DNA of 64,000 nt, from positions 2,976,001 through 3,040,000 of the forward strand of contig NZ_CP102950.1 in NCBI RefSeq assembly GCF_024741795.1. The letters are read 5' to 3'. Shown here in pieces: positions 1-64,000 of the stretch. Below the pieces are notes generated by a model. The model made no database searches. It saw nothing but the letters and a program-made list of their open reading frames with translations, and had not been told where the DNA came from. The first letter of the stretch is position 1, and each line of letters opens with the position of its first letter. Both the position numbers and the translations under genes were made by a program. The stretch comes from Arthrobacter sp. CJ23. Its GTDB lineage: Bacteria > Actinomycetota > Actinomycetes > Actinomycetales > Micrococcaceae.

Positions 1-1036
1 ATGAACGGATCTTGTAGTTTTGGGTGCGGACCTGCAGTTCCATCTGGTCCACGCGCGGCGCCAGCTTGGCAGCGTCCCGTGCGGCGTCCCCGGCGGCGAC
101 TGCGCTGGCCACCTGCTCCAGGACCCGCTTGAGCTGGGCGTCCAGCAGTACTGGCACTACCGGCGCTTCCTCGGCAGCGGCGGAGGAACTGCCCTGCGCC
201 GGGCTCGGCGCGGGCGTGGTGGTGGCCTGTGCGCCTGCGGCGGAGCCGGCAACAAGCACGGTTGCGAGCCCGGCGGCGAGGGATACCCGCAGCGCCTGCC
301 CGTTGGATCCTGCGGCCCGGCCGCGGCGGCCCTCGGGCTGCGCGTCGCCGGTCCGGGCCGCTTCCGGTCCGGACCCGCCTTCGGGGGTGCCGCCGTCGGG
401 GCCCTTGCCCTTGCCACGCCGCTCGCTGAGGAACCTGGCCAGGAACGGGAAGGCCAGGCCGGCAAGGATGACGAGGATGCCCAGCACGATGAGGGGCACG
501 GCCCACGGCATGGTGGCCTTGTTGGGGAACGTCATGGAGATCGACGACGGCGCGGCCTTGGTGCCGTCGCTGGCAAGCAGCAGCGTCCAGTCGCCGCCGG
601 CCGGCGGGTTCCAGGTGTAGTCCAGCTCGCCGCTGCCGTTCTCTACGGTGACCCACAGATCGGAGCCCGCCGGTGACGGCGCGGTGGCCTCGCCCTCGGT
701 GGAGGCAACCTGGAGGGACTTCTGGTCCTCGGACACTCCGGTCACAGTGGTGTGGGCGGTCTTGCCCACCCAGGCGTCGACGTCGTCCGGGCGGCCGGTG
801 GCCACCAGGAAGTTTCCTTCGCCCTTGATGTTGATCTTCATGGCACCGCCGTGAAGGGCGATCAGCTTCTCGTCGATCACGGTCAGCGGGGCGGCTTTCG
901 TGTCGCCGGGGGCCGAAACGGTCACGGTCTCGGCGGGGGCCCAGAAAGTCAGCTGGCCGATGCCGGCCAGCAGCGCCAGGAGGCCCAGCAGAGCCAGCGT
1001 GGCTGCAGTCTTCAATCGCACAGGAATACCTATCAT
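1..1036 (-). CDS. Membrane protein of unknown function (3' end outside window)
   Basis: Reads from ATG at 1036 and is still open at base 1, so at least 345 residues without the C-terminus. I see a hydrophobic segment near residues 11-32 (signal anchor), an extracytoplasmic-looking domain of about 140 residues, a clear membrane helix near 177-200, a Gly/Pro/Arg-rich cytosolic linker (203-248), then a third hydrophobic stretch (251-270) followed by a Pro/Ala/Ser-rich segment and an Ala/Lys-rich helix. A GTG five codons downstream (1021) is an alternative start. I do not recognise a named family. The promoter probably lies just upstream (TAGAAC at 1051-1056, minus strand) and overlaps a dyad. 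Confidence 0.7.
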   Translation of the reverse strand, partial: MIGIPVRLKTAATLALLGLLALLAGIGQLTFWAPAETVTVSAPGDTKAAPLTVIDEKLIALHGGAMKINIKGEGNFLVATGRPDDVDAWVGKTAHTTVTGVSEDQKSLQVASTEGEATAPSPAGSDLWVTVENGSGELDYTWNPPAGGDWTLLLASDGTKAAPSSISMTFPNKATMPWAVPLIVLGILVILAGLAFPFLARFLSERRGKGKGPDGGTPEGGSGPEAARTGDAQPEGRRGRAAGSNGQALRVSLAAGLATVLVAGSAAGAQATTTPAPSPAQGSSSAAAEEAPVVPVLLDAQLKRVLEQVASAVAAGDAARDAAKLAPRVDQMELQVRTQNYKIRS

Positions 1037-1050
1037 CAGCGGTCGTTGAA

Positions 1051-1074
1051 GTTCTAGGGTAACCGTTTTGTTAC
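1051..1074 (-). promoter_or_regulatory. Candidate promoter with inverted repeat
   Basis: On the minus strand TAGAAC (1051-1056) is a plausible -10 box for the gene starting at 1036. Directly upstream is a perfect 5-bp dyad GTAAC-N6-GTTAC (1059-1074), placed where a repressor would block the -35/-10 spacer. Both assignments are by eye. Confidence 0.3.
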
Positions 1075-1227
1075 GAAGGAGCCTGATCCGGGCATGAGCG
1101 CAATGGCATTCCAGGCCGCGCCAGCGCGCTGCGGAAGCGCCATTCGGGGCTGCTGGTACTGTGGCGATGATCATGAAAACCGGCCTGCCGAGGGCATGGC
1201 CGCGGAGCGAAAAGGCAGCAGATCCCC

Positions 1228-2505
1228 GTGAACGAGCACAAGCACCCGAGCCCCGCCGAACAGCCCGGCACGGCTGACGGGCCGGCGTCCACGGAAGGCT
1301 CCGGAACCAAGGGGGACGGAGTGCAGGCACGCCTGGCCTCCGTGGCACGCAAACTGCGCCAGCCGATCCCCGGCGCCAGGACCAGGGTCCGTTTCGAGAT
1401 GCCTCCCGAAGAGGAGCATCTCGAGCCCGGTCAGGACGAGGACCGCTTTGGCTCCCCCGGGCCGAAGATCTCGGCCCAGCACCCCTTGTACGTAGGCTTC
1501 CTGGGAACCGCAGGCGTGGGTGCCGCGCTGCTTCTCTACTACATCGGCATCAACACAGCCCAGTTGCTGCTGTGGATTGTGGCGGCGCTGTTCATCGCCC
1601 TGGGCCTGGATCCGGTAGTGCGCTGGTTTGAGGGCCGCAAGCTGCCCCGGCCCGCCGGCATCCTGATCGCTGTCTCCGCCCTGGTGCTCGGCGTCGCCGG
1701 ATTCTTCGCCACCCTGATCCCCACCATCGTGGAACAGGTCTCTGAGATCGTCCGCCAGGCGCCGGACTGGATCCGCGGATTCCTGGATTCCGATTTCTTC
1801 CGTTCCCTGGACAGCCAATTCGGCGTCCGCGAGCGCATCACGGCGGAACTGGACAAGTTCGTCAAGAACCCCGAGGCCATGGGCGGCATTTTCGGCGGCG
1901 TGGTGGGCTTCGGCTCAACGGTGGCCAACGGAATCTTCGGCACCCTCATCGTCCTGGTGCTGAGCCTCTACTTCCTGGCCGCCCTGCCGTCCATGAAAAA
2001 GTGGGCCTACCGCCTGGCCCCGAGGTCGCGCCGCCCGCGCGTCGAGGCCCTGTCCGAGGCGATCACGCGCTCAGTGGGCAACTACGTCATTGGCCAGGCC
2101 TGCGTCGCTCTGCTCAACGCGCTCTTCGCCTTCATTGTCATGAGCATCCTGGGCATCCCGTTCAGCGTCCTGCTCGCCTTCGTGGTGGCCCTGCTGGCGT
2201 TCATCCCCTTGGTGGGCGGGATGATCGCCGCGATCGTCGTGATCCTGGTGGCGCTGACGGTGGGCTGGCAGACGGCCGTCATCTACGCGATCTGCTACTT
2301 CGCCTACCTGCAGTTCGAGGCCTACTTCATCTCCCCGCGCATCATGCAGCGCGCCGTTGCCGTTCCGGGCGCCGTTGCCGTGATCTCGGTCATTGCCGGC
2401 GGCAGCCTCCTGGGGGTGCTGGGTGCCCTGATCGCGATCCCGACGGCGGCCGCCATCATGCTGCTGATCAAAGAGGTGTTCATCGCCCGCCAGGACCGGC
2501 ACTAG
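1228..2505 (+). CDS. AI-2E family transporter (PerM/YdiK-type)
   Basis: 425-residue polytopic membrane protein. The N-terminal ~90 residues are hydrophilic and charged. They are followed by paired helices, a soluble-looking segment with amphipathic helices (about 165-215), and a C-terminal bundle with the conserved glycine/proline-rich helices (GIPFSVLLAFVVALLAFIPL; PRIMQRAVAVPGAV). This order is typical of the AI-2E/PerM family, whose members export small solutes or act as ion antiporters; the substrate here cannot be read. Start is GTG at 1228 with AAAGG about 12 nt upstream. It ends 4 bp from the convergent hydrolase gene. Confidence 0.9.
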   Translation: MNEHKHPSPAEQPGTADGPASTEGSGTKGDGVQARLASVARKLRQPIPGARTRVRFEMPPEEEHLEPGQDEDRFGSPGPKISAQHPLYVGFLGTAGVGAALLLYYIGINTAQLLLWIVAALFIALGLDPVVRWFEGRKLPRPAGILIAVSALVLGVAGFFATLIPTIVEQVSEIVRQAPDWIRGFLDSDFFRSLDSQFGVRERITAELDKFVKNPEAMGGIFGGVVGFGSTVANGIFGTLIVLVLSLYFLAALPSMKKWAYRLAPRSRRPRVEALSEAITRSVGNYVIGQACVALLNALFAFIVMSILGIPFSVLLAFVVALLAFIPLVGGMIAAIVVILVALTVGWQTAVIYAICYFAYLQFEAYFISPRIMQRAVAVPGAVAVISVIAGGSLLGVLGALIAIPTAAAIMLLIKEVFIARQDRH

Positions 2506-2509
2506 AGCT

Positions 2510-3307
2510 TCAGTGCGCCGTGGCCACCGCTCCGGCCCATTCCCGGGGAAGACCCTCCGGACCGGCACCCGCAGCAGTGACGTCGTCGACGATCTCATCC
2601 AGCACCCGGGCAGCGTACTTCTCGCCCACCCAGAGGTGCTTGGCCCCGTCCACGCCCAGGATCCTGGCCTGTGGCACCAGACTGAAGCGTTCCTCGGCTT
2701 CCACGGGCTGGAGGTAGTCGTCGTGCTCCGGCACGAGGACCGTGAGCGGCTTGCCCGAGGCGCCCCATTCCTTGAGGTGCACGTCCGTGGCGCGGTGCAG
2801 CGGCGGGGAGAGCAGGACCGCCCCCTCGATCTGCGAGGCCACGGGCTCCACGGCGCCATACATCAGGGCCAGTTCAGTGCCGAAGGACCAGCCCACAAGC
2901 CAGCGGTTGGGCAGTCCGCGTTCGACAGCGAAGCGGACGGCGGCCTCGACGTCGTAGCGCTCGCCGATGCCTTCCTCGAACTGGCCTTGGCTGGTGCCGC
3001 GCGGCGAGTGCGTGCCCCGCGTATTGAAGCGCAGGACGGCGACGCCGGCGAGTGCGGGCAGCCGGTAGGAGGCCTTGCGGTAGACGTGCGAATCCATGAA
3101 GCCGCCGTGCGTGGGCAGCGGGTGGAGGGTGATGAGCGTGGCGGTGATCTCCCCCGATTCCGGCAGGGCAAGCTCACCCAGGAGAACCTTGCCGTCCTCG
3201 GTGGTGAACTCGACGTTTTCCCGGCGCGCCGGAAGGACCGTGGCGGCCCGGATCGCCGAGGCGGCATCCTGCGGGCTGAAAACGAAGGTGGCGGGATCGA
3301 AAGTCAT
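2510..3307 (-). CDS. Alpha/beta-fold hydrolase
   Basis: 265 residues. A typical alpha/beta-hydrolase core is visible: the oxyanion-region LHPLPTHGG, the nucleophile elbow GWSFG (Ser near residue 145), an acid in PEHDD (about 210), and a late His in AKHLWVG (about 235). There is no signal peptide, so it is cytosolic. Substrate unknown. The family is close to small esterase-like proteins with an N-terminal KVLLGELALP-type strand. TAAGCT (3315-3320, minus) lies 7 nt before the ATG, suggesting a leaderless transcript. Confidence 0.85.
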   Translation of the reverse strand: MTFDPATFVFSPQDAASAIRAATVLPARRENVEFTTEDGKVLLGELALPESGEITATLITLHPLPTHGGFMDSHVYRKASYRLPALAGVAVLRFNTRGTHSPRGTSQGQFEEGIGERYDVEAAVRFAVERGLPNRWLVGWSFGTELALMYGAVEPVASQIEGAVLLSPPLHRATDVHLKEWGASGKPLTVLVPEHDDYLQPVEAEERFSLVPQARILGVDGAKHLWVGEKYAARVLDEIVDDVTAAGAGPEGLPREWAGAVATAH

Positions 3308-3325
3308 GCTTCCAAGCTTAAGTGC

Positions 3326-3670
3326 TCAGCGGTAGCGGTATGTGCGTCCCGTCCAGCAGTTGGTGTGCCAGTGGCGCCGTTCGGCCAGCCCGGCGGCCTC
3401 GCCGAACAAATGGCTGTCCGACCAGACCACCAGATGCGCGATCCCGGGGAGGATCGGCGTCGAGCAGCCCGGGCAGATGTACTGTTTCTCCGCGTTCCTG
3501 GCGGTGATGCTGCGCACCATCCAGTCTCCGTCGGGGGCGCTCTCCCGGCGGGCGATCCCGGACCGGGCGCGCTCAAGGTCCAGCTCCGGAACGTCCCCGG
3601 TGTGCTTGCTGCCGCCCTTTGACGTCCGGGTGGCTGACAGGGGGCGGCGGGGGCGGTTGGAACGGGGCAT
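3326..3670 (-). CDS. Small basic zinc-ribbon protein of unknown function
   Basis: 114 residues from ATG 3670, chosen because GGAGG sits 2 nt upstream and because a longer reading would overlap the divergent nucS promoter. The first 40 residues are basic and disordered-looking. The C-terminal half has CPGC (about residues 66-69), then H-x-x-V-V-W, and HWHTNCW near 100-106, a CxxC...H...C arrangement able to bind zinc. Such proteins are often auto-annotated as ATP/GTP-binding, but no P-loop is visible. It is divergent from nucS; function unknown. Confidence 0.75.
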
Positions 3671-3706
3671 GCCTCCATTCTGCCAAAGCCCGGGACTGCC
3701 AGACGG

Positions 3707-3712
3707 TAAAGT
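3707..3712 (+). promoter_or_regulatory. -10 box of a leaderless nucS promoter
   Basis: TAAAGT is followed by exactly 7 nt and then the GTG start of nucS, so transcription should begin at or next to the start codon. No Shine-Dalgarno sequence is needed or evident. Confidence 0.45.
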
Positions 3713-3719
3713 TGGGCTG

Positions 3720-4415
3720 GTGCGACTCGTCATAGCCCGTTGTTCTGTTGATTATGTTGGCCGGCTCAAGGCCCACCTCCCCCTCGCTACCCGGCTCCTG
3801 CTGGTCAAAGCCGATGGTTCCGTCCTGGTGCACTCCGACGGCGGCTCCTACAAGCCGCTGAACTGGATGAGCCCGCCGGCTTCCCTGCGCGTGACCACGC
3901 CCGAGGAGACCGAGGTGGAGGAAGGCGTGGTGGAGCAGTGGACCGTGCAGTCGGCCAAGACCGACGACCGGCTGATCATCAACATCTATGAGCAGCTGCA
4001 CGATACCTCCCATGATCTTGGCACCGATCCCGGCCTCATCAAGGACGGCGTGGAAGCCGATCTGCAGCGCCTCCTGGCCGAGCAGATCGAAACCCTTGGC
4101 ACCGGCTACTCCCTGATCCGCCGTGAATACTTCACCGCGATCGGTCCGGTGGATATCCTGGCCCGTGACGCCGCCGGGGCCACCGTGGCGGTCGAGCTCA
4201 AGCGCCGCGGCGACATCGACGGCGTCGAGCAGCTCACCCGCTACCTCGAGCTCCTGAACCGCGATCCCCTGCTGGCGCCGGTGCGCGGCATCTTCGCCGC
4301 CCAGCAGATCAAGCCGCAGGCCAAGGTCCTGGCCAACGACCGCGGCATCGACTGCGTGACGCTGGACTATGACGCCATGCGCGGCGTGGATGACAGCGAG
4401 TCGCGGCTCTTCTAG
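3720..4415 (+). CDS. nucS: Endonuclease NucS (EndoMS), mismatch-specific
   Basis: 231 residues, close to mycobacterial NucS. The C-terminal RecB-like nuclease core is intact: D145 in GPVDIL, E159 and K161 in VAVELKRR, and the downstream [12 protein letters not shown] helix. The N-terminal half is the DNA-binding/dimer domain. In actinobacteria, which lack MutS/MutL, NucS cuts both strands at mismatches and lowers the mutation rate, acting with the beta-clamp. The end LF at the extreme C-terminus resembles the clamp-binding tail described for the family. Start GTG 3720 is chosen because a TAAAGT -10 box is 7 nt upstream. Confidence 0.95.
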
Positions 4416-4462
4416 GCTGTGTGCTCCGGGACACTAGTAGGCTGTGTGCTCCGGGACACTAG
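4413..4462 (+). repeat. Two exact 25-bp tandem copies at the nucS stop / nagA promoter
   Basis: Copy 1 (4413-4437) begins with the TAG stop codon of nucS; copy 2 (4438-4462) is identical and runs into the nagA -10 box (TAGAAT, 4460-4465). Each copy contains GTGTGCTCCGGGACAC, an imperfect dyad with GTGT/ACAC ends. An 11-nt fragment, GGGACACTAGT, recurs inside nagA at 4530-4540. Confidence 0.95.
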
Positions 4463-4465
4463 AAT
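4460..4465 (+). promoter_or_regulatory. -10 box of a leaderless nagA promoter
   Basis: TAGAAT, then 7 nt, then ATG of nagA. Its first three bases are the last three of the second 25-bp repeat copy, so anything bound to the repeat would cover the promoter. Confidence 0.5.
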
Positions 4466-4472
4466 TAGTGCC

Positions 4473-5729
4473 ATGACTGTCCTTGACCAGCCTGAATCTG
4501 TCCCTGCGCCCAGCCGCCATCTGGTGACGGGGACACTAGTCAGCGACGGCGTGATCGTCGAGGACGGTCTGGTGGCGGTCGACGGCGACCGGATCGCCTT
4601 CGCCGGGCCCGCCGCGGATTTTGACCCCGCCGATTTCGAGGGTTTCAGCGATCTCCCGGAAGAGACCTGGCTGGATCTTCCCCAGGACCGGTTCATTCTG
4701 CCGGGCCTGGTGGATGTGCACTGCCACGGCGGCAACGGCGGTGACTTCCCCGGCGGCGAGGAATCCTCCGCCCGCACGGCCGTCGATTTTCTGCACCGCT
4801 CCGGCACCACCACGTTCCTGGCCAGCATGGTCACGGCCCCGCGCGAGGATCTGCTGCGTGGCATCGAACTCTATGTGAAGCTGGCCAACGAGGGACTGGT
4901 CGCCGGTATCCACCTCGAGGGCCCGTTCCTGTCCCACGCCCGCTGCGGTGCGCAGAACCCGGCCTTCCTGCTGGAACCGGACCTCGATTTCATGAACGAA
5001 CTGGTCGAGGCTGCCGCGGGCAAGCTGGCAACCATGACCTATGCCCCGGAGCTGCCCGGCGCCGCGGCGCTCGTGGACCTCATGACCTCCCACGGAGTCA
5101 CGCCGTCGCTGGGGCACACGGACTGCGACGACGCCACGGCCGCAGCGTCCCTTGCGGCGGCCCGCGAAGGCCTTGAGTCCGCAGGGTTCGACGGCGTCAG
5201 CTCGCTGCCCACGGTCACCCACCTCTTCAACGGCATGCCGCCCATGCACCACCGCTCCCCCGGCCCGGTGGCGGCCTGCCTGCGTACCGCACAGCAGGGC
5301 AAGGCGATCGTGGAGCTCATCGCCGACGATACCCACCTGGACCCCGCCACCGTTGCCACCGTCTTCCAGCTGGTGGGGGCGGCCAACATCCTCCTGGTCA
5401 CCGATTCGATGGCTGCCGCCGGCCTCTCGGACGGCAACTACATGCTGGGCCCCTCACCCGTGACGGTCACCGACGGCGTGGCCACGCTCGATGCCACCGG
5501 TTCCATCGCCGGAGGCACGGCCACCATGCTGGAGGTAGTGCGCCGAACCGTCGCCGCGGGCGTGGACATCAGCGACGCCGTGCTGTCGGCAACGGCGGTC
5601 CCGGCAGGAGTGCTGGGACTGGCCGATGAGGTGGGCGGGCTCCGCCGCGGACTGCGCGCTGATATTGTCGTGGCGGACAAGGAGCTGGGCCTGACTGCCG
5701 TTATGCGCAACGGCAGCTGGCTCGCCTGA
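4473..5729 (+). CDS. nagA: N-acetylglucosamine-6-phosphate deacetylase
   Basis: 418 residues. It removes acetate from GlcNAc-6-P to give GlcN-6-P, the committed step in recycling or using amino sugars. Amidohydrolase landmarks are present: DVHCHGGNGGDFPG (H83, H85), the metal Glu in HLEGPFL (E149), GHTDCDD (H215), HLFNGMPPMHHRSPG (H250) and the catalytic Asp in VTDSMAAAG (D311). The first 20 residues are a non-conserved lead. ATG 4473 is preferred to upstream in-frame GTG codons because it lies 7 nt after TAGAAT. No nagB or PTS gene is adjacent. Confidence 0.95.
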   Translation: MTVLDQPESVPAPSRHLVTGTLVSDGVIVEDGLVAVDGDRIAFAGPAADFDPADFEGFSDLPEETWLDLPQDRFILPGLVDVHCHGGNGGDFPGGEESSARTAVDFLHRSGTTTFLASMVTAPREDLLRGIELYVKLANEGLVAGIHLEGPFLSHARCGAQNPAFLLEPDLDFMNELVEAAAGKLATMTYAPELPGAAALVDLMTSHGVTPSLGHTDCDDATAAASLAAAREGLESAGFDGVSSLPTVTHLFNGMPPMHHRSPGPVAACLRTAQQGKAIVELIADDTHLDPATVATVFQLVGAANILLVTDSMAAAGLSDGNYMLGPSPVTVTDGVATLDATGSIAGGTATMLEVVRRTVAAGVDISDAVLSATAVPAGVLGLADEVGGLRRGLRADIVVADKELGLTAVMRNGSWLA

Positions 5730-6077
5730 CGCAGTCTTCCTGCTGCCTCCTGCGGCATTCACATTGTTGCTTTCCCTTGCCTTCTTTGACGTCAAATGGC
5801 ATCTTTCCCGACTGCACGGCCGCCCATTCCGCCGTTACCTTCTTTTTACCTAAAATTTTCCGGAATTCCCGGGCAGACCGTTGACCTCCAGCACGCCCCA
5901 TGAAAGTGTTGTAGCAGTCTTTGTGTAGGTGTTATTCATGCTCGCAAGACGCGTTGCGAGCGTGAAGCTCCTGCAGAACCAAACAGGCCAAGCCTGGGCG
6001 GAAAACCAGGTCTTCTCGCGAAGTAACCAGGGCCGGTGCGCGGTGTATCGGCCTACGTTCCACAATGAGGAGAAAAA
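5730..6077. other. 348-bp gene-free region: nagA 3' end and csp leader
   Basis: No convincing ORF. It holds a perfect 12-bp palindrome TTTGACGTCAAA (5785-5796), an AT-rich stretch near 5840-5860, a candidate promoter near 5909-5937 (TTGTAG, 17 nt, TTATTC), and a perfect inverted repeat GCTCGCAA-N6-TTGCGAGC (5940-5961). The rest is probably the untranslated leader of the cold-shock gene. Confidence 0.6.
5940..5961 (+). repeat. Inverted repeat upstream of csp
   Basis: Perfect 8-bp arms GCTCGCAA and TTGCGAGC with a 6-nt loop, about 115 nt before the csp start codon. If transcribed it is a stable hairpin in the 5' leader. If the promoter is the TTATTC box at 5932 it would instead sit on the start site as an operator. 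Confidence 0.6.
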
Positions 6078-6281
6078 ATGGCACTGGGAACCGTGAAGTG
6101 GTTCAACGCTGAAAAGGGCTTCGGCTTCATCACCCCGGACGACGCGGATGGCGATGTCTTTGTCCACTACTCCGAGATCCAGACCGGTGGCTTCAAGACC
6201 CTTGATGAGAACCAGCGCGTTCAGTTCGAGATCGGCCAGGGCGCCAAGGGCCCGCAGGCAACCGGCGTTACCGTCGTCTAG
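6078..6281 (+). CDS. Cold-shock protein (CspA family)
   Basis: 67-residue single CSD domain. RNP1 (KGFGFI, residues 16-21) and RNP2 (VFVHYS, about 28-33) are intact, so it should bind single-stranded RNA/DNA as a chaperone. The ribosome site is strong (AGGAG, 7 nt before ATG). A long leader with an inverted repeat precedes it and an intrinsic terminator follows at 6327, so it is a monocistronic gene, as usual for this family. Which csp paralogue it is cannot be decided from the window. Confidence 0.97.
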
Positions 6282-6326
6282 TCTGAGCCGCTGAATTCTG
6301 CCGCAGGCACGTTCAGCAATGGGGTT

Positions 6327-6358
6327 GCCCCGGCCTTTGTGCCGGGGCGGCTCTGTTT
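6327..6358 (+). terminator. Intrinsic terminator of csp
   Basis: Perfect 8-bp stem GCCCCGGC / GCCGGGGC with a 6-nt loop, followed by CTCTGTTT. It lies 45 nt after the csp stop and before the convergent mprF-like gene. Confidence 0.8.
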
Positions 6359-6453
6359 AAGGCCGCTTACGACAAACATGTCTGATTGCGCAGCAATTAA
6401 GTAATACATATTTACCCCAGCTGAAATACGGTGTGCCGCTGGCGGCCCGGAAT

Positions 6454-9042
6454 TCAGCCGACCAGGCTCCGCAATAGCCTGGCGGAATGCCGGACGGACA
6501 ATCCCGGCAGGTACGCCTGGCTGAGGGCCCGGCCTATTGCCGGCAGCTGCAGAGGATCCTGGTAGTACAGATACAGGGTCCGGTACTCGGGCTGGAATCG
6601 CGACTTGAACGTGGCCAGCGAGCGGAAGCCGTAGACGGGTTCCAGGGCCCGGCCCACAAGCTCCAGGATGCCGGCCAGGCCCTCGGCCCGCTGCTCAATC
6701 TCGCCCTTCTCGCGGGCCAGCGGCGAACCGGACAGCGAGATGGTTTCCACGGAGGACCGCAGTTCCAGGATGGCCGAGGCGATCAGGAATTCCATCACGC
6801 CCGGGAAGCCGTCCCCGCGCCGCCGCATGAAGTCCAGCGTCCAGCTGACCACGGCACCGTCTCTAAAGACAGGCAGCCAGGAGGTCACGCCGTACACATG
6901 CCCGTCCTGGTCCGCTGCTACACAGCACAGCACGTCGTCGTCCATGAGTTCGTCCAGGCCGCCCAGCGTAAAGCCCATCTCGGGGACCCGCTTCTGGGCA
7001 GCCCATTCCTCCGAAACCTCGCCCAGCTGGGTGCGCAGATGGTGAGGGAGGGCCGAGTACCTCCCCCAGACGGCGGTGATCCCCATCTTTTCCGCGCGGT
7101 TGAGGGACGTCCTGACGTTCTGCCAGTCCTTGCCTTTGAACGCCAGCCCGCGGATGCTGAGCCGGGTTTCCTGCGCCACGGCGACCCGGCGGAAGCCCCG
7201 CTGCTCCAGCAGCGGCCAGAGCTCATCCGTGCACGAGTACAGGCACGGAACCAAGGCGTGCTGGGAACAGAACTCCAGGAATTCCAAGGCGGCCGCTTCG
7301 TGAGCATCCCGGCGTCCGAACGGCCCGGCCAGCGTCAGGGCAACATTGCCGTGCTGTTGGTACGCGACGCCTGCTGAGCGGTCCGTGCTGAACCAGTATT
7401 TGTTCGGTTCCCAGAGGGCCATCCAGGACAAGGAATCCCCGCCGGTCTTCACCAGATCCCTGGCCTCGTTCCGGTCCTCCCGGTCCAGGCCGCCAATATG
7501 GTGGCGCCGAAGGAGCAGCACCCAGACAGCGGCCAGCGCGAGCAGCCAGAAGACCGTACCGGAGGAGGCGAACAGGATCCCCTCCAGTGCGTTGCGGTCC
7601 GCGAAAACCTTCCGGTAGCCGTTGGGAATGGGCGCCGGCAAGTACTGCCTGGCGAGTTCGGCCACCAGTCCCAGCAGACCGCCGTCGCGCGTCATGCCGC
7701 CCGCCGCGGTCCACGCCGCGGCATAGCCGCCGGCGAGGACGAGCCACGCAAGGCCCACCAGCCAGAACACCCGGCGTCGGAGGGCCACCGCCGACTGGAC
7801 CCGGAAGTGGCCGTGGTAGGCCAAAAGCAGCACTGCGAGGGCCAGCGGCACCAGGACCAGGGGCAGGATGTGCACGACGCCGGAACTCAGCATGCCCTTC
7901 GGGCGTCCCGGGTGGTGCGGGATGCTGGCGAACAGTGTGAGGTAGACGGTTGAGAGCGCCACCACCATGAGCTGGACGCCAATGGCAAGTCCCAGCGCCA
8001 GGCGCCGCCCCCGGCGCATGCCGTCGGCGCAGATCAGAAGGAGGGCCACGGGGACCACGGCCAGGGCCAGGCCGAAGGGCCCCGTGTAGCCTTGGCGTCC
8101 AAGCTCCAGGCACGCGGCATCCACGGTGCCGCCACAGTTGCTTTCGAGTTGCGAGAGCGTGGGCAACGGGTTGAGGACCACGTCCCGCAGCAGCGCGAGC
8201 GGACCGGACGGGCTCTTCGCCGCCGCGGTCAGAATGGGCCCCACTGCGAAGATGGCCATGGTCAGGGCCAGCAGGTTCCGGACTTCGCGGCCCGTGGAGC
8301 GGTGCAGGTGCAGCTTGCCGTGGTCGCTCTGGATCCACCAGCCGCCCGCAAGCCCCAGCAGCGCACCGAGGAAGCCCACCACCGTTTCCGGATGGCCGAC
8401 ATACAGGAGCAGGAGGGATGCGAGGGACAGCGCCGTTGCCCTGAGGCGCCGCTGCCACAGCGTGGGCAAGAGCCCGCTCGCGGTCAGGGTTGCCGCCAGC
8501 ACCGCGGCATAGGGTCCGATCAGCCTGGTCTCCACCATGCCGCCCAGCCAGTCGTCGCCGGCGTAGCGGGCGAGCTGGGTGAGCAGCAGGAAGGCCGACA
8601 CGCTCGCGAACTGGCCGCCGAGGAAAGCCACAACTGTCCGCCACAAGCCGAGCTGGCGCTCTGCAAGGCCCAGCAGCAGGAAGATCATCAAGCCTGCGGT
8701 CACGTGGGCGAGGGGGTTCGTCGCGAAGAAGATCGACGTCCAGATGGTCCACCACTGCCCGGACTTCAGCCCGCTGGCCGTCACTCCGGCAACGGAAAAC
8801 CAGGACTCCGGCGGGCCGCCCAGGAAGCTCCCGCTGAACGCAGCCACCGCCACCATCACCGCGATCACCGTCAGGGTGAAGGGAATGGCCCGCAGATGGC
8901 CGAGCGCCTGCCGTGCCGCGGGGCGGAACACTCCGTTGAACCACAGGCTGCGGGCACCGGCACCACCGCGGCCGGGGCCGCCGGAGCTCGGCCCGGCGCT
9001 AGGACCGGCGCCGGGGCCGCCGGCGTTGGGACGTTCAGTCAT
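6454..9042 (-). CDS. MprF-like aminoacyl-lipid synthase/flippase (DUF2156 C-terminus)
   Basis: 862 residues from ATG 9042, whose ATGA overlaps the stop of the upstream esterase gene. A short Pro/Gly-rich cytosolic lead is followed by about 12-14 hydrophobic helices (about 40-545). The first six resemble a rhomboid-type bundle rather than the canonical LPG flippase. From about 575 there is a soluble DUF2156 domain of the phosphatidylglycerol lysyltransferase type (double GNAT fold), with FGRRDAHEAAALEFLEFC, GLAFKGKDWQNVRTSLNRAEK and VVSWTLDFMRRR. The family moves Lys or Ala from aminoacyl-tRNA onto lipid head groups; the amino acid and lipid are not readable. The dedicated partner is likely the preceding hydrolase. 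Confidence 0.85.
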   Translation of the reverse strand: MTERPNAGGPGAGPSAGPSSGGPGRGGAGARSLWFNGVFRPAARQALGHLRAIPFTLTVIAVMVAVAAFSGSFLGGPPESWFSVAGVTASGLKSGQWWTIWTSIFFATNPLAHVTAGLMIFLLLGLAERQLGLWRTVVAFLGGQFASVSAFLLLTQLARYAGDDWLGGMVETRLIGPYAAVLAATLTASGLLPTLWQRRLRATALSLASLLLLYVGHPETVVGFLGALLGLAGGWWIQSDHGKLHLHRSTGREVRNLLALTMAIFAVGPILTAAAKSPSGPLALLRDVVLNPLPTLSQLESNCGGTVDAACLELGRQGYTGPFGLALAVVPVALLLICADGMRRGRRLALGLAIGVQLMVVALSTVYLTLFASIPHHPGRPKGMLSSGVVHILPLVLVPLALAVLLLAYHGHFRVQSAVALRRRVFWLVGLAWLVLAGGYAAAWTAAGGMTRDGGLLGLVAELARQYLPAPIPNGYRKVFADRNALEGILFASSGTVFWLLALAAVWVLLLRRHHIGGLDREDRNEARDLVKTGGDSLSWMALWEPNKYWFSTDRSAGVAYQQHGNVALTLAGPFGRRDAHEAAALEFLEFCSQHALVPCLYSCTDELWPLLEQRGFRRVAVAQETRLSIRGLAFKGKDWQNVRTSLNRAEKMGITAVWGRYSALPHHLRTQLGEVSEEWAAQKRVPEMGFTLGGLDELMDDDVLCCVAADQDGHVYGVTSWLPVFRDGAVVSWTLDFMRRRGDGFPGVMEFLIASAILELRSSVETISLSGSPLAREKGEIEQRAEGLAGILELVGRALEPVYGFRSLATFKSRFQPEYRTLYLYYQDPLQLPAIGRALSQAYLPGLSVRHSARLLRSLVG

Positions 9043-10337
9043 TTGGGGATGCCCCAACGCCCGCCCAGGAAGTCCAGGGCCTCCGGCATGCCCTTCACCA
9101 CGGTGTCCCAGGAGTGCCCGGCCCGGGCGATGCTGTGTTCCTCCACGGTGAAGCCGGCAGAACGGGCCGCCTTCGCGAGGACTTCCATGTAGCCGATGAA
9201 TTCATGGTCCGTGGCCCCGGCCGCGAAGTACACGGCACTGCCGGGGTACTGGCGCTGCCCCATCACCGCCAGGGGCGTCAGCGACTCGAAGGCCGCAACA
9301 TCGCCGCCAAAGGATTCGGCGATGGTCTTGCTCCGGTCCTTGGCCAGGGCAGGTTCCTGCTCGGCCGAGAAGGCGAGCACGGAAGGATACGTTGCGGGGT
9401 GGCGGGTGCCCATCTGGACGGCGCAGGTGGCGCCGAAGGAGAAGCCTCCCACGCCCCACTGCGAGGAGTCGGGGTTGGTGTCGAGGGTCGCCCGGATCCA
9501 GGCGGGGACATCCTGCGACAGGTAGGTGTCGGCCTGCGCGATCCGGCTGTCCATGCACATGGTGTTGGCACTGCCGCTGCCGTTGGGATCCACCACCACG
9601 GTGACCGGGGCCAATCCCCCGTGGTTGGCAGCGAACTTGTCCAGGACGGCGCGCAGGCGGCCGCCGCTGAGCCAGTCCGATGGACCGCCGGGCTGCCCGG
9701 AGAAGAGCACCAGGACGGGCAACGCGGGGCGTGCAGCAGTCTGGTAGGCCGGAGGGAGGTAGACGAAGGCCTCCCGGGAGGTGAACCCGGAGATCGTTCC
9801 GGGGATTTCCGCCCGCCGGAGGATCCCGCCGGACGGCATGGAATCGGGGGCAGTCCATGCTGCCGGAGCGGGGCGGACAGGGCTTCCGGGCTGCTTCTTG
9901 AGGCTGTCCTCAAGGGGCTGAATGCGGGCAACGGCCGTGCCCGCAAGGTCTGCCACAGTGTTGTTGAGGCCGAAGTAGATGTTGATCTGGACGGCGCTCA
10001 AAAGCACCACGCCCAGCATTGCCAAGGCGCTGGCGGCCCGGCCAGGCCAGGTGTTCCGCCGCAGGCGCAGGGCGAACAGCAGCACCGCAGCGACGGCCGG
10101 CACGGACCAGGCAAGGATCTCGATCGGCAGATGCTCCGGGAAGGCCGAGAAGACGTAGATCAGGAGCCAGTGGACCAATGCGACGATTGCCACGGCGGCC
10201 AGCAAGGCTCCGGCAACAAACAGGGCCCAGGAAAGCTTCCGCCTCCACAGCAAATGGACCGCGCCAATGACGCCGGCTGCCAGGCTGAACCACAGCAGCG
10301 GGCCGTCCACCAGGCTGAGGTCGAAAAACGTGTCCAT
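9039..10337 (-). CDS. Membrane-anchored esterase-fold hydrolase (enterochelin esterase/antigen-85 type)
   Basis: 432 residues. Four membrane helices occupy residues 1-130, then an extracytoplasmic alpha/beta-hydrolase domain (about 190-425) of the PF00756 type. The nucleophile elbow is GGFSFGA, the late His is in ARAGHSWD, and VVVDPNGSGSANTMCMDS resembles the substrate loop of putative esterases. Such hydrolases are often encoded beside aminoacyl-lipid synthases, and an aminoacyl-PG hydrolase (AhyD) is known in Enterococcus. Inference: this one trims or moves the lipid made by the overlapping mprF-like gene. It starts 5 nt after the DUF2550 stop, so co-transcription with the ATP synthase operon is possible. 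Confidence 0.8.
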   Translation of the reverse strand: MDTFFDLSLVDGPLLWFSLAAGVIGAVHLLWRRKLSWALFVAGALLAAVAIVALVHWLLIYVFSAFPEHLPIEILAWSVPAVAAVLLFALRLRRNTWPGRAASALAMLGVVLLSAVQINIYFGLNNTVADLAGTAVARIQPLEDSLKKQPGSPVRPAPAAWTAPDSMPSGGILRRAEIPGTISGFTSREAFVYLPPAYQTAARPALPVLVLFSGQPGGPSDWLSGGRLRAVLDKFAANHGGLAPVTVVVDPNGSGSANTMCMDSRIAQADTYLSQDVPAWIRATLDTNPDSSQWGVGGFSFGATCAVQMGTRHPATYPSVLAFSAEQEPALAKDRSKTIAESFGGDVAAFESLTPLAVMGQRQYPGSAVYFAAGATDHEFIGYMEVLAKAARSAGFTVEEHSIARAGHSWDTVVKGMPEALDFLGGRWGIPK

Positions 10338-10342
10338 AACGG

Positions 10343-10774
10343 CTAGCGCCAGGTGCCGACGCCGATGACCGGACCCGCCTCGAGCCAGGACGACAGCCCG
10401 GCGTAGGCATCGAAGTTCATGGCGAGCATGAACTTCTCGCCTTCATACTGGAGTTCCACCACAACCACTCCGGGCTGGATCTTGACCAGCTCTTCCTCTG
10501 TGGGTTTGCGGCGGCCAAGCAGCTCGAGGGAACTGCGGCGGAATCTGTGCTTGGGGATCACGCTCAATGACAACAGCCGGAACCACTCGAGTTCATTGTC
10601 CTGATAACGACAAACCCCCATCTGCCAGCTGTTTCCAGCCGTGCAAATGGAGGCGTCGACCGTGCCCAGGGCGCGCCGCAGATTGAAGCGGCGCACCCCG
10701 AACAGGCACAGTGTGAAAATCAGCAAAGCAAGCGCTGTTGCCAGTGCGATGAACGGAATAAGAGAGTCGTCCAT
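10343..10774 (-). CDS. DUF2550 membrane protein
   Basis: 143 residues. One N-terminal membrane helix (about 6-28, LIPFIALATALALLIFTLCLFGV) is followed by a conserved cytosolic domain (RRFNLRRALGTVDASIC, NELEWFRLLSLS, VVVVELQYEGEKFMLAMN). DUF2550 proteins sit immediately behind atpC in many actinobacteria, as here (10 nt after the atpC stop), but no function is established. ATG 10774 is chosen because a longer reading would overlap atpC. Confidence 0.88.
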   Translation of the reverse strand: MDDSLIPFIALATALALLIFTLCLFGVRRFNLRRALGTVDASICTAGNSWQMGVCRYQDNELEWFRLLSLSVIPKHRFRRSSLELLGRRKPTEEELVKIQPGVVVVELQYEGEKFMLAMNFDAYAGLSSWLEAGPVIGVGTWR

Positions 10775-10784
10775 CAAGGTCGTG

Positions 10785-11069
10785 CTATCGGATCCCCGCT
10801 GTAGCCGCTTCGCCCAGCTGGGCGTTGTCAGCAACAATGACCACGCGGTTGTTGTCGACGGAGAAGAATCCGCCGTCGACTGCTACCGAGATACGGTCAC
10901 CGGAAACCGGCTGGATTGCCAGTTCGCCCTCGGCCATGATGGCCAAGAGGGGCGAGTGGCCCGGCAGGATTCCGATTTCACCATCGCTGGTGCGGGCCTT
11001 GACCATCTTGGCCGCACCGGACCACACGAAGTGGTCCGCCGCGACAATCTCAACCTCAAGCTCGGCCAT
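10785..11069 (-). CDS. atpC: ATP synthase F1 epsilon subunit
   Basis: 94 residues. It contains the beta-sandwich domain (MAELEVEIVAADHFVWSGAA; GILPGHSPLLAIMAEGEL) but lacks the C-terminal two-helix domain found in E. coli epsilon, a shortened form common in actinobacteria. Without the long hairpin, the classical epsilon-inhibition mechanism should be weak or absent. The ATG follows the atpD stop by one base. Confidence 0.96.
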   Translation of the reverse strand: MAELEVEIVAADHFVWSGAAKMVKARTSDGEIGILPGHSPLLAIMAEGELAIQPVSGDRISVAVDGGFFSVDNNRVVIVADNAQLGEAATAGIR

Positions 11070-11070
11070 G

Positions 11071-12609
<1,539 letters not shown>

Positions 12610-13500
12610 CTAGGACGCGAGGGCGTCGGCGCCGGCCACGATTTCGGAAAGCTCCTGCGTAATCTCGGCCTGACGGGCCGTGTTGCGCAGACGCGTGTAC
12701 TTCTTGATCAGGTCCGTAGCGTTGTCACCGGCCGACTTCATGGCACGCTGGCGGGCTGCGAGCTCGGAAGCTGCTGCCTGCAGCATGGCTGCGAAGATGC
12801 GGGACTCGATGTAGCGCGGCAGCAGGGCGTCAAGGACCTGCTCGGTTTCCGGCTCAAATTCGTACAGCGGCAGCAACTCGGACTCCGAGGCTGCTTCCTC
12901 TTCAACGACCTCAAGCGGCAGCAGGCGGATAACCGTCGGCTCCTGCGTCACCATGGACTTGAAGCGGGTGTAGACAACGTGGATCTCGTCCACGCCACCC
13001 TCTTCGAAGCTCGTGGCGAAGTCTTCGAGGAGCGCGGCTCCGACTTCCTGCGCGGTTTCGAACTCCGGTGCATCCGTGCCGCCGGTCCAAACGCGGGCGT
13101 AGGGACGGTTGCGGAAATCGAAGTACGCCTGTGCCTTGCGGCCGACAAGGTACGCCTTGACTTCCTTGCCTTCTGCGTGAAGAAGCTCGGTGAGGCCTTC
13201 GGCCTGCTTGAGCACACTTGCGGAGTAGGAACCTGCAAGGCCACGGTCCGAGGTGATTACCAGGACGGCGGCGCGGCGGATCTGCTCCGGCTCGGTGACA
13301 AGCGGGTGGTCGATTTCGCTCTGAGTCGCGACAGCAGAAACGGCACGGGTAATCGCGTTCGCGTAAGGCAGTGAAGCTGCTACGCGGGCGCGGGCCTTAC
13401 CGATGCGCGAGGTAGCGATCAGTTCCATCGCCTTGAAGATCTTGCGCATCGACGTCGTCGAGCTGATCTTCTGACGGTAGACCCGAATCTGGGCTCCCAT
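12610..13500 (-). CDS. atpG: ATP synthase F1 gamma subunit
   Basis: 296 residues, the rotating shaft. Conserved N-terminal helix ([29 protein letters not shown]) and C-terminal helix ([21 protein letters not shown]) are both present, and [12 protein letters not shown] marks the central Rossmann-like domain. An acidic insertion around residues 190-225 ([19 protein letters not shown]) is typical of actinobacterial gamma. AAAGGA lies 8 nt before the ATG. Confidence 0.98.
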
Positions 13501-13576
13501 ACTTATCCTTTCCTAAGTTCTCGATGTGCTGGCCTGCCGGGGCCCTTGCGGACCCCGGCAGGCCAGAGCAACGAAA

Positions 13577-15214
<1,638 letters not shown>

Positions 15215-15298
15215 CTGCAGTCCCTGCTCTCCTGTTTTCGTGATCATCGTTGCTCACGATGACCGGGTTTTATATCAGTTAAGTTGTGCTTTGTCTGG

Positions 15299-16126
15299 CT
15301 AGCCAGCGAGCTGGCGGCGAAGTTCGGACAAGCGGGCAACAAGCGAAGCGTCAAGCACTTCGTCGCCTACCTGGACCCGGATTCCACCAATCAGCGCAGG
15401 ATCAACATTGACGTTGACCTTCAATTCGCGGCCGTACAGGGCATCCAGCCCGGCCTGCAGACGACTGGCCTGCGTTTCCGTCAACGGACGGGTAACGCTG
15501 ACAGTTGCGATCCAGCGCTGCTGACGCTTGGCTGCAAGCTTGGCGAAAGAATCGACGAGCTTGCTCGGCTTGACACCGCGCGGCTGTGTTACTGCCTGGC
15601 CGATGAGAACCTTTGCTTCCTCGCTGATGCCAGGAACAAGCTTCTCGGCCAGTGCAACCTTGGCCGAGGCGGATGCCTGCGGCTCAGACAGAGCACGTTG
15701 TACTTCGTGGCTGGAAGCGACGGTCTGGTTGAATGCAAACAGATCGTTTTCCAGCTCTTCCAGCCCCGTAATACCGGAGGCAGAAACGGCCGACTTGTTT
15801 TCAGCTACGGCAATGACCACCGTGGCGGCAAGAGTCTCGAGTGCATCGCCGATATCGCGTGCCGATGCCCAGCGCGAGCTGGCCAATCCGCCTGCAATTT
15901 CAGCAGCATCAGCGGAGACTTTTCCGCCAACCAGCTGCTTGACCAGCGCCGACTTCTCGTCTCCGCTGCGGGACGGGTCAGTCAGGGCGCGGCGCAAGCC
16001 AGCCGAGCTGTCCACCGTTCCCAGGATTCCGAAGAGGTCCTTAGCCAACTGCAGCGAGGCGGTGGGAAGCTTGGCTTCCAAGTGCGCCAGCGCCGTGGTC
16101 AGCGATTCGCTCGATATACCTGCCAT
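15299..16126 (-). CDS. atpH: ATP synthase F1 delta subunit (stator)
   Basis: 275 residues, longer than the roughly 180 of E. coli delta. The N-terminal helical half carries two repeats of the delta-type motif; the C-terminal part (QQRWIATVSVTRPLTETQASRLQAGLDALYG; DPALIGGIRVQVGDEVLDAS) is the canonical OSCP signature. The ATG shares one base with the atpF stop (TAATG), so translation is coupled. Confidence 0.96.
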   Translation of the reverse strand: MAGISSESLTTALAHLEAKLPTASLQLAKDLFGILGTVDSSAGLRRALTDPSRSGDEKSALVKQLVGGKVSADAAEIAGGLASSRWASARDIGDALETLAATVVIAVAENKSAVSASGITGLEELENDLFAFNQTVASSHEVQRALSEPQASASAKVALAEKLVPGISEEAKVLIGQAVTQPRGVKPSKLVDSFAKLAAKRQQRWIATVSVTRPLTETQASRLQAGLDALYGRELKVNVNVDPALIGGIRVQVGDEVLDASLVARLSELRRQLAG

Positions 16127-16683
16127 TACTTAGCTGCACCTGCGCTCTGGGTCTCCAGATCCGCCAGGAAGCGGTCCACAACGCGTGCGGAACGCTCGTC
16201 ATCGCTGAGCGCCTCCCCAACGATGCGGCCAGCCAGCGTGGTGGCCAGGGTTCCTACCTCAGCACGGAGCGAAACGACAGCTGCCTGGCGCTCGGACTCG
16301 ATCTGGGCGTGTGCCTGCTCGGTGATGCGTGCAGACTCGACAGCAGCCTTGGCCTTCAGGTCCGCAAGGATCTGGGCGCCTTCGGCGCGGGCTTCTTCGC
16401 GGATCTTGTTGGCTTCAGCCCGGCCTTCGGCGAGCTGCTGCCTGTACTCTTCGAGCGCAGCAGAAGCTTCGGCCTGGGCCTTTTCAGCCTTGGCAATGCC
16501 GCCTTCAATCGCCTCGGCGCGCTCTGCAAACGTCTTCTCGAACATCGGGACAACAAACTTGACCACGATGAACATGAGGACTGCAAAGCCGGCCAGGACG
16601 ACGCCCATTTCCCAAACATTGGGCATGAGCGGGCTGGGCGACGCGGCGCCTTCAGTGGCGGCTGAGATGATCAGCTGATTCAT
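16126..16683 (-). CDS. atpF: ATP synthase F0 b subunit
   Basis: 185 residues. One N-terminal membrane helix (about 27-46, MGVVLAGFAVLMFIVVKFVV) is followed by a long Ala/Glu/Arg/Lys-rich coiled coil to the C-terminus, which forms the peripheral stalk with delta. No fusion to delta, unlike mycobacterial b-delta. Confidence 0.97.
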   Translation of the reverse strand: MNQLIISAATEGAASPSPLMPNVWEMGVVLAGFAVLMFIVVKFVVPMFEKTFAERAEAIEGGIAKAEKAQAEASAALEEYRQQLAEGRAEANKIREEARAEGAQILADLKAKAAVESARITEQAHAQIESERQAAVVSLRAEVGTLATTLAGRIVGEALSDDERSARVVDRFLADLETQSAGAAK

Positions 16684-16735
16684 GGTTCACCCGTCCTATC
16701 TACTCGTGTGTGGATTTTCGCTTGGTTCTTAAGGA

Positions 16736-16954
16736 TTAGGAAAGAACGAAAGCGAAGACCAGGCCGAGGATGGCGAGTGCTTCGGTCAGTGCCAGACCAA
16801 GGAACGCGATCGGCTGGAGCACACGCTGGGCTTCCGGCTGACGTGCAACACCGTTGATGTAAGCGGCGAACACGAGACCCACACCGATACCACCGCCGAT
16901 AGCCGACAGGCCATAGCCGATGAGGTTGAGGGAGCCGTTGATGGTGCCTTCCAT
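16736..16954 (-). CDS. atpE: ATP synthase F0 c subunit
   Basis: 72 residues from ATG 16954, five codons inside the longer open frame, chosen for AAAGGAAG just upstream. Two hydrophobic helices are joined by the polar RQPE loop (residues 38-41). The proton-carrying carboxylate is E58 in [10 protein letters not shown]. No sodium-binding signature is evident, so H+ is the likely ion. Confidence 0.97.
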
Positions 16955-17000
16955 TTTTCTTCCTTTCAAGATGCCGCCCGTGCGGCAGGTTGTTTGGGTT

Positions 17001-17023
17001 GCTTCATCCCCCTGAGGGGAAGC
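17001..17023 (-). other. Hairpin between atpB and atpE
   Basis: TCCCC-CTGA-GGGGA with GCTT/AAGC flanks forms a compact hairpin in the 80-nt atpB-atpE spacer. Position suggests a role in RNA stability or in raising atpE expression, needed because c subunits are made in excess. There is no T-run, so it is not a terminator. Confidence 0.35.
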
Positions 17024-17034
17024 TTTGGGTGAGC

Positions 17035-17835
17035 CTAGTGGCTGTCGGCGTGGAGTGCGCCTTCAATGTAGATCGCGGTCAGCAGCGTAAAGACATACGC
17101 CTGCAAGGCCATGATCAGGGCCTCGAGCATGTACATGGCGATGGCACCGACCAGCACCAGGACCGAAGCGCCCTTCAGCAGGACGTTTTCCTGCATGACG
17201 AGGAATTCGATACCGGAGCCTGCGAGCATCACGATCAGGTGTCCTGCCAGCATGGTGGCGAACAGACGGAGGCTGTGCGTGACAGGACGAACCAGGAAGT
17301 TCGAGATGATTTCGATCGGCACAACGATCGGCAGGATGTACCACGGCACGCCGGACGGAACCGTTGCGAGCTTGAAGTACTTGAGGCCGTTCTTCTTGAT
17401 GCCGATGGCGATCCAGGTGACATACACGATGCCGGCCAGTACGTAGGCGCCGCCGACGTGCGAGAAGCTCGGGAGCTGGATCACGGGAATGGCCCCGTAG
17501 ATGTTGTTCACCAAGATGAAGAAGAACAGGCTGAACAGCAGCGGGACGTACTTCATGAAGTCCTTGCCGCCGATGATGTCCTTGGCGATGCTGTTGCGGA
17601 CGAAGCCGTAGGCCATCTCGCCTGCGAACTGCAGTTTGCCGGGAACCAGCTGCTGCTTGCGTGCTGCGAGGATGAAGAATGTAGCGATAATGACGACCGA
17701 CAGGATAACCAGCAGCATCTGCTTGGAGAATCCGTCGTGCGCACCCCACGGCAGGATAGCCGGCAGGTGCATTTCGTCGATTCCGGGAGGAGTGAAGGTC
17801 CCTGAATCCTGGGCCGGGAGCGCAAGCGCGATCAA
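17035..17835 (-). CDS. atpB: ATP synthase F0 a subunit
   Basis: 266 residues. The essential Arg is in [14 protein letters not shown], and the C-terminal helix [21 protein letters not shown] is conserved. I count 5-6 membrane helices. The start is TTG at 17835: AGAGGAAA sits 4 nt upstream and no ATG or GTG exists near the expected N-terminus. A TTG start at the head of the F0 genes may lower initiation. Confidence 0.96.
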
Positions 17836-17916
17836 CGCGTTTCCTCTCTGCAGTGTCCATCATTGGGCGTTGGTGGGGATCCGGCGGCACACAAAGCAGC
17901 CTTCTCCCATGTGAAA

Positions 17917-18258
17917 TTATTTGGCATTACTGTCCCCGTCCTTGGACGGACCGCTGTCTGCGTTGCTCTCGCCAGAAGAAGACCGTTGACTGGTGAGGCC
18001 ATGCATATGTGAAAGATAGAACCCTCCCGCGGCTCCCAGCAGAGCGCCAAGGAGCACAATCCAGCGGGTTCCCCACAGATTATCCAGACCCCAGCCTATC
18101 AAACTCCAGACAATGATCCCGCCAATGATGTAGCTGAAGACGGCGATGCCGGCGTTGTATCCGCCGTCATTTCCGTCCCCGGCCGCATCGGCGGTTCCGG
18201 CTGCCTTGGAGCCTGCGGTGAGGGTGGCTTTGCTGCTGCGCTTACGCCTGAACATCAT
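17917..18258 (-). CDS. AtpZ/AtpI-family F0 accessory protein
   Basis: 113 residues. A basic, low-complexity N-terminus is followed by two membrane helices (GIAVFSYIIGGIIVWSLIGWGL and RWIVLLGALLGAAGGFYLSHM), the two-helix pattern of the AtpZ-like family (PF09527), then a Ser/Asp-rich tail. The family is linked to c-ring assembly and Mg2+/Ca2+ handling in other bacteria. It overlaps the upstream gene by 17 bp, so it is translationally coupled. Confidence 0.82.
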   Translation of the reverse strand: MMFRRKRSSKATLTAGSKAAGTADAAGDGNDGGYNAGIAVFSYIIGGIIVWSLIGWGLDNLWGTRWIVLLGALLGAAGGFYLSHMHGLTSQRSSSGESNADSGPSKDGDSNAK

Positions 18259-18733
18259 CGCCGCCCTTGCTGTCCGCTGGGTCGTGGTAGATCTGCAGGC
18301 GGGCCTTGCTGAAGCCGTAGATTTCGGCCGCCTGCCAGAAAACGACAGCGACGACGGCGCCGATCAGGAACCAGCGGCCGTGCAGCCAGGCTGGGGCGCC
18401 GATCAGGAAGAGGACCACGGCGAAGCCGATCACCTTGACGAAATAGGTGGCGACGAAAAGGCCGACGGCACCCGAGGGATTGTTCCGCCCCACGAAGTGG
18501 CCGATAAGAAGACTGATGGCGAAGAAAACCATGACCAGTCCGCCGCCGAAGGCGGCGGAGAGTGCTCCCTGCCCGCCGTTCATGAACGCCGCGACTACGG
18601 TGGTGGCAGCAAGTGCCAGCACGGCCGCCGTCGAGCTCAGGAACAGCAGCCGGAGCCACAGCGACGAGATGGATCCGCCGACTCCAACAGTGCGTTTGCC
18701 GGACAAGCGTCCGGGGCCGGCGTTGGATGACAT
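18242..18733 (-). CDS. AtpI-like membrane protein at head of the ATP synthase operon
   Basis: 163 residues with four hydrophobic helices (about 24-50, 58-82, 88-111, 115-137) and a charged C-terminal tail (ARLQIYHDPADSKGGDD). Position as first gene before atpZ-atpB and the topology match AtpI-type proteins, which help assemble the c-ring. Sequence similarity is low enough that I assign it by context. Confidence 0.75.
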   Translation of the reverse strand: MSSNAGPGRLSGKRTVGVGGSISSLWLRLLFLSSTAAVLALAATTVVAAFMNGGQGALSAAFGGGLVMVFFAISLLIGHFVGRNNPSGAVGLFVATYFVKVIGFAVVLFLIGAPAWLHGRWFLIGAVVAVVFWQAAEIYGFSKARLQIYHDPADSKGGDDVQA

Positions 18734-18810
18734 GGGGGAACCAATCGTCGTGGCACGAGTGCCATGTTCTCAAGAGTGGGTGCACGGGCGAGTGACTGTC
18801 CGCGCCTTGA

Positions 18811-18816
18811 ATTCTA
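18811..18816 (-). promoter_or_regulatory. Candidate -10 box of the ATP synthase operon
   Basis: TAGAAT on the minus strand, in the 116-bp gap between the wecA-like gene and the AtpI-like gene. The -35 region is weak. It gives a leader of about 70 nt before the first start codon. Confidence 0.35.
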
Positions 18817-18849
18817 CATGAGATAGAACTGTGACCATAACCGCGGACG

Positions 18850-19968
18850 TCATGCCTCGGTTGGCGGACCCGAGGATTTCTTCGTGAAATACGGCCAGGC
18901 GGTCACGACGGCCATGACGAAGGCCGCAGCCAGGTCCACGGTGAGCACCAGCTGCCACGGGTAGACGGCGAAGGCCACGCCGCCGAAGGCCAGGATGCAC
19001 GTCCAGACGTAGAGCATCACCACGGAGGCGCGGTGCGAATGCCCCAGGTCCACCAGCTTGTGGTGCAGGTGGCCCCTGTCCGCGGACCATGGCGACTGCC
19101 CACGGGCTGTCCTGCGGATCACCGCCAGGCCGAAGTCCAGCAGGGGCATGGACAGCACCGCGAACGGGAGCAGGATCGGGATGATGGTGGGGATACCGTT
19201 GGCCCGGTCATAAAGGCCCGAGCTGATCTGGCCGGTGGCCACGATGCCAGCGGAGGCCATGAGGAGGCCAATGAGCATGGCACCCGAATCCCCCATGAAG
19301 ATCTTCGCCGGGAACCAGTTGTGCGGCAGGAAGCCGATGCAGCTGCCCACCAGGATCGCCATCAGCAGGGTGGCGAGGTCGGAGTTATCGGTCTGCGGGT
19401 TGTTCCGGTGGACCCAGTAGGCGGTCAGGAAGAAGGCCACGCCGCCGATCGCCGCCACACCCGCCGCCAGGCCGTCCAGTCCGTCGATGAAGTTGACGGC
19501 GTTCATGGTGGTGACGATCAGGCCGGCCGTCAGCACGATCCGGACGATTTCCGACTCGATGACGATGGGCTCCGGGATGAACGGGATGACCGCCATCCGC
19601 ACGCCCCACACGGCCACGATCAGGGCCGCTGCGCTTTGACCGAGCAGCTTGATCCACCAGCGGATGTCCAGGATGTCATCCGCGACACCCACAGCGACGA
19701 TCACCACGGCACCGGCCAGGATCCCCCACGGGGCATCGTTGTGGGCGAAGATGTCCTTTACGAAGAACGAGTTGCTCGAGAGGACAAGCGCAACCAGGAA
19801 GCCGGAAAAGATGCCCAGCCCGCCCAGCTTGGAAATCAGCTCCGAGTGCATGTCCCGGCTGCGGATGGGACGGTACAGGCGAAGACTGTTCCCCAGCGCG
19901 CGCGCTCCCCACGTTGCGGCATAGGACACCACGGCGGCCGTGAGCATCATGAGCGAGTACATGATCAT
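18850..19968 (-). CDS. WecA/TagO-like polyprenyl-phosphate GlcNAc-1-phosphate transferase
   Basis: 372 residues, about 11 membrane helices. Family motifs are all present: VADDILD (D97, D98), NAVNFIDGLDG (D162, D165), FMGDSGAMLIG and the cytosolic HLHHKLVDLGHSH loop. It moves a sugar-1-phosphate (normally GlcNAc-1-P) from a UDP-sugar onto decaprenyl phosphate, the first lipid-linked step of wall polymers such as teichoic acids or arabinogalactan-like linkers. AGGAGG is 8 nt before ATG 19968. The same strand continues into the ATP synthase operon 116 bp on, as in several actinobacteria. Confidence 0.93.
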   Translation of the reverse strand: MIMYSLMMLTAAVVSYAATWGARALGNSLRLYRPIRSRDMHSELISKLGGLGIFSGFLVALVLSSNSFFVKDIFAHNDAPWGILAGAVVIVAVGVADDILDIRWWIKLLGQSAAALIVAVWGVRMAVIPFIPEPIVIESEIVRIVLTAGLIVTTMNAVNFIDGLDGLAAGVAAIGGVAFFLTAYWVHRNNPQTDNSDLATLLMAILVGSCIGFLPHNWFPAKIFMGDSGAMLIGLLMASAGIVATGQISSGLYDRANGIPTIIPILLPFAVLSMPLLDFGLAVIRRTARGQSPWSADRGHLHHKLVDLGHSHRASVVMLYVWTCILAFGGVAFAVYPWQLVLTVDLAAAFVMAVVTAWPYFTKKSSGPPTEA

Positions 19969-20265
19969 TGGGCGCCTCCTCGGAAAACGGTATCGGTGCT
20001 GCGTTCCCGGGGTGGCAACGTACGGACGTGCGGCTGCGTCATGGCTCGACCATGCAGATTTACTGAACTCAATTTCTTGTGAATCTGACTTCCGATGGAT
20101 GGATGGCTGCCTGCACTGGGCAACAGCCGCTGCGCACCGCCGAATATTGCTGTACTACAGTTGGACTCAGTCAAAATACTAGCGCCAACGGCAGCCCTGC
20201 TCCGTGCCACGCGCGCCAGGGCGAGCCGGAAGTCCTCTCCCCGCCCTCCCGGAAGGAACCCCCAC
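19969..20265. other. 297-bp divergent spacer between wecA-like and GT2 genes
   Basis: No supported ORF. It must carry both divergent promoters. TACAGT (20156-20161) and TACTAG (20177-20182) are possible -10 boxes for the GT2 gene, but neither has a good -35. Confidence 0.4.
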
Positions 20266-21162
20266 ATGGCAATGTCGGTCGCTCTTGCTGCCGTGACCTT
20301 CGACCGTCCGCACGAGCTGGCCGTCCTCCTGGAGAAGGTGAACGCCCAGACTGCGGCGGTGGACACGATCTGCCTGGTGGACAGCGGCACCACGCCTGCC
20401 AAGGACGTCGCCACGGCACACGCGAATGTGGACTACGTCCGCTCAGAGGCCAATCTGGGCGGCGCCGGAGGCTTTGCCCTGGCCATCCTCAAGGCCGTCG
20501 CCAGTGGCGCCGAATGGATCTGGATCATGGACGACGACGCCGAGCCCACCGATCCGGAGTGCCTTGCCACGCTGCTCCGCGAGGCCGAGGCGCGCGGCCT
20601 TGAAGCCGTCCTGCCGCTGGTCCTTGCTCCCGGCGAACCGGACAAGCTTTCCTTCTTTTTCCGGATCGACGGCAAGGTAAGCCATGAGCGCGCCGAGGTC
20701 GAAAAGGCCGGATTCCTCGAGAATAACGGCCACTTCTTCAATGGCGCCCTGATCCGTTCGGACGTCTTCTTCAAGGTGGGCGTCCCTGACATGCGCCTGT
20801 TCATCCGCGGTGACGAGGTGGACTTCACCATCCGCCTGCGCAAGGCCGGAATCCGCTTCGGTACGGTGACCACGGCCGCGATCACGCACCCCCATGCCTT
20901 CGACGAGACCAAGCACGTCTTCGGTGCGCGCTGGCACGTCATCGTTCCGGGCAACGCCTTCAAGCGCCACTTCTACTACCGCAACCGCGGCTACCTGATC
21001 CGCCGGTACCGCCGCGGGAAGTCGCTGGTGGCGGACGTGGGCGGCTACCTGGGCTACTTCCTGCCGCGCGGCGACTTCAAGGGCCTGGCAGAATGGTTCG
21101 GTGCCTTTTCCGCCGGCCTCCGCGGCAAGGGATTCGGTCCGCTCAAGGACCAGAAGTTCTAG
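20266..21162 (+). CDS. Glycosyltransferase family 2 (rhamnosyl/galactofuranosyl-transferase-like)
   Basis: 298 residues from ATG 20266 (AAGGA 8 nt upstream). GT-A fold: VALAAVTFDRPHEL at the N-terminus, CLVDSGTTPA, SEANLGGAGGFALAI (nucleotide-sugar loop) and the metal-binding MDDDAEP (D89-D91). Further on are FNGALIRSDVFFKVG, RGDEVDFTIRLRKAG and a His-containing loop. This resembles GlfT1-type galactofuranosyl and rhamnosyl transferases that extend a lipid-linked glycan. No transmembrane helix is evident; donor and acceptor are not determined. Confidence 0.9.
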   Translation: MAMSVALAAVTFDRPHELAVLLEKVNAQTAAVDTICLVDSGTTPAKDVATAHANVDYVRSEANLGGAGGFALAILKAVASGAEWIWIMDDDAEPTDPECLATLLREAEARGLEAVLPLVLAPGEPDKLSFFFRIDGKVSHERAEVEKAGFLENNGHFFNGALIRSDVFFKVGVPDMRLFIRGDEVDFTIRLRKAGIRFGTVTTAAITHPHAFDETKHVFGARWHVIVPGNAFKRHFYYRNRGYLIRRYRRGKSLVADVGGYLGYFLPRGDFKGLAEWFGAFSAGLRGKGFGPLKDQKF

Positions 21163-21196
21163 CGGCCGGGCAGAAGCCAGGCGCCGAGCAGACGTC

Positions 21197-21970
21197 CTAG
21201 CGGCGGCGGACGATCCTGCGGCGAAGCAGGAGGCCCGCAAGTTTCCACGGCTCAATGAAAACCCGGTAGGCAACCCGGCCCGGGTGCAGGACCAGGCGCC
21301 AGGCCCATTCCAGCCCCAGGCGGCCCAGCCAGCGGGGCGCGAGTTTCTGGATGCCGGCGATCTGTTCAATGGCTCCGCCCACGGCGCAGTAGACGGCAGG
21401 GGGGAGGGTGTCCAGCCGTCGGCTGAGCACCGATTCCTGCAGGGGCATTCCCAGGCCCAGGAGCACCAGCTGCGGCCGGAAGCCCTGCAGCCACGCCACG
21501 GCGCGGTCTTCCACGCCGCCGTCCCAGCCTTCGCCCGGCATGCCCACCACCTCGGCGCCCGGCACGATGCCGCGGAGCCGCTCAACGGCCTTGGCGTTCG
21601 CATCCGCCCCGGCACCGATGACGGCAATCCGCTCCAGGCCTTGGACACCGCCGAGGGCCGGAACCCAGTCGGTGGAGCCAAGCCGGTACTCCATGGGGCC
21701 ATCGCCCAGCGCCTGCGGACCACGTTTATGGACCCGGCCCCAGAGCATCGCCACGGGGGCGCCGTCCAGCAGCACTACATCGCTTCCCTCGTACAGGGCA
21801 CGGAACCCGGCGCTGGAATGGAAAAGCGTGACGCTGTGCAGGTTGTGGCCCAGCACGGTCCTGGTGCGGCCCTCGGCAACGAAGCCCTCGAGGACGGCGA
21901 TCAGCTCATCCACGCGCAGCGGAGTCGCGTCGACGTCGAGGACAGGGACGCGCTGGCGGACGGGGATCAT
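21197..21970 (-). CDS. WecG/TagA/CpsF-family glycosyltransferase
   Basis: 257 residues. TagA-type features: LGHNLHSVTLF (40-50), the VVLLDGAPVAMLWG motif holding the catalytic Asp (about 69), VLLGLGMPLQE, and the C-terminal GGAIEQIAG...PRWLGRLGLEWAWRL segment thought to hold the enzyme at the membrane. TagA adds ManNAc to lipid-linked GlcNAc, so this enzyme could act directly after the WecA-like transferase encoded 2 kb away. It overlaps the tsaC stop by 4 bp (ATGA), placing it in the rho-prfA-prmC-tsaC strand order. Confidence 0.9.
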   Translation of the reverse strand: MIPVRQRVPVLDVDATPLRVDELIAVLEGFVAEGRTRTVLGHNLHSVTLFHSSAGFRALYEGSDVVLLDGAPVAMLWGRVHKRGPQALGDGPMEYRLGSTDWVPALGGVQGLERIAVIGAGADANAKAVERLRGIVPGAEVVGMPGEGWDGGVEDRAVAWLQGFRPQLVLLGLGMPLQESVLSRRLDTLPPAVYCAVGGAIEQIAGIQKLAPRWLGRLGLEWAWRLVLHPGRVAYRVFIEPWKLAGLLLRRRIVRRR

Positions 21971-22806
21971 GCGGAAGCGGCCTCGGTGGTGCCGGAGGCC
22001 TTGGTGGCGGGTGCTTCGGCCGTTCCGGCGTCTCCTGCTGCGACGGCATCAGCCTCGGCGGCCTCAACTTCGGGAGCAGTTTCAGCCACGGTTTCGGGCT
22101 CGCTTGCGGCCTCGTCGACGGGCGCAGGCTCCGGTTCCGGGGCAAGCTCGCCGAGTCCGAGGATGCCGGGCACCACTCCGCGCAGGCGTTCCAGGGAAAC
22201 GGCACCCTCGCGCACCACGCGGAAGGGTTCGGAGGTGGCGTCCACGATGGTGGAGGCCACGGATTCGGTCCCTTCCAGGGGGCGGAAGCCGCCTTCAAGA
22301 TAGACCTCCACGGACTCGGCGAGCTGGACCCGGGCTTCCGAGGCGGTCTGCGCGGCAGGCTGGCCCGTCCGGTTGGCCGAGGAAACGGCCAGCGGGCCGG
22401 TCAGGGCCAGCAGTTCAAGGGCCACGTCGTCATCGGGCATGCGCAGGGCGACGGTGCCTTTTGTTTCACCAAGGTCCCAGTCCAAGGACGGCTGGGCGTG
22501 CAGGATCAAGGTGAGGCCGCCCGGCCAGAAGGCCTCGGCCAGTGCCCGTGCGCCGACGGGGACATCCGTGGCCAGGCCGTCAAGGGCATTGATCCTGGGA
22601 ATCAGCACCGGCGGCGGCATCTGGCGGCTGCGGCCTTTGGAAGCCAGCAGCAGGGTGACGGCAAGCGGCGAGAAGGCGTCGGCGGCAATGCCGTACACCG
22701 TGTCCGTGGGCATGACGATGCACTTCTTCTCGCTGATGGCGCGCTGGGCGTGCTCCAGCCCTTGGGCGCGGAGATCCTCGGAAGTGCAGTTGTAGGTAGT
22801 GGTCAC
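21967..22806 (-). CDS. tsaC: L-threonylcarbamoyladenylate synthase (YrdC/Sua5 domain) with acidic tail
   Basis: 279 residues. The YrdC domain spans about 10-210: PTDTVYGI (33-40), SKGR (56-59), PGGLTLIL and SSANRTGQPA. It makes threonylcarbamoyl-AMP for the t6A37 tRNA modification. Residues about 218-279 form a low-complexity Ala/Glu/Pro tail, which is not the Sua5 C-terminal domain and is unusually long. prmC directly upstream (12 bp) and prfA beyond it make this a translation-fidelity cluster. Confidence 0.93.
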   Translation of the reverse strand: MTTTYNCTSEDLRAQGLEHAQRAISEKKCIVMPTDTVYGIAADAFSPLAVTLLLASKGRSRQMPPPVLIPRINALDGLATDVPVGARALAEAFWPGGLTLILHAQPSLDWDLGETKGTVALRMPDDDVALELLALTGPLAVSSANRTGQPAAQTASEARVQLAESVEVYLEGGFRPLEGTESVASTIVDATSEPFRVVREGAVSLERLRGVVPGILGLGELAPEPEPAPVDEAASEPETVAETAPEVEAAEADAVAAGDAGTAEAPATKASGTTEAASA

Positions 22807-22818
22807 AGCGTTATTCTT

Positions 22819-23691
22819 TCATTCCCCGGGACCGGACCGTGCCAGTGTGGCGCTGGTGGCGCGTTCCTTGCCGTTCAGGTCGAAATGCGTCGTGATTCCG
22901 GTCCACAGTCCGGTCCGCTCCATCATTCCGGCAATCCAGGCCGCCTGGACCTCAGCGTGCTCCATGACAAAGTAGCCGCCGGGCTTCAGCAGGCGGGCAG
23001 CGGAGGCCGCTGCCGCCGTCGGGAGTTCCATGCCGTCCGCTCCCCCGCCGTACAAGGCTTCCGGCGGATCATGCAAGGCCACCTCGGGTTCGTTCGGGAT
23101 GGCTTCCGCCGGGATGTAGGGCGGATTGGAGACGACGGCGTCGAAGGTTCCGTTGTGCTCGGGCAGGGCGTCGCGGAGATCGCCCTGGATGAGCTTGACG
23201 CCCAGCGGTTCCAGGTTCTTCGCGGCCCAGGCGTGCGCAAAAGCACTGTACTCCACTGCGTGGACCTCGGCCCCGGGGATCTCGTGGGCGAGGGAGCCCG
23301 CGATGGCGCCCGAGCCGGTGCCCAGGTCCACCACTTTGGGATGCGGCATGCCTGCGAGGTGGTCGATGACCAGCTGGACCACGGATTCGGTTTCCGGCCG
23401 GGGAATGAACACGCCTGGGCCGACGCGCAGCTCAAGGTACCTGAAGTAGGCCACTCCGGTGATGTGCTGCAGGGGAATCCTGCCGGCGCGTTCGGCAACG
23501 AGGTCGCCATAGCCTTCCGGGGCCGCGGAATCGCCCAGCAGCATGACCCGGAGCCGTCCCAGGCCGCATCCCAGCAGGTGCTCGGCGAGCAGTTCGGCGT
23601 CCACGCGCGGGGTGGGGACGCCGGCGTCGGACAAAACGGCAGTAGCCTCGCGGACCGCGTCCGCAAGGCTCTGCCCTGGGTAAAACGTCAT
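22819..23691 (-). CDS. prmC: Peptide chain release factor N5-glutamine methyltransferase
   Basis: 290 residues. SAM motif VDLGTGSGAIA (121-131) and the catalytic NPPYIP (189-194), which holds the target glutamine amide. PrmC methylates the Gln of the GGQ motif in release factors, and its substrate RF1 is encoded 18 bp upstream on the same strand. The C-terminal ARSGPGE is non-conserved. Confidence 0.96.
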   Translation of the reverse strand: MTFYPGQSLADAVREATAVLSDAGVPTPRVDAELLAEHLLGCGLGRLRVMLLGDSAAPEGYGDLVAERAGRIPLQHITGVAYFRYLELRVGPGVFIPRPETESVVQLVIDHLAGMPHPKVVDLGTGSGAIAGSLAHEIPGAEVHAVEYSAFAHAWAAKNLEPLGVKLIQGDLRDALPEHNGTFDAVVSNPPYIPAEAIPNEPEVALHDPPEALYGGGADGMELPTAAAASAARLLKPGGYFVMEHAEVQAAWIAGMMERTGLWTGITTHFDLNGKERATSATLARSGPGE

Positions 23692-23709
23692 GAAGGAGTC
23701 CGCCGGCCG

Positions 23710-24789
23710 TTACTCGCCGAGGGCGTCCAGGCGGGACTGCTCGTCCATCTCAATGGCCGACTGGATCACCGGTTCGAGGTCGCCGTTCATGACGGCGTCA
23801 AGGTTGTAGGCCTTGTAGCCGGTGCGGTGGTCGGCGATGCGGTTTTCCGGGAAGTTGTATGTGCGGATGCGCTCCGAACGATCCATCGTGCGGATCTGCG
23901 ACTTGCGCTGGGCCGAGTTCTCGGCGTCGATCTGCTCCTGCTGGTGCGCCAGGATGCGGGCACGGAGCACGCGCATGCCTGCTTCACGGTTCTGCAGCTG
24001 GGACTTCTCGTTCTGCATGGCCACCACGATGCCCGTGGGCAGGTGGGTGATGCGGACGGCGGAGTCGGTGGTGTTGACGGACTGGCCACCGGGTCCCGAG
24101 GAGCGGTAGACGTCGATCTTGAGGTCGTTCTGGTTGATCTCGAGCTCTTCGGGCTCGTCAACCTCGGGGAGCACCAGCACGCCGGCGGCGGAAGTGTGGA
24201 TGCGGCCCTGGGATTCGGTGACGGGGACGCGCTGCACGCGGTGCACGCCGCCTTCGAACTTGAGCCGCGCGTAAACGCCCTCGGCGGGATCGTTCGAGCT
24301 GCCCTTGACGGCCATCTGGACGTCCTTGTAGCCGCCCAGGTCGGATTCCGTGGCGGAAATGAGTTCGGTCTTCCAGCCGCGGGATTCGGCGTAGCGCGTG
24401 TACATGCGCAGCAGGTCGCCGGCGAACAGCGCAGCTTCGTCGCCGCCTTCGCCGCCCTTGACTTCCAGGATGACGTTGCGGGCGTCGTCCGGGTCGCGCG
24501 GGATCAGGAGGCGGCGCAGCTTTTCCTGTGCGGCGGGGAGCTTCTCCTCGATCTCGGCCACTTCAGCGCCAAAGTCCGGGTCCTCGGCGGCCATTTCCTT
24601 GGCTGCCTCCAGGTCTTCGGTGAGCCCGTGCCAGCGGTTGTACGCCTCCACGATGCCCTGCAGCTGGGCAGAACGGCGCCCCAGCTTGCGGGCCAGCGAC
24701 TGGTCGGCATAAACAGCGGGATCACTCAGCTGCGCCTGGAGGGCCGCGTGCTCATCCAGCAATCCCTGTACGGACTCAAACATTTTCAA
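23710..24789 (-). CDS. prfA: Peptide chain release factor 1
   Basis: 359 residues. The GGQ motif lies in [20 protein letters not shown], and the stop-codon recognition tripeptide is PVT in [15 protein letters not shown], which identifies RF1 (UAA/UAG) rather than RF2 (SPF). Full length. It is separated from rho by a strong terminator, so it probably has its own promoter in 24790-24843. Confidence 0.97.
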
Positions 24790-24839
24790 ACCTCTTTCGA
24801 CTTGCCATCAAGTCTAGTTACAACGATTGGGAGTTAACG

Positions 24840-24885
24840 ACAAACCGCTCAAAGCATGCCGCGGGGGCCGGCATGCTTTGAGCGG
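24840..24885 (-). terminator. Strong intrinsic terminator of rho
   Basis: Perfect 16-bp stem (24845-24860 pairs with 24870-24885) around a 9-nt loop. On the minus strand it is followed by TTTGTCGTT. It sits 9 nt after the rho stop, so the rho gene itself ends at an intrinsic, Rho-independent site. Confidence 0.85.
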
Positions 24886-24894
24886 TAAGGACAG

Positions 24895-26967
<2,073 letters not shown>

Positions 26968-27275
26968 GAAGGATCCTTCCCCCTCGACGGCGTCCAGAGC
27001 AAGAGCTGGACGCGATGATTTGTTCTGGGCTGCAGTTCAGATCTGCAACCGGGATTTTCGGCCTTGCCGGATGGATTTCGGCCAGCAGGGCCGGATAAAG
27101 ATGCGTCTTCACTGGCTCCGGTCTCACCGGACAGCCGGCTGACGGTTCAGGGAACAGAGATTGATCTGCGGCACCTGAAACAGGCCGGAAGGAGACGGCA
27201 CCGCCAGACTTCGGCGCAGTTAATCACAGGTACGGCAATCAAGCCGGAATCCGGTGCTGGGAACTGCCCGCGGCT
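26968..27275. other. 308-bp spacer: rho leader region
   Basis: No supported ORF. On the minus strand it is the rho promoter and 5' leader. It contains the inverted repeats CGTCCAG-N8-CTGGACG (26991-27012) and TGCAG-N7-CTGCA (27031-27047). The former ends about 23 nt before the rho start codon, next to its ribosome site. Confidence 0.55.
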
Positions 27276-28250
27276 TTACCGCCGGTGCAGTTCCACTGTA
27301 GCACCTTCAACGTCCACTGCCAGCGTCATCACACGCCAGCCAACACCGGGGGTGTTTTCTGTGGTGAAAGCTTCGATCAGTGCGGTGACCCGTGCGGCCT
27401 CGGCCTCGCCGTTAGCAAGGACCATGACCGTGGGGCCGGCGCCGGAGACGACGGCCGCGTGGCCGGCCGCGCGCAGGGCTGCGATCAGCTCGGCGCTGGG
27501 ACGCATGGCCGCTGCACGGTAGCTCTGGTGCAGGTAGTCCTCCGTGCCCGGCAGCAGGTATTCCGGCTGCGTGGTCAGCGCGTGGATCAGCAGGGCGGCC
27601 CGCCCGGAGTTCATGGCGGCCGCGTGGTGGCCCACGGACGCCGGCAGCAGGCCCCGCGCGGTTTCAGTGGACAGTTCGTAGTCGGGTACGGCGACGACTG
27701 GAATGACCGACGCCGCCACATCGGCACGCGTGCTGCTGTACTGCTCGCTGTCCTGCCATGACAGCGCCAGTCCGCCGAAGATCGCGGGAGCGACGTTGTC
27801 CGGGTGGCCTTCCATTTCGCTGGTCAGCTGCAGGATCCAGTCACGGTCCTGCCGGGATTCCGCGGGCACCAGGGCGTTCGCGGCGGTCACGGCGGCAACA
27901 ACGGCAGACGCCGAGGAGCCCAGGCCACGCCCGTGCGGGTTGACGTTGTCCGCGATGATCTTCAGGCCGTTGTGCCGGAAACCGAGGCGCTCGAGCGCCA
28001 GCTCAATGGCACGGACCACCAGGTGGCTGCCGTCGCGGGGAAGGGTGTCGGCGCCCTCACCGGAGAGCTCGAATTCGAGCTCTCCGGTGCTGAGCGTTTC
28101 CACCGTCAGGGTGTCGTAGATCGACAGGGCCAGGCCCAGGCTGTCATAGCCGGGGCCCAGGTTGGCGCTTGTACCAGGGACCCTGACGGTGAGCCGCTGG
28201 CCTGCCGCGACAAGTTCACGATCAGTCGCGGTGGGCTGCGTTGTTTCCAC
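27276..28250 (-). CDS. thrB: Homoserine kinase
   Basis: 324 residues from GTG 28250, two bases after the thrC stop. GHMP-kinase fold: VPGTSANLGPGYDSLGLAL at the N-terminus, the phosphate loop GRGLGSSASAVVAA, and the C-terminal VVSGAGPTVMVL. It phosphorylates homoserine, giving the substrate of ThrC encoded just upstream. Last gene of the argS-lysA-hom-thrC-thrB operon; no clear terminator follows. Confidence 0.97.
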   Translation of the reverse strand: METTQPTATDRELVAAGQRLTVRVPGTSANLGPGYDSLGLALSIYDTLTVETLSTGELEFELSGEGADTLPRDGSHLVVRAIELALERLGFRHNGLKIIADNVNPHGRGLGSSASAVVAAVTAANALVPAESRQDRDWILQLTSEMEGHPDNVAPAIFGGLALSWQDSEQYSSTRADVAASVIPVVAVPDYELSTETARGLLPASVGHHAAAMNSGRAALLIHALTTQPEYLLPGTEDYLHQSYRAAAMRPSAELIAALRAAGHAAVVSGAGPTVMVLANGEAEAARVTALIEAFTTENTPGVGWRVMTLAVDVEGATVELHRR

Positions 28251-28252
28251 TC

Positions 28253-29359
28253 TTAGTTTTCTTCCAGTCCCAGTTCCGCGGCCACGGTGACGACGTCGTT
28301 CGGCACCTTGACCGGCTGCACATCGCTGCCGTCCTGGGTGCGGAGGGCCCACTGCGGGTCCTTCAGGCCGTGGCCGGTCACGGTGATGACGATCGTCTTG
28401 CCGGAGGGAACCTCGCCTGCGGCGTGCTTCTTGATGAGGCCCGCGACGCCGGCGGCGGAGCCGGGCTCGACGAAGACGCCTTCCTTGGCGGACAGCCAGC
28501 GGTGGGCGTCGAGGATTTCCTCGTCCGTCACTGCTTCGATGAGTCCACCGGATTCATCGCGTGCTGCGATGGCGGTGTCCCAGGAGGCCGGGTTGCCGAT
28601 CCGGATGGCCGTGGCGATGGTGTCCGGTTCCGTGATGGGGTGGCCCGCCACGAAGGGTGCCGCACCGGCGGCCTGGAAGCCCCACATGATGGGGGTCTTG
28701 GTGGAGACCGCGGGCAGCGTGCCGGCCGTTGCGGATTCGAAGGGCGCGGAGTATTCCTTGTAGCCCTTCCAGTACGCGCTGATGTTGCCCGCGTTGCCGA
28801 CCGGGAGCACGTGGATGTCCGGGGCGTCGCCCAGGGAGTCCACGATCTCGAAAGCGCCGGTCTTCTGGCCCTGGATACGGGCCGGGTTGACCGAGTTCAC
28901 CAGGAACACGGGGTAGGACTCGCCGAGCTTGCGGGCGATGTCCAGGCAGTTGTCGAAGTTGCCGTCAACCTGCAGCAGCGTGGCGCCGTGGGCGATCGCC
29001 TGGCTCAGCTTGCCCATGGAGATCTTGCCTTCCGGGACCAGCACGGCGCATTTGAGGCCGGCAGCCGTGGCGTAGGCGGCGGCGGAGGCGGAGGTGTTGC
29101 CGGTGGAGGCGCACACCACTGCTTTGGCGCCGGCTTCCACAGCGGCGGTCATGGCCATGGTCATGCCGCGGTCCTTGAAGGAGCCCGTGGGGTTCATGCC
29201 TTCGACCTTGAGGTAGACCGTGGAACCGGTCAGCTCGGAGAGCTTCCGGGCATGCACGAGGGGAGTGCCGCCCTCGCCGAGGGTGATGACCTTCGTGGCT
29301 TCCGTAACAGGCAAACGATCAGCGTATTCGCGGATTACTCCGCGCCATTGGTGAGCCAC
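28253..29359 (-). CDS. thrC: Threonine synthase
   Basis: 368 residues, PLP fold type II. The PLP lysine is K62 in [11 protein letters not shown]; the phosphate cup is [12 protein letters not shown] and the substrate loop [15 protein letters not shown]. It converts O-phosphohomoserine to threonine. Its ATG directly abuts the hom stop codon. Confidence 0.97.
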
Positions 29360-30676
29360 TTAGACCCCTTCTACCCGCAGTACGGATGTCACAGAATTGA
29401 TGACGTCCAGGCCCTTGACGGCCTCGACGGTTGCTGCGAGTGCGGCTTCGGATGCACGGTGCGTGACGATCTTCAGTTCCGCAGACTCGACGTTGGAGGC
29501 GGCATCCCGGTGGATGGTCTGCCGCATGATTTCGATGGAGACGCCGTTCTCCGCAAAGAGGTGGGCGATGCGCGCCAGCACACCGGCCTGGTCGGCAACA
29601 TCGAGGCCGATGTAGTAGCTCGTGTTCGAGGCATCGATCGGCAGTGCCGGCACGTGGCCGGTGGTGGTCTCCGTGCGGCCGGGGCCGCCCAGGACCAGGC
29701 GGCGGGCCGCGGAAACGAGGTCGCCAAGCACGGCCGATGCCGTCGGGGTTCCGCCGGCACCCTGGCCGTAGAACATCAGTTCGCCTGCGTTTTCGGCCTC
29801 GATGAAGACGGCGTTGAACGCGCCGCGCACGGCTGCCAGCGGGTGTTCGCGCGGCAGGAGTGTCGGGTGGACGCGCACGGAAATGCCCTCTCCGCCGTCG
29901 GCGTCCACGATCTTTTCCGCGATGGCGAGCAGCTTGATGACAAAGCCGGCTTCCTTGGCGGAGGCGATGTCGGCGGCGCTGACCTTGGCGATGCCCTCGC
30001 AGTAGACGTCGTCCAGCGAGAAGCGGGTGTGGAAGGACAGCGAGGCCAGGATGGCGGCCTTGGCTGCGGCGTCGTGGCCTTCGACGTCGGCGGTGGGGTC
30101 CGCTTCCGCGTAGCCGAGGCGCTGGGCTTCGGCCAGGGCGTCGGCAAACTGGGCGCCGGTGCTGTCCATCTGGTCCAGGATGAAGTTGGTGGTGCCGTTC
30201 ACGATGCCCAGCACCCGGGTGATGCGGTCGCCGGAGAGGCTGTCGCGGATGGGGCGCAGGATGGGGATGGCGCCGGCAACGGCGGCCTCGTAGGAGAGCT
30301 GCACGCCCGCCTTGTCGGCCTCTTCGTAAAGGGTGGGGCCGTCCTGGGCAAGCAGTGCCTTGTTGCCGGTGACAACGCAGGCGCCGTTCTGGATGGCGGT
30401 CAGGATCAGCGAACGGGCCGGCTCGATGCCGCCCATGAGCTCGATGACCAGGTCCGCGTCCTTGACCAGGGTATCGGCGTCGGTGGTGAACAGCTCACGC
30501 GGCAGTTCGACGTCGCGCGGGGAATCAATGTTGCGCACGGCGATGCCGGCGAGTTCCAGGCGCGCGCCGCTGCGGGCGGCGAGGGCGTCGGCGTCATCAA
30601 TGAGAATCCGAGCGACCTGGGCCCCCACGTTGCCACAGCCCAGCAGGGCCACCTTCAGGGTTCGCACTTCAGTCAT
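29360..30676 (-). CDS. hom: Homoserine dehydrogenase
   Basis: 438 residues. NAD(P) motif LLGCGNVGAQVARIL at the N-terminus, the catalytic Lys/Asp region (VLGIVNGTTNFILDQM), and a C-terminal ACT domain (about 360-435, YYIGLDVADQAGVLARIAHLFAENGVSIE) for feedback inhibition by threonine. Monofunctional: no aspartokinase domain. It abuts lysA and thrC without gaps. Confidence 0.97.
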   Translation of the reverse strand: MTEVRTLKVALLGCGNVGAQVARILIDDADALAARSGARLELAGIAVRNIDSPRDVELPRELFTTDADTLVKDADLVIELMGGIEPARSLILTAIQNGACVVTGNKALLAQDGPTLYEEADKAGVQLSYEAAVAGAIPILRPIRDSLSGDRITRVLGIVNGTTNFILDQMDSTGAQFADALAEAQRLGYAEADPTADVEGHDAAAKAAILASLSFHTRFSLDDVYCEGIAKVSAADIASAKEAGFVIKLLAIAEKIVDADGGEGISVRVHPTLLPREHPLAAVRGAFNAVFIEAENAGELMFYGQGAGGTPTASAVLGDLVSAARRLVLGGPGRTETTTGHVPALPIDASNTSYYIGLDVADQAGVLARIAHLFAENGVSIEIMRQTIHRDAASNVESAELKIVTHRASEAALAATVEAVKGLDVINSVTSVLRVEGV

Positions 30677-32137
30677 TCAGACTCCCATGTCGCGGTTCAA
30701 AAGATCTTCTTCGGTTTCCCCGCGGACGATCAGCCGGGCAGATCCGTCGCGCACAGCGACAACGCCGGGCCGGGCCAGATAGTTGTAGTTGCTTGAGAGG
30801 GCCCAGCAGTAGGCGCCGGTACCCGGTACTGCGAGCAAATCACCGGCTGCCACGTCCTCGGGCAGATATACATCTCTAACAACTATGTCGCCGCTCTCGC
30901 AATGTTTGCCCACTACTCGGGACAGCTGCGGGGCCGCCGCGGACTCCCTGGAGGCCAGAATTGCCGAATAATCCGCGTCATAGAGCACCGGGCGGGCGTT
31001 GTCGCTCATGCCGCCGTCCACCGACACATAACGACGCGGAAACGTAACGTCTTCCTGTCCTTCAAGCTCGGCGGGCGCGTCCACGCGCACGGTTTTCAGC
31101 GTGCCGACCTCGTACAGGGTGAACGTTGAACTGCCCACAATGGCCCGGCCGGGTTCGATCGAGATGCGCGGAGACACGATGCCCAGCCCGGCACACGTGG
31201 AACGCACGACGGCGGCCATCGCCTGCGCGATTTCGGCTGCGGGGCGCGGGGTGTCCACCGGGGTGTACGCGATGCCGTAGCCGCCGCCCAGGTCCAGCTC
31301 GGGCATGGCGATGGAGTACTTGGACTGCATCGCGGCATGGAACGTCAGGAGCTTTTCGGCCGCCAGGGCGAAACCGTCCGCCTCGAAGATCTGGGAACCG
31401 ATGTGGCAGTGCAGGCCCAGCAGCTCCACGCCGGGGTACGACGTGGCCGCGGCCACGGCCTCCTCGGCCGCGGAGAGGCCCGCTTCCTCGGTGGAGTCCC
31501 CGGCCATGGAGAGGCCGAACTTCTGGTCCTCGTGGGCCGTGGCGATGAACTCGTGCGTGTGGGCGTGGACGCCCGGGGTCAGTCGCAGCATGACCTTGGC
31601 GGTTTCACCGCGGTCCGAGGCGATCTTGGCGACCCGCTCCAGCTCGTCGAGGCTGTCCACCACGATCCGCCCAAGCTTCATGTCCAGGGCCCGGTTGATC
31701 TCGGCGTCGGACTTGTTGTTGCCGTGCAGGCCCAGGTTTTCACCCTTGATGCCGGCGCGGGCCGCGACTGCGAGCTCGCCGCCGGAGCAGGTGTCCAGCC
31801 GGAGGCCTTCCTCGGCCACCCAGCTGGCCACCGCGGTGCACAGGAAGGACTTGCCCGCGTAGTAGACGTCCACTCCCCCGCAGATGTCGGCGAAGGCGGC
31901 ATCGAAGGCGTCCTTGAACGCACGGGCACGGGCACGGAAGTCCGATTCGCTCATCACGAAGAGCGGGGTGCCGAACTGTGCCTTGAGCTCGCTGACGGCA
32001 ACCCCGTCAATGGCGAGCTCGCCGGCGTCGTTCTTCCGGACATCCCCGGCCCACATCGGGGCGTGAAGCGCATTCAGGTCCGCGGGCACCGCGAGCCATT
32101 CGGGGGCCAGCGGGGAGGCAGCGGCGTGTGCAGTCAT
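30677..32137 (-). CDS. lysA: Diaminopimelate decarboxylase
   Basis: 486 residues. The PLP lysine is K96 in VYYAGKSFLC; the glycine-rich phosphate loop is LDLGGGYGIAY and the substrate/dimer Cys lies in GKHCESGD. It makes lysine from meso-DAP. An N-terminal stretch of about 35 residues precedes the barrel, as in other actinobacterial LysA. AAGGA precedes the ATG, and the gene starts 5 nt after argS ends, an argS-lysA linkage also known in Corynebacterium. Confidence 0.97.
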   Translation of the reverse strand: MTAHAAASPLAPEWLAVPADLNALHAPMWAGDVRKNDAGELAIDGVAVSELKAQFGTPLFVMSESDFRARARAFKDAFDAAFADICGGVDVYYAGKSFLCTAVASWVAEEGLRLDTCSGGELAVAARAGIKGENLGLHGNNKSDAEINRALDMKLGRIVVDSLDELERVAKIASDRGETAKVMLRLTPGVHAHTHEFIATAHEDQKFGLSMAGDSTEEAGLSAAEEAVAAATSYPGVELLGLHCHIGSQIFEADGFALAAEKLLTFHAAMQSKYSIAMPELDLGGGYGIAYTPVDTPRPAAEIAQAMAAVVRSTCAGLGIVSPRISIEPGRAIVGSSTFTLYEVGTLKTVRVDAPAELEGQEDVTFPRRYVSVDGGMSDNARPVLYDADYSAILASRESAAAPQLSRVVGKHCESGDIVVRDVYLPEDVAAGDLLAVPGTGAYCWALSSNYNYLARPGVVAVRDGSARLIVRGETEEDLLNRDMGV

Positions 32138-32142
32138 GGTCC

Positions 32143-33807
32143 TTACATCCGTTCCGGCGCGGAAACGCCCAGCAGTCCGAGTCCGTTGGCCAGCACCTGG
32201 CTGGTGGCGTCATTGAGCCAGAGACGCGTGCGGTTGACGTCCTGGACAGGCTCTTCACCCTGCGGCGAGACGCGGCAGGCGTCGTACCAGCGGTGGTAGG
32301 CCCCGGCGATGACCTCAAGGTGGCGGGCCACACGGTGCGGCTCGCGCAGCTCGGCGGCCTTGGCCACGATCGACGGGTAGCTGCCCAGGTAGGACAGCAG
32401 TTCGTTTTCCGTGGCGTGGTCCAGCAGGGAGGCGTCGAAGGCATCCTGGCCGTTGACGGAGCGCTCGACGCCGGCCTCGGCCGCGTTGCGGGCGGTGCCG
32501 CGGGAGCGCGCGTGGGCGTACTGGACGTAGAACACCGGGTTCTCGTTGCTGTTCTTCTTCAGCAGCTCGGGGTCCAGCGTCAGCGGGGAGTCGGCAGGGA
32601 AGCGGGCCAGCGAGTAGCGGACTGCGTCCTTGCCGAGCCAGGAGATGAGGTCCTTGAGCTCGATGATGTTGCCGGCACGCTTGGACAGCTTGGCCCCGTT
32701 GACGGAGACGAGCTGGCCGATGAGGACTTCGATGTTGGCCTCGGGGTCATCACCCGCGCAGGCGGCAATGGCCTTGAGGCGGTTGATGTAGCCATGGTGG
32801 TCGGCGCCGAGGAGGTAGATCTTCTCGATGAAGCCGCGGTCCTTCTTGGACAGGTAGTAGGCGGCGTCGGCGGCGAAGTACGTGGGTTCGCCGTTGGCGC
32901 GGATCATGACGCGGTCTTTGTCGTCGCCGAAGTCCGTGGTGCGCAGCCAGACGGCACCGCCGTCGTCGAACACGTGGCCCTGCTCGCGAAGGCGCGCCAC
33001 GGCGGATTCGATCGCACCGGCGTCGTGCAGTTCCTTTTCGGAGAAGTAGACGTCGAACGCCACGCCGAAATCGGCCAGGGTGTCCTGGATGTCGGCCATC
33101 TGGGCCTCGTAGGCGGCGGCCCGGATCACGGGCAGGGCGGCCTCGTCAGTGAGTTCGCGGATGCCCGGGTGGGCCTTGAGGACCTCGTCGCCGAGTTCCA
33201 CGATGTACTGGCCCGGGTAGCCGCCCTCGGGGACGCCGCGGCCGTGGAGGCGGGAGAGCACCGAGTTGGCGAAGACATTCATCTGCGAGCCGGCGTCGTT
33301 GATGTAGTACTCGGCCGTGACGTCGGCACCGGAGGCGCGCAGCACGCGGGCAATCGCGTCGCCCAGGGCAGCCCAGCGGGTGTGGCCGATGTGCAGCGGT
33401 CCCGTGGGGTTGGCCGAGACGAACTCCATGTTGATGACGTGGCCTGCGAGCGCTGTGTTGGTGCCGTAGGCGGGGCCGGCTTCCACGATGGCCTTCGCCA
33501 GCGCACCGGCGGTGGCGGCGTCCACCGTGATGTTGAGGAAGCCGGGGCCGGCGATGTCCACGCCGGTCACGCCGGAGATCGACTTGAGCCGGGTGCTGAG
33601 GATGTTGGCGAATTCGCGCGGGTTGGTGCCGGCCGGCTTGGCCAGCTGCAGGGCGATGTTGGTGGCCCAGTCGCCGTGGTCCCGGTTCTTCGGTCGCTCC
33701 ACTCGCACCTCATCGGGTACAGCAGATTCCGTCAGGGCGATTTCGCCCGCGGCGACGGCGTCCTTGAGGCAAGCGGATATGGCAGCAGAGAGTTCTTCGG
33801 GAGTCAC
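32143..33807 (-). CDS. argS: Arginyl-tRNA synthetase
   Basis: 554 residues. Class I signature HIGH (139-142, in ANPTGPLHIGHTRW), a KMSKS-like GAKLSKRAGN, and the C-terminal DALR anticodon-binding domain. GTG 33807 is the start: TAGGCT (33814-33819) precedes it by 6 nt, so the whole argS-lysA-hom-thrC-thrB unit seems to begin with a leaderless mRNA. Confidence 0.96.
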   Translation of the reverse strand: MTPEELSAAISACLKDAVAAGEIALTESAVPDEVRVERPKNRDHGDWATNIALQLAKPAGTNPREFANILSTRLKSISGVTGVDIAGPGFLNITVDAATAGALAKAIVEAGPAYGTNTALAGHVINMEFVSANPTGPLHIGHTRWAALGDAIARVLRASGADVTAEYYINDAGSQMNVFANSVLSRLHGRGVPEGGYPGQYIVELGDEVLKAHPGIRELTDEAALPVIRAAAYEAQMADIQDTLADFGVAFDVYFSEKELHDAGAIESAVARLREQGHVFDDGGAVWLRTTDFGDDKDRVMIRANGEPTYFAADAAYYLSKKDRGFIEKIYLLGADHHGYINRLKAIAACAGDDPEANIEVLIGQLVSVNGAKLSKRAGNIIELKDLISWLGKDAVRYSLARFPADSPLTLDPELLKKNSNENPVFYVQYAHARSRGTARNAAEAGVERSVNGQDAFDASLLDHATENELLSYLGSYPSIVAKAAELREPHRVARHLEVIAGAYHRWYDACRVSPQGEEPVQDVNRTRLWLNDATSQVLANGLGLLGVSAPERM

Positions 33808-33813
33808 GCATCT

Positions 33814-33819
33814 AGCCTA
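33814..33819 (-). promoter_or_regulatory. -10 box of the leaderless argS-lysA-hom-thr operon
   Basis: TAGGCT on the minus strand, 6 nt before the GTG of argS. There is no Shine-Dalgarno sequence between them. Confidence 0.45.
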
Positions 33820-33973
33820 CCGGGGGCCTGCAAAAGCCGCGGAATCCTTGCTTCCGTGACACGCACGGCCGGCTCCCCGCCCACGCACAGGCAACGCACA
33901 GGAAAGCGCCCATCAACGCACAGAGTGAACCAGTACGCTGATTAGGACGTTATGAACACATAGGAGTGGCCTG

Positions 33974-34498
33974 ATGACGGCCATCCCAAACCCATCTTGT
34001 CCAGCTGAAACGAGCAGAACCATGACTACGCCACTTCGCAAGAGCATCTACGCCGGTATCGCAGGCCTGTCCCTGGTAGGCACCGTAGCCGGCTGCGCGC
34101 CATCGGCGCAGTCCACTCCCGCGCCGGCGGCCACCGGCCAGGCCAGCTCAACAGCTTCTTCCACCGCAACTTCCACCGGGTCCTCCACTGCGGCCACTGC
34201 GGCCGGCTACAAGGACGGCAGCTACAGCGCCGATGGCACGTACACCTCGCCGAACGGGCAGGAAACCGTGGGCGTGGAGCTCACACTCTCCGGCGGCACG
34301 GTGTCCGCCGTGAACATCACCGTCCACCCGTCCAACCCGAACACCAGGAAGTTCCAGACCGAGTTCAAGGACGGCATTGCGGCACAGATCGTGGGCAAGA
34401 AGCTCGATGATCTGAACGTTTCCAAGGTGGCTGGCTCCTCGCTGACCAGCGGCGGCTTCAAGCAGGCCGTGGAACAGATCAAGTCCCAAGCCAAGTAG
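33974..34498 (+). CDS. FMN-binding-domain lipoprotein (predicted flavinylated electron carrier)
   Basis: 174 residues from ATG 33974, which has TAGGAGT 8 nt upstream. The in-frame ATG at 34022 would give a cleaner signal peptide (MTTPLRKSIYAG) and is a real alternative. Lipobox VAGC puts the lipidated Cys at 41. A Ser/Thr/Ala-rich spacer (about 45-78) leads to an FMN_bind domain (79-170, YKDGSYSADGTY...). Near the end, VAGSSLTSGGF corresponds to the ApbE target motif; T158 is the likely FMN-linked residue. apbE follows after 5 bp. Inferred role: extracytoplasmic one-electron carrier fed by the membrane reductase two genes on. Confidence 0.9.
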   Translation: MTAIPNPSCPAETSRTMTTPLRKSIYAGIAGLSLVGTVAGCAPSAQSTPAPAATGQASSTASSTATSTGSSTAATAAGYKDGSYSADGTYTSPNGQETVGVELTLSGGTVSAVNITVHPSNPNTRKFQTEFKDGIAAQIVGKKLDDLNVSKVAGSSLTSGGFKQAVEQIKSQAK

Positions 34499-34503
34499 GG
34501 CCG

Positions 34504-35376
34504 ATGCCGCACCCGGGCTGGAGCGCTTTCCGTTTCGAAGGGATCGGGACCCGCTGGGAAATCTCGACGCCGGACCCGCTGGGTCCGGAGATCCGGCGCC
34601 GAGTGTTGGACACCGTGGAGGAATACGACCGGACGTATTCCCGGTTCCGGAACGATTCGATCGTGGCCGCACTGGGCCGGGAGCCCGGCAGCATCCGCCT
34701 GCCGGAGCACGCCGCAGCACTCCACTCGGTGTTCGCCACCCTGTACCGGCTCAGCGGCGGTGCCATGACCCCGCTGATCGGCAGCAGCCTGGAGCGCCTT
34801 GGCTACGGCCCGGACTACGCCCTGCAGCCGCAGGGGGACCCGGCCGCACCTCCGCGCTGGGAAGACGTCCTGGAATGGGACGGCCCCACCCTCACGGCTT
34901 CCGCGCCGCTTGTCCTGGACATCGGTGCGGCCGGCAAGGGACAGTTGGTGGACCTGCTGGCCGGGGTCCTCCGCGCCGCCGGGCTGGATGACTTCCTGGT
35001 GGACGGCAGCGGCGACATGCTGCATTCGGGATCGCGGCCCGTGACGGTGGCCCTGGAACACCCCTATGACCCCACCGAGGCGATCGGCACCGTGCTCCTG
35101 GACAACGCCGCCCTGTGCGCCTCCGCCGCCAACCGGCGGGCCTGGGGGGACGGGCTGCACCATGTCCTCGACGGGACCACGGGCCGGCCCATCCAGACGG
35201 TCGTGGCCACCTGGACCATGGCAGCCACAGCCCTCGAGGCCGATGCCCTGGCCACCGCCCTCTTCATGGTGGAGGCCTCCGCACTGGAGCGCGAGTTCAG
35301 TTTTTCCTGGCTCGCCGTATTTTCCGACGGCGGTGCACGGATTTCCTCCGCCTTTGAAGGGACACTGTTCTCATGA
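34504..35376 (+). CDS. apbE: FAD:protein FMN transferase ApbE
   Basis: 290 residues. ApbE landmarks: RFRNDSIV, LDIGAAGKGQLVD (138-150), LVDGSGDM, HHVLDGTTGRP (219-229) and ALEADALATALF (243-254). It attaches FMN from FAD to a Thr of secreted flavoproteins. There is no evident signal peptide or lipobox, so the export route or side of action is unclear. The adjacent lipoprotein upstream is the obvious substrate. Its stop overlaps the next start (ATGA). Confidence 0.93.
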   Translation: MPHPGWSAFRFEGIGTRWEISTPDPLGPEIRRRVLDTVEEYDRTYSRFRNDSIVAALGREPGSIRLPEHAAALHSVFATLYRLSGGAMTPLIGSSLERLGYGPDYALQPQGDPAAPPRWEDVLEWDGPTLTASAPLVLDIGAAGKGQLVDLLAGVLRAAGLDDFLVDGSGDMLHSGSRPVTVALEHPYDPTEAIGTVLLDNAALCASAANRRAWGDGLHHVLDGTTGRPIQTVVATWTMAATALEADALATALFMVEASALEREFSFSWLAVFSDGGARISSAFEGTLFS

Positions 35377-36878
35377 ACGCCTTGAAATCGCGTGTGGACA
35401 CCTGGCTGGGCCGCTTCACGATGTACCGCCTGATCCTCTGGGTCCTTGCAGTACTGATGGTCTTCAGCCTGGTGCTCAACGTGCTGGGCTGGCTGACCTT
35501 CGGCCTGCCGCAGATGCTGGTCCACCTGGGCCTGTGCCTGGGCCTGACGTACGGGTCCAACCGGCTGCTGGCACCGCTCTTCCGGGTCAAGCCGCACTCC
35601 GAGTCCTCCCTGATCACCGGCCTGCTGCTCTACTTCCTCTTCTGGCCGAGCTTCGCGGCCCTCGACATGGCCGGCGTTGCCCTTGCCTGCGTCCTGGCCA
35701 CCGTCTCCAAATACGCCTTGGCCTTCCGCGAACGGCACATCTTCAACCCGGCGGCCTGCGGCGCCTTCATCACCGGGCTGACCGGCCTGAACATCGCCAC
35801 CTGGTGGGCCGCGACCCCGGCCATGCTGTGGGCGGTGGTCCCGGGCGTCCTTCTGGTCCTGTACCGCACCCGGAAACTGCTCATGGCCTCGGTCTTCATG
35901 GTGGTGGCGACCAGCATCGTCTGCGTCGAGCTGCTGAACCACGGCTCGACGTTCGCCGAGTCATTGTGGCAGCCGCTCGCGCAGAGGCCGCTGCTGTTCT
36001 TCGTCGGCTTCATGCTCTCCGAGCCGCTCACCCTGCCGCCGCGCCGCTGGCAGCAGCTGGCGCTGGCCGCCGTCGTCGGTGTTGTTTTCGCGGTGCCCTA
36101 CAACCTGGGGTTCGTGGCCAATTCGCCGGAACTGGCGCTGCTTGCGGGAAACGCAATCGCCTTCCTGCTCGGCCAGCGCGGCGGGGTGCTGCTGGCCTTC
36201 AGGGGCACCCGGGCCCTGAGTCCGGGGAACACCGAGTTCCGCTTCGAACCCAAGCGCCCGGTGCGCTTCGCGCCGGGCCAGTTCATGGAACTGAACCTGC
36301 CGCATGGGGGCTCGGACGGGCGCGGCCGGCGCCGGGTCTTCAGCATCACGAGCGCGCCGGATTCACCGGAACTGACTTTCGGCGTCGGTACCGCGGAACC
36401 CGTATCCACGGCCAAGAAGGTCCTGCTTGCGCTGCAGCCCGGCGACGTTGTCCGCGGCACCGCGGTGGGCGGGGACTTCCTGTTGCCCCGCGACGCCGGC
36501 AGGCCGGTACTGCTGATCGCGGCCGGCATCGGGATCACGCCGTTCCTGTCCCAGCTTGCCGCCGGGGCCGGCCGCACCAGGGACACGGTGCTGCTCTACC
36601 TCGCCCCGAGCCGGGCCGAGCTTGCCGGACTCGAGGAGCTGGAGGCCTCGGGCGCCCGCGTGATCGCACGGCTGTCGGACGGTTCCACTCCCCCGGCGTT
36701 CATGCACGACGCCGGCAAGGAACGCATCGACGCCGGCTCCCTGAAGCGGCTGGTTCCGGATATTTCCACGCGGGACGTGTACGTTTCCGGGTCTCCGGCC
36801 AGCGTTGATTCGCTGCGGGCAGCCGCCCGGGGCGCGGGCGCCCGCAGGGTCCGGGTCGACTCTTTTGCCGGGTACTGA
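35373..36878 (+). CDS. NqrB/RnfD-like membrane domain fused to FAD/NAD(P) oxidoreductase
   Basis: 501 residues. Residues 15-280 form about 9-10 helices with the NqrB/RnfD hallmark HIFNPAACGAF (122-132) and the MLSEPLTLPP loop (214-223). The SGAT-type flavinylation site of true NqrB/RnfD is missing. Residues 283-501 are a ferredoxin-NADP reductase-type module: RVFSITSAP (321-329, FAD), AAGIGITPF (383-391, NAD(P)H), VYVSGSPASVD (469-479) and a C-terminal Tyr. Inference: cytosolic NAD(P)H electrons pass via FAD across the membrane to the flavinylated lipoprotein. The gene overlaps apbE by 4 bp. Confidence 0.92.
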   Translation: MNALKSRVDTWLGRFTMYRLILWVLAVLMVFSLVLNVLGWLTFGLPQMLVHLGLCLGLTYGSNRLLAPLFRVKPHSESSLITGLLLYFLFWPSFAALDMAGVALACVLATVSKYALAFRERHIFNPAACGAFITGLTGLNIATWWAATPAMLWAVVPGVLLVLYRTRKLLMASVFMVVATSIVCVELLNHGSTFAESLWQPLAQRPLLFFVGFMLSEPLTLPPRRWQQLALAAVVGVVFAVPYNLGFVANSPELALLAGNAIAFLLGQRGGVLLAFRGTRALSPGNTEFRFEPKRPVRFAPGQFMELNLPHGGSDGRGRRRVFSITSAPDSPELTFGVGTAEPVSTAKKVLLALQPGDVVRGTAVGGDFLLPRDAGRPVLLIAAGIGITPFLSQLAAGAGRTRDTVLLYLAPSRAELAGLEELEASGARVIARLSDGSTPPAFMHDAGKERIDAGSLKRLVPDISTRDVYVSGSPASVDSLRAAARGAGARRVRVDSFAGY

Positions 36879-36884
36879 CGCGGT

Positions 36885-36913
36885 TTTTCATTGCGGCCCG
36901 TGGCTGCTAAGCT
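36885..36913 (+). promoter_or_regulatory. Candidate promoter of tRNA-Arg
   Basis: TTTTCA (36885-36890), 17-nt spacer, TAAGCT (36908-36913), about 37 nt before the tRNA. Confidence 0.35.
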
Positions 36914-36950
36914 CTAGGACGTCCCACCGGCAACGGAGGGATCCCCGGAT

Positions 36951-37023
36951 GCCCTCGTAGCTCAGGGGATAGAGCGTCTGCCTCCGGAGCAGAAGGCCGT
37001 AGGTTCGAATCCTATCGAGGGCA
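36951..37023 (+). tRNA. tRNA-Arg (anticodon CCG)
   Basis: Full cloverleaf: acceptor GCCCTCG pairs with CGAGGGC, D-arm GCTC...GAGC, anticodon stem TCTGC/GCAGA around loop CTCCGGA (anticodon CCG at 36984-36986), and T-arm ATAGG/CCTAT type with GTTCGAATC. No CCA is encoded in the gene (ends GGGCACA). It reads the CGG codon, frequent in this high-GC genome. Confidence 0.97.
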
Positions 37024-37028
37024 CAAGC

Positions 37029-37063
37029 AACACCCCGCCAGCACAGCTGGCGGGGTGTTTTTT
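37029..37063 (+). terminator. Intrinsic terminator of tRNA-Arg
   Basis: 14-bp perfect stem (AACACCCCGCCAGC / GCTGGCGGGGTGTT) with a 3-nt loop, running into TTTTTT. It starts 6 nt after the tRNA. Confidence 0.93.
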
Positions 37064-37194
37064 GTTGACCCGGCGGTCCGCTATCACTTGCGCCGCTTCC
37101 GGACATGCCGGGGCCGGCCCGCCCGAATGTCGGACCCCGCTCTTAAGCTGGCTGTACTTGGCGGCGCAGGGGTTGTCTCCACCCCTGCGGCGCA

Positions 37195-37210
37195 GCTGTC
37201 CCTGGACAGC
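37195..37210 (+). promoter_or_regulatory. Perfect 16-bp dyad upstream of the protealysin-like gene
   Basis: GCTGTCC-CT-GGACAGC: 7-bp arms with a 2-nt centre, 26 bp before the GTG start. Operator-like length and position; it could also form a small leader hairpin. Confidence 0.45.
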
Positions 37211-37236
37211 GGCCAGGAGCTACGAAGGGGTTTGCC

Positions 37237-38280
37237 GTGATCTGTTCCATCGTCCCGCCTTACATGCTGCGGAAGCTCGCAGCCCAGGATGAACCGCGAC
37301 TCCGGGCGGTTGCCCGCGCGGCCAAGGAATCCCTGCTTCATATCAGGAGCCTGCAGGCCGCACGCGCCCTTCCCGCGCCGGCCACTCCGCCCGGCATCCG
37401 GCAGGCCAAGCCCGGGCCGCCCAAACGGACCATCTACGACGCCGGCATGGCCGAGAGCCTGCCGGGGAAGCTCGTCCGCAAGGAAGGCGAGGCAGCCACC
37501 GGCGATGTGGGCGCGGACGAGGCCTACGAGGGCCTGGGGAGCACGCACCGGCTGTATGCCGAGGTCTTCGGGCGGAATTCGATCGACGGCGCCGGGCTTC
37601 CCCTGGACGCGACCGTGCATTTCGGCAAGCTCTACGACAATGCCTTCTGGGACGGCAAGCAGATGGTTTTCGGCGACGGAGACGGCCAGATCTTCCAGCG
37701 GTTCACCAAGTCCTTGAGCGTGATCGGCCACGAGCTCGCCCACGGTGTCACCCAGTACACGGCTGGCCTTGTCTACCGCAACCAGGCCGGCGCGCTGAAC
37801 GAGTCCATGTCCGATGTCTTCGGGGTGCTCGTGGAGCAGTTCCTCAAGCAGGAGTCCGTGGAGCAGGCAAGCTGGCTCATCGGCGAAGGCCTGTTCACCG
37901 AGCAGGTCCAGGGGGCCGCCCTGCGGTCGCTGAAGGCGCCGGGCACGGCGTATGACGACGACGTCCTGGGCAAGGATCCGCAGCCGGATTCCATGGACGG
38001 CTACGTCCGGACCAGCGCCGACAACGGGGGCGTGCACATCAACTCCGGCATCCCCAACCGCGCCTTCCATCTGGTGGCTTCCGCCCTTGGCGGCAACGCC
38101 TGGGAGGCGCCGGGGCAGATCTGGTACGGGACCCTCACGGGCGGCTCCCTGCCGGCCACGTGCACCTTCGGCCGCTTCGCGAAGGCGACGGCAAGCTCTG
38201 CCAAGGAGCTTTTCGGGGACGGTTCCGCAGAGCATGACGCCGTCCTGAAGGCGTGGGAGACTGTGAAGGTAAAGCTCTAG
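37237..38280 (+). CDS. M4 metallopeptidase, protealysin-like
   Basis: 347 residues. There is no signal peptide. A short N-terminal propeptide of about 50 residues begins with CSIVPPYMLRKLA, the PPYML-type motif of protealysins, instead of the long thermolysin prosequence. The zinc site is HELAH (165-169) with the third ligand E189 in GALNESMSDVF; a late His (in NGGVHINSG) completes the active site. Protealysins act inside the cell or are released without a classical signal. GTG start has AAGGGG 6 nt upstream. The next gene is its predicted inhibitor. Confidence 0.94.
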   Translation: MICSIVPPYMLRKLAAQDEPRLRAVARAAKESLLHIRSLQAARALPAPATPPGIRQAKPGPPKRTIYDAGMAESLPGKLVRKEGEAATGDVGADEAYEGLGSTHRLYAEVFGRNSIDGAGLPLDATVHFGKLYDNAFWDGKQMVFGDGDGQIFQRFTKSLSVIGHELAHGVTQYTAGLVYRNQAGALNESMSDVFGVLVEQFLKQESVEQASWLIGEGLFTEQVQGAALRSLKAPGTAYDDDVLGKDPQPDSMDGYVRTSADNGGVHINSGIPNRAFHLVASALGGNAWEAPGQIWYGTLTGGSLPATCTFGRFAKATASSAKELFGDGSAEHDAVLKAWETVKVKL

Positions 38281-38313
38281 CAGCAGGAACAGCGCATCAC
38301 GGAAGCCGTCACC

Positions 38314-38598
38314 ATGAAGATCACGGTCAGACGCAGCGGCGGGATTGCCGCCCTCACACGGATCTGGACGGTCGAGGCCGTCACTACCGACGACAAACGC
38401 CGGTGGATGCCGATCGTGGACGCGTGCCCCTGGGACAATGCCGATGCCCGGGCGGCCACCAACGAACCCGACCGGTTCATGTACGCCATCCGGGCCGGGC
38501 AGCGGCGCGCGACGCTGCCCGAAAAGGCAGTCACGGGACCCTGGCAGGTCCTCGTGGAGAACGCGAAGACCGAGGGCCAGGAGTCGCTGCGCCGCTAG
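38314..38598 (+). CDS. Emfourin-like protealysin inhibitor
   Basis: 94 residues, no signal peptide. MKITVRRSGGIAALTRIWTV at the start and a central DACPWDN segment match the small cytosolic inhibitors (emfourin, first described beside Serratia protealysin) that bind M4 protealysin-like enzymes. GGAAG lies about 8 nt before the ATG. Placement 33 bp behind the protease gene supports the pairing. The last codon and the convergent glxA-like gene share CTAG, giving TAG stops on both strands. Confidence 0.85.
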   Translation: MKITVRRSGGIAALTRIWTVEAVTTDDKRRWMPIVDACPWDNADARAATNEPDRFMYAIRAGQRRATLPEKAVTGPWQVLVENAKTEGQESLRR

Positions 38599-39563
38599 AA
38601 CGCCTCGGCCAGCTGGCCCCGGAAGGCCCTGCGGTAGGACTGTGGGCTTGTGTCCAGGACCTTGGTGAAGTGATGGCGCAGCAGCACCGAGTGGCCGAAC
38701 CCCGCTTCCCGCGCCACCTCGTCAATGTTCAGTTCCGTGGTTTCCAGCAGTTCCTGCGCCCGGAGTACCCGTTGGGAGTTGAGCCAGGCCGCCGGCGTGG
38801 CCCCGGTCTCCGCCCGGAACCGGCGGGCAAAGGTGCGGGCGGACATGTGGAGCCGCGCCGCGAGTTCATTGACACTGTGGTCCTGATCCAGGTTTTCCAC
38901 CATCCAGCGCAGCAGTTCCTCCATCGGGGCCGAACCACAGCGCGGCATGGGCCGGTCGATGAACTGGGCCTGGCCGCCGTCCCGGTGTGGCGGGACCACC
39001 ATGTCCCGGGCGATCGCGGCAGCGACATTCGCGCCGAGCTCAACCCGCACCAGGTGCAGGCTTGCGTCGATCCCGGCGGCGGTTCCGGCACTGGTGATGA
39101 TGGTCCCGTCCTGGACATAGAGGACATTTTCATCCACCTTGACCGCCGGATAGCGGCTGGCAAGGTCCTGGGAGTAGTGCCAGTGGGTGGTGCAGCGCCG
39201 CCCGTCCAGCAGCCCGGCGCGTGCCAGAGCATATGCGCCGGAGCAGATGGACATGACCCAGGCGCCGCGGGCATGGGCGGCCCGGAGCGTGTCCATCACG
39301 GATTCGGGGACCTCCTCGTCGCGCCCGTACGGGGTCATGATGACCAGGTCCGCGTCTGCCGCCGCCTCAAGCCCGAGATTCACGTGCATCGAGAGGCCGG
39401 ATTTCATCCGGATGTCCCCCGGTTCCGGTGCGCAGACACGGAAATCGAACGCCGGAACGCTGCTGCCGCGCTCCGAGCGGTCGATTCCGAAAACCTCATA
39501 TGCCGTCCCGAATTCGAAGATCGAGAAGTTGGGGACAACGATCACCGCCACTGTTTTCAACAT
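38595..39563 (-). CDS. GlxA-family transcriptional regulator (DJ-1/PfpI + AraC)
   Basis: 322 residues. An N-terminal DJ-1/PfpI-like domain (about 4-170) keeps the elbow Cys in MSICSGAYALARAG and the following HWHYSQDLASRYP. The C-terminal AraC HTH pair (about 215-315) has NELAARLHMSARTFARRFRAETG and the recognition of IDEVAREAGFGHSVLLRHHF. These proteins sense small metabolites (amidases, arginine, glycine betaine or aldehydes in known cases). GGAG lies 4 nt before ATG. The upstream spacer has a 10-bp inverted repeat. Confidence 0.93.
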   Translation of the reverse strand: MLKTVAVIVVPNFSIFEFGTAYEVFGIDRSERGSSVPAFDFRVCAPEPGDIRMKSGLSMHVNLGLEAAADADLVIMTPYGRDEEVPESVMDTLRAAHARGAWVMSICSGAYALARAGLLDGRRCTTHWHYSQDLASRYPAVKVDENVLYVQDGTIITSAGTAAGIDASLHLVRVELGANVAAAIARDMVVPPHRDGGQAQFIDRPMPRCGSAPMEELLRWMVENLDQDHSVNELAARLHMSARTFARRFRAETGATPAAWLNSQRVLRAQELLETTELNIDEVAREAGFGHSVLLRHHFTKVLDTSPQSYRRAFRGQLAEAF

Positions 39564-39572
39564 ATCTCCAGT

Positions 39573-39609
39573 GTGGCAGAAAATTGTCTAAATGGGTCGT
39601 TTCTGCCAC
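39573..39609. promoter_or_regulatory. 10-bp inverted repeat in the GlxA-regulator/mini-ORF divergent spacer
   Basis: GTGGCAGAAA (39573-39582) and TTTCTGCCAC (39600-39609) are perfect complements, 17 nt apart, filling most of the 81-bp divergent spacer. Half-sites are about 2.5 turns apart centre to centre, fitting a dimeric regulator. Confidence 0.55.
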
Positions 39610-39644
39610 TGTTTCTTGGAGAGCGCCGGGACGAGGATTGAGCC

Positions 39645-39815
39645 ATGGAAATCTTCGGAATCGTAGTGTTCATCGTCCTGGTCACCATCATCGCCGCCAC
39701 GGTCTCGGCCTTGCTCCGGGATGGCCGCGGCCACACCCCGCCGGTCACGTCCGAGCACCCCTGGAGCACCCTGGACGCTCCCAGCACCGCCTACTGGAGC
39801 CCCCGGATCTACTGA
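39645..39815 (+). CDS. One-helix mini-protein, unknown function
   Basis: 56 residues from ATG 39645 with GAGG 8 nt upstream. Residues 3-23 are a strongly hydrophobic helix (IFGIVVFIVLVTIIAATVSA), then LLRDGRGH and a Trp/Tyr/Pro-rich cytosolic or external tail ending WSPRIY. It is transcribed divergently from the GlxA-type regulator and could be its target. Confidence 0.65.
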   Translation: MEIFGIVVFIVLVTIIAATVSALLRDGRGHTPPVTSEHPWSTLDAPSTAYWSPRIY

Positions 39816-39889
39816 TCCGGGCGCCTCCGGCCCAGGAGTACCGTCCCCGTCCGGCAGCATTGCGGACACTTATCGTCCTCGTCATGGTT

Positions 39890-39895
39890 TAGATT
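39890..39895 (+). promoter_or_regulatory. -10 box of the leaderless WYL-regulator gene
   Basis: TAGATT followed by 6 nt and the ATG at 39902. No ribosome-binding sequence between them. Confidence 0.4.
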
Positions 39896-39901
39896 CAAGC
39901 C

Positions 39902-40927
39902 ATGATCCAGACCTCCGCCAGGCTCCTCCAGCTCCTGTCGCTCCTCCAGCTCAGGCGCGAATGGACCGGCCCGGCACTGGCGGAGCGGCTGGACGTCACC
40001 GAGCGGACCGTCCGCCGGGACATCGACAAATTGCGCCATCTCGGCTATCCCATCCACGCGTCCCCCGGTATCGCCGGCGGCTACCAGCTTGGCGCCGGGG
40101 CACAGCTGCCACCGCTTCTGCTCGATGACAACGAGGCCCTGGCCGTTGCCCTGGGCCTCAACTCCGTTGCAGCGGGCCCCGTGGCCGGCATCGGCGAAGC
40201 CTCGGTGCGAGCCCTGGCCAAACTGGAGCAGGTCCTCCCCGCACGCCTGCGGCCCCGGTTTGCGATGCTCAAGGCCGCGGTCATCACCCTGCCCAGCAAC
40301 GCGGCAGCAGTCGATCCTCAGCAGCTCACGGTGGTCTCGGCCGCCATCGCGGACAAACGGCAGCTCAGTTTCGACTACGTGAAGTCCGACGGCGGGTCCG
40401 GCCGCCGGCTGGTGGAACCCTACCGGCTCGTGGATACCGGCCGGCGCTGGTACCTCGTGGCCTGGGACGTGGACCGGGAAGACTGGCGGACCTTCCGTGC
40501 CGACCGCATCGTCTCCCTGCCGTCGGAGCGCAGGAAATACGTGCCCAGGCCGCTCCCTGACAAGGACCTGGCCGAATACGTCCAGCGCTCCATCACCCGC
40601 TCGCCGTACCGTTTCGACGTGGTTGTCCGCCTGCATGCGCCCATCGCGGAGGTGGCCGCCGTCGTCGGTCCGCAGCTTGCCGCCCTGAGCGACGACGGCG
40701 GCAGCGCCACCATCCTGCGCGCCGGCTGGGACAGCCTGGCCGCGCCCGCGGCCCACCTGGCTGCGCTGGACATGGACTTCGAGATCCTCGCCCCGGAGGA
40801 ATTCAAGGACTACGCCCGGACGCTGGCCTCGCGGCTGAACCGGGCAGCCCAAAGCCCGATGGCGGAAAATCAGGCAGCGGACCGCAGCCCGCTGGCAGGA
40901 GAAGCCAGTCCCTCGCGGCCACAGTAG
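39902..40927 (+). CDS. WYL-domain transcriptional regulator (DeoR-type HTH)
   Basis: 341 residues. N-terminal winged HTH (about 5-60, LAERLDVTERTVRRDIDKLRHLGYPI), then a WYL domain (about 140-235) with VEPYRLVDTGRRWYLVAWD and DWRTFRADRI, and the C-terminal extension (WCX-type, about 245-320). WYL domains bind nucleic-acid or nucleotide ligands in known DNA-damage and defence regulators. It is followed 13 bp later by hrpA on the same strand. Confidence 0.93.
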   Translation: MIQTSARLLQLLSLLQLRREWTGPALAERLDVTERTVRRDIDKLRHLGYPIHASPGIAGGYQLGAGAQLPPLLLDDNEALAVALGLNSVAAGPVAGIGEASVRALAKLEQVLPARLRPRFAMLKAAVITLPSNAAAVDPQQLTVVSAAIADKRQLSFDYVKSDGGSGRRLVEPYRLVDTGRRWYLVAWDVDREDWRTFRADRIVSLPSERRKYVPRPLPDKDLAEYVQRSITRSPYRFDVVVRLHAPIAEVAAVVGPQLAALSDDGGSATILRAGWDSLAAPAAHLAALDMDFEILAPEEFKDYARTLASRLNRAAQSPMAENQAADRSPLAGEASPSRPQ

Positions 40928-40940
40928 ACTGGCTGCAGCC

Positions 40941-43900
40941 ATGACACTTCATATTTCCTACCCCGCAGAGCTGCCCGTTTCCGAGCGCCGCGAGGACCTG
41001 ATGGCGGCCATCGCCGCCAACCAAGTGACTATCATCGCGGGCGAGACCGGTTCCGGCAAAACCACCCAGATCCCCAAGATGTGCCTCGAACTCGGCCTGG
41101 GCGAGAAGGGCCTGATCGGCCACACCCAGCCGCGCCGGCTTGCCGCGCGGACGGTGGCCGAACGCATCGCCTCCGAGCTGGATGTCGAGATCGGGCAGGA
41201 GGTGGGCTTCCAGGTGCGCTTCACCGGCGAAGTCAGCGCGGCCACCAAGATCAAGCTCATGACGGACGGCATCCTGCTGGCGGAAATCCAGCGCGACAAA
41301 CTGCTGCGCAAATACAACGCCATCATCATCGACGAGGCCCACGAGCGCAGCCTCAACATCGACTTCATCCTGGGCTACCTCAAGCGCATCCTGCCCCAGC
41401 GTCCCGATCTGAAGGTCATCATCACCTCGGCCACGATCGACCCCGAGCGCTTCGCCAAACACTTCGGCAGCGAGGAATCCCCCGCGCCGATCATCGAGGT
41501 CTCCGGCCGCACCTACCCCGTGGAGATCCGCTACCGCCCGCTGTCCCAGCCGGCCGGCGGTGCTGAGGAGGACTCCTCCGACGACGAACTCGAGGAGGAC
41601 CGCGATCCCCTCGATGCCGTGTGCGACGCGGTCGACGAACTCGCGAAGGAAGCCCCGGGCGACATCCTGGTGTTCTTCTCCGGCGAGCGTGAGATCCGGG
41701 ACGCCGCCGAGGCGCTCAATGGCCGCATCCAGGCCAACCGCCGGCTCGCCGGCACCGAGGTGCTCCCCCTGTTTGCCCGGCTGAGCCTCCAGGAACAGCA
41801 CCGCGTCTTCAACCCCGGCGGCAAGCGGCGGATCATCCTGGCCACCAACGTGGCCGAAACGTCCTTGACGGTCCCGGGCATCAAGTACGTCATCGACACC
41901 GGCACCGCCCGCATCTCGCGCTATTCGCACCGCACCAAGGTGCAGCGGCTGCCGATTGAACGCGTCTCCCAGGCCTCGGCCAGCCAGCGATCCGGCCGCT
42001 GCGGCCGCGTCTCCGAGGGCATCGCGATCCGCCTCTACTCCGAGGAGGACTTCGAGTCCCGGCCGCAGTTCACCGATCCTGAAATCCTGCGCACCAACCT
42101 GGCCGCCGTCATCCTGCAGATGACCGCCATGGGTGTGGCACGGGGCCCCAAGGACATCGAAAACTTCCCGTTCGTGGAGCCGCCGGACTCCCGCGCCATC
42201 AACGACGGCGTCACCCTCCTGCGCGAACTCGGCGCCCTGGCTCCGGCCAGGGCCGGCGACGAGTCCGGCGGCGGTCAGTCCGGCGGCGGTCAGCCCGGCA
42301 GCGGTCAGCCCGCCCGCGGCGGGCTGACCGCCGTCGGGCAGAAGCTTGCCCAGCTCCCGGTGGACCCGCGGCTGGGCCGCATGATCGTGGAGGCCGGAAA
42401 GCGCGGCTGCGTCAAGGACGTCATGATCCTGGCCGCGGCCCTGACCATCCAGGACCCCCGCGAGCGTCCCACGGACAAGCAGCAGCTGGCCGCCGAGAAG
42501 CACGCACGGTTCCGCGACGAGCATTCCGACTTCACCGGCTTCCTCAATCTGTGGAACTACATCCAGGAACAGCAGCGCGAGCTGTCCTCCACGCAGTTCC
42601 GCCGGCTGTGCCGGAACGAATTCATCAACTACCTGCGCGTGCGCGAATGGCAGGATCTGTTCCAGCAGCTGCGCCAGCTCGCCAAGCCGCTGGGCATTAC
42701 CATCGACAACAAGCGCGAGGCCGATCCCGTGGGCAACTACGAGGGCATCCACATGAGCCTGCTCTCGGGCCTCCTGAGCCACATCGGCCTGCTGGATGAA
42801 CGCAAGCGCGAATACGCCGGCGCCCGGGGCAGCCGCTTCGCAATCTTCCCCGGTTCGGCACTGTTCAAGAAGTCGCCGGCCTTCGTCATGGCGGCCGAGC
42901 TCGTGGAAACCAGCCGGCTCTGGGCCCGCGTGGCCGCCAAGTTCGATCCGCTGTGGGCCGAGCAGGTTGCGCCGGACCTCGTGAAGCGCTCCTACAGCGA
43001 GCCGCACTGGTCCACCCGGATGGGCGCGGTCATGGCACATGAGAAGGTCATGCTCTACGGCGTGCCTATCATCCCCAGCCGCCGGGTCAACTACAGCCGG
43101 GTGGACCCCGAACTCTCCCGCGAGCTGTTCATCCGGCATGCCCTCGTGGAGGGCGACTGGAAGACGCACCACAAGTTCTTCCACCGCAACCGGGCACTGC
43201 TCCACGAGATCGAGGAACTCGAAACCCGCATGCGCCGCCGCGACATCCTGGTGGACGACGAAACACTGTTCGAGTTCTACGATGCCCGCGTCGGCAAGGA
43301 CGTGGTGTCCGAACGGCACTTCGACAGGTGGTGGAAGGAAGCACGGCAGGCCGAGCCCACGCTCCTGGACTTCGACCAGTCGCTGCTGATCAGCGAGGAC
43401 GCCGAATCCCTGGACGATTCCGCGTACCCCAAGACGTGGCTGCACAAGGGCTTCGAACTGCCGCTCAGCTACGAGTTCCACCCCGTGGCTCCCGGATCTC
43501 CCCCGAACCCCTCGGACGGCGTCACCGCAGAGGTGCCCGTGCTGTTCCTGAACCAGCTCGACGACGCCGCGTTCCGCTGGCAGATTCCCGGCCAGCGCGT
43601 GGAGCTCGTGACAGCGCTGATCAAGTCCCTGCCCAAGCAGATCCGGAAGAACTTCGTTCCCGCACCCGACGTCGCCCGCCAGGCGACCGCGGCGCTGGAG
43701 GCAGGCTTCGATCCCGCCGAGGACAACCTTGAGGCCTCCCTCGAACTCGTGCTGCGCAGGCTCCGGGGCCACATCATCCCCCCGGGGTCCTGGAACTGGG
43801 ACGCCGTGCCTCAGCACCTGCGCGTCAGCTTCAGGGTGGTGGACAGCCGCGGCAAGGTCCTGGACGAGGGCAAGGACCTCGCGGCCCTACAGGAGCGGCT

Positions 43901-44924
43901 GGCACCGGCCACGCGCCGGGCCATCGCCGAATCGCTGGGGGCGACACCCGCCACGACGGCCCGCACCAAGGGGCCCAAAGGAACCGGCACGCCCGCGTCC
44001 GCCCCGGGCGCAGGGTCCCCGAACGGGGCCACCGCAGCCGCTTCCGGCGGATTCGCCGAGCGCACCGGCATCACCGAATGGAACTTCGGGCCGGTGGAGC
44101 GCCAGGTCAGCCGCACGGTCAAGGGCCATGCCGTGACGGGCTTCCCGGCCATCGTGGACGAGGGCAACTCCGTGGCCCTGCAGGTCTTCCAGACGCGCGC
44201 CGAGCAGGAGGCCGCGATGCGCGGCGGCGTCATCCGGCTCCTCGCCTTGCGGATCCCCTCCCCGGACCGCTACGTCCTGGAGCACCTGAGCAACACCGAG
44301 AAGCTGACCTTCAGCCAGAACCCCCACGGTTCGGTGAGCGCGCTGATTGCCGACTGCGCCCTGGCCGCCGTGGACAAGCTCACGCCGGCCGAACTGCCGT
44401 GGGACAGTACTGCCTTCGATGCCCTCTACGAGGTAGTCCGGGCAGAACTCATCGACACCGTGTTCACGGTGACGGCCGTGGTCGAGCGCATCCTTGCGAG
44501 CGCCCGGCGGATCGAAAAACAGCTGAAGGCAAGCACCAGCCTTCCGCTGATCAGCGCGCTGAACGACATGAAGAGCCAGTTGGAGCAGCTGGTCTTCCCC
44601 GGTTTTGTAGCACGGACGGGCTACGCCCAGCTGAGCCAGTTGCCGCGGTATCTCCAGGCGGTCGAGAAGCGCCTGGAGAAGCTGCCGGGCAACGTCCAGC
44701 GGGACGGCCTGAACATGGCCGCAGTCCAGGGCCTGGAGGACGACTACGACAACGCCGTGGCGGCGCTTCTTCCCGGGCGCCGTGCGGTCGGCGAGTTAAC
44801 CCGTGTGCGCTGGATGATCGAGGAACTGCGGGTGAGCCTGTTCGCCGTCGAGCTCGGCACGGCCTATTCCGTCTCGGAAAAGCGGATCCGCACGGTGCTG
44901 AACCAGGCACTCGCCCCGGCCTGA
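40941..44924 (+). CDS. hrpA: ATP-dependent RNA helicase HrpA (DEAH box)
   Basis: 1327 residues, full length for HrpA. Walker A GETGSGKT (34-41), DEAH (131-134), SAT (in VIITSATID), the helicase C domain with ATNVAETSLTVPGI and QRSGRCGR, then HA2, OB and the long HrpA C-terminal domain DUF3418. Two extra low-complexity linkers occur: a Gly/Gln repeat near residues 437-456 and an Ala/Pro/Gly stretch near 1005-1035. HrpA unwinds mRNA and rescues stalled ribosomes in E. coli. Start ATG 40941 lies about 10 nt after TAGACT. Confidence 0.96.
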   Translation: MTLHISYPAELPVSERREDLMAAIAANQVTIIAGETGSGKTTQIPKMCLELGLGEKGLIGHTQPRRLAARTVAERIASELDVEIGQEVGFQVRFTGEVSAATKIKLMTDGILLAEIQRDKLLRKYNAIIIDEAHERSLNIDFILGYLKRILPQRPDLKVIITSATIDPERFAKHFGSEESPAPIIEVSGRTYPVEIRYRPLSQPAGGAEEDSSDDELEEDRDPLDAVCDAVDELAKEAPGDILVFFSGEREIRDAAEALNGRIQANRRLAGTEVLPLFARLSLQEQHRVFNPGGKRRIILATNVAETSLTVPGIKYVIDTGTARISRYSHRTKVQRLPIERVSQASASQRSGRCGRVSEGIAIRLYSEEDFESRPQFTDPEILRTNLAAVILQMTAMGVARGPKDIENFPFVEPPDSRAINDGVTLLRELGALAPARAGDESGGGQSGGGQPGSGQPARGGLTAVGQKLAQLPVDPRLGRMIVEAGKRGCVKDVMILAAALTIQDPRERPTDKQQLAAEKHARFRDEHSDFTGFLNLWNYIQEQQRELSSTQFRRLCRNEFINYLRVREWQDLFQQLRQLAKPLGITIDNKREADPVGNYEGIHMSLLSGLLSHIGLLDERKREYAGARGSRFAIFPGSALFKKSPAFVMAAELVETSRLWARVAAKFDPLWAEQVAPDLVKRSYSEPHWSTRMGAVMAHEKVMLYGVPIIPSRRVNYSRVDPELSRELFIRHALVEGDWKTHHKFFHRNRALLHEIEELETRMRRRDILVDDETLFEFYDARVGKDVVSERHFDRWWKEARQAEPTLLDFDQSLLISEDAESLDDSAYPKTWLHKGFELPLSYEFHPVAPGSPPNPSDGVTAEVPVLFLNQLDDAAFRWQIPGQRVELVTALIKSLPKQIRKNFVPAPDVARQATAALEAGFDPAEDNLEASLELVLRRLRGHIIPPGSWNWDAVPQHLRVSFRVVDSRGKVLDEGKDLAALQERLAPATRRAIAESLGATPATTARTKGPKGTGTPASAPGAGSPNGATAAASGGFAERTGITEWNFGPVERQVSRTVKGHAVTGFPAIVDEGNSVALQVFQTRAEQEAAMRGGVIRLLALRIPSPDRYVLEHLSNTEKLTFSQNPHGSVSALIADCALAAVDKLTPAELPWDSTAFDALYEVVRAELIDTVFTVTAVVERILASARRIEKQLKASTSLPLISALNDMKSQLEQLVFPGFVARTGYAQLSQLPRYLQAVEKRLEKLPGNVQRDGLNMAAVQGLEDDYDNAVAALLPGRRAVGELTRVRWMIEELRVSLFAVELGTAYSVSEKRIRTVLNQALAPA
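42264..42331 (+). repeat. 15-bp repeats and hairpin inside hrpA
   Basis: Three 15-bp units (42264-42308, two exact and one with changes, encoding SGGGQ-type pentapeptides) run into a perfect 14-bp inverted repeat with a 3-nt loop (42301-42314 with 42318-42331). All in frame within an inter-domain linker. Confidence 0.85.
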
Positions 44925-44969
44925 GGCCTGCCAGGGCCCCGTCCAGGGCCGCAACCTGAGGCCCCGTCG

Positions 44970-45443
44970 TCAGCGGCGTCCCGGGACGTATCGGGGAACC
45001 CGCTGCGCGTAGGCGGCGTAGGCGTGCCCAAAGGACTCCGCCAACGTCCGTTCCTCCGCGAGCACGCCGCGGTGCTCGGCCAGGGCGGCCGCCGGCGTGG
45101 TGGCGAAGGCCCAGGCCGAGCCCTGCAGCACACCGAGCCCCAGATGGATGAGCCACCAGCCCACATACATGGGATGGCGGCTGCTGGCGTAGGGGCCGGT
45201 CACCACCAGCGACTGGGGCCGCTCGAGATCGAATGCTCCGCTCGATTGGCGGCGGCGTTCCAGCAGTGACCAAGCGTTGATCGCGCATCCGGCCACCAGC
45301 AATCCGCTACCGGCCGCGCGGTGGACTGTCCGCGGACCCGGCAGCCGGGCAGGCTTCAAGCGGCCGAGGACAATATCAGCGCCGAGCCCCACCAGCTGCC
45401 CCGGCGGCAGTGGCACATTGCCCAGCAGCTCCTTTGCACCCAC
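44970..45443 (-). CDS. ICMT/PEMT-family membrane methyltransferase
   Basis: 157 residues from GTG 45443, chosen because AGGAAG lies just upstream and the preceding gene stops 4 nt before it. Three or four hydrophobic segments are seen. The SAM-binding signature of the isoprenylcysteine/phospholipid methyltransferase superfamily is present: GPYASSRHPMYVGWWL and the C-terminal EERTLAESFGHAYAAYAQRVPRYVP. Substrate unknown. It is directly behind a flavin monooxygenase, so it may methylate the oxidised product. Confidence 0.85.
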   Translation of the reverse strand: MGAKELLGNVPLPPGQLVGLGADIVLGRLKPARLPGPRTVHRAAGSGLLVAGCAINAWSLLERRRQSSGAFDLERPQSLVVTGPYASSRHPMYVGWWLIHLGLGVLQGSAWAFATTPAAALAEHRGVLAEERTLAESFGHAYAAYAQRVPRYVPGRR

Positions 45444-45447
45444 GGCC

Positions 45448-46587
45448 CTAGGCTTCCTGCCGATGGTGTGCAACGGGACGGGTGGACTGGAGGGGGATCT
45501 GTCCGGCCAGATACGCCGCATCCCGGCCGACGCCCGGCAATGTGGCCGAGACGGCCGCGAACAGGAACTCCTGTCCCAGGAAGAACAGCCCGGGTGCCTG
45601 CGGCACCACCCCGCGGTATTGCCGTGGACGGCCGGCGTCGTCAAAAACCGGGGACTCCACCCATCCGAAGTCATCCGCGAAGCCCGTGCACCAGATGACA
45701 TTGGCGACATCAGCCACGTGTCCGTCCGCCAGCAGCGGCTTGCCGTCGCGGACCCCGGCCACGCGGGGAACGGATTCGACGCCGGCAGCAGCAAGATCCT
45801 TGGCCTTGGTCCGGATGAGCGGCGTGCCGTGCCCGAGGAACTGCGGTACTGCCTTGCGGCCGATGGGTGTGTTGAGTGTCAGGACGTGCAGCCCCAGGAA
45901 GCGCACCACCGGCAGGACGAACCGCGCCGCTGCCCGTCCATGGCGGCCTGGGAGCTCCCCGCTGGGGGTTCCGGCCAGCACGGTGGAGTGGGTCCGGCTC
46001 ACGTCCAGGGCGATCTCCGCACCGGAATTGCCCACCCCCACCACCAGCACGGGGCCCGGCTGAAGCTGCCCGGCGTTACGGTACCGGCTGGAATGCAGCT
46101 GGACGATGGAGGGTTCCAGCCGCTCGGCGAAGTCCGGAATCTTCGGCGACTGGCAGCCGCCCGTCGCCACCACCACGTTGGCGGATTCCCAGCGCTTGCC
46201 GTTTGCAGTGACCGCGTAGTGGCTGTTCTCCTGCCACAGGTGGTCCACGCGGACGCCCAGGTGGACGGGAAGGTTGAAACGGCCGGCGTACGCCTCGAGG
46301 TAGTCCGCCACCTCGTCCTTGGCGGGGAAGGACAGCCTGTCGCCCGGGAACGGCAGGCCCGGGAGGCCGTCGTACTTGGCCGGGGTGAACAGCCGGAGGG
46401 AATCCCAGCGTTGCCGCCACGCATCGCCCACCCTCTGGTGTGCATCGAGAATGGCGAAATCACGCCCCTGCCGGGCCAGGAAGTAGCCCAGGGCAAGTCC
46501 GGCCTGTCCGCCGCCCACAATGATCGTGTCCAGCACCTCGCCGGAATCGTTTTCCCGGTTGCTGTTCATGGCCCGGTTGCTGTTCAT
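45448..46587 (-). CDS. Flavin-dependent monooxygenase (FMO/YUCCA-like)
   Basis: 379 residues. FAD motif IIVGGGQAGLALGYFLARQG (22-41), NAD(P)H motif VVGVGNSGAEIALDVS, and ATGG/WCTG loops (VVATGGCQSP; VIWCTGFADDFGW). It resembles class-B flavoprotein monooxygenases acting on N, S or C=O groups. The first 12 residues are a duplicated MNSNR unit. AGGAGG lies 8 nt before the first ATG. The gene overlaps the upstream PQ-loop gene (ATGA). Confidence 0.92.
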   Translation of the reverse strand: MNSNRAMNSNRENDSGEVLDTIIVGGGQAGLALGYFLARQGRDFAILDAHQRVGDAWRQRWDSLRLFTPAKYDGLPGLPFPGDRLSFPAKDEVADYLEAYAGRFNLPVHLGVRVDHLWQENSHYAVTANGKRWESANVVVATGGCQSPKIPDFAERLEPSIVQLHSSRYRNAGQLQPGPVLVVGVGNSGAEIALDVSRTHSTVLAGTPSGELPGRHGRAAARFVLPVVRFLGLHVLTLNTPIGRKAVPQFLGHGTPLIRTKAKDLAAAGVESVPRVAGVRDGKPLLADGHVADVANVIWCTGFADDFGWVESPVFDDAGRPRQYRGVVPQAPGLFFLGQEFLFAAVSATLPGVGRDAAYLAGQIPLQSTRPVAHHRQEA

Positions 46588-46590
46588 GGC
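46555..46590 (-). repeat. 18-bp direct repeat at a translation start
   Basis: GCCATGAACAGCAACCGG occurs twice back to back, duplicating start codon and first five codons of the monooxygenase gene. Only the first ATG keeps the proper distance to AGGAGG. Confidence 0.9.
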
Positions 46591-46928
46591 AGTGCCTCCT
46601 GTTGGCTCACGCTGTGTTCCATGGTTGAATCTGCCCCATCCGCCGGATCAGGCGTGGCGCTGCCGGCGGGCCGGGTCCCATAGCGCAGGCACCACACGAG
46701 CATCAGCGCGGACGCGACGACGTACGAGGAATGCAGGAGCCAGATCGGGCCCACGGGCAGACTGAACACATAGACGGAGTGGATCACGTTGGCCACATTG
46801 CTCATGAACAGATTGCCCAGGCTGTATGACGCCAGGTCCCTGGTGCGCGCCGCCTTGACCAGCATCGGCAGCATGCTCACCGCGAAGAGCACCGTGGATA
46901 CTGTGCCGGCAAGGAGGGGAAGGTTCAT
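46584..46928 (-). CDS. PQ-loop/SemiSWEET-like small membrane protein
   Basis: 114 residues with three hydrophobic helices (about 3-25, 38-60, 64-84) and a hydrophilic acidic tail. The first helix ends LPMLVKAARTRDLASYSLGNL, close to the PQ-loop motif and following linker of SemiSWEET-type half-transporters. Function not established. It overlaps the monooxygenase gene (ATGA) and follows the LuxR-type regulator by 92 bp. Confidence 0.75.
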   Translation of the reverse strand: MNLPLLAGTVSTVLFAVSMLPMLVKAARTRDLASYSLGNLFMSNVANVIHSVYVFSLPVGPIWLLHSSYVVASALMLVWCLRYGTRPAGSATPDPADGADSTMEHSVSQQEALP

Positions 46929-47020
46929 GCTTCGACATTAGGTCCGCCCGCTGCGCCGCCGCATCGGCAGAACCATGCATCTTGTCGCCGCGGCATGGGT
47001 CATCCGATGCAGCCCCCGGC

Positions 47021-48658
47021 TCAGCCGGCCAGTCCGTGGTCGTACGCATAGGCGGTGGCTGCGGTCCGGGAGGAAAGGCCGAGCTTGAGGAAGATGTTGC
47101 TCAGGTGCCGGGCCACGGTCTTCTCGCTGAGATAGAGTTCGACGGCGACCGCCCGGTTCGTCTTGCCTGCGGCCACCAGCCGCAGGACTTCGACTTCGCG
47201 GCGGGTCAGCGGTCCCGCCGGCCCTGGGCTGACCACTCCCAGCAGGGAATCAACGGCGGCGACCGCCGGCTTCGCGCCGAGGTCAAGAAGATCCCTGCGT
47301 GCGGCCTCAAAATCCATCAGGGCCGAGTCTTCGTCGCCGAGCAAACGGCAGGCCCGGCCCACCAGGATCCGGCAGCGTGCGGCTTCGAAGGGCACATCGA
47401 GGCTGCGCCACGTTGTCCAGGCGCGCCGCAACGGCTTGAGTGCGCCCGCTGGGTCGCCCTCTTCGAGAAGCACCGCGCCATCGGCCTGGCAGGCGTGTGC
47501 CTGTACCATCGGCACGGGGAATGCCTCGGCCAGGGCCTTCAGTTCCTCTGCTCCGCTGCGTGCGGCAGCGATGTCCCCCGTCGCGAGTTCGATGTCCACC
47601 AGCGCCGGCAGCAGCTGATGCCGGCTTGCCAGATCCGTTGTGGCGGCAGCCCTGCGGATCTGGCCCTGGGCTAGCAGGCTGTCGCCGCGGGCCAGGTGGA
47701 TCAATGCCAGCCCGGGCTGCGGCTCGTACCCCGAATTGCCAGCCTCCCTGTAGGACGTCTCGGCTGCATCCAGCTCGCCGCGAAGCCGCTGGACCTCGCC
47801 CTGCTGGTAGAAGCCTCCGTACACCGACTGGGGGTCCCCGCGTGCGGCACGGTCCAGCGCCAGGCCGGCGGCCGCCAGGGCATCCGGCCACTGGCCATGA
47901 AGGACGTAAAGCTGGGCACGGTGCGACTGGCACTGGCCGCTGAAGAGGACCATGTCCGGGCGGCCGGCGCACCAATGGTCCAACGCAGCGGTCCATTCGA
48001 GGGCCCGGTGCACGTCGAAGACAAGGTGGCAGGCGCCAATCACGGCACAGTAGATGATTCCGGAAGGGACCGGCGAGAGTTCCCCGGCCGTGACTGCCAC
48101 CATCACTTCGTCGAGCAGCCCGAGCCCCTGCACCGTCTGGCCCAGCATGATCTTTGCCTGGCCTTGCCCCAGCTGCGCCAGGGAGACCAGGTCCTTGTCC
48201 CGGAACCTGGTGCCGATATCGAACGCCCGTCCAAAGATGACGGCCGCCCCTTCCACGTCACCGCCGTACAGTTTGCCCAGGGCGTCCGGGATGAGCAGGA
48301 ACCCCTCCACGGGGCCGGGCTCGTCCAGTTCCTCCACGAGCCTGCGGGCACGCAGCAGCCAGCCGGCGCTGCGTGCCATCTCGCCTTGGTTGATGAGGAA
48401 CAGCCCCAGCCAGCCGGCGCACCTGGCCGCGCTGGCGGCGTCCCCCATCACGAGGAACTCCTCATGGGAGCGGGTGAGCGTGTCGATGCCGAAGGTGGAC
48501 TGGCCCGTCAACATCGCTGCAGTGGCCAGCCGCTCAAGGTCGGCCGCGGGCAGCCCGCCTTCAGCGTTGGCGGTCACGAGATGCTCGAACGCGTCACCCC
48601 AGCGATGTTCCTCATAGGCGGATCGGCCAAGATCCAGGCCGGCTTTGGGGCTTGCCAT
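47021..48658 (-). CDS. LuxR-family regulator with TPR-like helical repeats
   Basis: 545 residues. Residues about 1-460 are consecutive helical pairs of TPR type (for example ERLATAAMLTGQSTFGIDTL, RCAGWLGLFLINQGEMARSAGWLL). There is no Walker A, so this is not a full LAL/MalT-type ATPase. C-terminal LuxR HTH (about 478-540): LTRREVEVLRLVAAGKTNRAVA and SEKTVARHLSNIFLKLG. GGAGG precedes the ATG. Likely regulates the three genes downstream or itself. Confidence 0.92.
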   Translation of the reverse strand: MASPKAGLDLGRSAYEEHRWGDAFEHLVTANAEGGLPAADLERLATAAMLTGQSTFGIDTLTRSHEEFLVMGDAASAARCAGWLGLFLINQGEMARSAGWLLRARRLVEELDEPGPVEGFLLIPDALGKLYGGDVEGAAVIFGRAFDIGTRFRDKDLVSLAQLGQGQAKIMLGQTVQGLGLLDEVMVAVTAGELSPVPSGIIYCAVIGACHLVFDVHRALEWTAALDHWCAGRPDMVLFSGQCQSHRAQLYVLHGQWPDALAAAGLALDRAARGDPQSVYGGFYQQGEVQRLRGELDAAETSYREAGNSGYEPQPGLALIHLARGDSLLAQGQIRRAAATTDLASRHQLLPALVDIELATGDIAAARSGAEELKALAEAFPVPMVQAHACQADGAVLLEEGDPAGALKPLRRAWTTWRSLDVPFEAARCRILVGRACRLLGDEDSALMDFEAARRDLLDLGAKPAVAAVDSLLGVVSPGPAGPLTRREVEVLRLVAAGKTNRAVAVELYLSEKTVARHLSNIFLKLGLSSRTAATAYAYDHGLAG

Positions 48659-48687
48659 GATTCCTCCGGATGTCAGTCCACTGGGCG

Positions 48688-49116
48688 TCAGTCTTCCGGG
48701 ACGAAGGCCTCGTGCCCGGCGGTGCGCAGCGCTGCCCGGAACTTCATGGCCGTCGCGTCCATGATGGCGGGGTCCGGATGGTGGTCAACGTTGTGCACCT
48801 CGAAGTCGGCCATCGAATAGGCCGGCCACACGTGGACGTGCAGGTGGTTGATCTCGAAGCCTTCCATGAGCACGCCCACGCGCTTGGCGTCGAAGGTGGA
48901 CTCCTGGACGCGGCCGATCTTCTGTGCGACGTCCATGACCTTGCCCAGCAGCTCCGGCGTGGCGTCCGTCCAGGAATCGACTTCCTCGCGCGGCACCACC
49001 AGGGTGTGGCCCTGGGTGATCGGGGAAATCGTCAGGAACGCGACCACGTCGTCGTCCTTCCACACGAAGCGTCCGGGGATCTCGCCGTTGATGATCTTGG
49101 TGAACAGAGTGCTCAT
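48688..49116 (-). CDS. HIT-family protein
   Basis: 142 residues. Histidine triad H91-x-H93-x-H95 in NHLHVHVWP, with the N-terminal CIFC-type cysteines absent (TKIINGEIPGRFVW). HIT proteins hydrolyse nucleotide phosphoramidates or dinucleotides. It overlaps the alcohol dehydrogenase gene (ATGA), in a coupled chain with sseA. Confidence 0.95.
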   Translation of the reverse strand: MSTLFTKIINGEIPGRFVWKDDDVVAFLTISPITQGHTLVVPREEVDSWTDATPELLGKVMDVAQKIGRVQESTFDAKRVGVLMEGFEINHLHVHVWPAYSMADFEVHNVDHHPDPAIMDATAMKFRAALRTAGHEAFVPED

Positions 49117-50264
49117 GCATCCGCCTTTTCCGATGGTTCCTGCAGGGTTGCCGTGTCCAGCACGAAGCGGTACTTCACGTCGCCTGCCACCATGCGGTCG
49201 TAGGCTTCGTTCAGCTGCTCCGCGCCGACGATTTCAATGTCGCTGGCCACACCGTGTTCGGCGCAGAAGTCCAGCATCTCCTGGGTTTCCTCGATGCCGC
49301 CGATCAGGGATCCTGCATAGGCGAGGCGCCGGCGGATCAGGGTCCCGGGCCGCACGGGGGGCATGTCCTCCGAGGGCAGCCCCAGCTGGAACAGGGCCCC
49401 GTCCAGCCGAAGGGTGCGGAAGTAGGGGTTGAGGTCGTGCGGAGCCGCCACGGTGTCAATGATGACGTCGATGCTGCGGTCGGCCGCTGCCATGGCCGCA
49501 GCATCCTTGGACAGGACCACCCGGTCTGCCCCGAGTTCGCGGGCGTCGTCCGCCTTGGCTTCGGACGTGGTGAACACCGTGACCTCGGCGCCCATGGCCT
49601 TGGCGATCTTGACGGCCATGTGGCCCAGGCCGCCGAGGCCCACAACGCCCACGGAGTCGCCGTCCTCCACATCGAAGTAGCGCAGCGGCGAGTAGGTGGT
49701 GATGCCGGCGCAGAGCAGCGGGGCCGCGGCAGCCGGGTCCAGGCTGTCCGGGATGCGCAGCACATAGCGGCGGTCCACCACCACCGACGTCGAGTAGCCG
49801 CCCTGGGTGATGGTGTCACCGTTGCGGGCATCCCTGGAGCCGTACGTTCCGGTGTTGCCGCGCTCGCAGTATTGCTCCAGGCCTTCGAGGCAGCTGTCGC
49901 ATTCGCGGCAGGAGTCCACCAGGCAGCCGACGCCCACGCGGTCGCCAGGAGCGAAGTCGTCCACGGCCGCTCCGACGCGTCGGACGCGGCCCACGATTTC
50001 GTGGCCCGGCACCAGAGGGTACGCCGGCTGGCTCCATTCGCCGCGGATGGTGTGGACGTCCGAGTGGCAGAGGCCGCAGAACTCGATGTCGATTTCGACG
50101 TCGTCTTCCTTGGGGGCGCGACGTGCGACGGTCAGGGGCAGCAGGCCGCTGTCAGCCGAGGTGGCGCCGTACGCGGCGGCAAGGCGGGAGCCGCCCGCTT
50201 GGGGGCCGTCCAGGATGGGGATCGGCTTGGCAAGAGGCGGGGGCACGGGGCGTCCGGGGGTCAT
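49113..50264 (-). CDS. Zinc-dependent NAD(P)H alcohol dehydrogenase (YahK/CAD-like)
   Basis: 383 residues. Catalytic zinc ligands C66 (CGLCHSD) and H88 (PGHE), structural zinc cysteines near C119, C122, C125 and C133, and Rossmann VGLGGLGHMAVKIA. This matches broad-range aldehyde reductases of the cinnamyl-alcohol type. The N-terminus is about 25 residues longer than usual (Pro-rich). Overlaps both neighbours by ATGA. Confidence 0.94.
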   Translation of the reverse strand: MTPGRPVPPPLAKPIPILDGPQAGGSRLAAAYGATSADSGLLPLTVARRAPKEDDVEIDIEFCGLCHSDVHTIRGEWSQPAYPLVPGHEIVGRVRRVGAAVDDFAPGDRVGVGCLVDSCRECDSCLEGLEQYCERGNTGTYGSRDARNGDTITQGGYSTSVVVDRRYVLRIPDSLDPAAAAPLLCAGITTYSPLRYFDVEDGDSVGVVGLGGLGHMAVKIAKAMGAEVTVFTTSEAKADDARELGADRVVLSKDAAAMAAADRSIDVIIDTVAAPHDLNPYFRTLRLDGALFQLGLPSEDMPPVRPGTLIRRRLAYAGSLIGGIEETQEMLDFCAEHGVASDIEIVGAEQLNEAYDRMVAGDVKYRFVLDTATLQEPSEKADA

Positions 50265-51169
50265 GCTCTGACGCTACTCCCGGGGGCCGCCGCAGTGCCA
50301 GTTCGGTCCGTGCCGGTGGGGTCGCCGGACTCGTACGGCCGGTCCCCTGTATCCACGGCATTGGCCGCATTGGTGGACCACTGCGAGAACGAGCCGGGGA
50401 GCAGCGCCGCCCGGTAGCCGGCGATCTCGAGTGCGGCGATCTCGTGGGAAGCCGTGACGCCCGAGCCGCAGTAGACGGCCACCTGGCCGCCCGGATCCAG
50501 GCCCAGCCCGGCAAAGCGCCGGCGCAGCTGTTCGGGGTCCAGGAAGCGTCCGTCGGCGGAGATGTTCTCCGTGGTGGGGGCGCTCACGGCACCGGGGATG
50601 TGCCCGGCGCGGGGGTCGACGGGCTCGATCTCACCGCGGTACCGTTCCCCGGCCCGGGCATCGAGCAGGATTCCGTCCTGCGGCCAAACGGCCGTCTCCT
50701 CTTCGCTGATCACCGGCATGTGCCCCTCGCCGAGGGTGATGCTCCCGACGGCGGGAACCACCTCGCCTGCCTCCACGGGGTAACCCGCCGCACGCCAGGC
50801 GGCCAGGCCGCCGTCGAGCAGGTAAACGGACCCCACGCCGGCATCGCGGAGCATCCACCACAGGCGGGCGGCGGCCATGTTGCCCGAATTGTCATAGGCC
50901 ACCACGGTGTCGCCGTCGTTCAGGCCCCAGCGCCGTGCGGATTCCTGGAACTTCCGCTTCGGCGGCAGCGGATGGCGGCCACGGCCGGGCACTGTGTGGT
51001 CCGCCAGTTCGGTGGGCAGATCGGCGTAGACGGCTCCGGACACGTGGGCCTCGAGGTAGTGGGCATGGCCGTGGGGATCGCCGAGGGTCCAGCGGACGTC
51101 CACCACCACGGTGCGCGCGCCCGCCTCCTGCCGGCGGCGCAGTTCCTTCACTTGCATCAGGGTGGTCAT
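50261..51169 (-). CDS. Thiosulfate/3-mercaptopyruvate sulfurtransferase (two rhodanese domains)
   Basis: 302 residues. The N-terminal non-catalytic rhodanese domain (about 5-130) and the C-terminal catalytic one (about 160-285) have active Cys C234 in AVYCGSGVTAS. CGSGVT is the mercaptopyruvate-type loop. It is divergent from the cysteine desulfhydrase gene, a natural pairing for sulfane-sulfur and sulfide handling. TAGTCT (51176-51181) precedes ATG by 6 nt, suggesting a leaderless start. Confidence 0.93.
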   Translation of the reverse strand: MTTLMQVKELRRRQEAGARTVVVDVRWTLGDPHGHAHYLEAHVSGAVYADLPTELADHTVPGRGRHPLPPKRKFQESARRWGLNDGDTVVAYDNSGNMAAARLWWMLRDAGVGSVYLLDGGLAAWRAAGYPVEAGEVVPAVGSITLGEGHMPVISEEETAVWPQDGILLDARAGERYRGEIEPVDPRAGHIPGAVSAPTTENISADGRFLDPEQLRRRFAGLGLDPGGQVAVYCGSGVTASHEIAALEIAGYRAALLPGSFSQWSTNAANAVDTGDRPYESGDPTGTDRTGTAAAPGSSVRA

Positions 51170-51175
51170 GATTCC

Positions 51176-51211
51176 AGACTATCCGGGCATCCAGTGCGGC
51201 GCCGGTAGGCT
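51176..51211. promoter_or_regulatory. Back-to-back leaderless promoters (sulfurtransferase / Cds1)
   Basis: Minus strand -10 TAGTCT (51176-51181) serves the sulfurtransferase; plus strand -10 TAGGCT (51206-51211) serves the Cds1 gene. Both lie 6 nt from their start codons and only 24 bp apart, so the two -35 regions must overlap. Confidence 0.45.
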
Positions 51212-51217
51212 GGAGGC

Positions 51218-52309
51218 GTGAGTAAATCGTGCAATCAGGACCGGGCCTGGGCCAGCGAGGCCATCCGCAAGATCGAGGCCGAGAACAACCGTTCTGCGGA
51301 CACCCACCTCTACGCGGTGCCGCTCCCCGAGCACTGGGGCGTGCAGCTGTACCTCAAGGACGAGTCCACGCACCGCTCGGGCAGCCTGAAGCACCGCCTG
51401 GCACGGTCCCTGTTCCTGTACGGGCTCGTCAACGGCTGGATCACCGAGGGAACCACCATCGTGGAGGCTTCGAGCGGCAGCACGGCAGTCTCGGAGGCCT
51501 ATTTTGCGCGGCTGATCGGCCTGCCGTTCGTGGCGGTCATGACCAAGACCACCAGTCCGGAAAAGATTGCCCTGATTGAGCAGTTCGGCGGCGCCTGCCT
51601 GCTGGTGGACCACGCCTCGGAGGTCTACGCCGTGGCCGAGGAAACCGCCCGCACCTCCGGCGGCTATTACATGGACCAGTTCACCTACGCGGAGCGGGCC
51701 ACGGACTGGCGCGGCAACAACAACATCGCCGAGTCCATCTTTGAACAGCTTGCCCTCGAGGAGCACCCTGTCCCCCGCTGGATCGTGGTGGGGGCGGGCA
51801 CGGGCGGCACCAGCGCCACGATCGGCCGGTACCTGCGCTACAACCGGCACAGCACCAGGCTCGCCGTGGTGGACCCCGAAAACTCGGCGTTCTACCCTGC
51901 CTGGCGCGACGGACTGGCCGAGTACAGCACCGGAATGCCGTCCCGGATCGAGGGCATCGGCAGGCCCCGCGTGGAGCCCAGCTTCATCCCGGCCGTGATC
52001 GACCACATGATCCAGGTCCCGGATGCCGCCTCAGTGGCGGCGATGCGCCAGCTGCAGGCGCTGGCCGGCCTGCATGCCGGGCCGTCCACGGGCACCAATC
52101 TGTGGGGTGTGTGGCAGCTCGTGGCGCAGATGGTGGCCGAGGGCCAGCGCGGCAGCATCGTTTCGCTCATGTGCGACAGCGGCGACCGCTACGCCGGAAG
52201 CTACTGCAGCGCGGATTGGCTGGCGGAAAAGGGACTCGATCCCGCGCCGTACGAGGCCATGCTGGCCCGCTTCCACGAGACCGGCGTCTGGCCGGCCGGT
52301 CTGGCCTGA
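51218..52309 (+). CDS. PLP-dependent L-cysteine desulfhydrase (Cds1-like)
   Basis: 363 residues, fold type II PLP enzyme related to cysteine synthase. The PLP lysine is K58 in SGSLKHRLA; the cofactor-phosphate loop is [17 protein letters not shown]. The unusual [18 protein letters not shown] replaces the canonical TSGNTG of CysK. This variant is typical of the actinobacterial Cds1 (M. tuberculosis Rv3684 type), which degrades cysteine to sulfide, pyruvate and ammonia. GTG start, leaderless by the TAGGCT box. Confidence 0.88.
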
Positions 52310-52314
52310 GAGAC

Positions 52315-52971
52315 TCAGAGCTCGACTGATTCCCGGGTGCCGAGGCGGGCGTACTGCGTCCCGTACTTGGCACCGATCCGGGTCACGTGTCCCTCCACGA
52401 TGCCCCGGCCCAGCTCGTTGAGCAGGCCGTCGTGGACGGGGAAGGCCTTCGGCGCCCGGACCGAGACCACGAAGTCCACCACTTCGCCCACCTTGGACCA
52501 CGGCGCGTGGATGGGGACCAGCAGGGTCTGAACGCTGACGCCGTCCGGCACCACGAAGGAATCCCCGGGGTGGAAGACGTTGTCATCCACGAGGTAGCCG
52601 ATGTTGGCCACCACGGGGATCTGCGGATGGATCAAGGCGTGCTGCCCGCCGAAGGTGCGGATGGCAAAGCCGGCCGCCTCGAAGACACTGCCCGGCTCCA
52701 CCGCATGGATCCGCCCGCCGTCGTCGGCGGTTTTGGCCTTCAGCTCTTCCGCAACAACGGCCGGGGCATGGACCTGCAGTTCGGGATTGTTCCGAAGCGC
52801 CATGACCACGGCCGGGATATCAATGTGGTCCGTGTGCTGGTGCGTGACCAGCACGGCCTGCGCCCCTGCCAGGGCTTCCTCGGTCTCCGAAAACGTCCCG
52901 GGATCAATGACCAGCACGTGCCGGTCCTTCTCGAAGCGGACGCAGGCATGCGTGAACTTGGTGAGCTTCAT
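52315..52971 (-). CDS. MBL-fold metallohydrolase
   Basis: 218 residues. Metal ligands H44, H46, D48 and H49 in THQHTDHID, with a later His (VHDGLLNELG) and an Asp in FHPGDSF. UlaG-like small MBL protein with unknown substrate. Its start is leaderless (TAGGCT at 52978-52983, 6 nt before ATG). Convergent with the Cds1 gene, 5 bp apart. Confidence 0.9.
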   Translation of the reverse strand: MKLTKFTHACVRFEKDRHVLVIDPGTFSETEEALAGAQAVLVTHQHTDHIDIPAVVMALRNNPELQVHAPAVVAEELKAKTADDGGRIHAVEPGSVFEAAGFAIRTFGGQHALIHPQIPVVANIGYLVDDNVFHPGDSFVVPDGVSVQTLLVPIHAPWSKVGEVVDFVVSVRAPKAFPVHDGLLNELGRGIVEGHVTRIGAKYGTQYARLGTRESVEL

Positions 52972-53021
52972 GCCGCAAGCCTATGGTCCGCTCCGGGGAG
53001 TGTCCACGCTGCGCCGGCTGG

Positions 53022-53027
53022 TAAAAT
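53022..53027 (+). promoter_or_regulatory. Candidate -10 box of zur
   Basis: TAAAAT, giving a leader of about 30 nt that carries GGGGAAG before the ATG at 53066. Confidence 0.4.
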
Positions 53028-53065
53028 TGGGGTTTGCCAGCATCCCCGGGGAAGTGAGTCCATCC

Positions 53066-53521
53066 ATGCCGCACGGCACCAGCGCCGCCGCCAATCCAGC
53101 CGCCTCAGGCGTCAAGGAGCAGCGTGTCACCAAGCAGCGCCTGGCCGTGAGCGCCGCCCTGGACGAGCTGGACGACTTCGTCAGCACCCAGGAGCTCTAC
53201 CGCCTGCTGCAGAACAAGGGGATCTCCGTGTCCCTGGCCACTGCCTACCGCATCCTGCAGTCCCTCGCCGATGACGGGCTCATCGATGTCCTGCGCAACG
53301 GCGAGGGCGAGGCTGTTTACCGCCGCTGCGCCGTGACCGGGCACCACCACCACCTGTTGTGCCGCAGTTGCGGCAAAGCCGTGGAAGTGGAGGCCCCCGC
53401 CGTCGAGACCTGGGCGGCCCGCACGGCCGCGGAGCACGGCTTTACCGAAGTGGCCCACACCGTGGAAATCTTCGGGCTGTGCCCCGAGTGCACGGCCAAG
53501 AAGGCCGCCGGACTGCTTTAG
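53066..53521 (+). CDS. zur: Zinc uptake regulator, Fur family
   Basis: 151 residues from ATG 53066 (in-frame GTG 53054 possible). Winged HTH (about 20-85, RVTKQRLAVSAALDEL and SLATAYRILQSLADDGLI) and a dimerisation domain with HHHH (93-96), structural zinc cysteines C99/C102 and C139/C142. A Fur-family regulator facing znuBCA is best read as Zur. Its stop overlaps the znuB stop by 4 bp. Confidence 0.92.
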   Translation: MPHGTSAAANPAASGVKEQRVTKQRLAVSAALDELDDFVSTQELYRLLQNKGISVSLATAYRILQSLADDGLIDVLRNGEGEAVYRRCAVTGHHHHLLCRSCGKAVEVEAPAVETWAARTAAEHGFTEVAHTVEIFGLCPECTAKKAAGLL

Positions 53522-54411
53522 GATGCCGCGGCCGGCGCGGCTTCGCGCATCACCCGGCCGGTGAGCCCGCGCTTGGCGCGGACACTGCCGATGACCCGGC
53601 ACGCCACGTAGATCAGGAATGACAGCGTGGTCACGTAGGGGCTGATCGGGATCCGGCTGCCCAGGGCGAGCAGAATGCCGCCCACCGTGGCCGTCACGGC
53701 GAAGGCCACGCTCAGCAACACCACCAACCGTGGCGAGGTGGTCACCCGGAGGGCTGCCGCCGCAGGGGTGATGAGCAGGGCCAGCACCAGCAGGGCGCCA
53801 ACGATCTGGATGGAGAGCGCCACACTCACGCCCAGCAGCACCATGAAGCCGATGGCCAGGCCGCGGACCGGCACGCCGCGTGCCTCTGCCATTTCGGGAT
53901 CGACGCTGGCGAAGCTCAGCGGCCGCCAAATGGCGGCCAGCACCGCCATGACCACCACGGCGGTGCCTGCGAGGGCCTGCAGTTGCACGGTGTCCACGGA
54001 AACGATCTGGCCCGTCAGCAGGCCGAACTTATTGGCTGCCCGGCCCTCATACAGGGCCAGGAAGAGGATCCCCAGGCCGAGGCCGAAGGGCATGATGACG
54101 CCGATGATGGAGTTCTTGTCCCGGGCCCGGACCCCCATGAGGCCCAGCAGCAGCGCGGCCGCAACGGAACCGGCCAGCGAACCGAAGATGATGTCGGCGC
54201 CGATCAGCAGGGCGAACGCGGCGCCGGCGAAGGACAGCTCGGAGATGCCGTGCACGGCGAAGGCGAGGTCCCGCTTCATCACGAACGTGCCCACCAGCCC
54301 GCCGAGCAGGCCCAGCACAGCACCCGCCCAGATGGAGTTCTGAACCAGGGCCAGCAGTTCGCCGTAGTTCTCGAAGTTGAAGATGGTCTGCAGGATGCTG
54401 CCGAGATCCAT
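53518..54411 (-). CDS. znuB: Zinc ABC transporter permease
   Basis: 297 residues, ABC-3 family. Eight or nine hydrophobic helices (e.g. AVLGLLGGLVGTFVM, LAFAVHGISELSFAGAAFALLI, FMVLLGVSVALSIQIVGALLV). Conserved HGISELSFAGAA resembles the gating segment of Zn/Mn permeases. Its ATG directly follows the znuC stop. Confidence 0.94.
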   Translation of the reverse strand: MDLGSILQTIFNFENYGELLALVQNSIWAGAVLGLLGGLVGTFVMKRDLAFAVHGISELSFAGAAFALLIGADIIFGSLAGSVAAALLLGLMGVRARDKNSIIGVIMPFGLGLGILFLALYEGRAANKFGLLTGQIVSVDTVQLQALAGTAVVVMAVLAAIWRPLSFASVDPEMAEARGVPVRGLAIGFMVLLGVSVALSIQIVGALLVLALLITPAAAALRVTTSPRLVVLLSVAFAVTATVGGILLALGSRIPISPYVTTLSFLIYVACRVIGSVRAKRGLTGRVMREAAPAAAS

Positions 54412-55227
54412 TTAGAAATCCTCCCCGGCGGTTGCGTGGGCGTCGTCGTGGAAGTGGGTAGTGGCATCCGGGAGGCCGACCACAACGATCCTGCCGTTCG
54501 CGCGGATGACCTCCACGTGACTGTTGTACAGCTCCGAAAGGACCTCGGTGGTCATGACTTCCTCGGGCGTTCCCACCCGGAAGCGTCCGCCGGCCAGGTA
54601 GAGAACGCGGTCCACATAGTCGATCACGGGGTTGATTTCGTGGGTCACGAACACCACGGCGCTGTTCCGTTCGTGGCACTGCCTGTTGATCAGGGCGCTG
54701 ACGCCCTGCTGGTGGTGCAGGTCCAGGGACAGCAGCGGTTCATCGCAAAGGAGCACCTGGGGTTCGGTGGCCAGGGCCTGGGCCACGCGGAGCCGCTGCT
54801 GCTCGCCGCCGGACAGCAGGCCCACCGGGACCTTGGCATAGTCGGAGGCGCCCACGAGGTCCAGCAGTTCGTCCACGCGGCGGTTGACCCCGGCTGCGCC
54901 AAGGCGCATGCCCCAGCGGTGGCCGTCGATGCCCAGGCCCACCAGGTCCCGGGCCCGCAGCGGGGTGTCCGGGGCGAAGGATTTCTGCTGCGGAATGTAC
55001 CCGATGCGTTTGCTGCCGCGTTCCACCGGATGCCCGCCCAGCGAGACGGTGCCGGAGTGCAGTTCCTGGAGTCCCAGCAGGACCTTGAGGAAGCTCGTCT
55101 TTCCGCTGCCGTTCGGTCCGAGCACGGCGAAGAACTCCCCCGGGTTGATGTCCAGGTCGAGGCCGTCCCACAGGACTCGCCTGCCGAATTGGAGGCCGGC
55201 CCCGCGGAGGCTCACTACCGGTGTCAA
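54412..55227 (-). CDS. znuC: Zinc ABC transporter ATP-binding protein
   Basis: 271 residues from TTG 55227, chosen because GAGGA sits 7 nt upstream; GTG 55215 is the alternative. Walker A GPNGSGKT (37-44), Q-loop YIPQQ, signature LLSGGEQQRLRVAQ, Walker B VLLCDEPLLSLD and H-loop VTHEIN. The C-terminus carries a His/Asp-rich tail (THFHDDAHATAG) that may bind metal. The TTG start suggests restrained expression relative to znuA, 155 bp upstream. Confidence 0.92.
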   Translation of the reverse strand: MTPVVSLRGAGLQFGRRVLWDGLDLDINPGEFFAVLGPNGSGKTSFLKVLLGLQELHSGTVSLGGHPVERGSKRIGYIPQQKSFAPDTPLRARDLVGLGIDGHRWGMRLGAAGVNRRVDELLDLVGASDYAKVPVGLLSGGEQQRLRVAQALATEPQVLLCDEPLLSLDLHHQQGVSALINRQCHERNSAVVFVTHEINPVIDYVDRVLYLAGGRFRVGTPEEVMTTEVLSELYNSHVEVIRANGRIVVVGLPDATTHFHDDAHATAGEDF

Positions 55228-55381
55228 AAGATTGTCCTCGATCCACGCGTTGCCGAAGGAACGCAGTTGTTGGTGGCGTGCGCAGGGCCCCGCAGCCGTC
55301 CTGAACATCTTAGGACGATTGCAGGGCCCACGGCGGCAGCAGTCTGTGGTGTTTGCTTGGCAAGGCCTGCTTGCCCGGGAG

Positions 55382-56344
55382 CTACTTGCCCAGGGCCTCG
55401 GTGAGGTTCTTGACGTTTGCGCCCATCCACTGGAGGTAGTCCATGCCCTCGGGCAGGGTTTCGGTGAAGTCAACCACCGGGATGCCCGCCGCGGTGGCCG
55501 CGTCCTTCACGGCCTCGGTCTGGGGGCCTTCTGTCTGGGCGTTGTAGGCCAGTAGGCGGACGGCCTTGGTCTGCAGCAGCTCGGTGGTCTCCTTCAGGAC
55601 AGCCGGCGGCACGTCCGTGCCTTCCTCAATGGCAGCACTGAAGGCGGCCGGGGTCTTGTTTTCCAGGCCGGCTGCTTCCAGCAGGTATCCCGGGACCGGC
55701 TCCGTGACGGCAACCGGAACGGCGGTGCCGGCCGCCTTGACCGCACCCAGCTTTGCCTCCAGTCCGGCCAGCGAAGCCTTGAAGGTGTCCGCGTTGGCGG
55801 CAAAGGTTCCCGCGGAAGCGGAGTCCAGGGCACTGAGTTTCGCGGCCAAGGCGTCCGCCAGCTTGCCCATGGACGCCAGGCTGTACCAGACGTGCTCGTT
55901 GAAGTCGCCGTGGCTGTGCCCGTCGGCAGCCGCAGACTCGCTTGAGTGGGCCGGGTCTTCCTCCGGGGCAAGTCCGGACACTTCCACGGCGCTGACCATG
56001 TTGTCATGGCCCACGTTCGTGTCGTCGGCAAGCTTGTGCAGGAAGTCGTCGTAGCCGCCGCCGTTTTCCACTACCAGCTTGGCTTTGGACACTGCGAGCT
56101 TGTCCTGGGCATTGGCCTCGTAGGAGTGCGGGTCCTGGCTGGTCTTGGTGATGATGGATGTCACCTTGACCTTCTCGCCGCCGATGGCTTTCACGATGTC
56201 GCCGTACACATTGGTGGAGGTGACCACCTCAATGGCACCGGAAGACCCCGACGGCGGCACAGCGGCAGGAGCCGCACAGGCGGTGAGCAGAAGGGCCAGG
56301 CCGGCAGAGGCGGCCAGGGACAGGCGGGCGGCGGTGGTGCGCAC
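55382..56344 (-). CDS. znuA: Zinc ABC transporter substrate-binding lipoprotein
   Basis: 320 residues. Signal peptide with lipobox LLTAC (lipid Cys 23). Cluster A-I type periplasmic-binding fold: TSTNVYGDIV, DPHSYEANAQD, and a His-rich segment DGHSHGDFNEHVWYS that is the usual Zn-binding loop of ZnuA. It captures zinc for ZnuBC. First gene of the zinc uptake operon; a Zur-box-like dyad lies about 100 bp upstream. Confidence 0.95.
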   Translation of the reverse strand: MRTTAARLSLAASAGLALLLTACAAPAAVPPSGSSGAIEVVTSTNVYGDIVKAIGGEKVKVTSIITKTSQDPHSYEANAQDKLAVSKAKLVVENGGGYDDFLHKLADDTNVGHDNMVSAVEVSGLAPEEDPAHSSESAAADGHSHGDFNEHVWYSLASMGKLADALAAKLSALDSASAGTFAANADTFKASLAGLEAKLGAVKAAGTAVPVAVTEPVPGYLLEAAGLENKTPAAFSAAIEEGTDVPPAVLKETTELLQTKAVRLLAYNAQTEGPQTEAVKDAATAAGIPVVDFTETLPEGMDYLQWMGANVKNLTEALGK

Positions 56345-56428
56345 GAAAACCTCGATCTAGTGAAAAGCAACAGGCTGGTGAAAACCAGCAGGCGAAATGA
56401 GAATCAAACCCAATAGCTGGCGTTTTCG

Positions 56429-56459
56429 AGTGTAGCGCCAAATGTGAATGATTCCTATT
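56429..56459 (-). promoter_or_regulatory. znuA promoter region with Zur-box-like dyad
   Basis: TGTGAATGATTCCTA (56443-56457) matches the actinobacterial Zur-box pattern TGAAAATGATTTTCA at 10 of 15 positions and forms a 19-bp imperfect dyad (56441-56459). On the minus strand TACACT (56429-56434) is a possible -10 box, so bound Zur would cover the -35. Confidence 0.55.
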
Positions 56460-56518
56460 TAGGATTCCTCGCCGGCGGTCCGTAGTCCGGGCAGGGCGGC
56501 ACTGCCGCCCTGCCCGGA

Positions 56519-57592
56519 CTACTGTGCGCGCTCCTGGCCGCCCAGCCTCCGGATGCCGGTGGCCTGGGTGGCGTCACGGATCTCGCCCACGAGCTGTTCG
56601 ATGACGTCTTCCAGGAAGAGCACACCCAGCGTGGCGCCACCCGGGCCCACCACACGGGCCAGGTGCGAGCCGGTACGCTGCATCACGGCCATCGCATCCT
56701 CGATCTCGTCGTCCGGCGACAGGTTGGCCAGCGAACGGATCCGGCCCTCGGCGATCCGGTGCTTCCGCCCCTCCTCCGGGATGGACAGCACATCCTTGAC
56801 GTGGATGTAGCCGGCCAGCTCGCCGTCGTCGTCCAGCATCGGGAAGCGGGAGAATCCGGTACGGCTCACGGCCTTCTCCAGCCCCACCGGCGTGGACGCC
56901 GATTTGAGCATCACCAGCTTGTCCAGCGGCACCATGATGTGTGCCGCAGTGTGCTCCGAAAACTCCAGCGCACCGCTCAGCAGCCCGGATTCGTCATCCA
57001 CCAAGCCATGCCGCCTGGACTCCTGCACGATCGACTGGACTTCTTCAAGTGTGAAGGAGGAGGTGACCTCGTCCTTGGGCTCGATCTTCATGAGCCGCAG
57101 GATGTGGTTGGCGGACCAGTTCAGCGTCCAGATGACCGGCTTCACCAGGCCGGCGATGAACATCAGCGGCGGGGCCAGCAGCAGCGCCGCCTTGTCGGCC
57201 ACCGAAACCGAGATGTTCTTGGGCACCATTTCGCCGAACGTCACGTGCAGGAACGTCACGGCGAGCAGGGCGATGACGAAGGCCACCACGTCGGCCAGCT
57301 CGCCGGGCACCCCGACGGCGCCCAGCGGGACGGCCAGCAGGTGGTGGATGGCCGGTTCTGCCACCTGGAGGATCAGCAGCGAGCAGACCGTGATGCCCAG
57401 CTGCGCACACGCGAGCATGAGGGAGACGCTCTCCATGGCGCGGAGCGTGGTCTGTGCCCGTTTGGAGCCGGCCTCCGCCAGCGGTTCGATCTGGCTGCGC
57501 CGCGCAGACATGACCGCGAACTCGGCGGCCACGAAGAACGCGTTGCCGATCAGGAGCAGTACGAGCCAAAGGATTCCTGCCCAGTCGCTCAT
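56519..57592 (-). CDS. CNNM/CorC-family CBS-domain membrane protein (second gene)
   Basis: 357 residues. N-terminal DUF21/CNNM domain with four hydrophobic segments (about 5-30, 60-80, 90-125, 130-155), then two CBS domains (about 200-325; IMVPLDKLVML, GFSRFPMLDDDGELAGYIHVKDVL). The CorC_HlyC C-terminal domain found in the partner gene is missing. The family is linked to Mg2+/Co2+ efflux. It overlaps the upstream paralogue (ATGA). Confidence 0.92.
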   Translation of the reverse strand: MSDWAGILWLVLLLIGNAFFVAAEFAVMSARRSQIEPLAEAGSKRAQTTLRAMESVSLMLACAQLGITVCSLLILQVAEPAIHHLLAVPLGAVGVPGELADVVAFVIALLAVTFLHVTFGEMVPKNISVSVADKAALLLAPPLMFIAGLVKPVIWTLNWSANHILRLMKIEPKDEVTSSFTLEEVQSIVQESRRHGLVDDESGLLSGALEFSEHTAAHIMVPLDKLVMLKSASTPVGLEKAVSRTGFSRFPMLDDDGELAGYIHVKDVLSIPEEGRKHRIAEGRIRSLANLSPDDEIEDAMAVMQRTGSHLARVVGPGGATLGVLFLEDVIEQLVGEIRDATQATGIRRLGGQERAQ

Positions 57593-58941
57593 GCAGCACC
57601 TGCCTCGTGCTTGGCCTTGCGGCCGTCCGCATCCGCAGGCGGCCCGGGTTCGACGTGGCGGAAGCAGATCCGGTCGATCCGGCGGCCGTCCATGCGCGTG
57701 ACGGTCAGGGTCCCGCCGCCGGTCTCCACGACGTCGCCCACGGCGGCTATGCGGCCCAGCCTGCTCATGACGTAGCCGCCCACCGTTTCATAGGTGGCCT
57801 CGTCCGGAACGGTGAGTCCCGGAATCTGTTCGGACACCTCATCCGGGCGCAGCAGGCCCGGGAAGTACCAGTCCCCCGAGGCACTCTGGAGCAGGCCCGG
57901 ACGCACTTTGTCATGCTCATCGGAGACTTCGCCCACGATTTCCTCCACGAGGTCTTCAAGCGTGGCGATGCCGGCGGTGCCGCCGTATTCATCAAGCACG
58001 ACGGCGAGCTGCAGGTTTCCCTCGCGGAGTTCCGTCAGGAGCGCATCCAGATGGATGGTCTCCGGCACCCGGAGGACGTCGGTCATGATGGCCCCCGCCT
58101 CCAGCTTGGCGCGACGGTCCGAAGGAACGGCCACGGCCTTCTTGACGTGCACCACGCCGCGGATGTCGTCCGCGGAATCGCCGATGACCGGGAAGCGCGA
58201 GTATCCGGTGCGACGCGCGGCGTCGATGATGTCCGTTACGGGCTGCTCAGCGTCGATGGTTTCCATGCGGATGCGCGGCGTCATGACATCGGCTGCCGTG
58301 CGTTCGGAGAAACTGAGCGTCCGGGCGACAAAGTTGGCCGTGCCGGCGTCGAGGGTTCCCAGCTCTGCCGAACGCCGGACCAGGGAGGCCAGCTCCGCAG
58401 GCGTGCGCGCGCCGGAGATCTCTTCCTTGGCCTCGAGTCCGAACAGGTTCAGGACCTTGTTGGAGAAGCCGTTGAGGACAACGATGGCGGGTTTGAACAC
58501 AGCTGTGAAGACCAGCTGCGGCCGGGCCAGCCGGCGGCCCAGCGGGAAGGCCAAGGCAATGGCCATGTTCTTGGGCACCAGTTCACCGATCAGCATCGAC
58601 AAGACCGTGGCGAAGGCCATCGCAATCACCAGTGCCACGGAGTGGGCAGCCTCCGGGCGGACGCCCAGCAGGCCGAGCGGCCCTACCAGGAGCCGGCCCA
58701 CGGACGGTTCCATGACGAAGCCGGTCAGCAGCGTGGTGAGGGTAATGCCGAGCTGGCAGCTCGACAACTGGGTGGAGAGGGATTTCAGGCACTTCAGCAG
58801 CGGGACCGCGGCGTGGTCGCCGTCGTCGACCGCACGCTGGACCGTCGCCTGGTCGAGGGCGACGAGCGAGAATTCAACTGCTACGAAGAAGCCTGTTCCG
58901 AGAATCAGCAGGATGCCGGCGGCAAACAGGAGCCATTCCAT
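57589..58941 (-). CDS. CNNM/CorC-family CBS-domain membrane protein (first gene)
   Basis: 450 residues. DUF21 membrane domain (about 1-185), two CBS domains (about 205-330; VMTPRIRMETIDAE, GYSRFPVIGDSADDIRGVVHVK) and a CorC_HlyC C-terminal domain (about 345-425, WYFPGLLRPDEVSEQIPGL). Paralogue of the next gene; as in many actinobacteria the two may form a heteromeric ion transporter. GGGGG lies 7 nt before the ATG. Confidence 0.93.
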   Translation of the reverse strand: MEWLLFAAGILLILGTGFFVAVEFSLVALDQATVQRAVDDGDHAAVPLLKCLKSLSTQLSSCQLGITLTTLLTGFVMEPSVGRLLVGPLGLLGVRPEAAHSVALVIAMAFATVLSMLIGELVPKNMAIALAFPLGRRLARPQLVFTAVFKPAIVVLNGFSNKVLNLFGLEAKEEISGARTPAELASLVRRSAELGTLDAGTANFVARTLSFSERTAADVMTPRIRMETIDAEQPVTDIIDAARRTGYSRFPVIGDSADDIRGVVHVKKAVAVPSDRRAKLEAGAIMTDVLRVPETIHLDALLTELREGNLQLAVVLDEYGGTAGIATLEDLVEEIVGEVSDEHDKVRPGLLQSASGDWYFPGLLRPDEVSEQIPGLTVPDEATYETVGGYVMSRLGRIAAVGDVVETGGGTLTVTRMDGRRIDRICFRHVEPGPPADADGRKAKHEAGAA

Positions 58942-59447
58942 TTAGCGGCCCCCTGCCTTGAGCGGGACCCGCGGTGAAAGCCGAAAGGAGAGCCGCGGCC
59001 AACCGGAGGTTCTGTCCGGCGGAGGCTGGTCGGGCGCGGCGGACGCATGGTCCGCGGCGCCGCCGGCACTGAAGGCCGGCGCGTGATGGGCATGTGAACG
59101 GGTGTTGCCGGCTCGGCGGGCAGGCTGTGCGGATTTGCCAAGACGGCTTCCGCTGCAGCTCCCAGGCCGGCACCTAGATTTACTGTCCATAAGGATTTCA
59201 GTCTACAGTCCGGCTACGGCCCCGCCGCGGCCCGCTTCACGGGGCGTCAATGTATGGTCGTTCGGCGCCTCGGAGGCTTTGCGTCCGCACCGGCATGATT
59301 TAGGTCACCACTATTGGCAGTTAACCAAAGATCGTAACTAGACTGGCAGGGGTCTGAGTTCGCGGGACCCGGACCCTGGTTCATCGTTGCAAAAACGCAA
59401 CCTTCAGCCAGCTGGAAATCAACACTCATGGAAGAGGCGTATTTCAA
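58942..59447. other. 506-bp divergent spacer upstream of kgd
   Basis: No ORF I can support; several short frames are Arg/Pro-rich composition artefacts. The AT-richer part near 59285-59345 probably holds the kgd promoter (TTGGCA at 59314; TAACTAGACT at 59335-59344; spacing not ideal). The GC-rich half (58960-59170) has only short hairpins and may be the leader of the minus-strand CBS gene. Confidence 0.5.
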
Positions 59448-62400
59448 GTGCCAGAGCAGCCCAGCCACCGTCTACCCGAGGAATTTGGCGGAAACGAGTG
59501 GCTCGTTGACGAACTGTACGAGCGGTACCAGCAGGACAAGAACTCGGTCGACACCAAGTGGTGGCCGCTTTTCGAATCCTTCAAGACCGGTGACGGCACT
59601 TCTTCCAACGGATCCTCCGCAGCAGCCATTGCTGCCAATCCCCCCACACGTGAACTTCCCGTCGTAGCCCCGGCTGCAGCGGCTCCGGCACCGTCGCCGG
59701 CCGCTCCCGCGGCTGCCCCGACTGCCGCCGCTCCTGCACCCGCTGCACCTGCGCCGGCAAGGAAAGCCCCCGCCACGGTTGCCCGTGACGGTGCCAAGAA
59801 GCCGGCCGGAGGCAACGCCGCCCAGCCGATCCCGGCTCAGCTGCCCAAGAGCACCAAGGCTCCCACGGCCCCCGAGGAAGACGTCGTCTCCGTCCTCCGC
59901 GGCCCGGCCAAGGCCATCGCCACCAACATGGTGACGAGCCTGGAAGTCCCCACCGCGACGAGCGTCCGCGCCGTACCGGCCAAACTGCTGATCGACAACC
60001 GTGTTGTCATCAACTCCAACCTTGCCCGTGCCCGCGGCGGCAAGGTGTCCTTCACCCACCTCATCGGCTACGCCGTGGTCCGCGCCCTGGCCCAGTTCCC
60101 GTCGATGAACGTCTACTACGACGAGGTGGACGGCAAGCCGGTGTCCGTGCAGCCGGCCCACGTCAACTTCGGCATCGCCATCGACATGCCCAAGCCCGAT
60201 GGCACGCGCCTCCTGATGGTTCCGAACATCAAGAAGGCCGAGACCATGGACTTCGCGGAGTTCTGGCACACCTACGAGGACCTCATCAAGCGCGCCCGCA
60301 ACGGCAAGCTCACCGCGGATGACCACGCAGGCACCACCGTCTCGCTGACCAACCCCGGCGGCATCGGCACGGTCCACTCCGTGCCGCGCCTGTCCAAGGG
60401 CCAGGCCGCCATCATCGGCGTCGGCGCTCTCGACTACCCGGCCGAGTGGCAGGGCGCCAGCGAGAAGATCATCGCCCAGAACGCCATCAGCAAGATCCTG
60501 ACGCTGACCTCCACCTATGACCACCGCGTCATCCAGGGTGCCGGCAGTGGCGAGTTCCTGAAGCTGGTGCACCAGCTCCTGCTGGGCGCACAGAACTTCT
60601 ACGACGAGATCTTCGAGGCGCTGCGCATTCCCTACGAGCCCGTCCGCTGGAGCCCCGACCTCCAGGTCGACCCTGCTGACGAGATCAACAAGGTTGCCCG
60701 CATCCAGCAGCTCATCCACTCCTACCGTGTGCGCGGCCACCTCATGGCCGATACCGACCCGCTGGAATACGTGCAGCGCAAGCACCCGGACCTCGATGTC
60801 CTGACCTACGGCCTGACGCTGTGGGACCTGGACCGCGAATGGCCCACGGGTGGCTTCGGCGGCAAGCCGATGCTCAAGTTCCGCGACATCCTCGGCGTCC
60901 TGCGCGATGCGTACTGCCGCACCACCGGCATCGAGTACATGCACATCCAGGAGCCTGCCGAGCGCAAGTGGTTCCAAGACCAGCTGGAGCACGCGTACTC
61001 GAAGCCGAGCCGCGAAGAGCAGCTGCGCATCGTGTCCAGGCTCAACGCTGCCGAGGCCTTCGAGACCTTCCTGCAGACCAAGTTCGTCGGTCAGAAGCGC
61101 TTCTCCCTTGAGGGCGGCGAGTCCCTGATTCCGCTGCTCGATGCCATCATCTCCGATGCCGCCGATGACGGCCTCGACGAAGTTGCCATCGGCATGGCCC
61201 ACCGTGGCCGCCTCAACGTGCTCACCAACATCGCAGGCAAGACCTACGCCCAGGTGTTCCGTGAATTCGAGGGCACCCAGGATCCCCGCTCCGTCCAGGG
61301 TTCGGGTGACGTCAAGTACCACCTTGGTACCGAAGGCATGTTCACCTCGGACAACGGCAAGCAGACCAAGGTCTACCTGGCCGCCAACCCGTCCCACCTT
61401 GAAGCCGTTGACTCCGTCCTCGAAGGCATCGTCCGCGCCAAGCAGGACCGCCTGGACCAGGGCGAGGCCTTCCCGGTCCTGCCGATCATGGTCCACGGTG
61501 ACGCGGCCTTCGCCGGCCAGGGCGTCGTGGCTGAGACCCTCAACCTGTCCCAGCTGCGCGGTTACCGCACGGGTGGCACCATCCACGTGATCGTGAACAA
61601 CCAGGTCGGCTTCACCACGGCACCTTCATCCTCGCGTTCGTCCACGTACTCCACGGACGTCGCCAAGATGATCCAGGCCCCGGTATTCCACGTGAACGGT
61701 GACGACCCCGAGGCCGTGGTGCGCATCGCGCAGCTCGCCTACGAGTTCCGCCAGCGCTTCCACAAGGACGTTGTCATCGACATGGTGTGCTACCGCCGCC
61801 GCGGCCACAACGAGGGCGACGACCCCTCGATGACCCAGCCGCTGATGTACAACCTGATCGAAGCCAAGCGTTCGGTGCGCAAGCTCTACACCGAGTCGCT
61901 GATCGGCCGTGGCGACATCACCGAGGAAGAGGCAGAGCAGCTGCTCCGCGACTACCAGGAACGCCTCGAGCGCGTCTTCGCAGAGACCCACGCAGCCCAG
62001 ACCTCGCCCATCCCGATCATCACGGCGGACTCCGCCGCGGTATCGGACATCGAGCGTCCCACTGCGCAGCAGGCGGACTTCGGCACCAACTCGCCGGCGT
62101 CCACCGCGATCTCCGTGGATACCCTCACCCGCATCGGCCAGGCCCACCTGGAGATTCCGGAAGGCTTCACCGTCCACTCCAAGCTCAAGCAGCTCCTCGA
62201 GAAGCGTGAGCAGATGTCCCGCGAAGGCGGCATCGACTGGGGCTTCGGCGAGATCGCGGCCTTTGGCTCTCTCATCATGGAGGGCGTCCCGGTCCGCCTC
62301 GCCGGCCAGGACTCCCGCCGCGGCACGTTCGTGCAGCGCCACGCGGTCTTCCACGACCGCGCCAACGGCAACGAGTGGCTGCCCTTGGGCAACCTCTCGG

Positions 62401-63248
62401 ACAACCAGGCCAAGCTGTGGATCTACGACTCGCTGCTGTCCGAATACGCGGCCATGGGCTTCGAATACGGCTACTCCGTGGAGCGCCCGGACGCACTGGT
62501 GCTGTGGGAAGCCCAGTTCGGTGACTTCGTCAATGGTGCGCAGACCATCATCGATGAGTTCATTTCCTCCGCCGAACAGAAGTGGGGCCAGCGTTCCTCG
62601 CTCGTGCTCATGCTGCCGCACGGCTACGAGGGCCAGGGCCCGGACCACTCGTCCGCCCGCATCGAGCGCTTCCTGCAGCTCTGTGCCGAGGACAACATGA
62701 TCGTGGCGAACCCCACCACGGCTGCCTCGCACTTCCACCTGCTGCGCCGCCAGGCGTACAGCCGTCCGCGCAAGCCGCTGATCATCTTCACCCCGAAGCA
62801 GCTGCTGCGCCTCAAGGCTGCGGCGTCCTCCGTTGCGGACTTCACCACGGGTGGCTTCAAGCCGGTCATCGCCGAGCACGAGCCGCTGCAGAACGTCGAC
62901 CGGGTCATCCTGGTGTCCGGCCGCCTGTACTACGATCTGCTGTCGAACCGCCAGAAGTCCGGCGACACCTCGACGGCGATCGTACGCGTGGAGCAGCTGT
63001 ACCCGCTGCCGCAGGCCGAGATCGAGGCGGAACTTGCCAAGTACCCCAACGCCGACATCGTCTGGGCCCAGGACGAGCCCGCCAACCAGGGCCCGTGGCC
63101 GTTCATCGGCCTGAACCTGCCGCAGGCGCTGGACCGCAAGGTCCAGCTGGTGTCGCGTCCGGCATCGGCATCCACGGCTGCCGGTTCCATGAAGCGCCAC
63201 GCCGCCGAGCAGGACATGCTGCTCAAGCAGGCCTTCGCACGCAAGTAA
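59448..63248 (+). CDS. kgd: Multifunctional 2-oxoglutarate dehydrogenase/decarboxylase (Kgd, OdhA-type)
   Basis: 1266 residues. A short N-terminal helix (LPEEFGGNEWLVDELYERYQ) leads into an Ala/Pro linker (50-140), an E2-type succinyltransferase core without lipoyl domain (about 145-370; active site DHRVIQGAGSGEF near 357), and the E1 TPP-dependent part (about 400-1266; HRGRLNVL, GDAAFAGQGVVAETLNL, VNNQVGFTT). Such fusions in actinobacteria feed the 2-oxoglutarate dehydrogenase supercomplex in the TCA cycle. GTG 59448 has AGAGG about 11 nt upstream. Confidence 0.96.
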   Translation: MPEQPSHRLPEEFGGNEWLVDELYERYQQDKNSVDTKWWPLFESFKTGDGTSSNGSSAAAIAANPPTRELPVVAPAAAAPAPSPAAPAAAPTAAAPAPAAPAPARKAPATVARDGAKKPAGGNAAQPIPAQLPKSTKAPTAPEEDVVSVLRGPAKAIATNMVTSLEVPTATSVRAVPAKLLIDNRVVINSNLARARGGKVSFTHLIGYAVVRALAQFPSMNVYYDEVDGKPVSVQPAHVNFGIAIDMPKPDGTRLLMVPNIKKAETMDFAEFWHTYEDLIKRARNGKLTADDHAGTTVSLTNPGGIGTVHSVPRLSKGQAAIIGVGALDYPAEWQGASEKIIAQNAISKILTLTSTYDHRVIQGAGSGEFLKLVHQLLLGAQNFYDEIFEALRIPYEPVRWSPDLQVDPADEINKVARIQQLIHSYRVRGHLMADTDPLEYVQRKHPDLDVLTYGLTLWDLDREWPTGGFGGKPMLKFRDILGVLRDAYCRTTGIEYMHIQEPAERKWFQDQLEHAYSKPSREEQLRIVSRLNAAEAFETFLQTKFVGQKRFSLEGGESLIPLLDAIISDAADDGLDEVAIGMAHRGRLNVLTNIAGKTYAQVFREFEGTQDPRSVQGSGDVKYHLGTEGMFTSDNGKQTKVYLAANPSHLEAVDSVLEGIVRAKQDRLDQGEAFPVLPIMVHGDAAFAGQGVVAETLNLSQLRGYRTGGTIHVIVNNQVGFTTAPSSSRSSTYSTDVAKMIQAPVFHVNGDDPEAVVRIAQLAYEFRQRFHKDVVIDMVCYRRRGHNEGDDPSMTQPLMYNLIEAKRSVRKLYTESLIGRGDITEEEAEQLLRDYQERLERVFAETHAAQTSPIPIITADSAAVSDIERPTAQQADFGTNSPASTAISVDTLTRIGQAHLEIPEGFTVHSKLKQLLEKREQMSREGGIDWGFGEIAAFGSLIMEGVPVRLAGQDSRRGTFVQRHAVFHDRANGNEWLPLGNLSDNQAKLWIYDSLLSEYAAMGFEYGYSVERPDALVLWEAQFGDFVNGAQTIIDEFISSAEQKWGQRSSLVLMLPHGYEGQGPDHSSARIERFLQLCAEDNMIVANPTTAASHFHLLRRQAYSRPRKPLIIFTPKQLLRLKAAASSVADFTTGGFKPVIAEHEPLQNVDRVILVSGRLYYDLLSNRQKSGDTSTAIVRVEQLYPLPQAEIEAELAKYPNADIVWAQDEPANQGPWPFIGLNLPQALDRKVQLVSRPASASTAAGSMKRHAAEQDMLLKQAFARK

Positions 63249-63254
63249 ACCCAT

Positions 63255-63306
63255 GACTGCCCGGTTGGAGGTGGCGCATGCCGCTTCCAACCGGGCAGTC
63301 TTGTTT
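63255..63306 (+). terminator. Intrinsic terminator of kgd
   Basis: 15-bp stem GACTGCCCGGTTGGA / TCCAACCGGGCAGTC (63255-63269, 63286-63300) with additional pairing inside the loop, followed by TTGTTT. It starts 6 nt after the kgd stop. Confidence 0.85.
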
Positions 63307-63407
63307 AACGACGACGATCGTCTGATGGATCGGGCGCGGAGGATCGGCCCGCCGGCCGCCGGGCCGGATACCATGCAAGGACCGCAACATAGTGTGAAGA
63401 GGTAGCC

Positions 63408-64000
63408 GTGGAAGACAGGAAGCTGCGCATTGCAGCTGTTGGAGATGAACTGCTCGCCGGACTGGGTGACCCCCGGGCCCTGGGCTGGCTGGGCCGTGTG
63501 CTGGCCCGCACGCCCCAGGACTCAGTTTCGGTGGAGAGTTTCGCACTCCCCTGTCCGATGGAAGGCACGGAGGGTCTCGCGGCCCGCTGGCAGGACGAGG
63601 CGGGGCGGCGCTTCAGCGACGCCCACGAGAACCGGCTGGTCATCGGGCTCTCCGGACGGGACCTCGAGTTCGGCCTGTCCACGGCGCGCAGCCGCCTGAA
63701 CCTCGCCAACATCCTCGATGGCGCCTCGCACAGCGGCATCTCGGTTTTCGTGGTCGGCCCCCCGCCCACGCTTGATCCGGCCCGCAACCGCCGGCTCGCC
63801 GATCTGAACACGGCCTTCGCGGATGTCACCACGCGCCGCAACCACCACTATGTGGACACCTTTTCCCCGCTGCTCAACCACGAGCAGTGGCGGACGGACC
63901 TCGCCTCCAATGGCGGCACGCCCGGCCAGGCCGGTTACGGGCTGATGGCGTGGCTGGTGCTGCACCGCGGCTGGTTCCAGTGGCTCCGGATCGCGCAGCC
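63408..64000 (+). CDS. SGNH/GDSL-family hydrolase (3' end outside window)
   Basis: At least 197 residues, open at the window edge. The nucleophile block is AAVGDELLAG (GDE in place of GDS, so the Ser is replaced by Glu), then LVIGLSGRDLEFGL, FVVGPPPTLDPARN and YVDTFSPLLNHEQWRTDLASNGGTPGQAGYGLMAW, corresponding to block V where the catalytic Asp and His are expected. Here DLASNGGTPGQAGY replaces D-x-x-H with no His. The loss of both Ser and His suggests a pseudo-enzyme. GTG start has AGAGG 6 nt upstream. Confidence 0.75.
   Translation, partial: MEDRKLRIAAVGDELLAGLGDPRALGWLGRVLARTPQDSVSVESFALPCPMEGTEGLAARWQDEAGRRFSDAHENRLVIGLSGRDLEFGLSTARSRLNLANILDGASHSGISVFVVGPPPTLDPARNRRLADLNTAFADVTTRRNHHYVDTFSPLLNHEQWRTDLASNGGTPGQAGYGLMAWLVLHRGWFQWLRIAQ

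Follow-up and report, generated by a model that had tools for sequence, protein, structure and literature searches.

An NQR/RNF-like flavinylated electron-export module is the probable product of three genes beside argS in Arthrobacter sp. CJ23

The stretch of 64,000 nucleotides from Arthrobacter sp. CJ23 that was analysed here (the window) carries a gene for an FAD:protein FMN transferase (ApbE) without a visible signal peptide, adjacent to the gene for an exported lipoprotein that is its putative substrate. This poses a clean question: where is the FMN attached, given that the carrier is exported? The locus consists of three genes on the + strand, located between the divergent argS gene and tRNA-Arg(ccg), which encode the lipoprotein, ApbE and a fusion protein of 501 amino acids. 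A sequence-only reading of this DNA had described these genes and their order as FMN-carrier lipoprotein, ApbE and NqrB/RnfD-reductase fusion, which the sequence confirms. The features are the following, with positions in the window:

33996..34021, + strand: conserved leader immediately 5' of the lipoprotein ATG, marking the likely true start (genus comparison)
34022..34498, + strand: FMN-carrier lipoprotein, 158 aa, NqrC/RnfG counterpart
34022..34096, + strand: lipoprotein signal peptide with lipobox VAGC, Cys25 at 34094-34096 (read from the sequence)
34445..34447, + strand: Thr142 codon, predicted FMN attachment site, motif AGSSLTS (conservation)
34504..35376, + strand: ApbE, FAD:protein FMN transferase, 290 aa, without visible signal peptide (PF02424, E 6.6e-36)
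35373..36878, + strand: NqrB/RnfD-like membrane domain fused to an FAD/NAD(P) reductase, 501 aa
35742..35756, + strand: FNPAA motif of the NqrB/RnfD-like domain (N125, P126 and A128 invariant in 23 homologues)
36021..36041, + strand: EPLTLPP motif, counterpart of RsxD TDPVT (E217, P218, T220 and P222 invariant in 23 homologues)
36174..36875, + strand: FAD/NAD(P)-binding reductase domain of the NqrF/flavohaemoglobin-reductase type

Gene identities and order, motif conservation, the missing RnfD-site stretch and the missing visible ApbE signal were read from the sequence. We propose, with a probability of about 0.85, that the three genes encode an NQR/RNF-like flavinylated electron-export module. 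ApbE would take FMN from FAD and attach it to Thr142 of the lipoprotein. In the cytosolic reductase domain of the fusion NAD(P)H would reduce FAD, and the NqrB/RnfD-like domain would carry the electrons across the membrane by means of a non-covalent flavin. The FMN of the lipid-anchored carrier outside would receive these electrons and hand them to an acceptor. Flow would be one-way, the cluster being without the electron-return and ion-pumping parts of true NQR/RNF. In this scheme flavinylation, electron transfer and the cell location of the parts are predictions from sequence, with homology suggesting FMN attachment, flow direction and the non-covalent flavin.

The papers and the review cited here were available in part, and statements on them refer to those parts. 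Meheust 2021 (PMC8238504) described the NQR/RNF-like system as 127 clusters in 127 genomes, mainly of Actinobacteria and CPR, in which electrons likely flow one way, with NAD(P)H as the donor and the FMN carrier as the recipient. Huang 2024 (PMC10979944) modelled the complex of Ktedonobacter racemifer, in which the NqrB/RnfD Thr is not conserved, and suggested that the membrane protein has a non-covalent site which the carrier flavin visits. The path given by the sequence-only reading, from NAD(P)H over the reductase and the NqrB-like domain to the flavinylated lipoprotein, matches the proposals of both papers; literature searches of such partial sources yielded no experiment on this cluster. 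Judged by the defining features tested here, the module belongs to this already described system. Like it, the module combines an NqrC/RnfG-like carrier, an NqrB/RnfD-NAD-binding fusion and apbE in one cluster, the covalent Thr of NqrB is not conserved, and Actinobacteria are among the main hosts. Meheust 2021 looked for genes at most five genes away from ApbE or FMN_bind, with at least one target bearing a signal or lipidation site; here the genes are adjacent and the carrier has a lipobox. The module differs in having the motif AGSSLTS instead of SGATxTS and in the proximity of argS throughout the family, and its ApbE is signal-less, a property that the available parts of Meheust 2021 and Huang 2024 do not mention. 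Added here to the description of the system are the signal-less ApbE in all clusters read (49/49), the argS proximity (17/17) and the complementarity with MsrQ-type ApbE.

Covalent FMN is predicted on Thr142 of the lipoprotein. The target Thr is present in 30/30 genus loci (the best 30 of 142 matching genomes, that is 29 relatives and the window), in 21/21 sequences of a further carrier alignment and in 17 of the 18 distant carriers found by profile, with Ser in L059; the canonical SGATxTS occurs in the distant carrier L066. The sequence-only reading had proposed a Thr conserved at this motif as a test, and the Thr is indeed kept in the genus and, with the one Ser, in the distant set. Signal peptides and lipoboxes were judged by reading the sequence, and the lipobox Cys25 is invariant among the carriers compared. 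The FMN_bind domain was matched in 21/21 carriers at E ≤ 0.1, the window lipoprotein and the fusion both falling below the Pfam cut-offs. By fold the carrier is matched modestly, and the scores of unrelated folds come close: Foldseek with the carrier model ranked a lipoyltransferase first and FMN domains at 3 to 7, none below E 0.001. Searching PDB sequences with the lipoprotein profile brought up no related chain, and profile comparison of the lipoprotein with RsxG gave nothing usable. Genome-wide, the only FMN_bind match at E ≤ 10 is the lipoprotein, and the only PF02424 (ApbE) match at E ≤ 1 also lies inside the cluster.

The FNPAA motif of the fusion aligns with FNPA of E. coli RsxD, and the C-terminal NAD-binding domain (PF00175) is homologous to NqrF. 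Membership in PF03116 is visible through relatives (16 of 31 close ones at E ≤ 0.1 and 5 of 23 diverse ones at E ≤ 0.01), the window fusion itself giving no PF03116 match at E ≤ 10. A fusion profile matched RsxD 229-334 with E 9.2e-4; the placement on RsxD is weak (hhalign probabilities 4.9 and 22.6), and profile comparison from a shallow alignment covered 53 columns only. Two profile alignments agree in setting about 100 RsxD residues (129-228) against about 25 fusion residues, and RsxD 184-187 (SQAT) stands opposite a gap. By these alignments the stretch that holds the covalent-flavin site of RnfD is missing from the fusion and the flavinylation Thr of NqrB/RnfD is not conserved. The pattern [STD]G[AS][TS], which would miss RsxD SQAT too, matched none of the 23 homologues in their membrane halves; the looser [STD].[AS]T matched 8/23 there, at scattered places, and is absent from the window fusion. 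The structural model of the fusion is weak in its membrane half (block pLDDT 46-57, residues 111-170), and the structure comparison listed no NqrB/RnfD chain, its rows being filled by reductase-domain matches. The sequence-only reading had claimed that the NqrB-like domain lacks its own flavin site, which agrees with the gap facing SQAT and with the loss reported in Huang 2024 (PMC10979944). Its suggestion that electrons skip the covalent flavins of NQR/RNF is possible for the NqrB/RnfD flavin only and does not extend to the carrier flavin, because the lipoprotein is the NqrC/RnfG counterpart.

Similarities to other flavin-based systems are partial. The module shares with Na+-NQR and RNF the motifs FNPA and (T/S)(D/E)P(V/L)T, an NqrF-type reductase and an NqrC/RnfG-type carrier, but possesses two redox proteins only and no counterpart of the RsxD SQAT stretch. 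The three-gene cluster thus holds neither the full Na+-NQR/RNF subunit set nor the NqrB/RnfD covalent flavin site, and no further NQR/RNF subunit genes were recognised in the cluster and its scanned neighbours. An FMN_bind carrier, an ApbE without visible signal and a membrane protein with a C-terminal NAD-binding domain are also found in the MsrQ-like system, whose membrane part, however, is ferric-reductase-like (PF01794), with two haem sites predicted (Meheust 2021, PMC8238504), whereas that of the module is NqrB/RnfD-like. Listeria FmnB/PplA likewise consists of an exported carrier flavinylated by an ApbE relative, but FmnB works outside the cell and depends on an ECF-type transporter for the export of FAD; no gene for an ECF-type FAD exporter was recognised in the module's cluster.

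The order lipoprotein-apbE-fusion is kept in 30/30 genus loci (best 30 of 142) and is contiguous and identical in 17 of the 20 distant loci, a set of 17 from the same family and one each from the order, class and phylum. The linkage of the three genes, a second test named in the sequence-only reading, is thereby borne out. In L065 the lipoprotein gene lies about 2.6 kb above apbE, L066 has the order fusion-apbE-carrier, and in L051 (genome G470, same family) the fusion is near argS with neither lipoprotein nor apbE beside it. The sole FMN_bind match of G470 adjoins another ApbE on contig C78, so sharing of a carrier is possible. In 17/17 same-family loci argS is found at most about 3 kb from the module, not always adjacent (in L050 an MFS transporter gene, L050:4228-5451, lies between them); since argS stays near through the family, this points to inheritance of the module at one chromosomal place. 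The nameable recurrent neighbours in the 20 distant loci are argS, lysA, hom, thrC, an MFS transporter (7/20), a HIT-family protein (8/20, for example L049:823-1251) and a WYL regulator. According to a family scan of the window, the argS side carries a GHMP kinase, a PALP enzyme, homoserine dehydrogenase, a LysA-type decarboxylase and argS, and the tRNA side tRNA-Arg, an M4 peptidase, emfourin and GlxA-type and WYL-type regulators. tRNA-Arg(ccg) starts 72 bp past the fusion (36951-37059 region), with a strong terminator-like hairpin downstream of it at 37029-37059, and may be cotranscribed with the module. The gene for the M4 (thermolysin-type) peptidase spans 37237-38598 (347 aa, catalytic match from residue 75) and is followed by the emfourin gene.

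The closest named relatives of the module are from Paenarthrobacter and Arthrobacter. Fusion matches were obtained in 142/150 genus genomes at E ≤ 1e-10, 136 of them strong (E ≤ 1.7e-120, some split across frames), in 49/197 genomes and 9/32 genera of the family sample, and in 5/296 genomes and 4/198 genera of the phylum sample. Being near-universal in the sampled genus and stable in chromosomal place, the module offers a test host for a system known from genomes and models. Fusion remnants were seen in G009 and G056 (residues 420-501 or 401-492 only) and split copies in G030, G053, G085, G107, G131, G133 and G140; these represent either decay or sequencing frameshifts.

A strong fusion match is absent in 14/150 genus genomes. 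Another ApbE is present in 13/13 of those checked, the fourteenth (G027, 68% complete) having been left out. In L108 and L110, which were scanned with Pfam, the gene for this ApbE belongs to an MsrQ-like cluster, its neighbours being the genes for a ferric-reductase-like/NAD-binding fusion and an FMN_bind protein; the MsrQ-type ApbE is without a visible signal peptide in 9/9 loci and was matched in 101/150 genus genomes. Among the 150 genomes, 88 contain both, 48 the fusion only, 13 the MsrQ-type ApbE only and one (G027) neither (one-sided Fisher p 0.025). For the 141 good-quality genomes the numbers are 84, 44, 13 and 0 (p 0.0059); both p values ignore phylogenetic relatedness. In this count split fusions and partial ApbE matches are taken as present and the ApbE stands in for the MsrQ cluster; G030 (92% complete, 6% contaminated, outside the good-quality set) becomes a second genome with neither if its split fusion is scored as lacking. 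The distribution suggests that the NQR/RNF-like and MsrQ-type reductases are partly interchangeable. A further type of ApbE, with open frames of 416-441 aa (L069-L073, L118, L119), occurs in the fusion-lacking genomes G003, G009, G056, G071 and G081.

The acceptor is not nameable from genomic context, the neighbours assigned to families being amino-acid genes, argS, tRNA, peptidase with emfourin, and regulators. It is plausible, if at somewhat less than even odds, that the carrier delivers its electrons to an envelope enzyme, to the quinone pool or to oxygen, not to iron. A general redox role fits the strong matches in 136/150 genus genomes and the presence pattern complementary to MsrQ-type ApbE, and a Streptomyces three-FMN protein can use dioxygen (review PMC12052999), but none of the recurrent neighbours given a family could be recognised as a partner enzyme. 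A cell-surface reductase of iron (or another metal) that feeds iron uptake appears doubtful: a VIT1 iron transporter occurs in 6/127 NQR/RNF-like and 153/1797 MsrQ-like clusters (Meheust 2021, PMC8238504), yet there is no metal transporter among the scanned neighbours of the module, and the nameable recurrent neighbours of the 20 distant loci are those given above, from argS to the WYL regulator.

ApbE matches FMN transferases in the PDB (E 1.5e-13), and its transferase motifs HHVLDGTTGRPI and EADALATA align with solved FMN transferases. The identity assigned by the sequence-only reading stands; its account had passed over the missing visible signal peptide. In the 30 genus loci (best 30 of 142) a conserved F[ED]GIGT strand begins around residue 11, too early to leave room for a signal peptide, and neither a hydrophobic stretch nor a lipobox precedes it; extra in-frame starts lie upstream in L010, L018 and L025, the start of their relatives being the near one. 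The 18 distant ApbEs and that of L066 are also without a signal-like stretch, the strand lying about 4 to 25 residues from the start where this is clear; in L049, L056, L062 and L065 the start is ambiguous and the frame runs on upstream, with no signal-like run in the 44 residues before the domain. Altogether, a signal peptide or lipobox is visible in 0/49 clusters with the N-terminus read (30 genus, 18 distant and L066). In E. coli ApbE the MGT strand comes after a lipoprotein signal and about 20 more residues. A hydrophobicity index reaches at most 1.41 in genus ApbE and 1.53 in distant ApbE, and is 1.62-1.95 in the lipoproteins and 1.99 in E. coli ApbE; because this separation is not clean, the claim depends on reading of the N-termini. 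Among 30 phylum-wide ApbE loci (L078-L107), many of whose matches began inside the domain so that those N-termini were left unread, a strongly hydrophobic stretch (2.57-2.99) precedes the matched region in L080, L084, L086 and L100; the signal-less form is therefore not a rule of the phylum.

As a tentative answer to the question of attachment, we suggest that an ApbE which stays in the cytosol and draws on the FAD there could load FMN onto the precursor lipoprotein before export, both here and in the MsrQ-type clusters of the genus. The already flavinylated lipoprotein would probably be exported by Sec rather than by the twin-arginine route, since the twin-Arg is not conserved. With attachment before export no FAD exporter would be needed, and the export machinery would pass a covalently flavinylated chain. 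Twin-arginine export of a pre-folded flavinylated carrier was rejected as a general rule: an RR pair was flagged in the n-region of only 5 of 18 distant lipoproteins, a script-made count in which the wrong Cys was picked for L049, which by eye has no such pair, and the window lipoprotein has RK, not RR. Clusters in Meheust 2021 (PMC8238504) were accepted with at least one target gene bearing a signal, so a signal-less ApbE with an exported carrier could be counted without being singled out. No discussion of this pairing was found in the available parts of Meheust 2021, Huang 2024 and PMC12052999, nor did literature searches, mostly at title and abstract level, give a paper plainly about it.

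It is rather unlikely that ApbE is exported by a non-classical route and flavinylates the carrier outside, as in well-studied bacteria. Most characterised ApbEs are indeed exported lipoproteins, and in an early study exported ApbE was not replaceable by a cytosolic form (review PMC12052999). Against this stand the absence of a signal-like stretch in 49/49 ApbEs, the genus strand too near the start, and the existence of cytosolic ApbEs, including one of Klebsiella with a cytosolic target (PMC12052999). That ApbE modifies some cytosolic protein, with the lipoprotein unflavinylated or binding flavin non-covalently, would agree with the missing visible signal and with the Ser in place of Thr in L059, but is very improbable, as the genome's sole FMN_bind match (E ≤ 10) is the adjoining lipoprotein, the lipoprotein-apbE gap is 4-6 bp with constant order in the genus loci (best 30 of 142), and ApbEs can flavinylate Ser too, as they do in certain flavodoxins and FMN reductases (Huang 2024, PMC10979944).

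The lipoprotein most likely starts at 34022 and not at 33974, the start given in the sequence-only reading. The frame is open from 33974, where AGGAG precedes an ATG, and an extended form is possible in this strain; the later start is favoured because the 18-nt core of the conserved leader abuts the 34022 ATG and the upstream frame varies among genus loci in length (4 to 67 codons) and sequence. The core is kept in 28/30 genus loci (best 30 of 142), with L028 and L029 diverging, and a longer version of the leader in 22/30 of them. The leader was rejected as a regulon site, a 22-nt pattern of it having a single genomic match when up to 3 mismatches are allowed. Further upstream, a block at 33925-33960 with the consensus CTGAACCATTACGCTGA...ACGTTATGAA, in a promoter-like position, is largely common to 10 aligned lipoprotein upstream regions.
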